Assembly: GCA_034670405.1 (NCBI GenBank)
Contig: JAXDDX010000013.1
Coordinates: forward strand, 3,102,501-3,166,500
Length of the DNA stretch: 64,000 bases
DNA from: Hoplostethus atlanticus
Lineage: Eukaryota; Chordata; Actinopteri; Trachichthyiformes; Trachichthyidae
Reading direction: 5' to 3'
Numbering within the stretch: position 1 is the stretch's first letter; each line of letters begins with the position of its first letter. This document shows, piece by piece, positions 1 to 64,000 of the stretch. Both the position numbers and the translations under genes were made by a program. The notes beneath the pieces were generated by a model. The model saw only the letters and a list, made by a program, of their open reading frames with translations, had not been told where the DNA came from and did not search any database.

Positions 1-79
1 ACACTGGCAGTGAGATAAGCCAGGGCAGAAATAGAGAAATGGGACTTAAGCACTCCTCACAGGGCGTACCATGAAGGAG

Positions 80-119
<40 letters not shown>

Positions 120-488
120 TTTTCTCTGAAAGAAGGAATAGTCAAGATAGGGGGAACACTATATGATGTAACATCCGAGGCTGTTTTTGCTCCACACTCT
201 TGGTAAGTCATTGTGAAAGCAGGAAAAGCAAGAAGATCTTCCCTCCCACCAGCTTTGTTTCCATCCAATCAGCAAGCGGACTTTAAATAGGCTTCTTGAA
301 CATCAGGACAAATGGAAAGAGTCTTTCAAGAAGTATTGGACAAGTTGTTGCTCTTTAGCGTCAGCTGATGTCGGCCATGTTTCATGCTTTTGAAGAAGAG
401 GAAAACAAAGAAATGCACCAACCATGATGGAGACTTAACCATGACTTTCTAGGAGGTTGCGGTGGAAGAATGTCACTTTTGAACTGAA
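1..488. other. Non-coding flank, no gene seen
   Basis: AT-leaning unique-looking DNA interrupted by the (AC)n run listed next. No open frame of note, no convincing splice pair and no RNA gene were seen. It runs directly into a dispersed fish repeat. Confidence 0.6.
81..117. repeat. (AC)18 microsatellite
   Basis: Pure AC dinucleotide run. One of the many CA/TG tracts that punctuate this window. Confidence 0.97.
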
Positions 489-572
489 ATTATACCTTTA
501 TTTAACCGAGGAAGTCCCTTGAGATTGAAATCTCTTTTCCGAGGGAGACCTGGCCAAGACAGTTTGCCAGTT
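489..572 (+). mobile_element. Dispersed fish repeat fragment (TTTATTTAACC / GGTCCC-like type)
   Basis: The block reads CCTTTATTTAACC, then GAAGTCCCTTGAGATT, GAAATCTCTTTTCC and GAGACCTGGCCAAG. From memory this order of motifs is a very common interspersed repeat of fish genomes. The centre is a short palindrome, GAGATT-g-AAATCTC. Family name and true ends are not known to me. A masker run against fish libraries would settle it. Confidence 0.6.
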
Positions 573-1784
573 ACAGTTTAAAATGAAAATAAATAAAAAC
601 ACAAACAGGGAATACAAACAGCAAAATACAGAAATAAAAACACAACAGACAGGGAATACACACATCAAACACACAGGGAAGAGACTAAATCCAGCTCAAT
701 TAAAGCAGGTGCAATTCTCAGTTACATGGACCTTTAATTGAGCCAGTTATGCCAAGTTAATTTATGTGAGAAATATGTTTCCCCTCACAATTTATTGCAT
801 AATTTCTTTATTAATAAAGAAACCTTTTCACTTCAAGCGAGTGAAGCGAGTTTCCATTCAGAACCCAGGACCCCTGCATGAACGTTTGCTACCTTACCCA
901 GTGAGCTAAAGTGCGCAGTCGTGTTGTTTTTTGGGACTGACCGACTTACGCTAGTTACTGGGTACAAAAGTCCACCGCCCCACCAAGTGAGCTGAATCAC
1001 GAAACTGCAAAACTCACAGGTATTGTGTCTGTGTGTCCTGTGGTTATTCGCGGTGTTTTTTGAAAATTTTGTGATCGACCAACCGACACCAACTAATACT
1101 AGCTGCTCGTTGCAGCTCAAAACCAGGGCAGAAACATGGGACACCCTTGCCCAACTTGAAACGCTGTCCCCCATGAAACAGCTCCATACTAGCTAGCTAA
1201 CTGTAAGTTTACTGCAAGTTAGCGAGCTAGCTAACATCTTCAAATTTAGATGTTCAGACATTTACCACACGTGTGTTTTGATAGTTTTAAGGTCATGCAA
1301 TGCTGGAAATTGAACTTCTGTATTTTAAACATGTCAATAGTTAATAGTTAAACATGTTAGTAGTTTACTGTGTATGCCACCATCTTGACATGACTTCAGA
1401 TAACTGCATCTCAGAAACCTTCCAGTTGAAATTATGGGAGTTGAACTTACATTGTTACATTTTCACAATAATTCAACTTTTACTTGGTTTTTATTACTTA
1501 TATAGAGAACCGTTGATTTGTTTTATAGTGGTCAGGTATGGAGGAGTGAGGTGTCGTACTTCTGGCTCAATCAGGTCTTGGACACTGGGGGAAAGATAGA
1601 AATGTCAAGAGGGGGAAAGGAGTGAAGAGTGGTAGATAAACAGAGAAACAGAAAGTGATAGATGGTGTTACTGCAGCTGGAGAAACAGTGTGTGTTCTGT
1701 GGGAATGGACTGTTGCTTAATGTTCTGCTCACAGTCAGATGACTCAAGAACAGCCCTGGAGCCATCGCGATCATTACATCTCTC

Positions 1785-1786
<2 letters not shown>
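573..1786. other. AT-rich non-coding DNA with small inverted repeats
   Basis: Contains a near-repeated AT-rich motif (ACAGGGAATACA at about 605 and 650), a stretch at 860-1000 resembling SINE-derived sequence (CCCAGGACCCCTGCATG, CCCAGTGAGCTAAAGTG), and a nested inverted repeat at 1192-1227. The frames at 833-1174 and 1354-1599 lack coding character. No exon is supported. Confidence 0.5.
1192..1227. repeat. Nested inverted repeat (cruciform-like)
   Basis: Outer arms GCTAGCTAACT (1192-1202) and AGTTAGCGAGC (1217-1227) pair at 10 of 11 positions. The loop holds GTAAGTTTAC, itself an inverted repeat (GTAA/TTAC). Significance is unknown; it may be part of an old transposon. Confidence 0.75.

Positions 1787-1852
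<66 letters not shown>
1787..1852. repeat. Compound (TG)n(AG)n microsatellite
   Basis: A pure TG run switches to AG near 1826 without interruption. Such compound tracts are typical of fish DNA. Confidence 0.97.
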
Positions 1853-1945
1853 TGAGCCTATGCATATGAAGCAGGAAGCAGAGTCCTAGCTTATCCCGTG
1901 CAGAAAGTGTCAAATATATTGAGGGTATCCATAAGCATATGTACA

Positions 1946-2063
<118 letters not shown>

Positions 2064-2399
2064 CAGCAGGCTGCAAGTCCTGCTCTGCTGTCGCCCTCAG
2101 TTTGTTTTCTTCTTTTCTTTCTTCCGTCTTTGCGTGGCGCCTCTCTCGCTTTGTTTCTTGCTTTCTGTCGTTCTCTCCGGTCCTCTGTCTTTCCCGCTCT
2201 GTCACTCAAAGCGCCGTGTTTTCCATCTTTGGATCTTTTGTGTGCGTGTCTCTCTTTGACATAACTCCGGAGTCTGTTGCCGTGGTTACGCCGTCTTAAT
2301 GTGCCATTGATGTGACTGTATGTATTAAAAGCAACGCTGACTCGCAGCGAAACTTTAGATGTGTTTCTCTCTCTGTATCTATCGCTCTCTCCATCTGTC

Positions 2400-2401
<2 letters not shown>

Positions 2402-2441
<40 letters not shown>
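2402..2441. repeat. (TG)20 microsatellite
   Basis: Pure TG run following a pyrimidine-rich stretch. Confidence 0.97.
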
Positions 2442-2445
<4 letters not shown>

Positions 2446-2474
2446 TGTGCACTGTCTGTCAGCATGTTTTTACA

Positions 2475-2953
2475 AGGTTTTAACCGATATGGGTTTTTAA
2501 TACAGATTTTTGATAAAGCTGTCAGTAGCTAATATTTTGTATTTTGTTTATTCAACATCTTCAAATTTGACCAATTTCATGCCAAAAATGTCCAAAAACC
2601 TAAAAGTATTAAGTGTTTACCTGAGAATTGTATTATTGTCAGGGTGGAAAAGACCATTTAGACCATAGGACACTAAAACACTGACACCCAGGTGAACACC
2701 ACTACTACTACGACTATTATACTACTAACAATAATATAGAAATAATAAAAAATAAAGAATCTGATAAACACATTGCATCAGAATCATTTCAGGTTAAGGT
2801 CTTCCTATAGACAACCAGTTTAGAATTGATGGAATTGATCAATAAATATGTAATCAATCAAACTGCATCATAATGATCACTAACTGGCCTGATTTTAATG
2901 AAAGGCCAATATCGACCTGAAATATTAGGCGAACCGATATCGGTCTAACCCTG
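2475..2953 (+). mobile_element. Family A TIR element, copy 1 (near full length)
   Basis: The left end reads GGTTTTAACCGATATGGG and the right end CCGATATCGGTCTAACCCTG, which are inverted versions of each other. Internal blocks shared with the other copies are TTCAAATTTGACCAATTTCA, GTCAGGGTGGAAAAG, CACTAAAAC followed by CTGACACCCAGG, and ATCAATCAAACTGCATC. At 479 bp this is the longest copy. No transposase frame is present, so it is non-autonomous. The CAGGGTT-type terminus resembles hAT superfamily ends, but that assignment is inference. Confidence 0.8.
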
Positions 2954-4034
2954 CTGTGTGTGTACACGTGTTAGCATGTGCACACACGTGCTCGTAACTC
3001 CGCGTCGGTGTGTCATTATTCCCATCTCCGTCACATCCTCTAGCCAGGCCGGCCTCGGTGCGCGCTCCGTGTGCAGGCTATGAGCTCCAACACAGCGACA
3101 TTACGGCAACATTTCATATCATCCCCTCGACGCCCCGACGTACTTTGGAAGATGACAGTAATTTGGCCAAGACGTCGTCGCGGTTCTCTCCCTTCATATG
3201 GCGACGGTCCCCGGTGCACAGCAACATTACATCAAGACTGGAGTGTGAACGTATGGCCAGCTATTAAATGGCAATCACACACAGAAGAGCTCTTTTATGG
3301 ACGAGCACATTTCTGCTTAATAGCTCTCCGAGCAGAGTCGTCCAAATATGACATTTCAAATGAAAGCCCTCCAAACGCCAGTGCCTATTAAAATCTTTGC
3401 TGAAATCCTTCAATTTGTCAGTTTTTGCGTGATGTGGTTTGTAATAAATTTTGGATTGGCCCTCTTTGAAATTCTCGGCTTATTTATGCGATCATGCTTT
3501 AAAGATTATATGGACTCGTTTCCTCCATCAGCGGTGTCTGGCATCATGCACAGTTAACTCCTACCTACATCACCGCGCTCCGTGGTCCAGGCCCCCCCCT
3601 CGCTATCAGGCCGCTATGGTCGCCGCTATCAGGGGGAACCTCGTGAGCCTCGTCCCACCGGAGCCCCCTAACGGCTGCTTGAGGGAGAAGTTATTGTGAT
3701 CACCGGGGCCCGCCTCTGGGAGTCCTGCTCCACCTTGCCCCATTAATTTCAAGTGCTACTCATATCCTTGGCCCCCATTACTTTCTCTCTCCGCACCCTC
3801 CCCTCCCTTCCATCATCACCTCGGTGCCCCCCAGCCCAATCTCGGTGTTCTCCCGGCTCATTTTGAGCTGTAATTGGACAGCGGTCCCGGGGGAGAGTCG
3901 TCAGCACGCCCCAGCGCCTCTCCAGGGTGGAAGCGCGCCCCGCCATGGTCGATAAGCAGCGCTCGGGGTCACTCGCCCAGCGCTCCCTACTCTGCTAACT
4001 TTCAATGGATAGGATGACTGGCCTATCACATTAA
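2954..4034. other. Repeat-poor, GC-varied block; possible conserved non-coding DNA
   Basis: Between 3000 and 3990 there is little simple repeat, many CpG dinucleotides and AT-rich homeodomain-like words (AATAAATTTTGG, TTATTTATG around 3440-3490). The open frames at 3010-3267 and 3071-3391 overlap in different frames and show no splice logic, so coding is not supported. The block could be an enhancer. Only cross-species alignment could tell. Confidence 0.35.
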
Positions 4035-4120
4035 GCCAAGGGGTTCTCAAATGTTTTCATGTCACGGACACCCAAATGGAAACGCATTAGACCACAGACT
4101 CCCATTTGGTCCCATCTGGG
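4035..4120 (+). mobile_element. hAT/Charlie-like terminal fragment
   Basis: Begins AAGGGGTTCTCAAATG and continues TTTTCATGTCACGGACACCC. GGTTCTCAAA next to a conserved terminus is the hallmark of Charlie-type hAT elements. No matching opposite end was found, so this looks like a truncated copy. Confidence 0.55.
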
Positions 4121-5422
4121 AAGATGTTTGGGCTGTTTTTTTGTTGTTGATTTGGTCTTGAATTGTACTGTCTGCACTGTACATTGGGAGATAACAGTGA
4201 TGTGAGTGAGATCTACGACCAGGATAGTCTTTCTTACACATTTAATCATTTCTAGTGAATTGTATTATAAATTGAATCATAGATAAATTACAGTATTCCT
4301 CATTTTGACCCCACTGGACCGCCTATTGGATCCCTGTGTGTGTGTGTCAATGCGATGTACAGTATGTCCATGCCAGAAAACAAATCGTATCGTGCCATCG
4401 CACCAGATTCCCTATCTCTCTCTCTCTTTCTACACACACACACACACACACACACCCAATCCAGCACACACAGGTGTTTCCAGCCGCGGTTTGCCGGGAT
4501 CATTCCCTGTGCCAGTTTTCCTCCAGAGCAGCATTTGTGCTGGTAATCTGTCATGTGAGCCCGTCTCAGCGGAGGCACGGGAACATTCGGAGCCGCGAAC
4601 AAGACAGGAAGGATAACACCCCTAAAAGCTTCTCGCTCCTCTCGAATTGCCCACGGCTCAATCCCAACTATCTCAAATCTCTCCTCCTTATCTCCTCTCC
4701 TTTATTGCCAAGGCCTGACACTTGACAGATGAGAGAACGGGTCCAAACCGGGGCCTGACCAAATGCACCTTGAGCGGTCAGTGTTTACCTGTAGCTCCCC
4801 CCAGAGGCCAATCGCGTGGCCCACTCAGGTTGGAAGCTGTTCCTGTGTGTGTGCAGGTGTGTGTGTGTGTTGCAGGGACGGTGGTGAATTTGCCCCCGCA
4901 TCACCTCGATAAGAAAGTTATTCTCTTCATCTATCTGACTACTGTAGAGCCCTCAGAAAGTCAGAACAGAGAGTTTCATGTAATAATTCTCCACGCTGAC
5001 CTGTCTCCTCACCAGCTCTGCAACAATTATAGCTGAATAGCCTGTATAGTGTGTGTGCATGTGTGTCTGCGTGTGTGTGTGTGTGTGTGTGTGCGCTTGC
5101 CTGTTGCCGCGAAGAAAAGAAGTAAAAAGCCAGACGGCGAGAGAGTGTGTGTGTCGGAGCTGTATTGACGTTCACACGCCGGCGGATGAAAGCGGCAGCA
5201 CCGTTAATAATTGAAAGAGTACTTAACGACAGGAGCGCTGCCCTCGCAAGACGGCTTTTAATAACTAGGAAGTTTTCATATTTCTAGTTCTCTTTTTCAT
5301 CTCTTACCCCCTCCCCACCCCCCCGCCCATTCTTCTCTCCTTTAGAAGCTTTCTCAGCTCCATTCACAGGAGCAAAGGCATGCCGGCGAAGAAGCATGTC
5401 TCCCTTTTAAAAACAGCGGAAA

Positions 5423-5455
<33 letters not shown>

Positions 5456-5559
5456 GGGGTATTTACACTGTTAAGTGGGGCATATTGTGCTGGAATGGAT
5501 AGTGTACTATGCCTATTGACAGGGGAGTCTATTTATTAATTATTTCACTGTCTAGTTGA
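4121..5559. other. Non-coding DNA with short CA/TG runs
   Basis: Holds CA/TG microsatellites at 4432-4455, 5071-5092 and 5425-5459 (the last ending in a G run). A pyrimidine-rich stretch lies at 5285-5350. Overlapping short frames at 4300-4725 come from the repeats. No gene is supported. Confidence 0.55.
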
Positions 5560-5760
5560 GAGATATGTATTTGTTTACGGCGGCGCTCCATCTCCTCTCT
5601 TAATGCGCTCGCCGCTCGCCCTCATTAATTCGCTTGATGGTCTTTGATTTGCCGGGCATCACTAAGTCGCATTAAGAAATGTATTTCCCAGCTCTTACTT
5701 AACGATGCTTCCAGAACTAACGCAATTAAATGCACATTCAAAACGCTCGAGGTTTTGCAC
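5560..5760. promoter_or_regulatory. Enhancer-like conserved-element candidate
   Basis: Dense in homeodomain-type cores (CTCATTAATTCG, CGCATTAAG, CGCAATTAAATGC) and a TTTGATT word. Free of simple repeats and without a usable reading frame. The composition is what vertebrate developmental enhancers often show. Conservation was not tested. Confidence 0.3.
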
Positions 5761-8700
5761 GAGTCGAGACAGTGGGGGGGGGCTTGATTAGCGCCCTGCA
5801 GGAAAACTAAACCTCACTGAGTAGCGGCCGGGGGAAAAGGTGGTGCCGGACTCAACCTTCAGCTGCTTTTGGATCCCATTGCGGTCCTCCTGCTAATAGT
5901 GAAATAATACATCTTTTTTTTTTTTTCTCCCAGCATGCACTGTGTGGAAGGCAGGGGAAACATCACATTCATACCTATGAGCAATTTAGAGTCTCCAGTC
6001 CGTCTCTAGCCACTTGCATGTGGACTGTGCACACGGAAAGGCCGGGAATCGAATCCATGTCCACCATTACTCCTTCACCAGCTTCTACATATACTCTGAC
6101 ATTCAACATACATGCATGAGTGAATGAGCGTCAGATGTTCATTCATTCAGTCCGTCATCACGGCATCCCGATCCCTGCTCACCCATCTCATTTCCGTGTA
6201 CCCGTACCTCTTGAGCTCCGCCATTCAACGGGCCTAATTGAATAGTTGATCACATATTAATCGAATTAGTGTGTTCAGTCGTGGTCATTGTGCGGCGAAT
6301 TCATTCCCTCTGTCTTGTTATTGTGTTTCAGGCCCCGAGGCTGTCAGTGTGGCCCCAGATGGTTTAGCTAGCGACCGGCCCGATCTAACTCTGTGACTGG
6401 GAGCTTCTCCCTTTGTCCTCGGATCAGACCTCCGCACTGCCGCTCTGATCACAGTCTTTCACGCAGCTGCGAGAAAAGAGACGGAGAGGGAAAAAAATAA
6501 AAGATAAAAGGGGAAAGAGTCAGGGAAGAGGAAATGAGGGACCAAGGGATGGGTGGAAAAAAAGTTAGGGAGAAAAGGTAGAGAGAGGGAGAGAGAGAGA
6601 TAGGACCATTACGGAGGGTGATCATCACCATATTCGGAGTTTTCCATGAAAAGGCAACAAGTGGAGCCTAATGGGAAATATGCAGATGTATGCAAATGTG
6701 CGTTGGATGGGTCGCCCAGAGGCCTGCTGGGAGATTAAAGCTCTTCTGGCTGGAGAGGGCTGTGGAGGAGACTGGCGCTATGAGCTCAACGCTTCTGTTT
6801 TTGCACTGGGAATCCAGTCCAACTCCTGGCCTCCATGCCCTCTCTTCTAGCGTCTACCCATCTATCTTACGTACCACCTCTTCCACGGTGACTCGTAAGT
6901 GATCTGTCAAGCCACATCGGTAGCTAGCGACGCCATCCACACGATGGACATCTTTAATTTGATAGTATCTCTTGAGAAGACGGAGGCCCCGGTGCTTTCA
7001 TCGCCTCACCGCGGTATCAGATGCGGTTACCGTTCTTCCACGCCGCCCTCCGGGGGCCTTTCCGCGTGGATTTGATGGATGAGATCCCAGGACCGTTATT
7101 TCACACTCATTCGCAGGTTGATCCGCCCAAGCGACTGCTGCTGCAAGAGAAAAGGGGAATGAGATGGAGACGAGGAGGGGAGATGGAGGGGAGAGAGAGA
7201 GAAAGGTAGAGATGGTTAAGACTGCACCCCCCCTGCAGCCTCACCAATTCACGCTCCGCTTCCACACTTGATCCACTCCGCATCCCTCAACCTGAGCCTG
7301 CAGCCGCTGGGATGGAGATGTCGGTGAGACGGTTACAGATGTATTACAGACCGAGCGGCATGCTGAAGGCCGCGGTGGGCCGTGAGGGGATTGGCGCTCA
7401 CTCTTGCACAGAGAAAGAAGTGCCATTATGGCTCTGGTTGTCAGGAATATGCCGAGCATCTTCTACAATCTAGATTTCCGGGTATGCGGTGGCCATTTTG
7501 GATTTTGATCCGACTGAAGTGCTGCATGTGCCAGCTCTACAGCGAGGCCCCTCTCGTAGTGGTGGAGTAAAATAGGCCAGCATTGGCAGGTGTCAGGTCT
7601 CATATGGCCACATTCATCCAACAGTATTTGGCAGCATCATAAATCTACAGTTTGCTGTTGAACATACCACCCCCACTCAGAGGGAGCTCATAAAACCCAC
7701 GCCGTTTTTAAACTCACCCTCCCCAACCTTGTAAAAGGCCTCTCACATGCTGTCGTCTTCACTAGCAGGGAAAAAGACAAGAAGAGAGACCGTGAAGTGG
7801 CTAGGTTGTCGTGGGTCGCCTGCAGCTCCGTCGGTCTCATTCTCCTGAACCCTGTTAGTCCAGATCAGGGGCGGTGCTCTGTTTAATCCTTGTTTCCTAG
7901 TGGCTGTTTTCCTGGTGGTGTTAGCTCAACGTATGCATGCCCAGAAAGCGGCGCAGGCCTGTATGCGTCGGGGCAACCTGCTGTTTAAATCGCTAACAGA
8001 TGCAAAGAGACAGACAGCACAGCTGGACTCCAGCACCCACATAAATTCCCTTCACGTCCTGCCACAGATTACCTTCCCCTTCTCATCTCCTGTTCTCATC
8101 TCGATGTTTACAAGGCTCTATGTTCAGCTTTGTGGCGGTCGTCTTACCGTTCCTCTCTCCTCCCCCCCCCCGCCGCCTCAGCACGCCACGTGAGAATATC
8201 CTGTCTTTCCCCGGGAGTTTGGTGGCAATGCCAATTCTTGAGAAACGACTTTCATGGGGAAGTGTTCTTGACAGTCTTCTTTGGAAATAACCTTGGTTGG
8301 TCGTCTTTTAACTTTCCCCACTCTGTCACACTAACTTTCCCTCTGTCTCTCTCTGCTCTCTGTCTGTCTCTCTCTCCCATCACACACCAGCTGTGTCAGA
8401 CCCGAAGTGAAACAAGATGCGATTGGCCTAATGTGATTCTCATGTACCGACAGTCCCTCGCCTTGTCCGTGGTGAACTTACATAAGCGATTCATTCCAGA
8501 CTTCTGAAACAAACGCTGGGGCATTTTTCCTGCTTTTGGGGGGGAAGGGGGGGCGGGGATGCTGTCACGGGGTGGGAGTGTTTTGGGAAGTCATCCCCGT
8601 ATCCATGGAGAAAACTAAACAGCGATGGTGTGCTACGAGGTCCAGGTTCAGGCAGAGCGCCAGTCGCTGATTAAGGCTAAGTCTTCATAACCAGGCACTG

Positions 8701-9171
8701 CTGTTTTCTAGGAACTTGCATAGCACGTCAAATCCCAGTAAAGAAGACCTCATGAGCGGATGGTATGGGGGATTGTCAAGCACATGAGAGGCACTTCAGT
8801 TTGAGTGTGTGTATCTGTGTGTATGAGTGTGTTTTAGTGCATGTGTGTGTGATAAAAGCTGACATCCCGTGGGCTTCAGATGGCTCCGTCTGGACGTGCT
8901 CTCGCAGCGCTTCCTCCTCTAATGGTATTCCTCTGCACATCCACCCTTCGTTACATGCCTCCATCCCTACCCCTCTCCTCCTCCTCCTCCCCCCCTCATT
9001 TACAAGACATGGATTCTTTCACTTCCCCCTGTTAGTTGTCGGCCCGTAATCAATCCGGAAGCCCGGCCCGGTTGAGGACACATTTGTAAAACCGTCGAGG
9101 CAGAATCTTTACTCGTCTACCTTCTGCCTCCCTTGCCTCGGTTCATGTGTCTGCCTCCTGCAGTGTGGCAG
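5761..9171. other. Non-coding DNA, mixed purine tracts and unique sequence
   Basis: Contains a poly-T run at 5913-5926, a purine-rich block at 6466-6604, an octamer-like ATGCAAAT near 6692, pyrimidine stretches around 8330-8380, and G-rich sequence near 8538-8575. Several 60-125-residue frames (7021-7209, 7241-7459, 7900-8193, 8130-8507) lack splice context and are rejected as genes. Confidence 0.5.
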
Positions 9172-9925
9172 TAGCTGGGGTTTCCATCCGAAGGGTTTTG
9201 AGTGAAATATGATATATCAAATTCTGATCAAATCAAAGCCTGAACGGAAACGACAAATTTCAGTAGAATTTTCCTCAATATCACAGAAAGGTTTTACCGC
9301 TCGCTTGAGGCGGAAAGGAAAGATTATGCAATAAATGTCAAGGGGAACACATTTGTCAAATAAATGGCGTCAAATAAATGACAACTTCACAGAAATGTTG
9401 TTTAAATAATTTCAAGATGACGGAACAAGAGATCCTGATTGGCTACTTCTACTGTTTCTTTAGTGAATCAAATGAACCGTCACGTTAGAATTAGTGAATT
9501 AATAAAGAGTAAAGAGTGCAGAAAATAGAGCTCACTGACTTCCCTTCCCTGTTTCTGAGGCATCATGGGTACAGTGCTCTGTCGTACATACTGTATCTTT
9601 CCTTTTCCTATAATCAATATAAGGCACAACAGAATAGAATTATCTTTAAACCTTAGTATGAATTGCTCATTCATGAATTCTTGTTTCTTTCCCACATTTA
9701 GTTACAACACATTTATAAGGCATCCATTATGGTTGCATGGCCATTAGTTGGTGCATTAGGATATTGCAAGTGCATTTCTTTGTTTTGGTGTTTGGACAGC
9801 ATGAATATGGCCAACGTTAGCTGACACCAATGACCCCGTAATAATAACTACTTTGTTCTCTTAGTTAGTATATGTATTTGCTTCAACCCAGCTGATGGAA
9901 ACACATTTGCACTTTATTTCTGTTT
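9172..9925. mobile_element. Possible non-autonomous DNA element (TTTCCATC type)
   Basis: The left boundary carries TAGCTGGGGTTTCCATCCG, and near the right end is AACCCAGCTGATGGAAAC, a related motif in opposite orientation. In fish, elements that start TAGCTGGGTTTCCATCC are frequent. The interior is AT-rich and includes a direct repeat GTCAAATAAATG at about 9356 and 9370. The inverted-end match is imperfect, so the boundaries are tentative. Confidence 0.35.
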
Positions 9926-10630
9926 AAAAAGTTCACAATGCTAATGTCACTAAGGCTGTACCTTCCTTTACCCTGGGACAACACGTCCTCTCCTGTCTCG
10001 GCAGTGGTTATCTAACTATATGGTTTTCTTGCATTTGAAAGCGAGCCAGCCCACTGGAGATGCTCTCATGAGGTCTGGAGTGGGACTCGTCCACCAAACG
10101 GGGCTAATTATGCTAATCCCCGTCTCGTCCTCATTGGCCGGGGTCAGAGCCGTGATGTTAATGACCAAAGGAGCGATAGAGTGGGGGAGAAAAGTGAAGA
10201 AAAGGGGATTGTGTGAAGAGTCTCAGAGAAAGAGGGAGATAGAGAGAGGAAGAGGATTTGAGGGAGGCTCCTTTTCCACATACAGCCGTGCTCTCACGTG
10301 TGTGTGTGTGTGTGTGTGTGTTCGTTCTCTCTCTTGAGTCTTTCCATGCTCTTGCATTTCTGGGATGTGTTCAGTGGGGAGAAGAATCAAGCCCTTTATC
10401 TCCCAGCAGTCAACACTTCCCGTTTCCACAGCGACACGCTGCTGCATTGCTGCGGCATCTGGGTCGTATCCGTAGCGACCCCAGAACCCTGACAGGCCCT
10501 AATCTGAAGAGACAGGCCACAGTAGGGCAGATTTGATGCTGTGCATGTGTGTGTTTTTCTACTTCTAGTCTCATGAGGACCAACAAGGACAGAAAGATTA
10601 ATACAAGGAGTTTAAGGTTAAGACTTGGAT
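9926..10630. other. Non-coding DNA before the first minisatellite
   Basis: Holds a possible regulatory word (next entry), a purine-rich stretch at 10180-10265 and (TG)n at 10299-10321. No exon is supported. Confidence 0.5.
10097..10130. promoter_or_regulatory. POU octamer / homeodomain-like site
   Basis: CTAATTATGCTAAT contains a homeodomain core and ATGCTAAT, a match to the POU octamer ATGC(A/T)AAT. It is framed by CGGGG on the left and CCCCG on the right. Motif match only, with no functional evidence. Confidence 0.3.
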
Positions 10631-11567
10631 TAAGGGTTAAGGTTAGAATGAAGAGTCAGGGTTAAGGTTAGAACAAAGAGTCAGGGTTAAGGGTTAGAAT
10701 GAAGAGTCAGGGTTAAGGTTAGAACAAAGAGTCAGGGTTAAGGGTTAGAATAAAGAGTCAGGGTTAAGGTTAGAACAAAGAGTCAGGGTTAAGGTTAGAA
10801 CAAAGAGTCAGGGTTAAGGGTTAGAATAAAGAGTCAGGGTTAAGGTTAGAACAAAGAGTCAGGGTTAAGGGTTAGAATGAAGAGTCAGGGTTAAGGTTAG
10901 AACAAAGAGTCAGGGTTAAGGTTAGAATGAAGAGTCAGGGTTAAGGTTAGAATAAAGAGTCAGGGTTAAGGTTAGAACAAAGAGTCAGGGTTAAGGGTTA
11001 GAATAAAGAGTCAGGGTTAAGGTTAGAACAAAGAGTCAGGGTTAAGGGTTAGAATAAAGAGTCAGGGTTAAGGGTTAGAATAAAGAGTCAGGGTTAAGGT
11101 TAGAACAAAGAGTCAGGGTTAAGGGTTAGAATAAAGAGTCAGGGTTAAGGTTAGAACAAAGAGTCAGGGTTAAGGGTTAGAATAAAGAATCAGGGTTAAG
11201 GTTAGAATAAAGAGTCAGGGTTAAGGGTTAGAATAAAGAGTCAGGGTTAAGGTTAGAATGAAGAGTCAGGGTTAAGGGTTAGAATAAAGAGTCAGGGTTA
11301 AGGTTAGAATGAAGAGTCAGGGTTAAGGGTTAGAATAAAGAGTCAGGGTTAAGGTTAGAACAAAGAGTCAGGGTTAAGGTTAGAATAAAGAGTCAGGGTT
11401 AAGGTTAGAACAAAGAGTCAGGGTTAAGGTTAGAATAAAGAGTCAGGGTTAAGGTTAGAATAAAGAGTCAGGGTTAAGGTTAGAACAAAGAGTCAGGGTT
11501 AAGGTTAGAATAAAGAGTCAGGGTTAAGGTTAGAATAAAGAGTCAGGGTTAAGGTTAGAATAAAGAG
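10631..11567 (+). repeat. 25/26-bp minisatellite, about 37 copies
   Basis: The core unit is AGAGTCAGGGTTAAGG followed by (G)TTAGAAYRA. Units come in two lengths (GG or GGG before TTAG) and three tails (AACAA, AATAA, AATGA). By my hand count, 13 units are GG with AACAA, 12 are GGG with AATAA or AATGA, and 12 are GG with AATAA or AATGA. GGG with AACAA never occurs. The two main types often alternate, giving a 51-bp dimer. The GGG units contain two GGGTTA hexamers one base apart, which look telomere-like. Confidence 0.97.
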
Positions 11568-11648
11568 GCCTGTTGGTCAACCTACCAGGTGATGACAACA
11601 AAAACACCAACATCATCCATGTGTCCCTGATAGATAATTGTCTATGTC

Positions 11649-11800
11649 TATGTTGAGTGATAGTAGGCTCCATGCTAACACTTTAGCATACATTATGTTG
11701 AGTGATAGTAGGCTCCATGCTAACACTTTAGCATACACTATGTTGAGTGATAGTAGGCTCCATGTTAACACTTTAGCATACACTATGTTGAGTGTTAGCA
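11649..11800. repeat. 45-bp tandem repeat with a hairpin in each unit
   Basis: TATGTTGAGTGATAGTAGGC starts at 11649, 11694 and 11739, with a partial unit at 11784, an exact 45-bp period. Each unit contains ATGCTAA-CACT-TTAGCAT, a 7-bp stem with a 4-nt loop; the third unit has one change in its left arm. Because 45 is a multiple of 3, all frames stay open and spurious repeated peptides appear on both strands. Confidence 0.93.
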
Positions 11801-12867
11801 TAAACTCAAAAGTGAGAAAATAGTAGCGCTAAAGCTAAATGGTAAAATTGACATTGAACATGGTACCAAAATAGCATACTGTTTTGACCTAGCAGGGACT
11901 ACTTTCCTGTTTCCATAGGAAGTATTGGGTGATGGGAAACAGTACAGCTAAGCATCAGGGGCAATGATCTACGGACACATGGGTGATTTTGGTGTCGATG
12001 TTCTCATCACTTTGCTAAGCCGACCATGGGCCAACCTCCAAAAAACTCTGTATTTACTGTATTTGTCAGTTTATAGTTTAGGGAATAAATGTAGTCAGTG
12101 GAAGTTCCTTACAAGTGTAATATAAACGTGTGTGTGTGTGTTCACAGATGTGCATGACTCTGTTTACTAGCCCCCTCATGCAGAGATGTAATGCGTCAGT
12201 ATTGGGTCTCCAAGTTAGAATGGTTAGCTAGCAGCTGCTGAAACCAGAGCTGCTCTCTGAAACTGTCCCACTCCCCAGGAGACCATAAACACAGCCAAAA
12301 CTAAAGCAGGCCAAATCCTTTTCTCTTCTTTCCCCACCCTCTTCTTACTCTCCCCTCCCCCCCCCACCCCCCGTCCCCGTTTTCCTCTTCCCCATTCCCC
12401 AAGCATGAGCAATTCACAGTTAAACTAATTCAATTTTCCCCCGGCTGGGCTCACATGGGACGGCATTGGAATTCCGGTTTGTCATGATAAAATGATTACA
12501 CGGCATTGTGTTTCTCCGGGCGCCTCCCAGCGCATTTATTAGAATCTGTCAGTGTCGATGTAGATCGGCCGGCCAAAGTGCCCGTCTCCGCCGCCCCTCC
12601 CCGCCACTCCGCTTCCCCATCCCTCCCAGAAACTGGTTATTCCTTATGAAATACGTCGCTCCTGGCAGACGCATAATCTGATTACATCCGCTAGATTAAA
12701 AATATATTGAATTTCTTCCCTGCTTTCCTCGCCTCGACTCACATTTTTAACCCCGTCTCTCCCCTCCTTGCTTCCTCTGTTCCTTCCTCCAGCCTCCTCC
12801 CCATCGTCTGCTCTCAACACTGATCCATGAATCTACTTTGGGGAAGCACAAGCACATGTTAGTAACT
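11801..12867. other. Non-coding DNA with enhancer-like block at 12420-12720
   Basis: 11801-12230 is AT-rich with nothing recognised. 12310-12400 is pyrimidine-rich. 12420-12720 is repeat-poor, with AACTAATTCAATTTT, ATGATAAAATGATTACA and TAATCTGATTACATCC, typical homeodomain-rich non-coding sequence. Conservation is untested. Confidence 0.4.
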
Positions 12868-13216
12868 GGGGATAGACTGATATTAAAAATCAGATATTAA
12901 AGTCCACCTCTCATGCAGTGTCATCTATATGATGCAGTTTGATTGATCAATACTACACTGGTGGTCTGTGAAGCCCTTCACCTGATTGATTCTAATGGCT
13001 CATTTTGATCAGATTCCATTATTATTATTACTAACTTGGGTTTCATTGGAGAGTTTTAGTGTCCCGTGGTCTCAATTCCACCCTGACAAGGATAAAATTA
13101 TCTGTGGAACACTGAATATTTGTAACTTTCTGGGCATGAAAATGGTCCCATTTAAACGTAGAGCATGGGATATTAACACAAGATGCTGGATATCAGCAGC
13201 TTCAATACAAAAACCC
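12868..13216 (-). mobile_element. Family A TIR element, copy 2
   Basis: Reversed relative to copy 1. Shared blocks appear as reverse complements: TTTGATTGATCAATACTACA, GGAGAGTTTTAGTGTCC, CCACCCTGACAAGG and GGGCATGAAAATGG. It carries degraded ends (GGGGATAGACTGATATT on the left). Confidence 0.7.
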
Positions 13217-13540
13217 ATCTTTTTATCTGTTATGTTTTGTCAATATGTGTTTTTATGAACACATCTCGCTGGACACAAGGATGTGTTGAAAACGACACAT
13301 ACAGTTTTCTCTCTCATCTCCCTTTCACAACAGTGTGTAACGTGTACGCTTCAACTGCATGCAAAGTGAACGAATAGATCTAAAACACATGCCCGTAATA
13401 AGTTAACGTATAGCGCCAGTGCAGCTCCACCGAGCCCTGAGGTGAGGTGTTGGGTATTGACAGTGTTAGCTCTCCTGGTCCTTCTCTGGAAGATATTTTT
13501 GGCACGTATGTGGAGAATGCCAGGACAGATACACTGACAT

Positions 13541-13611
13541 GCAACCCAGGGACGCCGCCGCGTTTAAAAACGGGATGCACCTTAGCCCGCTGAGCCACCG
13601 GGACACCCCAG
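13541..13611 (-). mobile_element. tRNA-derived SINE fragment
   Basis: On the minus strand it reads GGGGTGTCCCGGTGGCTCAG then CGGGCTAAGGTGC, a tRNA A-box-like start (TGGCTCAGCGGG) typical of fish SINE heads. The B-box region is only weakly kept (CCCTGGGTTGC). No tRNA cloverleaf could form, so this is a SINE relic, not a tRNA gene. Confidence 0.55.
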
Positions 13612-14208
13612 CTCTCACTGTCCTCCTCCCTTATCCCGTCTTCCTGTCCATAATGCATTGTTGGAAAATGAGGGTGTGAATGAATGAAAACAAGTGAACG
13701 AGGTCCGTCTCTCTCATCTGATGTGGCAAATTGTGGCTTCAACCTGTAACTTTTTTTTCCTGCACCCACTCCATCACCTTCTCTCTCTCTCTCCTTCCTC
13801 CTCTCCTCTCAGGATAATATTACAGCTTATTATTTTTCATATTTCCATCCCTCCCTCTGCTCCCGCCGGCCTGTCAGTCAAGCTGTCGCGTGTGATTTGG
13901 AGCTGTCACTCTGGCTCTGGGGTTGGGCGGGGGGTGGGGGTCCGATGGCTTGTTTACTGAGATGTGACTGGAGGTGTCATGGTGAATTACCCCCTCCCCA
14001 ACCCCAAACCCCAAACCCCCCCCAGCCCACTCCACCCCACACCAGCACAAACCCTCTGGACCTGGAGCCCCTGCACTGTGCAACCAGGAAACCCCATATC
14101 CCATGTCGGTGTGAGAGTTGGGTGGCCGTTGTGCCGGGTGGAATATGGCTAATGACCGTCTCGGACTGCCACCGTTGATTTGGTGTGGTGGGTTCAGAGT
14201 ATGTGCGG

Positions 14209-14250
<42 letters not shown>

Positions 14251-15010
14251 TAGCATCCGTCCGCTCCTCTCTCCCAGCCAACCAATTACTGTCCCGAGGA
14301 GCTGACAGCTGTCGCCATCGCCGTCTTCTCTTTTCACCACCTCCGTTCCCTCATCCCTCCTCTCGGTTGACAGAGGGGAGTCAGAGGGGAGTCGTAGCCC
14401 TGGGTCCTGCTCCCTCGGGGAGTCATTACACCACTGTGGGACTCACACACACACACACACACACAGACAGAAACAGAAACACAACTTGTCTCCACCGTCT
14501 CTTTCTATCTGTCACTATGCCACTGCATCCTTCCAGTAAGCCCCATGGCCTTCGCTTTCCCCTTGCTTAGGGATTTGATTCACACATTCAGGGAGAGCAC
14601 ACACACACACACACACACCTAATCCTAACGCTCCCTCTATACCTGTCATTACCCACTCTAGATGGGACTCGGCCCATTGGGTCTATATATAATAGAGCCT
14701 TGCTGATAGAATAAGAGTGTATGGAATTGACAGACTCCTTTATCCTCAATGACACCGAGTTTTGTTTGGTTTTTACTCCTACTACATTCTCGCCAAATTC
14801 ACTAGAGCTCGCGTTTTTTTTTTCCCCGTGCACGCAGAGTTTCTCCCCATGCGATCGCTACAGCGGCAGCCGGTAGAAAAGCGTGGAAGCATTACCGCTA
14901 TCGGAGGTGATGAGGCTCCGTCCCTTCCACAGCGCTTCGCTATCTCCCCCTCACCACTCTCTTTCTTTATCTGGGACTGTAATACAAACCAGATTGGCCT
15001 TATCGCAGCT

Positions 15011-15011
<1 letters not shown>

Positions 15012-15058
<47 letters not shown>

Positions 15059-15120
15059 CCAACCCCGGCCCAGTTCTCTTGCTCGCTTCCACATGTAAAC
15101 ACACACACACACACACACAC
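15012..15120. repeat. Two (CA)n microsatellites
   Basis: CA runs at 15012-15054 and 15099-15120, separated by about 44 bp of unique sequence. Confidence 0.96.
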
Positions 15121-15614
15121 TGCTGCACATACTATCAGTGGCAATCTGTGAGTGGATGTGCCAGCTATTTCACTCACCCATGCAGGGTAAGGACGTCGCC
15201 GGCTGGGAAGAAAAAAAAAGGAATTTGGAAGAGGCGTGGAATATTCTCACTTCAGCCGTGAATGCTTTGTATAGATAAGGGGAGTCTCTGACTGTTTGTA
15301 CATACGTGCTCACGTGTGTGTGTGTGCGTGTCAGTCTTGTAGAGATTTACCTCCGACACACTCGTTAATCACAGAATTCATTAATCACGAGTCTCTAATT
15401 GTTTACTTTCCCCTGCGGCGGTACTACACGAGGTTGCCGGCCCTCCCTGTTACAGTTTTGGAAGAACATAATGGCAAATTAATTTTCCAGGTAGCTCCGA
15501 TTCGATTAGTCATTTCTGAGTACACTCTATTAGCCAGGAAATTGTGCATTTGTGGAAGTTAGAATGGAGAGTCTGGGTTAGATCATGTTGCTACCTGGAA
15601 AAACGACAGCACTG

Positions 15615-15646
<32 letters not shown>

Positions 15647-16669
15647 CTTGAAGGGTTTTCTGTTTTCTGGGACCTTCTTCCAGCTGGCACCAACATCAGT
15701 CCTGGGTGATCGGAACGAAATCGGATATAGAGCAAAAATGCATAAAATCCAGTTGTAAATCCATCCAAGACTGAGGTGGTCAGAGGCAGAGTGGAGTTTT
15801 AGTTGTACAAACATTTCTCAGGGGCAGAAATAATCTCATTGGTTGAATTAAAATGATATGGGCGGAGCCAGAGAACTTGTCCTGGCTGTCACGTTAGACT
15901 GAAGCCCAGTGAAAAAGACAAGAGGTAAGAGAGGAAGCCAATATTATGAAGTAGCGCTTTGCTACTAGCCTGAAAAAATACAATCTAGTCATACTAAGTT
16001 ATCTAGGTTAGCTAGTTAGCCTAGCTGACCTTCCAAGTTCAACCTAGCCATACTAGCCTAGCTATCTAGGTTAACTGGTTACCTAGTTACTTTGATTAGA
16101 GTTCCTTCTTTGCCATTCAGGTTTGTCAGTTAGTCAACTGCTTCTTTGGCTCCGCCCATTGGATGTTTAACTCAACCAATGAGATCCTTTCTGCCTCCCA
16201 AGCAGCTCTGTCACCAAGAACTGAAACGCTGAGCTCTGCCGCCGAGATACTTTCACCCACATTAAAAACAAAGTGTAAACGCAACGCCTCCCCGAGCCAC
16301 GTATAGCAACCACGTAAACGGAAATAAACCATAAGACGGATCCAACCAGGAAGCACACGTCAATCAAACAGCAACATATTTGTCAAAAATGGATTGTCAA
16401 GATGCTGGCGGACGGGGAGCAAGCAAGACGAGGTGTTTACCGACAGTTTTAAAGGACATACATGTTACGAGAGGAAGTGACGTGCATGACAGTGTGAGAG
16501 AACTCTGACTTCAGTGTGTGTGCTGGAGATAAATACAGGTGTTAGCGGTGTAGATGGAGACAATGCCTGGTGGAAAAGGGGTTCGCTTTACAATGATGTT
16601 CAGGAAGCTGTGTGGCCATGTTCGCTATACGGTCTGACCTGACCTGGGTAGATAAAGTGCAATCCCAAG

Positions 16670-16670
<1 letters not shown>

Positions 16671-16717
<47 letters not shown>

Positions 16718-16832
16718 ATGCATGTCGCTGTGTTTTTATGTGTCACGGACTGAGATGCATATGGATGAGCTAACATGGGGCAATCTGTAGGCACACACAC
16801 ACTGAGATACACACACACACACACACACACAC
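16671..16832. repeat. Opposed (TG)n and (CA)n microsatellites
   Basis: A TG run at 16671-16713 and a CA run at 16809-16832 face each other across about 95 bp. Single strands could therefore fold back on themselves. Confidence 0.95.
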
Positions 16833-17134
16833 AGATGCACAAACACACACACGTGTCCATGCCTTTCACAATGCTGAAATACAGATGCAATAGTCCATAT
16901 CACAAGTGAACTCACTGAAACTATGCATTATAGATCAACACTCTCTCTCTCGCACACACACACACACACACTCCTCGCTCATTCCAATGAATCTCCACGC
17001 ACACTCACACGCCACATCACAAATGATGGGATTTAAACATCAACAGTATGAAATATTCATGTGTCAGCGCCAGCCGCTCGAGCAGAACTAACACCAAGGG
17101 GGATTTGCCTTCAGATCTGAGGATACTAGTGTAT

Positions 17135-17137
<3 letters not shown>

Positions 17138-17181
<44 letters not shown>

Positions 17182-17190
17182 CCCCCCCAC
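17138..17190. repeat. (CT)n followed by poly-C
   Basis: A long CT run ends in a C run near 17178-17190, then resumes as CT. Homopurine-homopyrimidine DNA of this type can form triplex structures. Confidence 0.96.
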
Positions 17191-17474
17191 ATCTCTCTCT
17201 CTCTCCCCTGCGTGTTGCAGCATTCGAAGCCATTGTCACGGTGCTGTGTACCAGTGTGTTCCTGGGTATTGTTCTAGTATTCTATGTTATCGCCTTTCCA
17301 CTCTCAAGTGTTGTTATCCCTGATGTCTGTGTCTGCCTCTTGTTTGCCACATGTCACTCGTCACTCCACACTCAGCACACAGGGAAGGCAGGGAGGGGCG
17401 AGCGAGAATCACGATGAGAGAGAGAGAGAGAGAGAGAGGGGGATGCTAGAGCAAGGGGGTGGCGGCACGTCGAG

Positions 17475-17917
17475 CAGTGGTTCTCAAAGTGGGTTCGGGG
17501 GACATCCCAAGCGTTCTTGCAGGGAGTTTCAGGGGGTCCCCTTTCACAATAAAACGACAAAACAATACTTTAAATTTACTATCATTTAAGTCAGAAGAAG
17601 TTTTCCAATTAGAGACTATACCAATCACAGGTTTCACTCTCACCACTCTTCTCTATCCAACATACACGGTGACCACGTAACGGATCCATGTAAACACTGG
17701 ACTGGTCATGTGATCCTCACAATAATGACATCTCAGCTCTTAACTGGATTATATGGGGAGGTGTCGCTTTAGAGAAACCTCATGGTTATCTTACTCAGTA
17801 TTGTGTGGTTATACAATCAATACTAAATCGATAGCAACAAAACTCCTGGGACAAAATCTTTCCCAATGTTGGTCTATTCTGGGGGTCTGGGATGTGAAAC
17901 CTTTGAGAACCCCCTAG
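17475..17917 (+). mobile_element. hAT/Charlie-like non-autonomous element, 443 bp
   Basis: Starts CAGTGGTTCTCAAAGTGGG and ends TTTGAGAACCCCCTAG, giving inverted CAGNGGTTCTCAAA-type ends as in Charlie-group hAT elements. No transposase frame is present. The 8-bp flanks do not match, so a target-site duplication is not visible. A related segment recurs at 56544-56790 (ACTAAATC, CCTGGGACAAA, GGGGGTC words). Confidence 0.75.
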
Positions 17918-17931
17918 AAAAACGGCCTTGT

Positions 17932-17968
17932 GACCAGAAAGTTGCTAGTTCGATTCTTCCGACAGGTT
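17932..17968 (+). mobile_element. tRNA-derived SINE fragment (B-box region)
   Basis: GGCCTTGTGACCAGAAAG followed by TTGCTAGTTCGATTCTTCC resembles the anticodon-to-T-arm half of fish tRNA-derived SINEs, with a B-box-like GTTCGATTC. It runs into poly-A and GA-rich sequence. The A-box half is not convincing, so it is not a functional tRNA gene. Confidence 0.5.
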
Positions 17969-18356
17969 TAAAAAAAAAAAGAGAGAGAGAGGGAAAAGCC
18001 TTATGGACAGAGAGGTAGAGAGTAAAAAAAAAGGGTAGGTCAGTTGAAGGTGGAGTCTAGATCGCTCAGTGAGGGGGAGTGATGGGGTTTATAGAGATAC
18101 CAGGAAAACCAAAAGGGGAAGTCAGATGTGGATCTAGTGGTCATCGTTCCTCCCTGGATTCATCCCTACCCTTTAAAAATACCTGATTTCACCACCACAA
18201 TGCACACACACTCACACACACACACTCACGCACACACACACACACACATGCTGCTGGCTGTGGTGATCCAATTTAGGAGGTTAGAAGAGAAGGATAAGGA
18301 CATAGAGGGAGCAAAGAGGGAGTGGAGGGGTGAAAGGCAGCCATGTAGGAGATGCA

Positions 18357-18361
<5 letters not shown>

Positions 18362-18418
<57 letters not shown>
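18362..18418. repeat. (CT)28 microsatellite
   Basis: Pure CT run; the opposite strand is a pure GA tract. Confidence 0.97.
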
Positions 18419-18421
<3 letters not shown>

Positions 18422-18537
18422 TGTCATTCTGTCGGCGCCTTATGCAGATGAGGAGCTAATATGATATCTCTGCTGAGCTGATGGATGTTTAAAATGATAT
18501 GGCAACCCTGAGCAGCCTCGCCGCATGCTGCCTGGCG

Positions 18538-18538
<1 letters not shown>

Positions 18539-18588
<50 letters not shown>
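18539..18588. repeat. (TG)n ending in CGCGCG
   Basis: A TG run passes into GCGCGCG near 18583-18588. Alternating purine-pyrimidine DNA with CG steps is favourable for left-handed Z-DNA. Confidence 0.96.
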
Positions 18589-18820
18589 AGTGAAGAAAAC
18601 AAACATATCCGGCTCATTTTAGTAGCGACATACATTTGCAAACTTTCAACAACTTCCCTTCTTTGAATCATTGAGTAGATAATAATGATGCTTTCCAGAA
18701 AATGTTTCTCAGCACTTTTAAAAAAAAAAAGATTTTTCACTGTTTTCCTCAACTTCAGAAAATGTCCCTTGTGTACTTTTCTGATCTGTGTCAGTGTGTG
18801 TGTGCCGGCTGCGTCTGTAC

Positions 18821-19020
18821 TAGGATTTGACCAATATGGTTTTTTGTTCCAAGTGTTCAGTGTTTCCGCCAGAGTTGTATTTTAGGAACCAGCATTTAGA
18901 CCATGGGACACTAAAACTCTCCACTGACACCCAGGACAGTGAACTCCACATTCCTGCTCACTGTGCAGCATCGATCAATTCTACAGTAAATATGGAGTCA
19001 CTCAAACAAGATATCGTTCC
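18821..19020 (+). mobile_element. Family A TIR element, copy 3 (truncated)
   Basis: Left end TAGGATTTGACCAATATGG, then GCATTTAGACCATGGGACAC, CACTAAAACTCTCCACTG and TCGATCAATTCTACAGTAAA. The right inverted end is missing. Confidence 0.75.
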
Positions 19021-19246
19021 AAACCTAGTATGTGTATCTGTGCTTTTTTTGTAGGTTGTCATGGTAATGAGAAGGAGAGTGGCGGGGGGGGCGGAGTCTC
19101 ACCAGACTTCATTAGTTAAAACAAAGCCAGTTGTCCATTTGGGATCTTCCAGGCCCTAATTGATATTGATTTACGGATTTGCTCAGGGGTGATTTAAAAG
19201 CATGTTTGGTGTTGTCGTCAATGCTGCTTTTCCTTTGCACAAGAGC

Positions 19247-19291
19247 TTTCTCTCTCTCTCTCTTTCTCTCTTTCTCTCTTTCTCTTTCTCT
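19247..19291. repeat. (CT)n / CTTT pyrimidine tract
   Basis: Imperfect CT with interspersed TTT units, giving only spurious Ser/Leu/Phe frames. Confidence 0.9.
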
Positions 19292-19539
19292 CATGATCCT
19301 TCTAGTGACAAAAACAAAAAAAATCATAGCCGAGTATCTTTCTGCCGAAGTGTCTCTTCCTTACGAAGTGGACTTCCCATTCTGCAGATTACATCAGAGA
19401 GCATCTGGTCTCGGCTGTCTTGTCGTCCTCCTGCTGTTTTCCCTCCCAGTCTCCCCTTTCATCCTCATCACGTTGTTTTATGACATCATTGAGAACAATT
19501 GAGGGAGATAATTTCCTTTTCTACCTAATTTCCTCCCAT

Positions 19540-20560
19540 CTCTCCTCCTATCAGTGCAATGAATTAGTGCAATATTGGAGGGTTATCTTACCGTTGTAAT
19601 ACATTTGGACGCTACGGCCTGATACCTCCCAGATAGTCTTGATAGATAGTCGCCGTCCCCATAAGTGCATAATGATAGCTAGCGGTAGGCTAAGTGAAGC
19701 ATTGAGATCAATGGCGGCGGTGTTAGCGTTGGACCGAAGGAGGCCTTTTATCATGTTGATGGATGGCAGGCCTGTCTTTAATGTGACACATTATGATCAT
19801 ATCAATTTGTCCCCGGCTCTCATCGACATCACTTTATGGCCTCGCCACCTCGCACAGCCCATCGCCCCGCTCTGTAAATTCAGACTCGTAATGGCCACCC
19901 GCCACCACGCTCCATAAACCAACCATTTCTCTTTCTTCCCGCCGGCCCCCGTCCATTCCTCTACCACTTCCCCCTCTTTCCACCTCTCCCTTTCTTTAAC
20001 ACATCTGGTCTCCTCTATATTTTGATATCGCTCTCTCTCTTTACAGTCCTACTCCCCTCACTCTCCTTGACAGGCATTGCCAGACAGGCTGAATGAGAGA
20101 GTCAGGGAATCAGGCTGGGATTAAAATGTAATATCAGACTATTAAAGAGATTAGCGGTTGACATTTCGCCGTCTGAGCTACCCCCAATCTGATGAACTGG
20201 CATTCATGATATTGATTTATTCCCCAGCTTCTTTTATCGGCCCGCATTCATATGGGCAGGAACAGATCAGATATGGTGGCCTTTTATGAGCCACCTTGTC
20301 ACAGGGCTTTGGCACCAAATCACAGCCGACTTTGTTTAGGGAAGTGAAGTTTATTCATCAAAACCGGGGCGGATGAGGACATGACTGATTTCCGTCGCTC
20401 GAGTGGACAAAAGCGAGGCCCTTGTTTTGAACCCACTAATGAAAGCTTTAGATGGAACACTGTCACCATAAAAGAGTCTTAATTATTTCCAATTATGACA
20501 AACTATCATTTCGGCTCAATTATGTTGCACATCCGTCAAGGCTAACAAGGTAGCAGGACG
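19540..20560. promoter_or_regulatory. Long repeat-poor block, strong enhancer/CNE candidate
   Basis: About 1 kb with only short pyrimidine runs (19930-20050) and no dinucleotide runs. It contains AT-rich factor-like words throughout: GGTTATCTTACC, AAAGAGATTAGCGG, CATGATATTGATTTATTCC, TCTTAATTATTTCC and CTCAATTATG. No frame has splice logic. Its texture is like the ultraconserved elements around vertebrate developmental genes. Alignment with other fish and tetrapods would confirm or refute this. Confidence 0.4.
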
Positions 20561-21411
20561 TGACTGAAGTTCCCTATTAGTCTCTCCAGCAACACCTTTG
20601 CAAAGAGATATGAACACCATGGGTCCTCCAATAACAGGGTTACACATGGAGCACTTGCAATGGAATATCTTTCCATTCACCCATTTGTCCATCCATGAGT
20701 CTCTGATGGTCTTCCTGCCGTTAGTCCCTCATCTATCCATCCACCTCCACTGGTGCATCCATCCTCTTGTACCTCTTCTGGGTGGCTGAATGCTGCTTGG
20801 TTCAAGGCCTCTGTCATGTTCCATACTATGGGTCCGAACTGATATCATATACCTTATATATGACTGAAATTGGAATTGATACAAACTATACAGTGTATCT
20901 CTACAGTGTTATGTGCATTGTTGGAGGCAGAAACTCTATTAGTCATTACATTACATTGATTAAATGTAAAGAACTCATAACATGAAAACTCTCTGTGAGT
21001 TGAAATTAAATACACACTCCGTTTTGTCTGATTTAACCGCGGGCTGCTGGAAACCATCCAAGTGTTGGAATTCACGCTAGCATAGTAGTTAAGCAGTGAA
21101 TGGCACCCACCATTGTAGCTTGGTCAAACGGGGCTTCCGTACTCCTCAAAGTCACAGTGACATCATCATCGCCGGAGCTCCACCTACAGGAGCAGAGGTC
21201 TTCATGAAAGTCCTCTTGTGTAAAACAACGGGGAGTCCAAGTATCGATACCAGGTTTTTTTTTGCAGAATCAACTCCGGAATAAAATTGCGACGTATCGG
21301 TGTGTCGATTTATTTACCACCCGCTCCTCCCCCCAACCCTCGTTCCCCTTCCATGTTCTCTTCACACAATCTTTCCAGCCAGCCACCCAGTAATGGCCTC
21401 ACCCTCGGCTC

Positions 21412-21442
<31 letters not shown>

Positions 21443-21892
21443 CGACATTGTATCCTCCGCCCCAATCAAACCTTAATGCATCTCAATTTAACCACTGTTG
21501 TAACACACACACATGCACACACTCTGTCTTTCTCCCCCACACACACACACACACACACAGAGTGTATTGTGCTGGGAGCAGGGAGGATCGGGGGGGGCGG
21601 CATCAGTAATGCGTGACGCGTGCCTCCATAACGCCGGCCTCATTTGCATGTGTGAGGAGGTCTGGGCTAATGGAGCTGATCTGTAGCGCTGTTATTAAAT
21701 GGGGGAAGAGTGGGGGAGGGCAGCGGGGGGGGTGGGGGGCGTTATTAAAGAGGAGGAGGGAGAGAGAGAGAGAGAGAGAGAGAGGATAGAGGATGGGGTG
21801 TCTTCTCCCTTCTCCTGTAGGCATGATGGATGGTTTAGTAGTCTCTCCTTCAGTGAGTTTAGGTTGTTTTACAATTGTAGTGGTCGGGCAAT

Positions 21893-21894
<2 letters not shown>
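20561..21894. other. Non-coding DNA with CA runs and G-rich tracts
   Basis: CA runs lie at 21412-21440 and 21539-21559, GA at 21759-21784 and G runs near 21588-21597 and 21724-21740. A reversed octamer ATTTGCAT is near 21642. Nothing coding was supported. Confidence 0.5.

Positions 21895-21966
<72 letters not shown>
21895..21966. repeat. (TG)36 microsatellite
   Basis: TG run of 72 bp with a single TGCG interruption near 21940. Confidence 0.97.
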
Positions 21967-22052
21967 AAATGAGGCTAGCCTGTGCTTACCCTTTGAATAT
22001 CACAGGGTAAATGAGGCCTAACATACTATTCTCCACAACACCTCTCTAGGCT

Positions 22053-22053
<1 letters not shown>

Positions 22054-22098
<45 letters not shown>
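22054..22098. repeat. (CT)n microsatellite
   Basis: Pure CT run less than 100 bp downstream of the TG run ending at 21966. Confidence 0.96.
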
Positions 22099-22101
<3 letters not shown>

Positions 22102-22533
22102 CGTTCTGCATTCACTCCTCTCTCCAGTTCACTCTCTACCAGTCTTAGGTCATTTCTCACACTGCCTTCAAACATCCTTAATATGCCATGCACACACACA
22201 CACGCACACACACACACACACACACTGCAGTAGTGATCCAATGGATTAAGCGTGTCAGGGTAATATAGTGCTTTTCTTCATAAACTTGGTTAACACACAC
22301 AGACTATTACTGCTGCACGTTACAGAGTAATGACCATTATTTCCCGGCAATTCCAGAATAAAATCCAACTATTTATATGGTGATTCATTCTGATTGGCTG
22401 GTTGAATGGATTACCATTTAAAGTGACATTTAATGATGATCACTTCCACATTGAAATCAACAACATGTCAACGTGAAAGCTCAACGTTGTGGTCTGGATG
22501 TGGGACGTGCAAATGCTGCATTCATGGTACTTG

Positions 22534-23072
22534 AAAATACCGTTCCCCACAGCTTTCAGATATAAATACTACTAGAAAATACCATTCACCACAGCTTTCA
22601 GGTATAAATACTACTAGAAAATACCATTCACCTCAGCTTTCAGGTGTAAATACTACTAAAAGATACTATTACCTCAGCTTTCAGATGTAAATACTACTAG
22701 AAAATACCATTCACCTCAGCTTTCAGGTGTAAATACTACTAAAATATACTATTACCTCAGCTTTCAGATATAAATACTACTAGAAAATACCATTCACCAC
22801 AGCTTTCAGGTATAAATACTACTAGAAAATACCATTCACCTCAGCTTTCAGGTGTAAATACTACTAAAATATACTATTACCTCAGCTTTCAGATATAAAT
22901 ACTACTAGAAAATACCATTCACCACAGCTTTCAGGTATAAATACTACTAGAAAATACCATTCACCTCAGCTTTCAGGTGTAAATACTACTAAAAGATACT
23001 ATTACCTCAGCTTTCAGATGTAAATACCACTAGAAAATACCGTTCACCTCAGCTTTCAGAAGTAAATACTAA
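22534..23072 (+). repeat. 42-bp minisatellite, about 13 copies, with trimeric super-repeat
   Basis: Units share CAGCTTTCAG and TAAATACTACTA and are 41-42 bp long. Three subtypes are distinguishable: B (CCATTCACCACAGC, tail GGTATAAATAC), C (CCATTCACCTCAGC, tail GGTGTAAATAC) and D (ATACTATTACCTCAGC, tail AGATATAAATAC or AGATGTAAATAC). From the second unit the order is B-C-D, C-D, B-C-D, B-C-D, so the array expanded partly as about 125-bp triplets. The end units are diverged. Confidence 0.96.
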
Positions 23073-24024
23073 CATAATAGTACAACAAGGCGATACCTTA
23101 GTGAAGTGTAGAGAATGATATATTAATTTCAAACAGAATGAAGAACAAATAAAGAATCATAACTCTTAAAATGCCATGGCAGGACACAACTGGAGTTCTT
23201 TTGTTTGTGGTTGACATTTCAGTATTTGTTTGGTTTGCTGTAAAACATGAACTGAGATGTGTCATCGCAAAGTGTGTGTGTGTGTGTGTGTGTGTGTGTT
23301 AAGTGTGAAAAAGCTGATCAGGAGCAACCAAAGTCTGCTGAAAACTCTCTCTCTGCTTTTATTCCCATACAACGCGAATGCAGCATGAGACAGAGTATGA
23401 TTAATGAGACACCAGCTAGTCGGTGTCACTCAGGTCTCGATGTCGGCCAATCCTCTTCCCCCGTCGGCGCTTTGGCATGGCTGGCTGTGAGAGTCATCCT
23501 CCAATGGGAGAGTTTGGGTCCATCTGGAGGCGGGCCAACATCCCCCATCTGACATCATACCTTCAGCACAGCTGGGCCGACTTAAGACCTGGCACGCACT
23601 GCAGGAACGGCACTGGCTGTCACACACGCACACACACATACACACACACACACACACACCTGTTGGGAGTTGGGACGGAGGTGAGAGAGTGGGAAGTCTT
23701 ATGTGGGTGTGAGTTTGAGAGTGTGAAAAAAGCATGTGAGGCATAAAATCCATGTATTTACTGGATTTAAAAGGTGTGTGTGTGTGCGTGTGTGTGTGTC
23801 GGGTTTTGCACTGTATGTGAGTTGCGTATACGTGACAGAAAACATGGCAGGTGAGAAAGAGAGAAGTGATGAAACAGGAAGTGTTAGAAATCTGCAGATG
23901 AGCTGCGAGGATGAGAGGAGGAGGCTGTGAATAAGGATGATGGAGGAGAGAAAAGCATTTTGGGAGAGAGAGGGAGGAAGCCAGGGGACAGAGACGTTGA
24001 GGATGATCAGACATCAGATTGATC

Positions 24025-24026
<2 letters not shown>

Positions 24027-24078
<52 letters not shown>
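24027..24078. repeat. (GT)26 microsatellite
   Basis: Pure GT run, followed by short GT/AC patches to about 24098. Confidence 0.97.
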
Positions 24079-24080
<2 letters not shown>

Positions 24081-24249
24081 ATGTGTGTGTACATGTGTCT
24101 GCTTTGTAAGTGCCAAACTAAAATCACACACATTGATAATGCATTAACACTAATCCATGGTCGACTCAACATGGCATCTTGCTTTTCTCACAAGTGCACA
24201 CGCATCCACGTCTACATCGTCACTTCCAATATCTCAGTGTGTTTCCGCC

Positions 24250-24306
24250 TGTGTGTGTGTGTGTGTGTGTGTGTGTGACAGAGAGAGAGAGAGAGAGAGA
24301 GAGAGG
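24250..24306. repeat. Compound (GT)n(GA)n microsatellite
   Basis: GT run 24250-24277, then GA run 24280-24306. Confidence 0.96.
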
Positions 24307-24930
24307 GCGTTAAAAGCTCCAACGTGGGAATGCTCTTGTCTGTGTTTTGTAGTGGTGTGACAGCTGGCTCCCAGTGTCTCCTGTCATGCGGTTTTAATGC
24401 AGTGTGTGTGTGTGTGCGTGTGTGTGTCCGAATATGCCCGTGGTAATAGCTGGGTCCTGCCACCTGCTCTCTCTTTGCCGTGGCTTTGGCATCGTCGCCC
24501 AAGGAGTCCCTCTCACTTCAGCTTCACTTTACGTCTCCTCCAAGCCGGGTGCAGTACGAGGCTTTAGGATTCTGCACTGCAAGGAAATGTCCATCTTGAG
24601 CTTCAGCCATTTTCAACCTGGACCGTGTTGTCACATCTTTTTCCATCCTACTGATCGATTCTGACTAAAACCTTGTCATTGCTTCACTATAGAGCTACTT
24701 ACGTCTTGCTTACCATAGTGTGTGGCTCTTCAGTACAGTCCTATAGGGCCAGTGGACAGTCCAGAAATCATATTGATGCTTACTGTATTGCACTACTTTA
24801 CACAGCGATGCATGTAGACAGGCAAAACAAGGAAGCACTAAAGGAATGGCCAAACTAGCACCAGACCTGTGCAAGAAAGACAAGTCTCATGACAGACTCA
24901 GAGTGCTTTTGGGGTTGATCCAAGGAGAAA

Positions 24931-24991
24931 GACGTCACGCTACTGGACGCACTGTTTGATTGACAGGTGATCTCTGGGAAGTGCAGTGCAG
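24931..24991 (+). repeat. 61-bp dispersed repeat D, copy 1, with PBX-MEIS-like site
   Basis: Matches 52501-52561 at 56 of 61 positions by my count, with the last 38 bp identical. Both contain GACGTCAC (CRE-like) at the start and TGATTGACAG (24957-24966 here), a perfect match to the composite PBX-MEIS/PREP consensus. It is likely a fragment of a dispersed element. Confidence 0.85.
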
Positions 24992-25404
24992 TTAAAAAAA
25001 TGAGGATATCATAGATTACTACTTTAATTGTAACTCATTATAACTGAGTGACTGATATTTCTGTTAGATTTTAGCTGCAGACAAATCTTCTAGCTGTAAT
25101 ATGTAAGATACGAGAACAAAGCATGTATACGGGTGTTTATTTGTGTGTGTGCAAATGTGAATGTAAGAATGAAGGTGTGTGTGTGTGCGAGATTGTGTTT
25201 TGTGTGTATGGGAGCCTAATTCACGACATAGGGAAAATAGACTGAAGCAGGGGTGGGTATCCTGTGTGTGTGTGTGTGTGTGTGTGTGTCCTGTGGTTGG
25301 AGATGACACAGACAAGAGTAGGCCTTTTATATTCAAAGAGCAGTGATAGTGGTGATTGGCCACTGTGCTGTGGAACAGGGAGAGTGTTTTCTCTACATTT
25401 CATC

Positions 25405-25435
<31 letters not shown>

Positions 25436-26236
25436 TTATTAATGAGAGAATAGTTAATGCTTTATTATTTTATTTACCTCTGTGACACAAAAGCACACGC
25501 TAATAGGCTGCAGGGATGTGCTCTGGAGGAGTGTGTGCTGCATTGTGTGGATTCACACACACACACACACACAGTGTCTAGTGGTGGGGCCTGGGGACCA
25601 ATTTATTTACATGCAGTGTAGAAAGAAGAGAGGAATGGAAGAAGAGATAAAAAGAAAAAAGGAAGGAGAGAGAAAAGAGAGAAACAGCAGGGAATTATGG
25701 AGAAAGCCCAGCGGAACGGAGAGAGTTTCTCTCTGTTTCCAAGGACAGACAAGACCAATTTACTATTTAGATGACTTTGGTGTGTGTGTGTGTGTGTGTA
25801 GGTGTGTGTGATTTGTATCACATCCATATACAGTGTATTCATAGGCACCCAGCTGCTGCCCTCCCACAGTTAAAACAATGGAGAAACAAAGTTAAAAATG
25901 AAGAGCTCGTTTCCAGAGGACCATACATCCATTTTGGAAACAAGGCGGCAGTAAACATGACGTCCCTCACCGATGATGCAGACGACCTCGGGGGCCAATC
26001 GGCTTAAAAGAGTTTCAAGTCTGTTATGGAACAACGCGGAAACATTTTCCACAGCTCTTTCTATTGTCTGGTAGTCAGTAAATAAAGCAAAAAGCCAATA
26101 AAGGGAGGAGAGCTGCTGTTCTATGAGTGTGGAGGCAAGCTAGTAGAGCAAGAGTAGTCGGATATGTCACCACATTTCATGTCATTCAAAGTCGTGGAAG
26201 ACTGGATATTAAAATGTTTAATTGTGATCATAATTA
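24992..26236. other. Non-coding DNA with TG/CA runs
   Basis: TG at 25263-25289, CA at 25408-25434 and 25555-25573, TG at 25778-25810, and a purine-rich block at 25620-25730. 25860-26060 is unique-looking. No exon is supported. Confidence 0.5.
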
Positions 26237-26253
26237 TAGCGCCCCCTTGGGTC
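26237..26253 (-). promoter_or_regulatory. CTCF-core-like motif
   Basis: On the minus strand it reads CCCAAGGGGGCGCTA, matching the AGGGGGCGC core of the CTCF consensus with mismatches on its 5' side. Motif evidence only. Confidence 0.3.
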
Positions 26254-26695
26254 AAACCGTGTAGTTTGGTAAATGCCAGAATGCAGTGATGAGACAGAGA
26301 ACACAAACACACACATGAACGCAATGAAGGTTTTGCCTGAAGTTGAAAGTGTTGCCTGAGGTTCACCGTCCAGTTCATGTGACGGTGTTACCATTCTGTC
26401 AGCTGAGGCCTTAAAGCTGCACGAAGCAACTTGGCGGCCTCAAAGGTCATTGTTTGAATTTTGAGGACTTCATTACCCAGAAATCCTAGTAAACTAAACG
26501 TCTTCTTGTGTGCCTGGTGGGGTGGAGATGGGGAAGAGGTCACTGCTGTTTAGGAGACACTAAGCTTCTTACTGTCCTTTAAAAAAAGTGTCATAATTGT
26601 TTTTTTCATCATTTTTGTGCTATTAATCATTTTGCAGACGCAGGTTCACGTTTTTAATGAAACTCAAATGTCGTTTCTCTGTTATTGTGTTGCAG

Positions 26696-26731
26696 GCAGG
26701 ACGCCAGTGAACTCTCTGGACCGATACAAAG
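26696..26731 (+). CDS. Candidate 36-nt microexon (partial CDS)
   Basis: The 3' splice-site-like sequence GTTATTGTGTTGCAG precedes 36 nt that end AAAG and are followed by GTACTG, a plausible donor. Length is divisible by 3. One phase is open and gives RTPVNSLDRYK plus split codons; another gives QDASELSGPIQ. I do not recognise the peptide. Such in-frame microexons are common in vertebrate neural genes. Against it, no flanking exon is identified, and a 36-nt exon bounded by AG and GT can arise by chance. It may also belong to a gene whose first exon is upstream of this window. Confidence 0.3.
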
Positions 26732-27890
26732 GTACTGTAACGCATCTTCTTCTCCTTCTCTTCTTTTCCTCTTCACCTCTCATTCCCTCTCTCTCCCCCC
26801 TCGCTCCCCCGCACCCAGCGACTAGACGTCGACCGCATCACCATTTACGTTTTCCCTTCACCACTGAAGGGAAGTCGAGCTAACCACGTAGAAAAACTCG
26901 GCGGAAGGCTGGCAGGAAGATGAGCCCGGGCCGAGGGCATAGCGAGATGGAAAGGAGAAGAAAAGAGGGAAATTGGAAAGGAGAGATGTGATGCCGGCTC
27001 AGATCTATGGCCGAGGAGGGTCATTAAACTAAACCCTTCGGCGACAGAGCGACAGATCAAGAGACAGGGGGTGTTGGGGTGGAGAGAAAAAGGTTTAAAT
27101 AAGGGCCCATCTTAAAATAGCAGCACCTATTTCTCATCCGAGGCAGAGTTAACAGGAAAAGGACGAATATCCTTCCCTGAAAACCGCCGCTGCTCCACTC
27201 CGCCGCCCCTCACAGCACCGAAGACGAAGGAGGAAAAAACGCTTTCCACGCCTGCCGTATCTTATAGCGCAGTATAAGGCCTGCTCGTAAAGCATCATAA
27301 CGCTTATTAGGACACATTAGGCTTACCGATGCATTATATCAGCACTCATAAAACATTATAGTGAGAATGGATTGGAAGCGCTTAAGACCAGTTACGTATC
27401 AGAGGTGGAGAGATAACGAGTCGTGAACATAAACACTGATATACTGCATCACTAAACATCATGTGTTCCTCTAAGTAGGGTCATAAACCGTTATAATGCC
27501 TTAAAATGCAGCAGGGATGAGGAAGTCGTAGAAAGTGTGATGGCTAGAATACATTTTCACGTTTTGAGTGATCTTCTAAGATACGACACACACACAAACA
27601 CACACAAGCACACACATGCACAACGAGAGAGAGAGTTTGTGAAAGCAGGCGTGTTGCTTTTCAAGGTTGGAGGTAACAAAGTTGAGTACTTTTTTAAGTC
27701 AGTAGTTTTACTTCATCGTGTTTTGTCTGAACTGCTCAGCGTTTGACTCATGCCCGTTACAGAGTACAGTATTAGGCTCTCCATAAGCATCAGAAACTGT
27801 CTGCGGGTGATGAGGGAGGATATCAAGGTAAGGGGGAGTCAGTGAATATCAACAGATCTATGCTTTACTTTGTTTATATTTCTCCCAGAA
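26732..27890. other. Non-coding DNA
   Basis: 26755-26815 is pyrimidine-rich, and 26880-27240 is unique with moderate CpG. The remainder contains the element listed next, then a short CA patch at 27587-27615. No gene is supported. Confidence 0.5.
27250..27505. mobile_element. Degenerate dispersed repeat (CATTATA-rich)
   Basis: Words such as AAGCATCATAACGC, ATGCATTATATC, CATAAAACATTATAGTG and CATAAACCGTTATAATGCC are spaced through the block, as in an old fish repeat built from TTATAATGC-like motifs. Ends are unclear. Confidence 0.4.
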
Positions 27891-28143
27891 TTGTCCTCCT
27901 GTCAGGGTGGAAAGCCTCTGAAGCATCAGGGGACACTAAAACTCTCCACTGAAACACACAATTTATACTTATTTATACATATTTGTGTTGAATCACTTCA
28001 GGCTAAGAGCTCCCCATAGACAACCAGTGTGTTGATCAATTCTACCACATGAAATCAATCCAACTGCATCATATCCAACATCGACACCCGACTGGACCTG
28101 ATCTGATTTGGATAAAAGGCCCCCATGCATCAGTTGAACCCTG
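27891..28143 (+). mobile_element. Family A TIR element, copy 4 (5' truncated)
   Basis: Contains CCTGTCAGGGTGGAAAGCC, CACTAAAACTCTCCACTG, CCATAGACAACCAGTGTG and TTGATCAATTCTACC, and ends GTTGAACCCTG. The left terminus is missing. Confidence 0.75.
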
Positions 28144-28414
28144 CACCATTCGTGTGGGTAAATAGACCCGTATCGAAAACGAGATCCGGCGCGACGGAAA
28201 AGAGACAAAGGCGGAGAGACGGAGAGAGACGACAACACGTGTGGCTGCGAGTGATTAGACAAAATAGTTTGCTTTTGTTTTTTTTCCCCCCTCTGATTGG
28301 AGGAGAGAGGCGAGGCTGTGACCATCACATACACAAACGCTGTGCTTCACACTGATCCGCCACACAGCTGCATCATTCCACAACGTGTGTTTACTTTCTC
28401 TGCCTCCACACCCA

Positions 28415-28460
<46 letters not shown>

Positions 28461-28564
28461 ACAAAAGAGACCTGGGCGTATAATTTGATCCTGTTCGCTC
28501 TTCTCATCTAATGAAGCTCTCCGGCGGTTTGATTGACACTCGGCTCGTTATTTAAGCTTCTGTT
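28144..28564. other. Non-coding DNA with (CA)n at 28418-28457
   Basis: A CA run of about 40 bp, then unique sequence including TTTGATTGACAC, a near match to the PBX-MEIS composite site. No gene. Confidence 0.5.
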
Positions 28565-28910
28565 CTGGGGCCGGGAGGAGGAGGAGGAGGAGGAAGAGGA
28601 GGAAGGTGGAGGAGGAGGAAGGTGAGGAGGAGGAGGAGGGGCGCTGGGCGAAGAAAAGATATGAAAATGGAAGCAAGGGAGCTGATAAGGGGGAGAGAGG
28701 GAGAGGATAAGGTGGGATGGAGGGGGTGGGTCGATAAGTAGTACCACCGAGGGGAGGACAGAGTTAATGATGGAGTAGGAAATGAAAAAGGAGGCGAAAG
28801 ATGGAGTGGGGTTTGAGGAAAAAGAGGAAGTCAAAAGGGTGCACGGGGGAAAAAGAAAGAGAGGACGCCGGAAACAGGGGTGACAGGGGGGTGTGACGGG
28901 TGAGGGAGAG
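28565..28910. repeat. Long polypurine block with (GGA)n core
   Basis: About 350 bp strongly biased to A and G on the + strand, with GGA/GAA repeats at 28574-28640. The frames on the opposite strand are Ser/Pro/Leu-rich composition artefacts. It could form triplex (H-DNA). Confidence 0.85.
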
Positions 28911-29088
28911 GGTGTGTGTGCCTGCGTCTGAGCATGTCAGTGTGTCTAATTGCAGGTCTTTGTGCTGATAATGTGCTTTGAAGGCACACAGACGATAATT
29001 AGCCAGCGTGGCTCCACAGATGCCTTACAGCACGGGTCATTATGAGTCACAAACCTACTATTGGCTTTGACATGACCTCCTGAGACTG

Positions 29089-29122
<34 letters not shown>

Positions 29123-29274
29123 GTCTGCAATCACAGAACAAAAAACACGAGTTTACGTAAACAGGCATTGATTAGTGTATGACTAGCATTAGCTCGTGAA
29201 TGGAACAGATACAACCGCTCTCTAAAGGCCTCAAGTTCCTCTTTGTCACAGGGGCTGCAGGTGTGTGAGGAGCA

Positions 29275-29313
<39 letters not shown>

Positions 29314-29834
29314 CCTGTGTACAGAGCCAGACACACATAGACAGTTGAATGTATAATTACAGAGATTCACACAATGTACCGTCCCGCTACGCTGCGTCCG
29401 TTATTGCCTCCCTGGTTGCCACACAACAATGGCGGTCCCTCACCACGGCAACAGCCTCAAACTGCTGCTGGGAGCACTGGTCCTGGCCCCGCCCCTCCCA
29501 GTATCCCAATATTTGAGTATTCATGAGGGTGTGTGTGTGTGTGTGTGTCCCTCTCTCTGACGGGGGCAGTTATCAGTGTTAAGCTGTAATTTATCCCCCA
29601 GCGAGCCGACGTCTATCCTGGGAAACACACTTTCCTTAAAACGCTCCTGGTCAGCACAATGAGCAGAACCGACGACGTCTGACAGCGAAGCAGCTCCAGG
29701 AAGGTTTTTTTGTATCTGGCAAGCGAACTTCTGCAACTGGTGGAAAGTAAAACATGATGACGATGTGTATTTTGCACAGTCACGACGGAGGTGGAAACGG
29801 CGAGGCTATTGTGCGAGTCGACAGCGAGGATCTC
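28911..29834. other. Non-coding DNA; CNE-like block 28955-29085
   Basis: 28955-29085 is repeat-poor, with GATAATGTGCTTTGAAGG, CGATAATTAGCC and CATTATGAGTCAC. CA runs at 29090-29120 and 29277-29310 and TG at 29528-29549 follow. No gene. Confidence 0.45.
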
Positions 29835-29970
29835 TCTTTATTTATCCAGGGGAAGTCGGGACCTTCTGCCGCCGCCCACTGTTGGGGTTCAGTGCCTTGC
29901 CCAAGGACCAACCTCGGTGGTGGTTGGTCGCTCCTGGGATTCAAACCGCTGACCTTTCTGTCAGTGCGCT
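29835..29970 (+). mobile_element. Dispersed fish repeat fragment (GCCTTGCCCAAGG type)
   Basis: Order of motifs: TCTTTATTTATCCAGGGG, GGGGTTCAGTGCCTTGCCC, AAGGACCAACC, then CTGGGATTCAAACCGCTGAC. This series is frequent in fish genomes, and its last part resembles a tRNA B box. Overlapping frames on both strands (29754-30016) are therefore not genes. Confidence 0.6.
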
Positions 29971-30283
29971 CAGCGGGATTCAAATTCTCATTGGGGTTTT
30001 AATTGTAGGAGGCTGAGCTGGTGTCGGGCTCACTCCTCATCCATTTTTCATCCAAACACATGAATTATGAAGGGCTGCTAATGACGAGGAGGGACAGGAG
30101 GAGGGGGGGGAATCACAAAGGAGGGAGGGAGAGAGGGAGAAAGGGAGGGAGGTGGCCTGATGCTTATACTTCTTTTCCTCTCTCTTTCTCTCCCTCTCTA
30201 AGGAACATTTTCTTTTTTTCTGGCTGAGAGACAGAAAAGAGTACAAACTGTGGAAAAGACCCTCAGTCATAACACACACACAC

Positions 30284-30314
<31 letters not shown>

Positions 30315-30488
30315 TTGTTGGTGCACAAATAGCCAGCTGGGTGGCGGGTTAACATACAGTAGGTAGGGAGAGGAATACCTCTGTATGGTGTGTGTGTGTG
30401 TGTGTGTGTGTGTGGTGGCAGAGCAGTCCAGATTCAGATCAGTGACCTGGAACACACTGGGTACTGAGAGAATAAAAACTATTACTCA

Positions 30489-30531
<43 letters not shown>

Positions 30532-30852
30532 CGATACAGTGCTAGAGATGAGAGCAAGTTTGACCATTGTTGTTCCACCCCACCATCACCACCCCATACT
30601 ACACACACACACACACACACTCAGAGCGTCATGCCCTAGGGTTTTCTGGGATAGTGGAGTGTTTTCTTTCCAGCTGATGCTCTCTGAGAAGGGAGGGAGA
30701 GAGAGAGGGAGAGAGAGAGAGAGAGAGAGAGAGGAGGGGCTGAAAAGGACTTGTCTCCTCTACTTTGCTGCAATACTGGCATTCCAGTGGTTTACCAGGC
30801 AATTATAGTTATTATTGTCTATTCATCACGGCGTTTTCTGACAATTGCATGT
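29971..30852. other. Microsatellite-dense non-coding DNA
   Basis: Purine block at 30085-30150; CA/TG at 30271-30314, 30387-30414, 30488-30529 and 30600-30620; GA at 30698-30733. Only repeat-driven frames. Confidence 0.6.
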
Positions 30853-31178
30853 GCACTCTTAACAAAAAGGGTCCTGTATCGCACCAGAATGGACTTGAGG
30901 CGAGCACAGCAGAAGCCTTTGTGATGTCATAAAGAACCCTTTGTGATGTCATAAAGAACCCTTTGTGCTATATGGTGCTGTAAAGAACCAATTGAGAATT
31001 CTCCAAATCAATAAACTGAGATATAACATGGTATCACCATTAATGTGACGATGATATATAAAGAACCCAGTGTGATTGTTCAAGGTGCTACATGTAGCAT
31101 CATGTAGCACCTTGAACAATCACACTGGGTTCTTTATTCTAACCAAAGAACCCCTGAAGAACCTGCTTTTTCAGAGTG
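30853..31178 (+). mobile_element. MITE-like element, about 326 bp
   Basis: Starts GTGCACTCTTAACAAAAAGG and ends CTGCTTTTTCAGAGTGTAC, giving inverted CACTCT...AAAAAG-type ends. Inside, AAAGAACCCTTTGTG is repeated and AAAGAACC recurs at least five times. The right third is a perfect long hairpin (next entry). No transposase frame. Such AAAGAACCC-rich repeats are frequent in fish genomes; I do not assign a superfamily. Confidence 0.7.
31058..31137. repeat. Perfect inverted repeat, 37-bp arms, 6-nt loop
   Basis: The left arm (31058-31094, with AAAGAACCCAGTGTGATTG) is the exact reverse complement of the right arm (31101-31137). The loop is TAGCAT. RNA from either strand would fold into an 80-nt fully paired hairpin, the size of a miRNA precursor, although lack of bulges is more typical of MITE or hairpin-siRNA sources. 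It lies inside the MITE-like element. Confidence 0.96.
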
Positions 31179-31280
31179 TACCGCACAAACATTTCTTTCA
31201 ATTCCACTGTTTTTTCATTTACATTTGCCTGTTTGCGCGTGTCTGTCTGTACCTGTATATGGGCACGTGTGTGTGTGTGC

Positions 31281-31312
<32 letters not shown>

Positions 31313-31486
31313 CATGTTGGGGGGAACTCGGTGCGACGTGCTTTTTTTTTTTTTAGTTTCTTTTTTTTTAGAGGAGCTCCAGATGGCTGAGAGACAGGTG
31401 AGCCAATTAGTGAGTCTCACTACACAGCAACATCATCACACCGGCGGAGCGCGACAGCCAAACACACACACACACACACACGTGCG

Positions 31487-31521
<35 letters not shown>

Positions 31522-31559
31522 AGGAAAAAAATAAAAAATACAGCAGTACCACATTACTC
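31179..31559. other. Non-coding DNA with TG/CA runs
   Basis: TG at 31265-31313 with GTGCGCACGTG near its middle, poly-T at 31341-31370, and CA at 31462-31520 with CGTGCGCAC in the middle. The two runs are opposite in sense and share the CACGTGCGCAC word, so they are partly complementary. Confidence 0.6.
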
Positions 31560-31930
31560 CACCGTAGCGTTAACATCAGCACCGTAATGCGCTGATATGT
31601 TTCAATCTTTGTCACTACTTAGTCTGTCAATACGCCATCATCACCCGGAGTCAGTCTACTTATGGACATGAAATTGATTTTACAATACGTGGCGTAATGA
31701 TGTCGGGAACGATGACAAATGATCCTCCTAATTTTAGCCTATTATCATGGCCGCCTGGAACATACAGTGCCTATAGTGTGGCCCATTATGCCTGCTTTCT
31801 ACGACCCAGAAAACAGGCATAATGGGCAGATCTGAATTGATTTGCTTGTGTATTCATTTATTTTCAAGGAGCCAAAAATATTTCAGCGAGCTCGGGCTGA
31901 TGTTCATTATAATTCTAATGAAGTCAAAAT
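31560..31930. promoter_or_regulatory. CNE-like block with a 14-bp inverted repeat
   Basis: About 370 bp free of simple repeats with ATGAAATTGATTTTAC, GGCGTAATGATG and CATTATAATTCTAATG. At 31781-31827, GCCCATTATGCCTG and CAGGCATAATGGGC are exact reverse complements 19 nt apart. Symmetric sites of this kind may bind a dimeric factor. No protein or RNA gene was recognised. Conservation untested. Confidence 0.4.
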
Positions 31931-32189
31931 CTTCACAAAAGAGGAGAGAGAGAGAGAGAGGGAGAGAGAGAGAGAGAGGGAGAGAGAAGGGCGGCGGCGG
32001 CAAGTCTAAACACCACAACAACCTCTCTGTCTATATGCTTCTCTATCTCGCTCTATCTCGCTTTATTTCTTTCATTCTGTTTCAAACACCACGAGCAACG
32101 ACTGAACGGCTGAACATTAAACAATGCGGCGCAGATTTCACCGGTAATGAGCTGTCGGTCCGTCACCCACTCGCTCAGAAACACGTGGG

Positions 32190-32229
<40 letters not shown>

Positions 32230-32570
32230 CACACCTGACCCCACCCCCCACACACACACACACTCTCACCACCCCACCTTCTATAGACTGAGGCTGGTGT
32301 TCCCTCTCGATACCTGCACACACAATGATGCTCTTCTGCATGCATACAATGCAACACGTGCCCTTCTTCAGTGCTGACTGTTTGGATGGGTTTTGTTTTG
32401 TTTGTGTATTTCTCTTTTTGTTAAGAGATAATTGACGAGCCATGAGGGCTGCTTTCCCACCTAATGGAAAGGGACAAATTAATCTCCCCATGCTAATGTC
32501 TGCAAATGGAATAGGAGCACTCTCGCCATCGCCATGCTCACCCAGCACACCTCTGTGTGTGTGTGTGTTT
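31931..32570. other. GA/CA microsatellites and a homeobox/octamer-like block
   Basis: GA at 31943-31987, CA at 32190-32227 and shorter CA at 32247-32263. 32425-32525 is repeat-poor and contains GATAATTGACG, AAATTAATC, CATGCTAATG and TGCAAATGG, the last two octamer-like. No gene. Confidence 0.5.
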
Positions 32571-33019
32571 GGTTTAGACCGATATATCGCTTTGCTGATA
32601 TTGGCCTTTTATCTAAAATGTCTTGAACAGCCAGTCAGTGTCGTCCACCTCTGATATGATTTTGCAGTTTGTTTGATTTCATATTTAATGTAGAATTGAT
32701 CAATACTGAACATGAACATGAAGACCTGAACATGAACTACTTCTAATGAAGTATGCATGGATATGTTTTCTTATTATTCTTATTCTCCTGTGTTTCAGTG
32801 GAGAGTTTTAGTGCTCCGTGATCTAAGTGCTCTTTAAAGCCTTATCCAACCTGCCAAGGGAATGGCATTTCTGGAGGAAACACAGATTGTTTTTTAGGTC
32901 AATTTGAAAGTGAATGGAAGTACATTTTTTTGGAACGTTCTGGGCATGAGAATAGCTCAAGGCAGCTTCAATCCAAAGATACTAGCATTGGCATGGGCCT
33001 TCAATCGGTCAAACCCCAG
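32571..33019 (-). mobile_element. Family A TIR element, copy 5 (near full length)
   Basis: Left GGTTTAGACCGATATATCG and right CAATCGGTCAAACCCCAG are inverted versions of each other. The reversed internal blocks GGAGAGTTTTAGTGCTCC and GTCAGTGTCGTCCACCTCTG are present. 449 bp, no transposase frame. Confidence 0.8.
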
Positions 33020-34202
33020 CCTGTGTGTCCGTGTGCGTTCGTGCATGCATGCGTGTACATTTACACCGTGTTTCCTGCAGCGAAACACGGTGTTGCGCTG
33101 GGTGAATGTCATCCTATTTTCCCATCTTAATAGCCCATGATCCCACAGCCGTTCCCTCCTAAGCCTCTTCCCGTGGATGACCTCCAGAGAAGACTGTGTT
33201 GCTGCCGTTGGAGTACAGAGGAGTTCATTACGCCGCGCTGCCTGGGCTTTGTTCTAGGCATATGCCTGTCCTTGGCTTCAGAGAGAGAGAGAGAGAGAGA
33301 GAGAGAACAGAGAGAGGGAGAGAGAAAAGAGATTGACAAAGAAGAAGAAGAGTTTTATCTCTCCCTCAGGGTCTCCCGTCCTTTCATTCCAGATTGTCTC
33401 GGTGACCTTCTGGCCCCGCCCGGGTTCATCCCGACCCCTCCGCTGCCTCGCTTGTTTACCTTCCCATAATGACATTGTCAACGGCAACAATACGTCCGCT
33501 TATCGTGAGGCGTCGGCTGCCATAATGGATGAATGGCAGGCGTAATGGAAAGGCGAATTCGTCCCGTTGTCATCTCAAAAGTCTTTGGAGGCGCTCTCCT
33601 TCTTGGCTGTGTGTGCCGGTGAAAGATAAGATTAATTCTTCATATCCTGGGCTGATTGCGGAATCTTGTATCTAATGCAATTTTTATTTCTCACCCTCCC
33701 TCCCTTTTCCCTTTTCTTTCAAACTGCAGAGTCAAGCATTTTTTTTTCTCTCTCTCTTTGGGGGAAAAAAAAAAATTCTAAATAATTTATCTGTGTTTTG
33801 GTGCATTTTTCCCCCCCATGCTCGGAGAGAGGGGAGAGAAATGGAAGGCAGACAGACAGGAGGAAAGGCAGATGAGAGAGGAAGGGTTTTTTTTTTCTGA
33901 ATGGGATGAGCATGAGAAGAATGCTGAAGAGAGTAAGAGGATGGAGTAAGGGATGGCAGCGGCGGGGGGGGAGGAGGAGGAGGAGGAGGAGGGCGGATGT
34001 GAACCCTCGCTCTGCTCTCAGCTGGAGAGGGGCCTAAGGAGATAAAAAAAAAAAGGGAGAGAGAGAAAGAACGAGACAGAGAAAGAGAGAGAGAGGAGCC
34101 CACAGACTTTGGTAATCCCTCTTTTATTAATGGGAAGCCAAGCTCAGCAGAATGCAAGCTCACAGACATAACAGAGCTGCCCACCGACCAACTGTCTTTA
34201 GG

Positions 34203-34238
<36 letters not shown>

Positions 34239-34582
34239 TCTCCCTCCCTCTCTCGCTCATACATGCAAATCTGCTTCACTGGCATGGCTGGCCCCACTCC
34301 GCCCATTGCCAAACCAGTAGATAGTCAATTAAAGTACCATTCAGCCATTCAGCACCGGCTCGTTCCGTGGTGCTTGTAGGGAAAGATATGAGTTGAGCTT
34401 CAGCCTTTTGATCCCAGTTGGCTCTTGGCCCTGGTTTTTTGGTACAAAAAAAGCATCCTGCGTCCTCACCGAGCCCTGCACGTTACCATGACAACCTCCT
34501 TACATCACTCACTGCCCCCCGTGTAGCCAATGGGCATTGACCTTTCGCTGTCAGAGCGAGTTAGGGAGTGAGAGACACACAC

Positions 34583-34621
<39 letters not shown>

Positions 34622-35141
34622 CACTCGCTGGAAACAACATACACAAATAGGTCATTAAATTGTAAACACAATTTAAAAGAGAGCGAGGCGAGCCATGGCC
34701 CAAAGTTACTATGATGTCAGTGCGAGTGTGTGTGTTTTCTGTGAATGACGGGGGGGGCGAAAACAAGATGTTGTTCTTCACGAGGCATGTTGTCACAGGG
34801 CTTAGTCGGCGGTGGCGAGGGAGCTTCGTACAATAGGAAATAGAAAATGCCGATTGATGCGGGCTAGCGTTGGCATAGCGCGAGCGGAGGGCGTCTGGAT
34901 CGTCCCCATCACCCCCCTCCGCGACTCTCGTCTCTCACCAGACGCTGCCATATGTCGCCCGTTTCCCCAGCAATGGCCCTCCACCGCAGCACCACGGAGC
35001 ACCGAGCAGATTTAGAGATGAATGCCTTCAGCAAGCAAGCAGATAGAGGCCTTCAGATGGTCCTCGGTGGAAGAGGGGAAGTGGAGCTGTGATAGTTGTG
35101 ATAATACGGTAGACAGGCTGTTTCAAGGTTACCCTGATGAA
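33020..35141. other. Non-coding DNA; enhancer-like block 33460-33700
   Basis: 33460-33700 is repeat-poor with CCATAATGACATTGTC, GGCGTAATGG and GATAAGATTAATTC (GATA plus bicoid-like cores). GA at 33279-33305, GGA at 33968-33992, CT at 34204-34257, octamer ATGCAAAT near 34264 and GA at 34587-34620. 34800-35010 has raised CpG. No frame shows splice logic. Confidence 0.5.
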
Positions 35142-35466
35142 TGGGGATGATATGGGCCTTTTTATTGAAAATCCAATATATATATCAGCTAGTCAGTGTC
35201 GTCCAGCCTCTGATGTGATGGAGTTGATTACATATTTATCGTAGGAGTGATCAATACTACTCTGGTTGTCTATGGGAAGACCTGAGTTGATTCTAATGCA
35301 ACTGGAAGGCATCGTACGTGACAGCAGAGTTTCATTCGGGCAAAGAGTGCAAATCAACAGGGTCTCAGTTGGTGCAGAAAATCCTGTACGCTTTTAAGAT
35401 GCCGAATATTGGTGGTTTCAATTCTAAATGATCAGTATCGGCCTTCAAAAACCTCTCGAACCCTCA
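35142..35466 (-). mobile_element. Family A TIR element, copy 6
   Basis: GGATGATATGGGCC on the left and ATCAGTATCGGCCTTC ... CGAACCCTC on the right, with reversed core words GTCAGTGTCGTCC and GGTTGTCTATGGGAAG. Confidence 0.7.
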
Positions 35467-35910
35467 TGTGTGTACGTTGATGTAAGGAGCCACTCCATGC
35501 ATCGGCCTCAGTCCATCATTAGCCTGTAGCCTTAGCCTCAGCTCTCATCGTAAATAACAGTAAGCAATATGTTACAGGTGGCATCAAGTGATCCCCATGA
35601 GCGTGGCGGTCACTTCTACGGTCCATTTCGTGGTCGCGTTCCCCTTCTTTCGCCTGACACGCTTCCCACGTGTCAACACGTACCGCATCTCACACGAGAG
35701 GACGATCAGAAAACAACAGCGACGGGAAAATCAGTAATTAAGTGTTGAAGTTATCTAAAGTGTCTGCTGCGTTCTGACGGCGGTTGTTGATTGTTTTTGT
35801 TTTTCGGTGAGTTGCAGGTGTGTTTTTTTGAAGACAGACAGGTTTTGCCCCCGTGTGCCAAACATTCTAATGAAGCTCACGTACGATCCATAATTGAAAC
35901 TATCACCCCA

Positions 35911-35946
<36 letters not shown>

Positions 35947-36037
35947 GCACACATTCACACACACGGATACGTACATGGCACAACCGGGGCACCGACGTAC
36001 ACAAAAATATGCACCCAGGCACACGCACACATACAGT

Positions 36038-36074
<37 letters not shown>

Positions 36075-37126
36075 GTGCACTAATGAAGCTGTTCTCTCCT
36101 CTCTTGTTTCGTTCCTGGCTCGGTGAAACATGCATAAATCATAATAAACAGAGAGATGAATTTTTAATCAGCAGCTCCCTGCCGGTGTCTTCAGCCCCCT
36201 TGCCCCCCCGCGGGGAGGAGAGGCTGTGATGTGCCAGGTATATGGAGCCGGAGCTGGCAGGGCCTCCTCTGGGAGGGCTGCTCGCTGAGACATGCCTGTC
36301 TGGGCTGCCTCTTCCTGGGCATGATCCGCTGGACCGGGGCCTTGCCTCTGGAGACCGGGGCCGGCCTAGCTCCAACCCTTGCTCTATATGTGTGGATGGC
36401 TTGGGCGAGGCTAGTCGGGGAAGACCTGTTAACGCTGCTGAAGCTATGACCTCCAGTCGGTAAGCATCACGAGGCAAACAACAACCATTAGAAACTAGAC
36501 TATTTTACAGAAAGCCGTCTTGTGTTTTTTTTCTTTACATTTTCTTGGTGAATAGATGAAACTTGCCCGTCGTTCCTCCCTGTCGTTTTGTGAGATGGAG
36601 CCCTAAATATCCTGATCAGTTCAAAACAGTTTCCAAAGCTGTTGTACTAAACATTTTTACTGTGGCATCATATCATATCATATATTCTTTGGGTTGAAGT
36701 TGAACTCCTGCACGTCACCATCCATCAAAATGCTTGCTGGGTATCATATATCTTCATGTGAACTTGCATCAGTTTGATACCACTTAGTACGATGTGACCC
36801 CGTCAAGAGTTTCTCTGGGTTTACTCTCTGCAGTTTTCACATCTAGCGGGCAGGGCAGGACGGGGGCCATGCTGTGCCGTGCCAGGCTGTGCCGTGCCAA
36901 AGAGAGAAGATGTGTAATAAATGTGAATAGTGGGCATTCTGGCAGAGCGGACCTTTGCCAGGCCCGGCGGCCATGCGGGCAGGCCAGAGCTGGACTGGGC
37001 TACGCTCGCTCCAAAGCTGTAGTATTAGACTCAAATAGGCCCACAACACAACAACATGAGCTGAGCTGTCACAGGGGATTACTTCAGCTAGGCAAGCCAG
37101 CGGGGTCTCTACTGCTCTGCCGCTCT

Positions 37127-37175
<49 letters not shown>

Positions 37176-37327
37176 GGATGGGGAGGGGGCGTAGAGCGAA
37201 GGAGGGTAGCTAGAGGGAGGGAGGGAGCGCTTGTTTCTGTGTGAAAGAAAAAGGGAACAACGGCAGAGGCTGAGAGGAACAAGGCGCGAGACAGGGAAGC
37301 AAAGAGAGGCAGCTTGTTGAAAACGAC
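35467..37327. other. Non-coding DNA upstream of a candidate promoter
   Basis: CA at 35911-35944 and 36038-36072. 36170-36470 is GC-rich, with frames in several registers but no splice logic. 36840-37010 has tandem-like GCCGTGCCAGGCTGTGCCG words. 37131-37169 is a GA run beginning a purine-rich leader. No exon is supported before 37481. Confidence 0.45.
37131..37169. repeat. (GA)n microsatellite
   Basis: Pure GA run, about 160 bp upstream of the TATA-like site at 37328. Confidence 0.96.
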
Positions 37328-37335
37328 TATAAAAA
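37328..37335 (+). promoter_or_regulatory. TATA box candidate
   Basis: TATAAAAA matches the TATAWAAR consensus exactly. A start site would be expected about 30 bp downstream, near 37358-37365, leaving a purine-rich leader of about 120 nt before ATG 37481. Its value rests on the open frame and donor that follow. Confidence 0.4.
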
Positions 37336-37480
37336 GGCAGGCAGCGGAGACACACACACAAACAAGAGGAGGAAGAGGAGAGAGGGGGAAAAAAAAACAG
37401 AAAACACAGAAGAAGAAGAAGGAGGAGAAGAGAGAGCAGTAGCCAGTAGCCGGGGAAGGTGTGTGTGTGTTTGAGCACTC

Positions 37481-37599
37481 ATGTTGGAGCACTCGTCCGA
37501 GCTGGGCTTTGTGGGGAGTGTGTGTGTCGACACCATATGCTGCCCCCCTTCTGCAACCCCCGGCGCAGGATCCATGAGGGCCGACGAGTTGCTGCTAAG
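37481..37599 (+). CDS. Candidate alternative first coding exon (partial CDS)
   Basis: ATG at 37481 opens a frame starting MLEHSSELGFVGSVCVDTIC and ending ...MRADELLLR, followed by AAG|GTACAC, a plausible donor. The coding part is 119 nt (39 codons plus 2 nt), the same end phase as the candidate exon at 49149-49225. A TATA box lies 153 nt upstream of the ATG. The frame is not repeat-derived, unlike nearly all others here; it stops being meaningful exactly where the (CA)n run begins. I do not recognise the protein. Against it, the Kozak context (CTCATGT) is weak. The next exon is not in view. Confidence 0.4.
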
Positions 37600-37621
37600 G
37601 TACACACACACACACACACAG

Positions 37622-37653
<32 letters not shown>

Positions 37654-37765
37654 ACACCCATTTTTCTGACCCAGATGCTGCGTGCATCCCTCTTGGGCAT
37701 CGCTGTGCTTCCAACCGGGGTGTGTTGTTGCGTTGCTGTGTTGTGTTGTGTTGTGGTATCAACAC

Positions 37766-37814
<49 letters not shown>

Positions 37815-37947
37815 AGATGCTGGCTTATTCCTCCATTTGAGAGGATTTGAGCGGGACGTCTGGGATGGTTGCTCCTAACAGGTTTTACTGCAATGCCTCT
37901 GTCTGTGCACTCTCTCTCCCCCCCACCTCCTACTGCCGTCTATTGTT

Positions 37948-38013
<66 letters not shown>

Positions 38014-38225
38014 GGGTTGTTGTGTTCGATGGCAGGAGATTTCCTCCTTGCTTTCCTGCTACTGTTCACCCATTCAAGCGTCCTATGCTAACATCCCAAG
38101 CTTGTACTCCTTTTTTTTTGTTCCCTCTTCCACCCTGTCTCTTTGGCTCCGCCCATCCCATGGTGTTGTAGAGTTTTATGTCTGTCTGGGACAAGCAGTG
38201 GCAAAGTGGTAAAGTATTAGAAAGT
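37600..38225. other. Microsatellite-dense intron-like DNA
   Basis: CA at 37603-37651, TTGTG repeats near 37740, TG at 37767-37812 and CT at 37950-38006. Nothing else is recognised. Confidence 0.6.
37950..38006. repeat. (CT)28 microsatellite
   Basis: Pure CT run. Confidence 0.97.
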
Positions 38226-38490
38226 AGGTCTGGACCAATACTTCAGTTTGCCTTCACCTGCATTGATCCTCATGAGGCATTTTGATTGGATTCCACACAA
38301 GGATGGATGTTTTCTTCTTCTCGTCCTCGGTTTCAACAGAGAGTTTTCAGATGATTTTCCACCCTGCCAAGAATACTTTTTTTTTTCCATGAAGAAGGTC
38401 AGATTTAATTAAATATTGGCACAAGTATCATCAATTAGCAGCTTCAATCCAAAAATATCGCTATCATCACAGGCCTTGAGAAACTGGTAT
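38226..38490 (-). mobile_element. Family A TIR element, copy 7 (diverged)
   Basis: GTCTGGACCAATACTTCAG at the left, then reversed core words AACAGAGAGTTTTCAG, CCACCCTGCCAAG and AGCAGCTTCAATCC. The right terminus is degraded. Confidence 0.65.
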
Positions 38491-40129
38491 CCAATGAAGC
38501 AAAAGTAATAATATTTAAAAAGGCAAAGGAGCTTTTGGAGGAGACAGTGAGGCTTGTTATATGGCATCCACTGTTATAGGAGGAAGAGCGATACATGGGG
38601 AAGACTCCATTTTAGGATGTGGGGCGGCCATCCAACCGCAGCAGGATTTGACATTTTCCCAATCAGCTAACAGCCTGGATCTGCTCCTGTCTCTTTTATT
38701 TTCGGTTCCGTCTTATTCCTCCTCCTCCTCCTCCTCCTCCTCCGTGGGCCGGTGTCGGAGAGAAACACTGGTTTAGATCCGGATAGAAAGAAAAAGGAGG
38801 GGAAGGGGTAGAAAGGAAGAGCTGAGAAGAGTGACAGGGAAGAGGAAGAGGAGGAGAGGGAGCGATGAAGAGGAAGAGGAGGAGAGAGATAGGGGGGGCA
38901 GTGTGACAATAAGACAGCCAAACAATGGAGGTGCTCGGCTGTTCTCCGCCTTCCTCTCCCTCCTCCTCCTACCTTTTATTTTTACCCCCTCTCCTCCTCC
39001 TCCTCCTCCTCCTCCTCCTCCTCCCTCTCACAAAGGCGCCACTTTATTCCACTTTATTTCAAAGTTGCTGTTGCTGGTAAAATCCTCACAATGAGATGAT
39101 TGCGGTGATCATTCACAATTTGTTGGAACTCCCTCTCTTATACCTGATCAGGAAAAAACAGCCATGCCTGAGGTTGAGTTGTTTTGCGACGGTGTTGACA
39201 TATTTCATTGATGTACGCAGCAGTCATTTATTGCACTATAATCTAATGACTGAATCGGTGAACGCTTCAATGAAACCGGGTGCGCTCCATTTGCAGTTTC
39301 CCAGTCACAAATATAATTTTCAACCGTTTCCGCCTTCCCGGCGTTTGAGGCCACGCGCAGATCGAGTGACTGTGACTGGGTTGAGGTAGCGTCAGGTACA
39401 CCACGGGAGAAGGCAGTAGCAGCGCAGCATCACCCAGCAGAGCAGCAGGAGAACGTAGGTAACCTGGGGGAGGAAGGATGTAGGTAGGACTCAATAATAG
39501 TTCAATCAGTGTGTTTTCTCATGGGAGTGTGTGTGTGTGTGTGTGTTGACAGTACAGCTGAGCCAGTCTCCTCCTGCACCGCCCCTCCCCTGGGCATGCT
39601 GGCAGTTTAACCAAGCACCCCCTTGCAAAGTGTGCCTATCTAATGGTGTGGAGGTTATTAGCCTTCTATTAGAGAGATGGCTGTTGGTTTAGAGTTACTG
39701 CTTCTCCCTCTCATTACCCCGGATGTGTCGGGGCAATGGGCTTTTAAAATGGTCCCCCTAAACCCCCCCCCGAAACCCCCACCCCGCCCTCACGGATATG
39801 CTGAACCGGCCGACGGAGCCCCGGCCCGGCACGACGAATGGAGCGCACCTCATCTCTCCACTACGCCAATTTAATCTGCCGAGCACCTTTTCAATCAGAG
39901 GGTGTCAGGCAGGGCCGCTCCCAACACGGCTCTAATACAATGCATGGACACACACACACACACACACGCGTAGGATGGGACGCACCAGAGCACATTGGCA
40001 AACACACACACACACGGCATGCACACCACACACACACACGGATCAATACTTAAAAGTGCAATCATACAGGTGACAGTGAGTATAGGTTTATTTGCCCTCG
40101 CCTACTTGTATATTGGCGTAGGTTTTTTT

Positions 40130-40131
<2 letters not shown>

Positions 40132-40178
<47 letters not shown>

Positions 40179-40336
40179 GGGGTGTACGAAGGGAGAGGGG
40201 GCACGTGTGAAAGAAAAGGGAGTGAACTGAGTGTGGGAGCTTGCAGGTACATGAAATGTGTGAATATGTGCGTGAAATGAATTGAAATGGGTGTGAGAGT
40301 GCATCTATTTGTGGGGGGGATGTGCATGTGCCTCCC

Positions 40337-40369
<33 letters not shown>

Positions 40370-40470
40370 ATGCATGTGGTTGCACGTGCTTGTGTGCGAC
40401 TGTAGCTTCCATTGTGTGTGTACATGTGCGGTTGTTGTGCTGTATTGTTGCCTGCATTCTCTCTCTACGT

Positions 40471-40517
<47 letters not shown>

Positions 40518-40526
40518 TGTGTGTGT
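40132..40526. repeat. Cluster of three (TG)n microsatellites
   Basis: TG runs at 40132-40177, 40339-40368 and 40472-40526 with degenerate TG-rich linkers. Frames on both strands here are repeat artefacts. Confidence 0.95.
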
Positions 40527-41437
40527 TGGTTGTTATCAGAATGACACCATCCTGCTCTCTCTCCTGCAGCCCCAGAGGATCAGTGGAGCTGCACCAGTTT
40601 CAAATGAAAATAAATGAGAGGCAGTGACCGCTACTGCCTGGGTCCCACTTTAATGAGGAAAAGGAGCAGAGAGGAGGGAGGGGAGGAGAGGGGAGGGAGG
40701 AGTGTGAAAGAGAGCGAGCGAGGGAGGGAGGGGCGATATGGGGGGGGATGGGTGAAGGCAGAGGAGAAATTGGAAAGTGAGGGAATCACAGAGAGTTGGT
40801 GATGAAGGGGCAGAAAGAGACGAAGGAGGGAGGGGGGGTGTAATGAATGGAGGGCCTCGCTGTCACTGATGCGATGGCCAATTACAGGTGGAGCGCAGGC
40901 CGATGCACCGCCGCTGGATATCCCTCCACCCTGCCTCCTGATACCCGCCCCTTAAATCGACCTAATGTTAACTGCACTCAACACTTCCTCACGTTACTTA
41001 CCACTGTGACGTGATCCATATCGTGATGGACGTTTCATGTAGAGCACTTAAAGGTTTCGACGATACCAGCGTTTCGATTCGTCGCTTCCTGTGTGCGGGG
41101 GAAGATTTCCTGCCAGTGACAACGGCCAGCTTTTCATTTGGACAAATAGGGCGAAGCTACCGTTTTTAAATTGAAGCTTTACATCTTCCCTCTATGGGCT
41201 CAGACAACCTCTCCAACCTTTGATGAAACGTGTTCAGAACCCCTGTGAACTCAAAAGCACGTGGCGGTCAAGCAAAAAAAAAAAAAAAACGTTCCTGAAA
41301 GGGTTGACGTTTTGGAGATACGCCGGTTTCATCCGACAGCCGGCGATATGCTCCGACCTCAGTGAGGCTCAGCGTCGTCCAGCCTAGACCATTAAAACCA
41401 GCAGGCAGCAGCACAGTGTAGACAGGGGGCCGCACAA

Positions 41438-41501
41438 TGTGTGTGTGTGTGTGTGTGTGTGAGAGGGGGAGCCTTACAACGTGTGTGTGAGTGTGTGTGT
41501 A

Positions 41502-41539
<38 letters not shown>

Positions 41540-41657
41540 TCATGTCGAGACCACCGGTACATTAGTGTCTGCTGGCAGGAATGTGTGAGGGTCAGTGCAC
41601 AGGTCTCGCTATTTGCTCTACAATGTTGGACTTGATCCGAATGTTCTATAGCAGAGG

Positions 41658-41694
<37 letters not shown>

Positions 41695-41714
41695 TGTGTG
41701 TGTGTGTGTGTGTG
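41438..41714. repeat. (GT)n, (GA)n and (TG)n cluster
   Basis: GT at 41438-41461, GT then GA at 41478-41535 and TG at 41660-41714. Confidence 0.95.
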
Positions 41715-41743
41715 TCTACATGCATGTGTACCTATGTGTGTAT

Positions 41744-42008
41744 TAGGGTTTGACCGATATGGGTTCTTAAAGGCCGATACTGATATTTATTTATTGAAGC
41801 TGCCAATAGCGACTATTAAATATCTTTAAATTTGACCAAAAAATCCCCAAAAATAAAAAGTCTGAAGTGTTTCAGAGTGTATGGTATTGATCAATTGTAC
41901 AATAAATATGCAATCAATCAAACTGCCTCATATCCATTATGTCAGATTATGCCAATATCCCAATATCAGCCAGATATATCGGCAGACTGATATATCAGTC
42001 TAACCCCT
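41744..42008 (+). mobile_element. Family A TIR element, copy 8 (internally deleted, both ends present)
   Basis: Left AGGGTTTGACCGATATGGG, right GATATATCAGTCTAACCCC, inverted to each other. It keeps ATCTTTAAATTTGACC and ATCAATCAAACTGCCTC but lacks the CACTAAAAC block, consistent with an internal deletion. Confidence 0.8.
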
Positions 42009-42124
42009 GTGTGTGGCAGATAAACAGGTCAGTGAGCATGTGGAGGCTGCAGCTCCACAGGTAGGGCTAGCATGCATGTTATCTGGAACACAGTGTCCTA
42101 ACCAGGGTCCAGCCTGGACCGATA

Positions 42125-42345
42125 ACAGACTGGGAGAGAGAGAGGGAGGAGAGGGAGGAGAGGGAGAGGGAGAGGCGGAGGATGGAGGAGAGCGTGAAAT
42201 AGAGGCGAGGGGAGGGGTGGAAAAAATATGGGAATGAGATTGAAGATGGAACAGTGAGCGGGGACACATCGACAGGAGGGGTGGCGGCAGGGATGGAGAG
42301 AGTGTGAGAGAGAGAGGGAGAGAGAGGGGGGGAGGGAGTGCCCAT
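42125..42345. repeat. Polypurine block
   Basis: Mostly GA/GGA on the + strand. The overlapping frames on both strands (42000-42467) are composition artefacts. Confidence 0.8.
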
Positions 42346-42453
42346 CCATTTCTATTTAGTTTTGGGTCTGGGGTCTCTGCTTGAGCGAATAAGGACCTAG
42401 AATTGAGAATAGACCTAGACGCCACTATCATTTCATTTGGGCAGCGATTCTTC

Positions 42454-42466
42454 ACACACACACACA

Positions 42467-42518
<52 letters not shown>

Positions 42519-42553
42519 CACACACACACACACACTCACACACACACACACAC
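42454..42553. repeat. (CA)n microsatellite, 100 bp, with CTCA interruptions
   Basis: CA run interrupted by CTCA at several points, indicating an older, stabilised array. Confidence 0.96.
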
Positions 42554-43157
42554 GCAGATCAAAATGTGTTTTCTGGCGAGCGGCTGGTTCAGCGAGGATG
42601 AGCGGTGGCAGTCGGGGTCTGTCTGGTGCCGGGCTCCTCACATGTCCACTTAGGCTCAAACACAGCTGCTCGCTACCGTGAATCATTCATGAGGCCGCCA
42701 TTAAAAATTCACGTGTGAAAATGCCCACGCCGTCAGCTACCCACAATCCTCTGCTGTCGGTCGGAACGCAGACGGGGAAGCAGGCGGGAGGGGCTGGACG
42801 ATACTTTTGGGGTGCCTATTGCGCAACGTCTGACATTCCCCTCTCTCCGTCTTGGCTAGTTTGATCCCGTCTCTTTGTCTCCTTCCCTCAACCGACCACC
42901 ACCCTCCTCCTCCTCCTCCTCCTCCTCCTCCTCCAGCTTTCTGAGTGATCGATTTGTATTGTTCGGGCAGCTCAGCGCAGCCTCCGCCCCCCATCCCGCC
43001 CCCCACCCCACCCAGCCCGAGGTGAGAGAAACAAGCCAGCAGATGAAGATGGAGAAAAGATAGAAATACCTACACAAAGGGAAGAAGAGAGAGAGAGAGA
43101 GGAAGAGGAGAGAGTCTGAGAGAGGCAGACCTTGACATCGCCGAGCTCTCGGAGAAC
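42554..43157. other. GC-rich, CTC-repeat and purine-rich DNA; possible promoter area
   Basis: Contains (CTC)n at 42904-42933, a C-rich stretch near 42985-43015 and a purine-rich leader at 43075-43130. CpG is raised at 42560-42860. It may be a promoter for the short ORF that follows, but no TATA box is seen. Confidence 0.3.
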
Positions 43158-43274
43158 ATGGAGCCCTCGGGTGAGGAGACGGAGGAGAGAGGAGCGTCGA
43201 CGGGTCAGCATGGGAACAACAGAGCAGAACAACAGCAACAACAGGGAAGAAAAAAATCAAATACAATACAGTAA
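43158..43274 (+). CDS. Short ORF with strong Kozak context, doubtful
   Basis: GAGAACATGG has A at -3 and G at +4. The ORF gives MEPSGEETEERGASTGQHGN, then a Gln run, and stops after 38 residues. The frame is open upstream to 43047, with DLDIAELSEN just before the ATG. GTGAGG at 43171 could be a donor, in which case only 13 coding nt would be used, in a different phase from the other two candidate first exons. Purine-rich DNA is naturally short of stops, so chance is a fair explanation. No match recognised. Confidence 0.25.
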   Translation: MEPSGEETEERGASTGQHGNNRAEQQQQQGRKKSNTIQ

Positions 43275-43971
43275 TAAGCATTCAATTACACGTGACCTTT
43301 GACCCAGAAGGAAATACTGCTCTTGGCCTGGAGGATGTCTTCTGAGTCAGTGGAGGAAACTGGGAAACAAAATGCAGTTTGGAGCAAATGTTTTTCTTCT
43401 GTACGTCCATGACCAGACCCGAACCCGAACCTGACCCGGACTTCTTTTACTTGCCTACATTCAACTGCCGGTCTATAGACGTGGTGTGAAAATGGCATAA
43501 TCTGAGCTCCAGGGTTTGTTTTGTTAGACTGTGTTGCCAAATTTGAACTTTTCAGCATTGTAATGGAGAGCAAAGATCAAGCAAAGGCTCAAGCTGAAAA
43601 CAGCGGAAATCTATTTGGAAGCCGTATCGGCAAATATAAAATCACAGCCGAGCCGCCTTGGGGAGCAACGTTCCCTCTGAGATGGTTTTAACAGAAAACC
43701 ACTACAAATACACGACAACAGTCCGACATGTGCAGCCACTGACTACCAAAGGAATTTCATCCACCCGCAGTTCCTTTACAAAATCTGATTTTAATTGGTA
43801 AAGTGCAATTTATACCATGTTGTTCCTCATTTAATGGTTATGCCACCACAGTAAATGATCACCAGTCTCTTGGCCAACTGCATTTTATTGCATTGATAAC
43901 AGATTTGCATTCATTCTGCAGCCATCAAATATTTTATGGATAAGAAATATTGTTAATTTTTTAAAATGTTG

Positions 43972-43988
43972 CTGCAGTAGGGGGCGCC
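43972..43988 (+). promoter_or_regulatory. CTCF-core-like motif (best of three)
   Basis: TGCAGTAGGGGGCGCCC matches the CTCF core (CCASYAGRKGGCRS) well, with CAGTAGGGGGCGC in register. Such sites often mark domain boundaries near alternative promoters. Motif evidence only. Confidence 0.45.
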
Positions 43989-44442
43989 CTGCTGCCCTCA
44001 CTGACTGATCACCACTGTTTGTAAGCCTCCATTGTCCCAGGGTCGTCAGGTTAAGGTCTGTCCTCCCTGCTAGGGCCAGTTTGCTCATGGTCATGCTGTT
44101 GGATCGGTGCAGAGGCGTGTGACTCGTTGTTTTTTGGTCTGTGTTGGTTTCTTTTGCACATAGAATAATACCGTCTCTGAGGATGCAATCGTCTGGATTT
44201 TAACATTTTTTAAATTTAAATTTCGTATTAACAAGCAACATTTTACTCCGAACATACCTGCAACTGTACTTGCTCATTGAAAAGGTTTCATTTCCATAAG
44301 TAGTTGGCTGCCCATGACTACGGGGGAAGTCTGTCTTAATGTTTTATTAATGGGCTGCACCAAAGGAAGCATCAATTTTGTTTGGCAGGGATTGTGGATT
44401 TGTTGAGAATTTGAAGCAAACATTTGATTGCTTGATTGCTTT

Positions 44443-44454
44443 CTGTGTGTGTGT

Positions 44455-44491
<37 letters not shown>
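44443..44491. repeat. (GT)n microsatellite
   Basis: GT run with one GTAT interruption. Confidence 0.96.
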
Positions 44492-44493
<2 letters not shown>

Positions 44494-44615
44494 CGTGTAC
44501 ATGAGGCCATGCATACCAGTCTTACCACGTGGTACTTGCTAAAAATCCCAACGCATTTTCACTGCCACAGCTGAGATGCCTGCACATGGTGAGACAGGTG
44601 TTCGCAAAGCCCTCG

Positions 44616-44619
<4 letters not shown>

Positions 44620-44667
<48 letters not shown>
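44620..44667. repeat. (CA)n microsatellite
   Basis: Pure CA run of about 48 bp. Confidence 0.96.
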
Positions 44668-44668
<1 letters not shown>

Positions 44669-44821
44669 TCCTCAGTATCCCTCCTATCATTGCTGCTGTC
44701 ATCAAACCTCTGAAATGAAGTTCATCATGAATGCCTGGTGTCAGCCTCCACTTGGTTTCTACTGTAGATTTATAGGTGAATGTTATCCTAGTCTTCTTCA
44801 GCTCTGCTCAATCGCTGCGTT

Positions 44822-45516
44822 CACACTGCAGCTGAAAGCGGCCCAGTTCTGATTTTTTTTTTTCCTCACGTGACACATCTGATGTTTTCTACTCATGCAG
44901 CAAAAAGCTGCATGGAGTCACATTTTTTCAATTCTGACCTGGACCACGTGGGTATGTGGTACACAACTGGACCCCTCCATGTGCTGGAAGCCTACATGTG
45001 ACTTCTATTACAACACTTAAATCACAATTTGTCAGTCTTGCCGTGACAATAACTACGTCTGTGTTCATACGACGGACAATTATGCTCAATTCCGTATTGT
45101 GTGTCGTACATCTACTTTGGTCAAGCTAGCTCACATGGACGGTGCTCATCGATGGCTCTTTATTTACTAGATTTTGCTGCATTTGCTTGCAAATCTGTGA
45201 CTTTTTCATCGTCGGGTGATGCAGGCCAGAAAAAACTATAACAGTTGTTGTCTATCCCGCGTGAAGTTCTACTGTCGGCACGAAATAATGACAACCGTCT
45301 CAAGTTCATGATGTAAACTTGACCGGTAACCATGGCAACGCTGGAAAAGAAAATCTGATTTGAACGTTCGCGCCTGCCTGAGAATTAGATTTAGTAGCAC
45401 ATGTCAATGTGGTCTGGGTCGCTTTTTGCTGTTCACGTTGATTTGAAACCATCAGATTTGTGTCACTTTTGAGGGGGAAAAAAAATCAGAATTGAGACAC
45501 TTTCAGCTGCAGTGTG
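44822..45516 (+). mobile_element. TIR element of 695 bp (CACACTGCAGCTGAAAG ends)
   Basis: The left end CACACTGCAGCTGAAAG, then CCAGTTCTGATTTTTTT, is mirrored at the right end by AAAAAAATCAGAATTGAG, then CTTTCAGCTGCAGTGTG. The outer 17 bp are identical and the TIR extends about 45 bp with a few mismatches. No transposase frame, so non-autonomous. Elements beginning TTCACACTGCAGCTGAAAG are familiar in fish genomes. No clear target-site duplication was seen. Confidence 0.88.
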
Positions 45517-45846
45517 TCTAGTTTGTCTCGCCTGATAATTTTGGCTCCATGGCAGCTTGGCTGAGTTCCACTCAACGATGGAAAGACAGACATAGAGCTG
45601 ATTGATTGGCATTTGGGGAGACGCCTCAATTCTGTCAAAACCCATAGGCACATACCGTCACCGAGACGGAGACGTAGGTACAAATATGGATGTGACGTGT
45701 TCTGTCACAACGTAGCTGTCAGTTCACATCGGTACGGGATATGGGTTACAACCTGGAATAGATATCCAAAAATATAAGACATGAGCAGCGTGAAGTGCCT
45801 GCAGTGTGATCGGGGGCCCAAAGCGGCACAGTGGTTTATTATATAA
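45517..45846. other. Unique non-coding DNA
   Basis: No repeats of note. The minus-strand frame at 45724-45969 overlaps the candidate frame below and is treated as its shadow. Confidence 0.4.
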
Positions 45847-46008
45847 TGTCCCATACCACCCCCCCGGTCTCTGTGGGGTCAGGTGCAGGGAGACATGCTG
45901 CACAGTCGCCACTCCAGGGACACCGTGAGCCCCGAGGCGCTGATGTCGGATCAGCCTTTCCCCATCCATACCCCGACCTCAGTCCTCACAAGTAAACAGG
46001 CGAGCTGA
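45847..46008 (+). CDS. Short coding-like frame, doubtful exon
   Basis: After a stop at 45844-45846 a frame runs to TGA at 46006-46008. From ATG 45895 it reads MLHSRHSRDTVSPEALMSDQ and continues in mixed, non-repetitive composition for 37 residues. GGGGTCAG at 45874-45881 could be a 3' splice site, and ACAAGTAAAC at 45988 contains a possible donor. Composition is protein-like and unlike the repeat-driven frames elsewhere, but the polypyrimidine tract is weak and no family is recognised. It may equally be conserved non-coding DNA. Confidence 0.22.
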   Translation, partial: CPIPPPRSLWGQVQGDMLHSRHSRDTVSPEALMSDQPFPIHTPTSVLTSKQAS

Positions 46009-47358
46009 CCCCCGAGCAGAGCCCCGGGCCACGTCCCAGCCACGCCGCACACTTGCCCTGCTGTATGTGTGCACGCTGAGCACATTCCATGTTTTTTTTT
46101 TTCCCATTGACCCAGATACTCATATTCTTCCCCCCAGAGAGCCGCCTCTCCCGGCCTAAGAGAGGCTCATTATTTTACTGGAGTGCCTTCCTCCTTTCTC
46201 CAACGGAGGGGAGGAAGTGGGGCAAACTGGTAGATGGGCTACACAGGGGTGCATTCAAGCCCACTTTGGTTCCACGGGGAGGCATACTGGATCCACACAA
46301 TTAGCGTGGCGTAAAATAGAGTCAGCAAATTTGCAGCAAATTACGGACTGGTTCATTATTACCGGGCTATTCCCCACGCGTAGCCGCACCTCTCCAAATT
46401 GGGCCAACTCATTTGATTTTAAATCATCTAACTGCCCATGCTTTTATTAAGTCACTACATTGAATGATGTGATATTCTATTGTAATAGCATGCGGTTTAC
46501 CATACAGCCTTTATTGATGTGAGTATCATCTGCTTGTATAGCAAGAATACACAAAAATGTTTATTCACTAGACGAGACAAACACTTATAGTACTTAGTGT
46601 TGAGTGTTTACCAAAGTATCATATTTTCAAACTCAGCATAGGTTAAATACAGCTTGTGTCTCCATCACTGTACAACCCTATACAAACACCAATAAACATG
46701 TAGTACACATTCATGGTTAAAAATAGATTCTCGGATATACAAGGTATGGGAGAAATGTACACTATCAAACCCAGAAATGATAGTGTGGTGTTTTACTCAT
46801 TGATCTCTAAAGGAAACGTGTGATGTCGCAATCACACCTGAAGACCAACCGAGGTCGAACCGTCGTTTGTCTGGTGGATAAGTGGTGTTGTGAGGCAGAG
46901 CGCTGGTGTGCGGATCTACTTTTATATGGATTTATCTTAACTATTGTCCAACACCAGTGAAAGCCTCGGATGTGCGTGTCACTCTCTGCCCATTGATCCA
47001 CACTGTGCCTCGCCGTAGCCTAAAGTAGATCTTGTATTTCTGTATCACTATAATGGAGAGCAAGCAGCAAAGTGCCTGAAATCCATTCAGAAGTCATGGC
47101 GTAAGAAAGAAATCACACCAGGGGAGCGTTCAAGACCGATGTCCCCTCTGAGCTGAAAGTTTGGTGCCCTATGACTAATAATTTCTCACATTCACCAAAT
47201 AATAGTCTACTGATTCATCAGCCGGTGCTCCACTTTGTGATCGGTATTGGTGCTATTATATTAGATGAAGGTTTTAGTGAATTGACGCCCCTGGGTGAGC
47301 ACTTAGGTCAGGGTGTGGGTGAGTGCCCACACCTTGCCTTACCAAGTACTGCACCACA
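46009..47358. other. Repeat-poor non-coding DNA; CNE-like at 46120-46460
   Basis: 46120-46460 holds GAGGCTCATTATTTTACTGG, CGTGGCGTAAAATAG, GTTCATTATTACC and CTCATTTGATTTTAAATC, with no simple repeat; it is an enhancer-like candidate. 46460-47358 is AT-rich and unrecognised. The frame at 47171-47380 enters the minisatellite and is rejected. Confidence 0.4.
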
Positions 47359-48736
47359 GTTAAAGATATCTAATGGCTGAGGACATGTAATGGTTGAAGA
47401 TATATAATGGTTAGCTATGTTAAAGATATCTAATGTAATGGTTAAGGAAAACGAATGGTTATGGTTAACTAGTGTTTAAGGATATCTAAGGGTTAACGAT
47501 ATCTAATAGTTACGGATATCTAATGGTTAAGGTTAACTAGTGTTTAAGGATATCTAATGTTTAAGGATATCTAATAGTTAAGCATAACTAGTGTTTAAGG
47601 ATATCTAATAGTTAAGGATAACTAATGTTTAAGGATATCTAAGGGTTAACGATATCTAATAGTTAAGGATATCTAATAGTTAAGGATAACTAATGTTTAA
47701 GGATATCTAAGGGTTAACGATATTTAATAGTTAAGGATATCTAATAGTTAAGGATAACTAATGTTTAAGGATATCTAATAGTTAAGGATATCTAATGGTT
47801 AAGGTTAACTAATGGTTAAGGATAACTAATGTTTAAGGATATCTAATAGTTAAGGATATCTAATGGTTAAGGTTAACTAATAGTTAAGGATAACTAATGG
47901 TTAAGGATATCTAAGGGTTAAGGATATCTAATGGTTAAGGTTAACTAATGTTTAAGGATATCTAAGGATTAAGGATATCTAATAGTTAAGATATCTAATG
48001 GTTAAGGATATCTAATAGTTAAGATATCTAATGGTTAAGGTTAACTAATGGTTAAGGATATCTAATAGTTAAGGATAACTAGTGTTTAAGGATATCTAAG
48101 GGTTAAGGATATCTAATAGTTAAGGATATCTAATAGTTAAGGATAACTAATGTTTAAGGATATCTAAGGGTTAAGGATATCTAATAGTTAAGGATATCTA
48201 ATGGTTAAGGTTAACTAATGGTTAAGGATATCTAAGGGTTAAGGATATCTAATAGTTAAGGTTAACTAATGGTTAAGGATATCTAATGGTTAAGGATATC
48301 TAATAGTTAAGGTTAACTAGTGTTTAAGGATATCTAAGGGTTAAGGATATCTAATAGTTAAGGATATCTAATGGTTAAGGATAACTAATGTTTAAGGATA
48401 TCTAAGGGTTAAGGATATCTAAGGGTTAAGGTTAACTAATAGTTAAGGATAACTAATGGTTAAGGATATCTAAGGGTTAAGGATATCTAATGGTTAAGGA
48501 TATCTAATAGTTAAGGATATCTAAGGGTTAAGGATATCTAATGGTTAAGGTTAACTAATGTTTAAGGATATCTAAGGGTTAAGGATATCTAATAGTTAAG
48601 GATATCTAATGGTTAAGGTTAACTAATGGTTAAGGATAACTAATGTTTAAGGATATCTAAGGGTTAAGGATATCTAATAGTTAAGGATATCTAATGGTTA
48701 AGGTTAACTAATGGTTAAGGTTAACTAATGGTTAAA
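47359..48736 (+). repeat. 17-bp minisatellite, about 80 copies, with palindromic cores
   Basis: The basic unit is TTAAGGATATCTAATGG. The middle hexamer alternates among GATATC, GTTAAC and GATAAC, the first two perfect palindromes. The 3' tail varies (TGG, TAG, GGG, TGT). Units with GATAACTAATGT are nearly always followed by a GATATCTAAGG-type unit, showing multi-unit expansion. The array ends 412 bp before the ATG at 49149 and directly abuts the GC-rich leader. The 5' end is degenerate and blends into 47359-47460. Confidence 0.96.
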
Positions 48737-49075
48737 CATCAGCTGCAGCGCTGTGCGCCACGCCTCCCCGACTCGGCACCTGGTTCTCCAACAGTCCGAC
48801 AGTTGCGCTGTAACAGAGCGGATTTTCAGACAGGCTTGGTGGACAAGAACAAGACAAAACCGAATGGGGGAGAGGAAGAGGAGAATGTGACAACTGCAGG
48901 AGGCGGACGGAGTGTGTGTGGCTGGCTGTACTGCCTTTGGGGAGGCCTCGGCTCTTGCACCTGTCCCTCTCCGTCTCCGCGGCCAGGCGCAGTTTGGGCG
49001 AGAGCGACGCTCCTTTATTTATCAGGCAGAGCGCACAGCGGCGGAGGCGCACACACATACTCTCTCTCTCTCTCT

Positions 49076-49118
<43 letters not shown>

Positions 49119-49148
49119 GTACACACACACACAGGGCAGGCAGGCAAC
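48737..49148 (+). promoter_or_regulatory. Candidate promoter and 5' leader of the 49.1-kb exon
   Basis: GC-rich, CpG-containing DNA appears abruptly after the AT-rich minisatellite. CTCCTTTATTTATCAGG near 49010-49022 gives a weak TATA-like element. Transcription could start near 49045, giving a leader of about 100 nt that includes CT and CA runs (49061-49132). The position just upstream of a well-formed ATG and donor supports a promoter. No experimental data. Confidence 0.4.
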
Positions 49149-49225
49149 ATGACTTCATCCTACAATCTGGATTTTCTGCCCGATATGATGGTGGAGAGCC
49201 GCTTGCTTGTTCCAGGAGACAGAAT
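49149..49225 (+). CDS. Candidate first coding exon (partial CDS), best genic signal
   Basis: GGCAACATGA gives an A at -3. The frame reads MTSSYNLDFLPDMM then VESRLLVPGDR, 25 codons plus 2 nt, followed at 49226 by GTGAGT, a strong consensus donor. If the donor is ignored, the frame soon stops. The peptide has mixed, natural-looking composition with no signal peptide or membrane segment, as in N-termini of nuclear or cytosolic proteins. The residual phase (2 nt) equals that of the candidate exon at 37481-37599, which suggests alternative first exons of one gene. I do not recognise the protein and assign no symbol. The next exon must be to the right, not found in the remaining 14.8 kb. Confidence 0.5.
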
Positions 49226-50504
49226 GTGAGTCGTTTGGCTTCTCTTTCCCTTTTCGCTTCTGGTTTCTCTTTTTTTTAAATTCTGAAAAGCAGCTGTCCG
49301 ATGTGGAAATGTTGCTTCGCTTGTGGGTATGTGACTGGAATCGGGGTCAGAATTAACGCTGTAGTCGGCGTGGTTGTATCTCTGGTATTGTGTTAGTTAT
49401 GGTTTGTTTTTATTAATATCCGCCGATAAATTATACGGGGATCATAGAAAGAGGAGCGCCCGGGGTTGTTATCAGCGATAGACGGGATGCTGATGAATGA
49501 ACGCCATTATGGGGAATTAATGATATCGCCGTGAATAAACCTTGTCTTTATGAAGACATCTATTATAGGGTGTCGTAAAAATTGTTAGCCCGTCAAGTCG
49601 ACTCTCACAGCATTTGGAGCATCGGCTTCCCACCTTGCTCCGTGGAATAGACGAGGGGAAGTTGCTTTCATTTGCGGCAGCCGCCCATGATCATTTCCCG
49701 GGGTGTGAGCGGTGGGTTTCGGACGATACAGTACGGGAGCGCACCATGCTGAGACATTTACAAAAAAACGAGAGAGCCGATCTCTCCATTCTCCTCTTGC
49801 CAACAGAAATGCAAGGTGGAGGAGGAGGAGGAGGAGGAGGAGGACGGGGGGGCTGAGTCATATGAGACTGATTTAACTCCGCCAAAGCCCCTTCTGTTTG
49901 TCGTTTTGCCCCCTGATCGCCTATCCGCCCCACTTTTGACACTTTGACGATATGAAATGCCACGGGGTCTGTCCGCCTGCCTGCGGTCGCAACGCTGCAA
50001 AGCTTTCGCAAAAAAAACAAAAAAAAACCCAACAACCATCATTTATGGTGAGCGGGAAAGAGCAGAAACAACACAGGGGCTTGTTGAAGCCCCGTAGGAA
50101 TGTGTGGATGACTGGTGTCCCGTGTGTTTTAATTGGATTTGCGGTGCGTAATTCACTTACGGTCCGGAATTCCTAGAACCGGCACAAAGGGAGGTTTTCA
50201 TCCCGACATCACGATCATGCTTCCTCCCCACTGCATGTTCCACTTGTGTCTCCCCGGCTTACAGCGCTGAGTTGTTGATGGGCCATGATGTTCCAGTGGT
50301 GAACATGCATCCTGTCACTTCCTCCCGTGCTCTCGTGAGGCTCTGTCCTTGGGTAGCTATATGCAAAAACTACAGTTATATGGATGTATGTTGGGATGTT
50401 GCATTTGACTTGACGTAAAATAATGTCACATAATGGAGTGTACCTGTGTCCCTTATGAGCTGTAGTAATGCATTTTAAGATATTATACAAATATAACATT
50501 TTAC
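49226..50504. other. Presumed intron 5' end, with CNE-like block
   Basis: 49385-49590 is repeat-poor with TTATTAATATCC, CGATAAATTATACGG, GGGGAATTAATGATATC and GTGAATAAACC, an enhancer-like candidate close to the exon. (GGA)n lies at 49818-49843. 49940-50210 is unique, moderately CpG-rich, without exons. Confidence 0.4.
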
Positions 50505-50780
50505 CACAGAAAGTCATATAGTAATACCATAAAACACTATAAGGTCACTATTGAATGTCCCTATAGAAATATTATAGGACTATTGCAGTGATGCAGTGAA
50601 GGATGGCATAAACTCAGACACGCTTGAAGTCACTATAGGAATATTATAGGGATATTCTTGTGATACCATAGGAGATAAAAAATACCATTAAGTACAATAA
50701 GATCACTATACACTCACTACCAGATGTCCCTATAGCAATACTCTATACATAGGAAATTAAAAATACCATGCAAATGCAAG
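50505..50780. repeat. Degenerate CTATAG-rich repeat
   Basis: Words such as CACTATAAGGTCAC, GTCCCTATAGAAAT, CACTATAGGAATATTATAGG and GTCCCTATAGCAATAC recur with irregular spacing, suggesting an old tandem or dispersed repeat. No function implied. Confidence 0.6.
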
Positions 50781-50971
50781 AATCACAGAATCACTAACAT
50801 CCCTGCTGCAGTGGCACCAGGTCAGGCCATGCACTTGCCCCCCCCCAGTCTCCACTCCATTGACTCTCCATGTAGTCTGTTTTCCAGATGCTACAGCGAT
50901 CAGACAGCCTCCTCATTAATCAGTGTCATCATGTCTGACGGCGTGGGCCCAGCGTACAAACCGCCAGGGCT

Positions 50972-51018
50972 GGGTAGGGTATAGGGTAGGGTAGGGTAGG
51001 GTAGGGTAGGGAGGGGTG
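50972..51018 (+). repeat. (GGGTA)n array, G-quadruplex-capable
   Basis: About eight GGGTA or near units in a row (GGGTAGGGTATAGGGTAGGG and onwards) satisfy the G3 plus short-loop rule for intramolecular G-quadruplexes on the + strand. Confidence 0.93.
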
Positions 51019-52003
51019 GAGAAGGAAGCCGTCATACTTACCCTTTCCTCTCCACCTCCGACGGGCCTCGCCTTCCCAGTTGAGGGTCTGTCTGCCCCAG
51101 AGTGAAGGATTTATGAATAATGTGCGTGCTAAACGTTAGGTATAGGCCCTCCTATAGTGCCCTCCTCCTCAACCCGAGCGCTCGGGAGGCGGACAGGTTG
51201 AACCAGATAGCGGTTATGGAGATGACACTTTCTATTTGCACGAGCACGCCTCTCAAGCCCCAGCTATTTATCTCACAAGAGGCACTTCTTCCTTCCCGTC
51301 TTTTGAGTTTGTTATTTGTATCGGGACCTTTAATGATTTCCAATGGCGGTGCGAGGATTTGCTTTTCATGCATGTGGTATTCTTTTTTTTTCCCCCCCAC
51401 TCTCTCTTCCTGAATGTCACATCCCTCATTGTTTTCGGGTTGCTCCGCGGTCAGGGGATTGGACGCATTCCATTTCTGGTGCTCGCCTATCCCATTGGCG
51501 CTGACAGCCCCGATTTCAGAAATATTAGCTGAGACCATGTGAGAACTAACTGGAGCTAACAGTCTAATCTCTCACTACCCAGTCTTATCAGAGCTGTAAA
51601 CGTGGAAAAAAGTAAGTGAGAGAATCAGAGAGAAATGGAGCAGGACCTCTGCCCTCTACTTTCCACTGTCTAACTCAAACCCTAGTGTCTCGGTGGTCTG
51701 TCCCTGGGAATTGCATGACCCCCCTCACCTCCCTCCCTCTGTGTGCAGAATCCCCATCTGGTAAGGAACTGTAAGGGTCTTCAGGCTGTATCACGCTCCA
51801 TGGCTGCTGGGGATCTCAGTGGAAAGGCAGTACTTTACTGACGCTCCTCAGCGTGATTACTATCACAGTTAGGTGAAAACGTGGGAATTGGGAATATTGG
51901 GAATATGGGAATTGTTGCTCATGGAGTATATTTGAATCATCATACTCGTTGTATTATAGAATATGGTATGCATTGGACTGGTATGGCTTACAGACCCACT
52001 CAT
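51019..52003. other. Repeat-poor presumed intron
   Basis: 51230-51400 includes CAGCTATTTATCTCAC and CCTTTAATGATTTCC and lacks simple repeats. A short T/C run lies at 51384-51400. Frames here overlap in several registers and have no splice logic. Confidence 0.4.
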
Positions 52004-52075
52004 TCAGGGTTCAAGCCCCCATGTCGGCAAACCTCCATTCAAAGTGTCGTAGAGCAGGACACCGCGGTTCAGTAG
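52004..52075 (+). mobile_element. SINE-like fragment with B-box motif
   Basis: CAGGGTTCAAGCCCCCATG resembles a tRNA B box, followed by GGCAAACCTCCATTC and CGTAGAGCAGGACACCG as in fish SINEs. No A box upstream, so not a tRNA gene. Confidence 0.45.
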
Positions 52076-52500
52076 CTAACCCTGACCTCTAACGAGAAAA
52101 AAAGAGGCTTTCCCTACAGAAATCAATAAAGCATCATGTTATTGACCATTTTATTTCAACGTGGTGCTTGCAACACGTCTTTAAAGCAATAATCCGCAAC
52201 ATTAAACGTCCATTTTGCTTCTCTCTCTATCGCCGATTGACATAACACCTTAGTGATCCAACCTCTAGCCGGTTCATGAACGCTTTCCCATTTGCTGTTC
52301 TAAACACCTGTAGTGTCAGGTCGGACTTTCCTGGGAAAAATCCTCTGGTGCACAGGAAGTGATGCGCTTTACATTTCCGGTGTATTTGGAATAACTAGAA
52401 GAAGAACTGGGTAGTTAGCATGAGCAGCGATAGCCACCGTGGCTGAACAGACAGAAAGAAAAGACCCAAACTTCATCAACAGAAAATCCAAGGAAAAAAA
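52076..52500. other. Probable dispersed-element body
   Basis: Includes TCTTTAAAGCAATAATCC and GGAAGTGATGCGC, then runs into repeat D copy 2. The sequence has the texture of a longer repeated element, but no second copy of this part was seen in the window. Confidence 0.35.
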
Positions 52501-52561
52501 GACGTCACAGTAGTGGACACACCGTTTGATTGACAGGTGATCTCTGGGAAGTGCAGTGCAG
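52501..52561 (+). repeat. 61-bp dispersed repeat D, copy 2, with PBX-MEIS-like site
   Basis: Second copy of the element at 24931-24991. TGATTGACAG is at 52527-52536. The final 38 bp are identical to copy 1 despite a separation of 27.6 kb. Confidence 0.85.
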
Positions 52562-52753
52562 ACACACCACAGCAGTGAGCAGTATAGTATTACCACTTCA
52601 ACACATGTGCTAGGTTCAAAAGTAGTATTAGAGAGACTCACAAATATGACAGCTGAAAGGGCCCTGTGACAGAGAACATGGGTTCATGTGAAAAATACAT
52701 GTGTGTGTGTGGGGGTGCAGTAGAGTGCAGGGCTTTGGAGGGAGTGGCAAAAC

Positions 52754-53092
52754 CAGGGTTCGATCGATAATGGTTCTTCTTCTTAAGGCAAATGCCAATA
52801 CTGATATTTTTGGATTGCACCTGCCAATATTTCTTTAAATTTGACCGTTTTCATGCTAAAACAATTCCAAAAAAGTGTTTCCCCCAGAAGTGTATTCCTG
52901 TCAGGGTGGAAAAGCCTCTGAATCAGCATTTACACCATCATGGGACACTAAAACTCTCCACTGAAACCCGGGAAAATAAGACTAAAACATATTCATGCAT
53001 CCTTGCGGCATCATATCCAACACATCGGAGGTGGATGGCACGGCCAATATCGGCCCGATATATCAGCAAACCCATATACCGGTTTAACCCTG
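52754..53092 (+). mobile_element. Family A TIR element, copy 9 (clearest ends)
   Basis: Starts CAGGGTTCGATCGAT and ends GGTTTAACCCTG, so the outermost CAGGGTT/AACCCTG are exact inverted repeats. Internal GTCAGGGTGGAAAAG and CACTAAAACTCTCCACTG are present. The flanking 8 bp (GGCAAAAC and AGAAAGAT) do not match, so no duplication is evident. Confidence 0.85.
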
Positions 53093-53347
53093 AGAAAGAT
53101 AGAGAGAGAGAGGGGGAAGGACCAGGAGTGGAAGCTGAGGGAAGGCTGGAAGAAAGGTGTGAAAGCGGGAGGGAGAGTGATGGTTTGACAGCCAGATGTG
53201 GACAGACAGCTAGTCAGATTTGAATTGGGTCTTATCTGATGTGGAGATTAAGGGGAAGTGAGAGGGAAAAACGAGGGGTGGAGGGGTGTTATCTTGCTCT
53301 CTCTCCCCAGCAACAGAGAGAGGCCTTTTCATCCTCATTGTGAGGGT

Positions 53348-53391
<44 letters not shown>

Positions 53392-53543
53392 GTGATGAGA
53401 GCAATGTAGTGGAAGAAGCCCTTCGTCATTGCTGTTGTGACTTTCTTGTGCACATAATAGTGTTATTTAGGTGGAAAACACGTATGTGTGATGGAGTCAT
53501 CTTCACACACCACCAGCTGCGACGTTGTTTTATGTTGGCTTCT

Positions 53544-53579
<36 letters not shown>

Positions 53580-53685
53580 TGTCATAATGATGAATGTCTT
53601 TGCTCTGCTGGGGCTCAGGAGCAGTTGTCTGTGCCTGACACCGCCGTGTGTAGGTGGTGATATATCACAACCGTGTGTCTCACAC

Positions 53686-53718
<33 letters not shown>

Positions 53719-53968
53719 TATTGTTGTGTGTGTGTACTGTATATACATGGATCGGTGATTATGCCAACAGCATCTATGGGTCTGCAATCATGTGTGTGGG
53801 GGGTTTGGGTTTGTATTTGCCTGGACATGCATGCTTGCTTCTTGAATGCGTGTGTGTGTGTGTGTGTGTGGTGTGGATGCACAGGCACCTATACGTGCAC
53901 AACCACCTGTGTATGTGGGTTTGAGTGTGTATGACTTTACATGCATCTTTGCTTCCTCTCTCACTCTT

Positions 53969-54019
<51 letters not shown>

Positions 54020-54290
54020 CCTGTATTGGCCCAGCCTCTCCTTTCCTAATCTGCCGGGTTGGATTAATTAGCGGTGTAATTTGGCTGCCATGATGATCTG
54101 CTAATGATTGACTCATTACTCTTACCTCTTTGTCAGCCATGTTGCGTTCAGGGTCCCGTGAAACTCGGCTTCACTCCTTTTTCCAGCTCCCTCTCTTCTC
54201 ACTTTCTTCTGTCTGATTCTCTCGTCACTCGGCTTTCCTGATTTACTGATTTGACTCCTTAAGAATGGTTAAGCAAAGTTGTTTAGTCTC

Positions 54291-54325
<35 letters not shown>

Positions 54326-54443
54326 GTTATTCACTCTCACCCATTGGTTTGCTCTCTCAAGTCAGCACGTACGCATTCAGTATGCATTAAACACACACAC
54401 ACACACACACACTTTCCCTTATGAATTGAGCTGTGAGAGTATG

Positions 54444-54476
<33 letters not shown>

Positions 54477-54483
54477 ATGTACA

Positions 54484-54516
<33 letters not shown>

Positions 54517-54820
54517 ATGTTCAACAGTGTTCTATTTCCTGAGAGGAGTTTTTCATCACTCGGCCTTGAGACGAATGAAGCATGCACACACATTCAGTAC
54601 TGCATGCACACATTACCACCCACATAAATACTCACAATACACACCACATCACACACACACACACACACACACACAGTCTGCACACTGTTCACATCATGTC
54701 CCTGGGCTGTGGTGACGGGCAGAAAAATAACTGAATCCTAAGAGACTAAGAGAACACAATGTTGCGCTCTCTCTCTCTCTCTATCGCAATCTCTCTCTAT
54801 TTATGTTCAACTCTCTTAGG
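53093..54820. other. Microsatellite-dense DNA with a homeobox-like island
   Basis: Purine block 53095-53280; CA/TG at 53348-53390, 53547-53578, 53687-53718, 53849-53871 and 53972-54018; CT at 54285-54326; CA/TG at 54390-54411, 54448-54518 and 54651-54675. The island 54045-54150 (GGATTAATTAGCGG, TGTAATTTGG, CTAATGATTGACTC) is repeat-free and enhancer-like. No gene. Confidence 0.5.
53972..54018. repeat. (GT)n microsatellite
   Basis: Pure GT run, just before the homeobox-like island. Confidence 0.96.
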
Positions 54821-54840
54821 CCCCCCCCCCCCCCCCCCCC
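54821..54840. repeat. Poly-C tract, C20
   Basis: Pure 20-base C run. Its complement is a 20-base G run able to form G-quadruplexes. It is also a likely sequencing weak point. Confidence 0.95.
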
Positions 54841-55730
54841 TCCTCCTTCTCTAGCTTTCTCTCCTTCCGTTGCTGCCTTTCTTCTTCTCCTCCTCAATAG
54901 TCCGCCATTGCATTTCCAGTGTGGGGCTACACTACTCTGCCTTGCCAGAGGGAGAGCTTACCTCATGCATGTCTCACTAGATTTTTCTTCCCCTTCTTCC
55001 CCCATCCCTCGCTTTATCCCTCCTTGGCCTCTATCTTCTCTCTTTCTTTTTTTTTGCCTCTCTCTCTACACTCCCACTCTCCCTCTCTCTCTCTCTCTTT
55101 CTCCATTCAGCCGTGCTAAATGCTTTACCTCTGTCAACTCTTGAGTCTGAGAGGAGCTCATTATGGTGGTGAAGGAGAGGAATTTGGGATTAGGAGCACA
55201 TTCGTGCACTAAGGCTCTTGTTTGGCTAAAAGAGCCGTCAGGAGTACAGAGAGGGAGACTGTTAGTCAAAGGTGTTATTCACTAATCACCTCTGGCCTTC
55301 ATCTGGCTTCATCTTCTACCTCGTTATTGATATATATACCTGTTATTGACTATATTTTTAGCACTAAAGTCTCTCAATCTAGTTTAAGCTGATGGCATTG
55401 CGACATTAGCTGACTGTTTCAAACTGGCTCTCCATTCCATCCATAACTCTTAACACACCTTGGAACGAAAACCAGCAGGCTCTCGGGCCTCGATGGCCGA
55501 GGACCCCTGAACCTGCTCCAGCTCACAGGAGAGGAAAAAGGGGAATTTGATTGGGTCAAACTCTTCTATACTGTCCCATAATGTGCCACCTGTTTCCCGC
55601 TCAGCCCATGAAGTGAGTGCACGCTGGTACCAATAGTATCTTATCCCTATCTTAGTGGTGTCAGTCTGTAAAACCTGCAGTGAAACCTGCCTCACCCTGT
55701 CTTCAAGAAGCTGCTAACCCACCTCAAACA
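54841..55730. other. Pyrimidine-rich then unique non-coding DNA
   Basis: 54841-55110 is C/T-rich, so its frames are Ser/Pro/Leu artefacts. 55140-55730 is unique with no exon recognised. Confidence 0.5.
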
Positions 55731-55960
55731 GTTTTAGTGTCTGAGTTTTAGTGTCTTAATGCTGTTTCAGACGTATTTCCACCCTGACAAGAAGACAATT
55801 CTGGGGGAAACACTGAATACTTGCTATTCTTTTCATTTTTGGCATGGCAGTAAAGATATTGTCAACTTTAAAGATGTTCAGGTTTAAAAATATCTGCACC
55901 TGATATTGGCTATGGGCAGCTTCAGCCCAGAGATATTGGTACCAGCCTTCAAAAAGCTCC
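55731..55960 (-). mobile_element. Family A TIR element, copy 10 (truncated)
   Basis: Reversed core words GTTTTAGTGTCTTAATG, TTCCACCCTGACAAG, GGGGGAAACACTGAATAC and GGCAGCTTCAGCCC. Termini degraded. Confidence 0.65.
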
Positions 55961-56543
55961 TATTGGAATAACACTGTGCAGGAATCCAACTTCTATTAGG
56001 AGTGAAATCCCCGACCACGCGGGGGGGATTCATCACTGGCTTTGAGAGTTGTCCGCCCAAACCGACGGTGCTGCCCAGTCTCGTCGGCAGAGTACATACT
56101 GTACTTCCTACCCATAAATCTCTCTGTCTCAGTCTCTCTCTCTCTCTCTCTCTCACTCTGACTCTCTTTTTCTTTATCCGTCTCCCCCATCTGCTTTATA
56201 TGGGCGCTGCAAAACGTGAGCACACACACATGCACGCTCACACGTATCCACAGTGGCAGAGCTGTCATGTCTAACCTTGACTCAAGACAGTGAATGCATT
56301 GCAATGCACAGGGGAGTGGTTGGGGTTGGTGGGTGGGAGAGGAGGGGGGGAGGGGGGGCAAAAACAGGATGTCAGAGAACTGCTGCTTGTCTTTGTCTGA
56401 CCTGGCTCTTCCTTCCCCGCGGAGTCCCGACTCTCCCGATCCCTCCTTACATGTATTTTTTATCTCTCTGCGGGGGGGGGGGGGGGGGCTTCCCGGCAAA
56501 ATGAGGACTACAGCAAGTTGGTCAGCTGACCCATTAAGTGATG
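55961..56543. other. Non-coding DNA with G-rich tracts
   Basis: CT run at 56120-56156, G-rich 56316-56360 and G17 at 56472-56488. The 205-residue minus frame (55996-56613) crosses these simple tracts and has no splice logic. Confidence 0.5.
56472..56488. repeat. Poly-G tract, G17
   Basis: Pure G run, G-quadruplex-capable, and a likely assembly weak point. Confidence 0.94.
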
Positions 56544-56790
56544 AGTGAAACCAAAGAAACTTGGTGTATTCCTTCATTTCCACTGTCATTGAATTCACTA
56601 GAAAATATCCCAACTGGAGAATTTACTCAAATGACCCTGAACATTTTGTATTGTGTAGACAATTCACTACTAAATCAGTACCAGCAAAAAAAATCCTCCT
56701 GTATGGGGGTCCCTGGGACAAAGGCCTATCAAATGGGGGGTCTGATGGGTGTCAATTTGGGGCGTCCCTGACACGAAAACATCTGAGAAG
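56544..56790 (+). mobile_element. hAT/Charlie-like fragment
   Basis: Shares ACTAAATCAGTACCAGC, CCTGGGACAAAGGCC and GGGGGTCTGATGGG-type words with the interior and right half of the element at 17475-17917. Ends not defined. Overlapping frames are therefore not genes. Confidence 0.45.
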
Positions 56791-57257
56791 CTTTATGGAG
56801 CGAAGCAATAGGGCCTTCGGCGGGCACGGCGCCAGGGGTGAGCTCAGTCGTGATAGATGTGTGTTCCAGATAGCGCCGTGATCGATGGGTGTGTTGTTGG
56901 TAGGGGGCGTTCAGAGTTGCTGTTATTGTGTTTCAGAAAGCTGAGGGGAGACGGGGGGGGGTGTGGGGGGGGGAGAGCTGACGGGTTTATTGAGAAGCGT
57001 GATCTACTGCATCGCCCCAGGACGCTTATATGTAGTTAGGGAGGGCAGGAAAGAAAAGAGAGAGAGAGAGAGAGAGAGAGAGACGAGAACGGGAGGTAGA
57101 GATGGGCGTGTCGGAGGAAAGGAGGCAAGGAGTGAGGAGGCAGGAGGCGAGGGTGGGAAGAGATGAGTAGTTTATCTGGTGATGTTTATCCGCGGTGTCC
57201 TGAGGGCTTGTGCAGTCATAACAGTGATCTAATCTGCACCTCTGGAGGAACCTGGAG

Positions 57258-57302
<45 letters not shown>

Positions 57303-57548
57303 ACTCACTCACGCTCTCGCTACCCATGCTACCAATCATCTATTTAAACCGCCATCTATTCTCTTTCCTCCCGTGCCCCTCCATCCATCACATCCATCCA
57401 TTCAGGCCAGTTTTCCACTTCTTCATTTATCCTTAAAATTCCTTCCATCCTCTCATCCATCGTTCCCCCTCTTCATCCCGTTACGGTCCAATAGGCCTCC
57501 CCTGTATTCCATTAATCTTTTCCCTCGCCTGTTTACCTTCTGCTGTGT
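56791..57548. other. Non-coding DNA, purine block and (CA)n
   Basis: A CTCF-like core lies at 56899-56912, G-rich 56950-56985, GA 57061-57083 within a purine block to 57170, and (CA)20 at 57261-57300, then pyrimidine-rich DNA. No gene. Confidence 0.5.
56899..56912 (+). promoter_or_regulatory. CTCF-core-like motif
   Basis: GGTAGGGGGCGTTC carries the TAGGGGGCG core. Weaker than the site at 43972. Confidence 0.28.
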
Positions 57549-57865
57549 AGAGTTCAACCGATATACCATCCCATATCGATATGACACTTTATTGTGAAGT
57601 AACGCTGCCAATATCTTTTATTCAATAACTTTCGCCATTTTCATGAAAGGTCCAAGTGAAAAAGCAGCATTTACACCATCGCACGACACTAAAACTCACC
57701 GTTGAAACTCTTTAAGGCAGCTTCAGGCAGGTTTTATCGCAGGGTTTTTACCGACTGACACCTGAAGAGTAAAATAAGGGAGGAAAAACTATCTGATTTT
57801 TAATAAAAGACCAGTATCGGCCCGATATCTGTATATTGGCGCTGATAACATCGATCTAACTCCCG
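57549..57865 (+). mobile_element. Family A TIR element, copy 11
   Basis: GAGTTCAACCGATATACC at the left and ATCGGCCCGATATCTG ... ATCGATCTAACTCCC at the right. Interior CGACACTAAAACTCACCG matches the core block. Confidence 0.75.
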
Positions 57866-58612
57866 TGCAGCCGCCCACGCCCCTCCGCTGTGCCGGGAGC
57901 CACTTTTCACGGCCCCTGCATGCCTGCCGTGTCCACCGGCACACATGGCGCTGAGTAAGCACTGTATGGACATAGTGCACAGTGTGTACCCCGTGTGGGC
58001 CTGGGGCGTATCACATGACAGTAAGGGGGGAGGAAGGGGGGGGAGGAAGAGGAGGTATGGAATGAGAATATCTCTTTCCATACAACCATCCACCCTGCAT
58101 TCACCTCCGGGGGGACGGCGGTGCGTCTCCCATGTTTAGATGGAGGTTTGAGTAAACAGGCAGCCATAATAGACCAGTGGAGCATGGAGGGACCAGTACT
58201 CACTCCTCTATTTACCTTTTTTTTTTCTTTTTTTTTTCCTCATGTATTCAGAGCTGGCATGGCTGGACCGGGCTGCAGAGATGAGATGATGCCATTTGTG
58301 ATTTTGTTTTTTTTGTTTTTTTTCATTGTGGAAATGTGTGTGTGGGTTTGTACTTTGTGTGTGTGTGTGTGTGCATCAGCGTGCACAGGCTGTGTCGTGT
58401 CGGTTTTACCAATGTGTGTGTGTGTGTGTGTGGCGCAGTGCCTCTAGTGAATTGGCGTAGGTGGGCATATCAGCCATTCACACAATGCGGTGATCGACAG
58501 AGGTTGGAGCGCTGCAGAGTGATAATGGCCTCAGTCTGCTAAAACCAATGTCTGCTTCTCACTCCCTTGAACAGCCGAGTCTCTTTGAAAGGGGGAGAGA
58601 AAACAGAGTGAT
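57866..58612. other. Non-coding DNA
   Basis: G-rich 58025-58045, poly-T stretches 58219-58240 and 58305-58325, short TG runs 58356-58373 and 58412-58431. Frames on both strands are not supported. Confidence 0.5.
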
Positions 58613-58644
58613 CCCCCACCCCCCCCCCCCCCCCCCCCCCCCCC
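58613..58644. repeat. Poly-C tract of about 31 bp
   Basis: C5, one A, then C25 or so. The opposite strand is a strong G-quadruplex former, and the tract could stall replication or sequencing. Confidence 0.94.
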
Positions 58645-59217
58645 TTCAAACGGCAGCGCTTAGGCAAGGGCACTGTAATTTGCCACTGAGAAGCCGAGAC
58701 ATGAGGCGTCTTTTGAGCCATTGATTCCTGTTGGCCTGAGCCTTTTCACAGAGAGGGAACAAGAGGATAAAAAAAAGAGAGAGGGAGAAATCATTCCCTC
58801 GGAAAGAAACACAAACATCTGGTGCGTTTTAGGGGCTTTAGGTAGAGACGTGCGCGTGTCTGCTCATGCATGTGTGTGTGTTACGGTACACCCGGCAGCG
58901 CCTCGCTATGAAATATCCACTTCCACGAGGCAGTGGAAGTGGAGGATGGTCTCAGCCCCCCTCCACCCCTCGTAGGAAGGGAGGGAGGACGGAGGCTGGA
59001 ACTAACATTGTTTCATTCCTCCAAGCCGCCTCGGATCAAACGGACTTGATGGCTTTGGCAGAGGGAGAAAGGCCCCGCTGGAAAGACATTAACTTGAGGG
59101 GGAAAAGAGCCTTAAAGGACCATAACGGCAATCTTGACTATTTGGCTCATTTCCCTCAGCACAGATCTATTTTCCAATGTCCCAGACCATTTCCCACTTG
59201 GGATGCTTAGCTTGTAT
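58645..59217. other. Repeat-poor DNA, possible CNE at 58960-59170
   Basis: 58960-59170 has no simple repeats and includes GAAAGACATTAACTTGAGG and AAGGACCATAACGGC. The frame at 58866-59210 (114 codons) is open through this block but begins in a TG run, has no acceptor or donor of quality, and its peptide is not recognised. Conserved non-coding DNA is as likely. Confidence 0.35.
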
Positions 59218-59219
59218 GA

Positions 59220-59283
<64 letters not shown>
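59218..59283. repeat. Compound (CT)n(GT)n microsatellite
   Basis: CT run to about 59234, then GT to 59283. Confidence 0.96.
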
Positions 59284-59284
<1 letters not shown>

Positions 59285-59739
59285 TCAAGGTCCCCTCAAG
59301 TCAGCCTAATTTGTATAATTGAAAACGCTCATCTGATGTGTAGTTCAAAGGTACGGGAGACAGCCGCGGCATTAAGACGTCACTCAGTTCGGCAATTGCG
59401 AATTAAAACTGCGGCTAGTTCAGGGCCCGTACGAAACGCCGCCGCCTGAAGATTCACCGCTCAGTTAAAAAGATAATTCCTACCTCGAAAATGTTTTTGG
59501 CAGGTCAGGTTTATTTTTCCAAAAGGAGTGTGGAGTAGGTGTCACTTTTTAAATGGAGGACATCTCACTTTGGAACAGATTTTGGAGATTAAATACAATT
59601 CATCCAGCGACTCAGTCAGTTATCAAAACTAAAGCATCAAAGGTATTTTTCTAACTAAATACAGAGACATTGTTTTTTTCACTTATTATTGCTGTGGTTT
59701 ATTGGAGTCATCTGCCGGTGGAACAGCCGATACTAAGAG
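59284..59739. promoter_or_regulatory. CNE-like block
   Basis: CGGCAATTGCGAATTAAAAC, CTCAGTTAAAAAGATAATTCC and AGGTTTATTTTTCC, with no simple repeats. Enhancer-like by texture only. Confidence 0.28.
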
Positions 59740-59801
59740 ACTGTTGAGCAAGGCACCAGCACTACCAGGGTTAGAGGTTTGATTCCCACTTGGGCCGCCA
59801 G
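59740..59801 (+). mobile_element. tRNA-derived SINE fragment
   Basis: GAGGTTTGATTCCCACTTGG is a B-box-like T-arm, preceded by GAGCAAGGCACC. Matches the tRNA-like part of many fish SINEs. No intact cloverleaf. Confidence 0.5.
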
Positions 59802-60129
59802 TTTTTTCATATTCTACAATTGGCATTTATTTCTATGATATATGATCATACCTGTAGAAATGAAAACCATGCCATATATGATCCTGGTCAATACATTTCC
59901 AAACTGATTTTAGGACCCTATCTGTGCATTGAGGATCTCCAGTAACCGAGTTAAGCAGTGAATAGGCTGGGATCAGTGTGACTGGTAATACTGGGACTGT
60001 CCAGAGGTTCAACATGTTCATCATAGCATTATTATTACAGATGGATTACACTGGAGTCGCCATCTAAGGGGTTTACAACACATGATTCCAAGGCTTTTTG
60101 AACGATGACCAAGCCTTTGTGTAGATATA

Positions 60130-60184
<55 letters not shown>

Positions 60185-60443
60185 CCTCTGGGCACATTGT
60201 GATGCTGATTTGGACGGCTGCCCTCATTCTGATGTCCCTATCGACTCCCTGGCCTACATGGCTGAGTACAGGCCTGTTTCCTAGCACGGGTCGATACAGA
60301 CGAAGTGCTGAGGGGACAGCCCCAGGCTTACACACACACACACACACACACACACGAATGACCGCACTCAAACATACTTCTGACCACAGGAGCACAGACG
60401 TATCCCCACGTTCAAGCAGGTCACATGTCCCTTCACACTGCAG

Positions 60444-60490
<47 letters not shown>

Positions 60491-60548
60491 GCTTCACGTT
60501 CCGACTGGATTTCCAGATCAGCGTGTTTTAATCCAGACCGGTGATTAA
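59802..60548. other. Non-coding DNA with TG/CA runs
   Basis: TG at 60131-60181, CA at 60331-60355 and TG at 60449-60489. A palindrome-like TATGATATATGATCATACC lies near 59835, followed by CCATATATGATCCTGG. Frames are repeat-driven. Confidence 0.5.
60131..60489. repeat. (TG)n-(CA)n-(TG)n microsatellite trio
   Basis: Runs at 60131-60181, 60331-60355 and 60449-60489. Confidence 0.96.
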
Positions 60549-60845
60549 TAGGGTTAAACTGATGCAGGCTAATACCAATACTGCTGGATTGAAGGTGCTG
60601 ATATTTGTACTTATCAATATCTTTAAATTTAACCATTTTAAATATTTTAAATATTTCCAAATATTGGCGGCATTTGAGCGTTTATTATTCTTGGCAGGAT
60701 GGAAACCCCTCTGAAGCATCATTTAGATCATCACGGGACACCTGAACCCTCCGCTGACACCCAGGATGATGGTGATCAAACACATCTTCATCTTCATCTT
60801 CATACTTGCGTGGCATCTGATCAAAATTGAATCATTTCTGAATGC
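60549..60845 (+). mobile_element. Family A TIR element, copy 12
   Basis: AGGGTTAAACTGATGC at the left, then ATCTTTAAATTTAACC, CACGGGACACC and CCGCTGACACCCAGGATG. The right terminus is degraded. Confidence 0.7.
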
Positions 60846-61062
60846 CCGGCGTGGGAAGAGCAAGGTTCAGACTGATGGAGATTAAGAGGGCGCCTGCATC
60901 TCTCTTCCTCCACTTTCCCCCACTTTCTTATCCTCTCTAGACTCTCCTCCTCCTCCCCCTCCTCCCCCCCCCTGTTCTCTCTTCACCCCAACAGGCAGAG
61001 CAGTTATTACAGCTTAAAGTACTGCACTTGCTGACAGGGAGGTTTGAGGTTATGCGTAGGTC

Positions 61063-61124
<62 letters not shown>

Positions 61125-61287
61125 AAAACACTGGTCTGATGGCTCCCATGGGTATCTCAGAAGCTGCAGTTGCTTCTCTAAAGTTCAAGCAATTACACTT
61201 GCCGACCGGGTGCCATTTGCTAAACAGTCTCTGGCTCTGTGTGTGTCTGTGTGTCAACGCATGCATGCATTTGTATGTGCATTGTGC

Positions 61288-61334
<47 letters not shown>

Positions 61335-61566
61335 GAAGGCCATCTTGGTAAGTGTTTCACAGGGTTGAGAAATGAAGATGTGCGTGTGGAAAAGCCCGGG
61401 TTCAGCAGGCTGGTCTGAGAACAGTTCACCATAATTGCAGATTTTGAATGGAGTACTGTAAGAGTGGGTGTGTATGCTGTAGGTCGTCTCCCAGTGGTGT
61501 GTTTGGCATCCTGCAGTAGATGTGCATATGACTAGAATGTGTGTTGGGCTGGTGTCGTATTCCAGA
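60846..61566. other. Non-coding DNA with long TG runs
   Basis: Pyrimidine-rich 60895-60990; TG at 61065-61121 and 61287-61333. No gene. Confidence 0.55.
61065..61333. repeat. Two (TG)n microsatellites
   Basis: TG runs at 61065-61121 and 61287-61333. Confidence 0.96.
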
Positions 61567-61851
61567 CTAGGGCCGGACCAGCGTGGGGTTCAATCTAAGA
61601 CTATGTTCAGCAGTATGTTCCTGTCAGGGTGGAAAAGCTTCTGAAGCAGCATTCAGACCATGAGACACTGAAACCCAGTAGGATGTTCATGATAAAACAT
61701 GCTTCATGTGTGGAATCCAGTAAAAATGTTGCATTTGAATCAGTTTGGGGCTTCGCGTAGACAACCAGTGTAGTATTGATCAATTGATCAATCTTTAATA
61801 AAAGGCCGATATCAGCCCGATATGTCAGACATATCTACCATATAAACCCCA
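61567..61851 (+). mobile_element. Family A TIR element, copy 13
   Basis: Contains CCTGTCAGGGTGGAAAAGC, GCAGCATTCAGACCATGAG and GTAGACAACCAGTGTAG, and ends CGATATCAGCCCGATATG ... TATAAACCCC. The left end is degraded. Confidence 0.75.
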
Positions 61852-61931
61852 CTTCAATACTAATGCAGGGTAGATGCTGGGTGAGCGGGCTACCATAGTC
61901 ATGACTGTGTTTGAGTAAGGTAAAGTCGTAG
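61852..61931. other. Short spacer
   Basis: Unique sequence between two transposon remnants. Confidence 0.5.
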
Positions 61932-62372
61932 TAATGTTGGGGGTAAAGTGTTAGAGTACTCAGATTACTTTATTTGTGGTAACTAGTGCCTTAACGCGTT
62001 CGTTTACCCGTTACCTTTTAAAATCAGAATGCTGTTGCTTTTATTTTTCTTTCACGTTGCTTCAGTTTTGTCAGCTCAAATTGAAAAATGAAGTAGGAGA
62101 AAGTGAAAGTCCCTCATGCAGACAACATGCTGCTGATTGAAAAACACACAGTCCAAGTGTGATGATGTGAATGAGACTGACTAACAATAGTGGTGCACTG
62201 CAGTTTAAAACAACGACTGACAACACGCTAAGCTAGCAGGAGCCATGTTGCTACGGCACTGTTAGCGGTGCTCTAACGAGTTACTGTTCATACAGAGTAA
62301 CTTAGTAATGTAACTAGTTACTTCTTAAGATATGTAATGAAGTAAAGTAAAAAGTAAGTTTCCCCAACACTG
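61932..62372. mobile_element. TIR element of about 440 bp (CAGTGTTGGGGAAA ends)
   Basis: The right end GTTTCCCCAACACTG reads CAGTGTTGGGGAAAC on the minus strand. The left end is TAATGTTGGGGGTAAAG. The interior repeats GTTAC/GTAAC words (GATTACTTTATTTG, CCGTTACC, GTAACTAGTTAC). CAGTGTTGGGGAAAGTTACTTTT-type elements are very frequent in fish. No transposase frame. Confidence 0.75.
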
Positions 62373-64000
62373 CTGCTTATTGCTTTTAGAGGATAGTTGC
62401 TGGGATTGTCTGGTTTGGCTGCTGTATTGGGGAAATGGTGTTTGGTCTGCAGGGGTTGTTAAGTCTGAGAGCTGGTGTGTGTGTGTGTGTGTGTGTGTGA
62501 GTGGTGTGTGTGTGTGTGTGTGTGTCAGTGAGCAGAATGGGCTGCCAGAACTGCCGTGGCTGCCATAGGCCTGACAGGATGACAGCTGTCACCAAGGAAA
62601 TAGAGAGAGGAGGAGGAGAGAGGAGACACTGCCTCAAGGGAACACACACTCAGACAGGGCCTGGAAGTCGTGTGCGTGTGTGTGTGTGTGTGTGCGCGTG
62701 TGTGTGTGTGTATATGCACATGTTGGCATGCTTGTGTGTGTGTGTCCATGTTTGCACACACGTGTGTGTACGAGAGAGAGAGAGAGCGAGGTAGCATACC
62801 TGATACGAGTATAATTGGTTTGTGGTTCGGCAATGTACACACTTATCTTCACATCAGCAATTACAGTATGGGCATTGAAAAGGAACAAAGGACAATGTTG
62901 GTTTATGTGTTTACAAGGTGTGTGTGTGTGTGTGAGTGCACTGTGTGTGTGTGTGTGTGTGTTCTACGTATTGAGTTTGGTCTGCTTCATTAGTTTATAT
63001 TGTAAAATCGATGGGCCCCATTGTGGCGCGACCTGCCTCTATTCTTGTACTCTGTGATATGCTTGAGTGTGTGTGCCTAGTGTGGGTGTTCAAGTGTGTG
63101 TGTGTGCCCAGTAATAGTGACCCTGGGGAGAGGGTCTGACACGGGGGGGCGGGGGAGGAGCCTCCTAAGTGACCTGGAAAGCAGACCCATCCATCAACTC
63201 TCTTTCCTCTCAATCCTTCATTCCCTCTGTCTATCTCTCTTCTGTAGGGCTATTACTGCAATCACTGCTCTTAAAGCTGCAGCAAGGACCACCTCTGTGT
63301 GTGTGTGTGTGTGTGTGCACGTGCATTCCAGGGCTTGCTTCTTAACCCCTCTTAGCAGTACAAAGTTGTGCGTGTTAAACTCAGCCCGGCTCCTCTCCTC
63401 GACGCCTAATCGTTTCCGAAAGGCGGCGAGGAGAGGAAGACGGGAACGGAATAGGAGAGGACAGAGGACTAATGCAGAGAGAGAAGACGAGGATGAGAGG
63501 ATGTTAGAGTGGGGGAGGATGTTGGGTCTGAGGTGAATTCGGGGCAAAAGCTAAGGGATGCAGAGGAGGGTAAACCCACCTGAACACTTCACCCAATTCA
63601 CCACAATTCACCACCATTCACACATATAAGAGGATAGGATGTCATGTAACGTGATGTCAGTAAACTAGCAAAGGTTTTCTTCCAGCGACTGATGATTGTG
63701 GCTGCTAATGCACGTGTATTTTTAGAGCCCCTCTATAAGTGCCGGGCTCTGTGTGTTTGCTGGTTCGTTGGTGCGTAGCGCTTTCTGCACCGCACAGTGC
63801 TGAGGGAAATTACGGCCGGCACTGTTTCAGCCACCAGAGCCCTAAGTGCCCCGCATGAGGGAAATCCAGTGTGTCTCGTACAGCAGGCGGTACAGTCCTC
63901 CCAAGCACGAGCAGCTGTAGGTTGGTGCACGGTGCGTTCACAGACCAGGAAGTAGCTCGGTGATAACACAGTTTCGCTCGCAACCATCAAGCTCGCCTAG
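62373..64000. other. Non-coding DNA to window end, TG-rich
   Basis: TG runs at 62476-62525, 62672-62712, 62919-62962 and 63296-63318, GA at 62772-62787 and a purine-rich stretch 63420-63530. 63540-64000 is unique; the minus frame at 63733-63990 has no recognisable domain or splice site. Confidence 0.5.

Follow-up and report, generated by a model that had tools for sequence, protein, structure and literature searches.

Probable alternative first exons 1a and 1b of a celf2 gene in a 64-kb genomic stretch of Hoplostethus atlanticus

CELF2 is an RNA-binding splicing regulator, and UG-rich RNA is a ligand of the CELF proteins. According to PMC4736020, three isoforms of CELF2 are set apart by the first exon (1a, 1b or 1c), and the primer list given there combines three first-exon forward primers with a single exon-2 reverse primer. 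The forward primer for exon 1a encodes MRNEEL and that for exon 1b DFLPDMT, while the CELF2a cloning primer from the same source encodes MRCPKSA; in PMC3368720 a mouse CUGBP2 cloning primer begins with MRCPKS (both cloning primers translated by eye). The authors of PMC4736020 concluded that, in human muscle cells, dystrophin exon 45 was bound by CELF2a and not by CELF2b or c, and in a study of cerebellar development Celf2 was listed among the 20 genes with most start-site switching events (PMC5470264). In CELF1, as described in PMC8742084, the extra start codon AUG1 (27 extra residues) belongs to an internal, alternatively spliced exon 5 of transcripts originating from two upstream promoters; the 27-residue difference between the long and the short Celf1 is also given in PMC7125149.

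The window analyzed here, i.e., the whole stretch of 64,000 nt, contains two plus-strand frames which, judging from their peptides, are very probably the alternative first exons 1a and 1b at the 5' end of a celf2 gene (Table 1). The upstream frame (exon A) opens with ATG and comprises 119 nt, that is 39 codons with AG left over in front of GTACAC, while the downstream frame (exon B), also opening with ATG, comprises 77 nt, that is 25 codons with AT left over in front of GTGAGT. The coordinates, frames, equal phases and TATAAAAA box reported in an earlier, sequence-only reading of the window were all reproduced, and its proposal of two alternative first exons giving two N-termini agrees with the CELF2 first exons 1a, 1b and 1c described in PMC4736020. 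Its description of both peptides as unrecognised was wrong, since they match CELF2 exons 1a and 1b, and an unrecognised gene was rejected on the same grounds. Most likely, the two-start arrangement is of an already described kind, and the window holds one more species' version of it.

Table 1. Candidate features of the putative celf2 5' region (window coordinates)
Feature	Position	Strand	Basis
TATAAAAA box, putative core promoter element of exon 1a	37328..37335	+	lies 153 nt ahead of the exon 1a ATG
Putative celf2 exon 1a, coding part: MLEHSSELGFVGSVCVDTICCPPSATPGAGSMRADELLL + AG, phase 2	37481..37599	+	best-scoring tblastn match of the human CELF2 query; its MRCPKSA and MRNEEL parts are encoded by published primers
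Predicted exon 1a 5' splice donor AAG/GTACAC, weak to moderate	37600..37605	+	approximate matrix 0.50, rank 323/4457 GTs
(TG)22 tract, in the predicted intron after exon 1a	37768..37811	+	168 nt past the exon 1a donor
Likely promoter region of exon 1b, rich in CpG	48751..50250	.	CpG o/e ranks 6, 4, 2 of 253 (1-kb windows from 48751, 49001, 49251)
Putative celf2 exon 1b, coding part: MTSSYNLDFLPDMMVESRLLVPGDR + AT, phase 2	49149..49225	+	unique 6/7 match to DFLPDMT of the published human exon 1b primer
Predicted exon 1b 5' splice donor AAT/GTGAGT, strong	49226..49231	+	approximate matrix 4.38, rank 29/4457 GTs

The tblastn search of the window with a long-form N-terminus of human CELF2 gave its best match at 37481-37597 (33.9 bits, E 1.4e-6), an alignment that takes in all 39 complete codons of exon A, starting at its initiator Met, with 46% identity and a 4-residue gap, while 300 shuffles of the same peptide reached at most 25.8 bits. 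The CELF queries were unreferenced sequences chosen with the window peptides already in view; of the exon 1a query, printed sequence confirms MRCPKSA and MRNEEL only. The published MRCPKSA corresponds to ICCPPSA in exon A (4/7, by eye) and the published MRNEEL to MRADEL (4/6), the latter likeness being not specific by itself, since 6 places in the window score as high. Compared as DNA, the primer for exon 1a agreed with exon A in 14 of 21 positions, fewer than the 16 at its best place elsewhere in the window. A comparison of the exon A peptide with solved structures gave no match.

The similarity to human CELF2 (CUGBP2, NAPOR, ETR-3) extends to the peptides of both exons 1a and 1b. Exon 1a shows divergence, including the 4-residue gap against the human query. 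At 37535-37555 an isoleucine codon (the first of ICCPPSA) is present where the human and mouse CELF2 exon 1a clones have a start codon (MRCPKS). With ICCPPSA in the place of the published MRCPKSA, exon A lacks this internal start. A more far-reaching proposal, which we regard as very improbable, would be that the exon 1a isoform of this lineage lost the internal start and diverged, leaving only the extended N-terminus or a later start at MRADEL possible, and that the (TG)22 tract would let CELF2 adjust exon 1a usage by binding to the pre-mRNA of its own gene. Such tracts are common here, the one in question being 1 of 39 (TG)10+ tracts in the window.

The TATAAAAA (TATA) box occurs once on the plus strand of the window, at 37328, against a chance expectation of 0.74 per strand, so that its count is within chance. 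Ranking of 253 1-kb windows by CpG o/e with dinucleotide repeats masked revealed no enrichment near exon A (ranks 121, 130 and 161 for the windows starting at 36501, 36751 and 37001, respectively). The placement of both frames in non-repetitive DNA, claimed previously, held for the exons themselves, neither of which is of low complexity, but repeats lie close by: a CA repeat directly follows exon A on its 3' side, and upstream of exon B there are CT/CA tracts and a minisatellite. The latter occupies 1.3 kb (47436-48735), consists of approximately 77 copies of a 17-bp unit, TAATGGTTAAGGATATC, and ends about 400 nt upstream of the exon B ATG.

For exon B, the comparison with print covers seven residues of human exon 1b. 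DFLPDMM, encoded from 49170, was the sole 6/7 match to the published human DFLPDMT across the six frames of the window, while among 40 rearranged heptapeptides 31 reached 4, nine reached 5 and none reached 6. An unreferenced exon 1b peptide also matched exon B; it conflicts with the printed sequence and was set aside as evidence. The DNA of the exon 1b primer matched exon B in 16 of 21 positions, tied with two other places in the window, so that neither first-exon primer is decisive as DNA, and the human exon 1c primer produced no distinctive match anywhere in the window (top score 14/20, with 21 places within one of the top). The LDFLP-MMV core, scanned for as a degenerate pattern in contigs of prokaryote genomes and of viruses, gave 0 matches, as expected for a vertebrate gene, and a text search of a collection of papers for six CELF N-terminal peptide strings found no match.

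Whether exon B has its own promoter is less sure than its identity. It lies in one of the most CpG-rich parts of the window (Table 1), while a search for TATAWAW in 48500-49200 ahead of it found none. An arrangement with exon B as an internal 5' exon bearing an alternative start codon and spliced from upstream non-coding first exons, like the AUG1 exon of CELF1, would still belong to celf2 and overlaps with the model preferred here. Its precedent is the CELF1 extra-start exon, an internal exon 5 behind two promoters (PMC8742084), and it is consistent with the likeness of exon B to the CELF1 query peptide and with acceptor-like sites upstream at 48987, 49030 and 49026 (ranks 64, 70 and 111 of 4412 AGs with an approximate matrix). 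These ranks are, however, modest given the many CT tracts of the window, exon B lies in a CpG-rich stretch, and 1a, 1b and 1c of CELF2 are termed first exons in PMC4736020, which together make an internal exon B unlikely.

The likeness to CELF1 also bears on the identity of the locus, which might represent celf1, or a decaying celf2 duplicate, rather than a working celf2 gene, a possibility partly overlapping with the preferred model. The best tblastn match of the CELF1 query N-terminus was indeed located in exon B (49155-49196, 23.9 bits, 57% identity over 14 residues), and the sequence of exon A is fairly diverged. The CELF1 match is weak alone, since 300 shuffles reached up to 25.4 bits. 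CELF1 differs in that its query sequence has no counterpart of the window's exon 1a and in that its AUG1 exon is an internal alternative exon (PMC8742084). With exon A matching CELF2 exon 1a, exon B carrying the DFLPDM of human CELF2 exon 1b, and both exons open and followed by GT donors, celf1 or a decaying duplicate appears quite improbable. That both frames are chance open frames and that no gene is present is extremely improbable, despite the mechanical pattern being common in the window. Counting phase-2 donors located 74-300 nt behind an in-frame ATG with an approximate donor matrix, 43 on the plus strand, donor A itself among them, and 40 on the minus strand (83 in total) scored at least as high as donor A, while for donor B the numbers were 5 on the plus strand (donor B counted) and 1 on the minus strand. 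The pattern of an open frame plus GT is by itself weak and not beyond chance; the pair is lifted above chance by the resemblance of the peptides to CELF2 exons 1a and 1b. The chance reading was rejected on this homology: the two frames resemble two first exons of a single known gene, point in one direction and both end in phase 2.

A shared exon 2 calls for just such a pair, first exons of a known gene that lie on one strand and both end in phase 2. The phase-2 donors of the window are thus compatible with one common exon 2, and for human CELF2 the first-exon isoforms are published (PMC4736020). The complement of the exon-2 reverse primer in the primer list of that paper encodes VYQINVL, which belongs to the first RNA-recognition motif of CELF2 and is present in structure 4lmz. 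Searches of the window for this exon 2, made with an unreferenced exon 2 stretch and with the part of it present in the solved CELF2 structure 4lmz, gave no credible match; the best candidate, 29864-29965, was rejected, being on the minus, i.e., wrong, strand with 34% identity and E 0.027. If exon 2 is located to the right, the intron after exon B would consequently exceed 14.7 kb. If exon A were spliced into exon B at one of two trial acceptors (49120, 49135), the end of B would be in phase 0; the better-ranked acceptor-like sites at 48987, 49026 and 49030 would leave 1, 1 and 0 nt over, respectively (by arithmetic). As none of these sites leaves the 2 nt needed by the common exon, A and B should be alternatives to each other.

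In the proposed model, two promoters approximately 11.7 kb apart would drive two mutually exclusive coding first exons, with exon 1a behind a TATA box and exon 1b inside a CpG-rich region. Both end in phase 2 and would join a single exon 2, which is predicted beyond position 64000 and would encode the beginning of the first RNA-recognition motif. The two isoforms would have the same protein body and differ in the short N-terminal peptide, while the choice of the promoter would set the place and time of each isoform. What the sequence itself gives are the frames, phases and donors and the likeness to exons 1a and 1b; transcription, splicing of A and B to exon 2 and tissue control are what we infer from this arrangement. 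The analysis probably locates the start of a celf2 gene, and it indicates that the arrangement with two starts described for human CELF2 is also present in this species. Different activities are reported for the first-exon isoforms, and isoform-specific CELF2 function could be studied in an animal that has both exons.

Scans of the window with Rfam and for tRNA genes gave 0 matches. Apart from the repeat upstream of exon B, the window includes two more minisatellites: one at 10633-11567, with approximately 37 copies of a 25-bp unit, AGGGTTAAGGTTAGAATAAAGAGTC, and 93% matches, and another at 22528-23071 with a 42-bp unit, for which periods of 83 and 125 bp were also given. A second CpG-rich stretch, to which no gene is assigned, was observed at 2251-4000, where the 1-kb windows starting at 2251, 2501, 2751 and 3001 occupied ranks 3, 5, 7 and 8 of 253 by CpG o/e.
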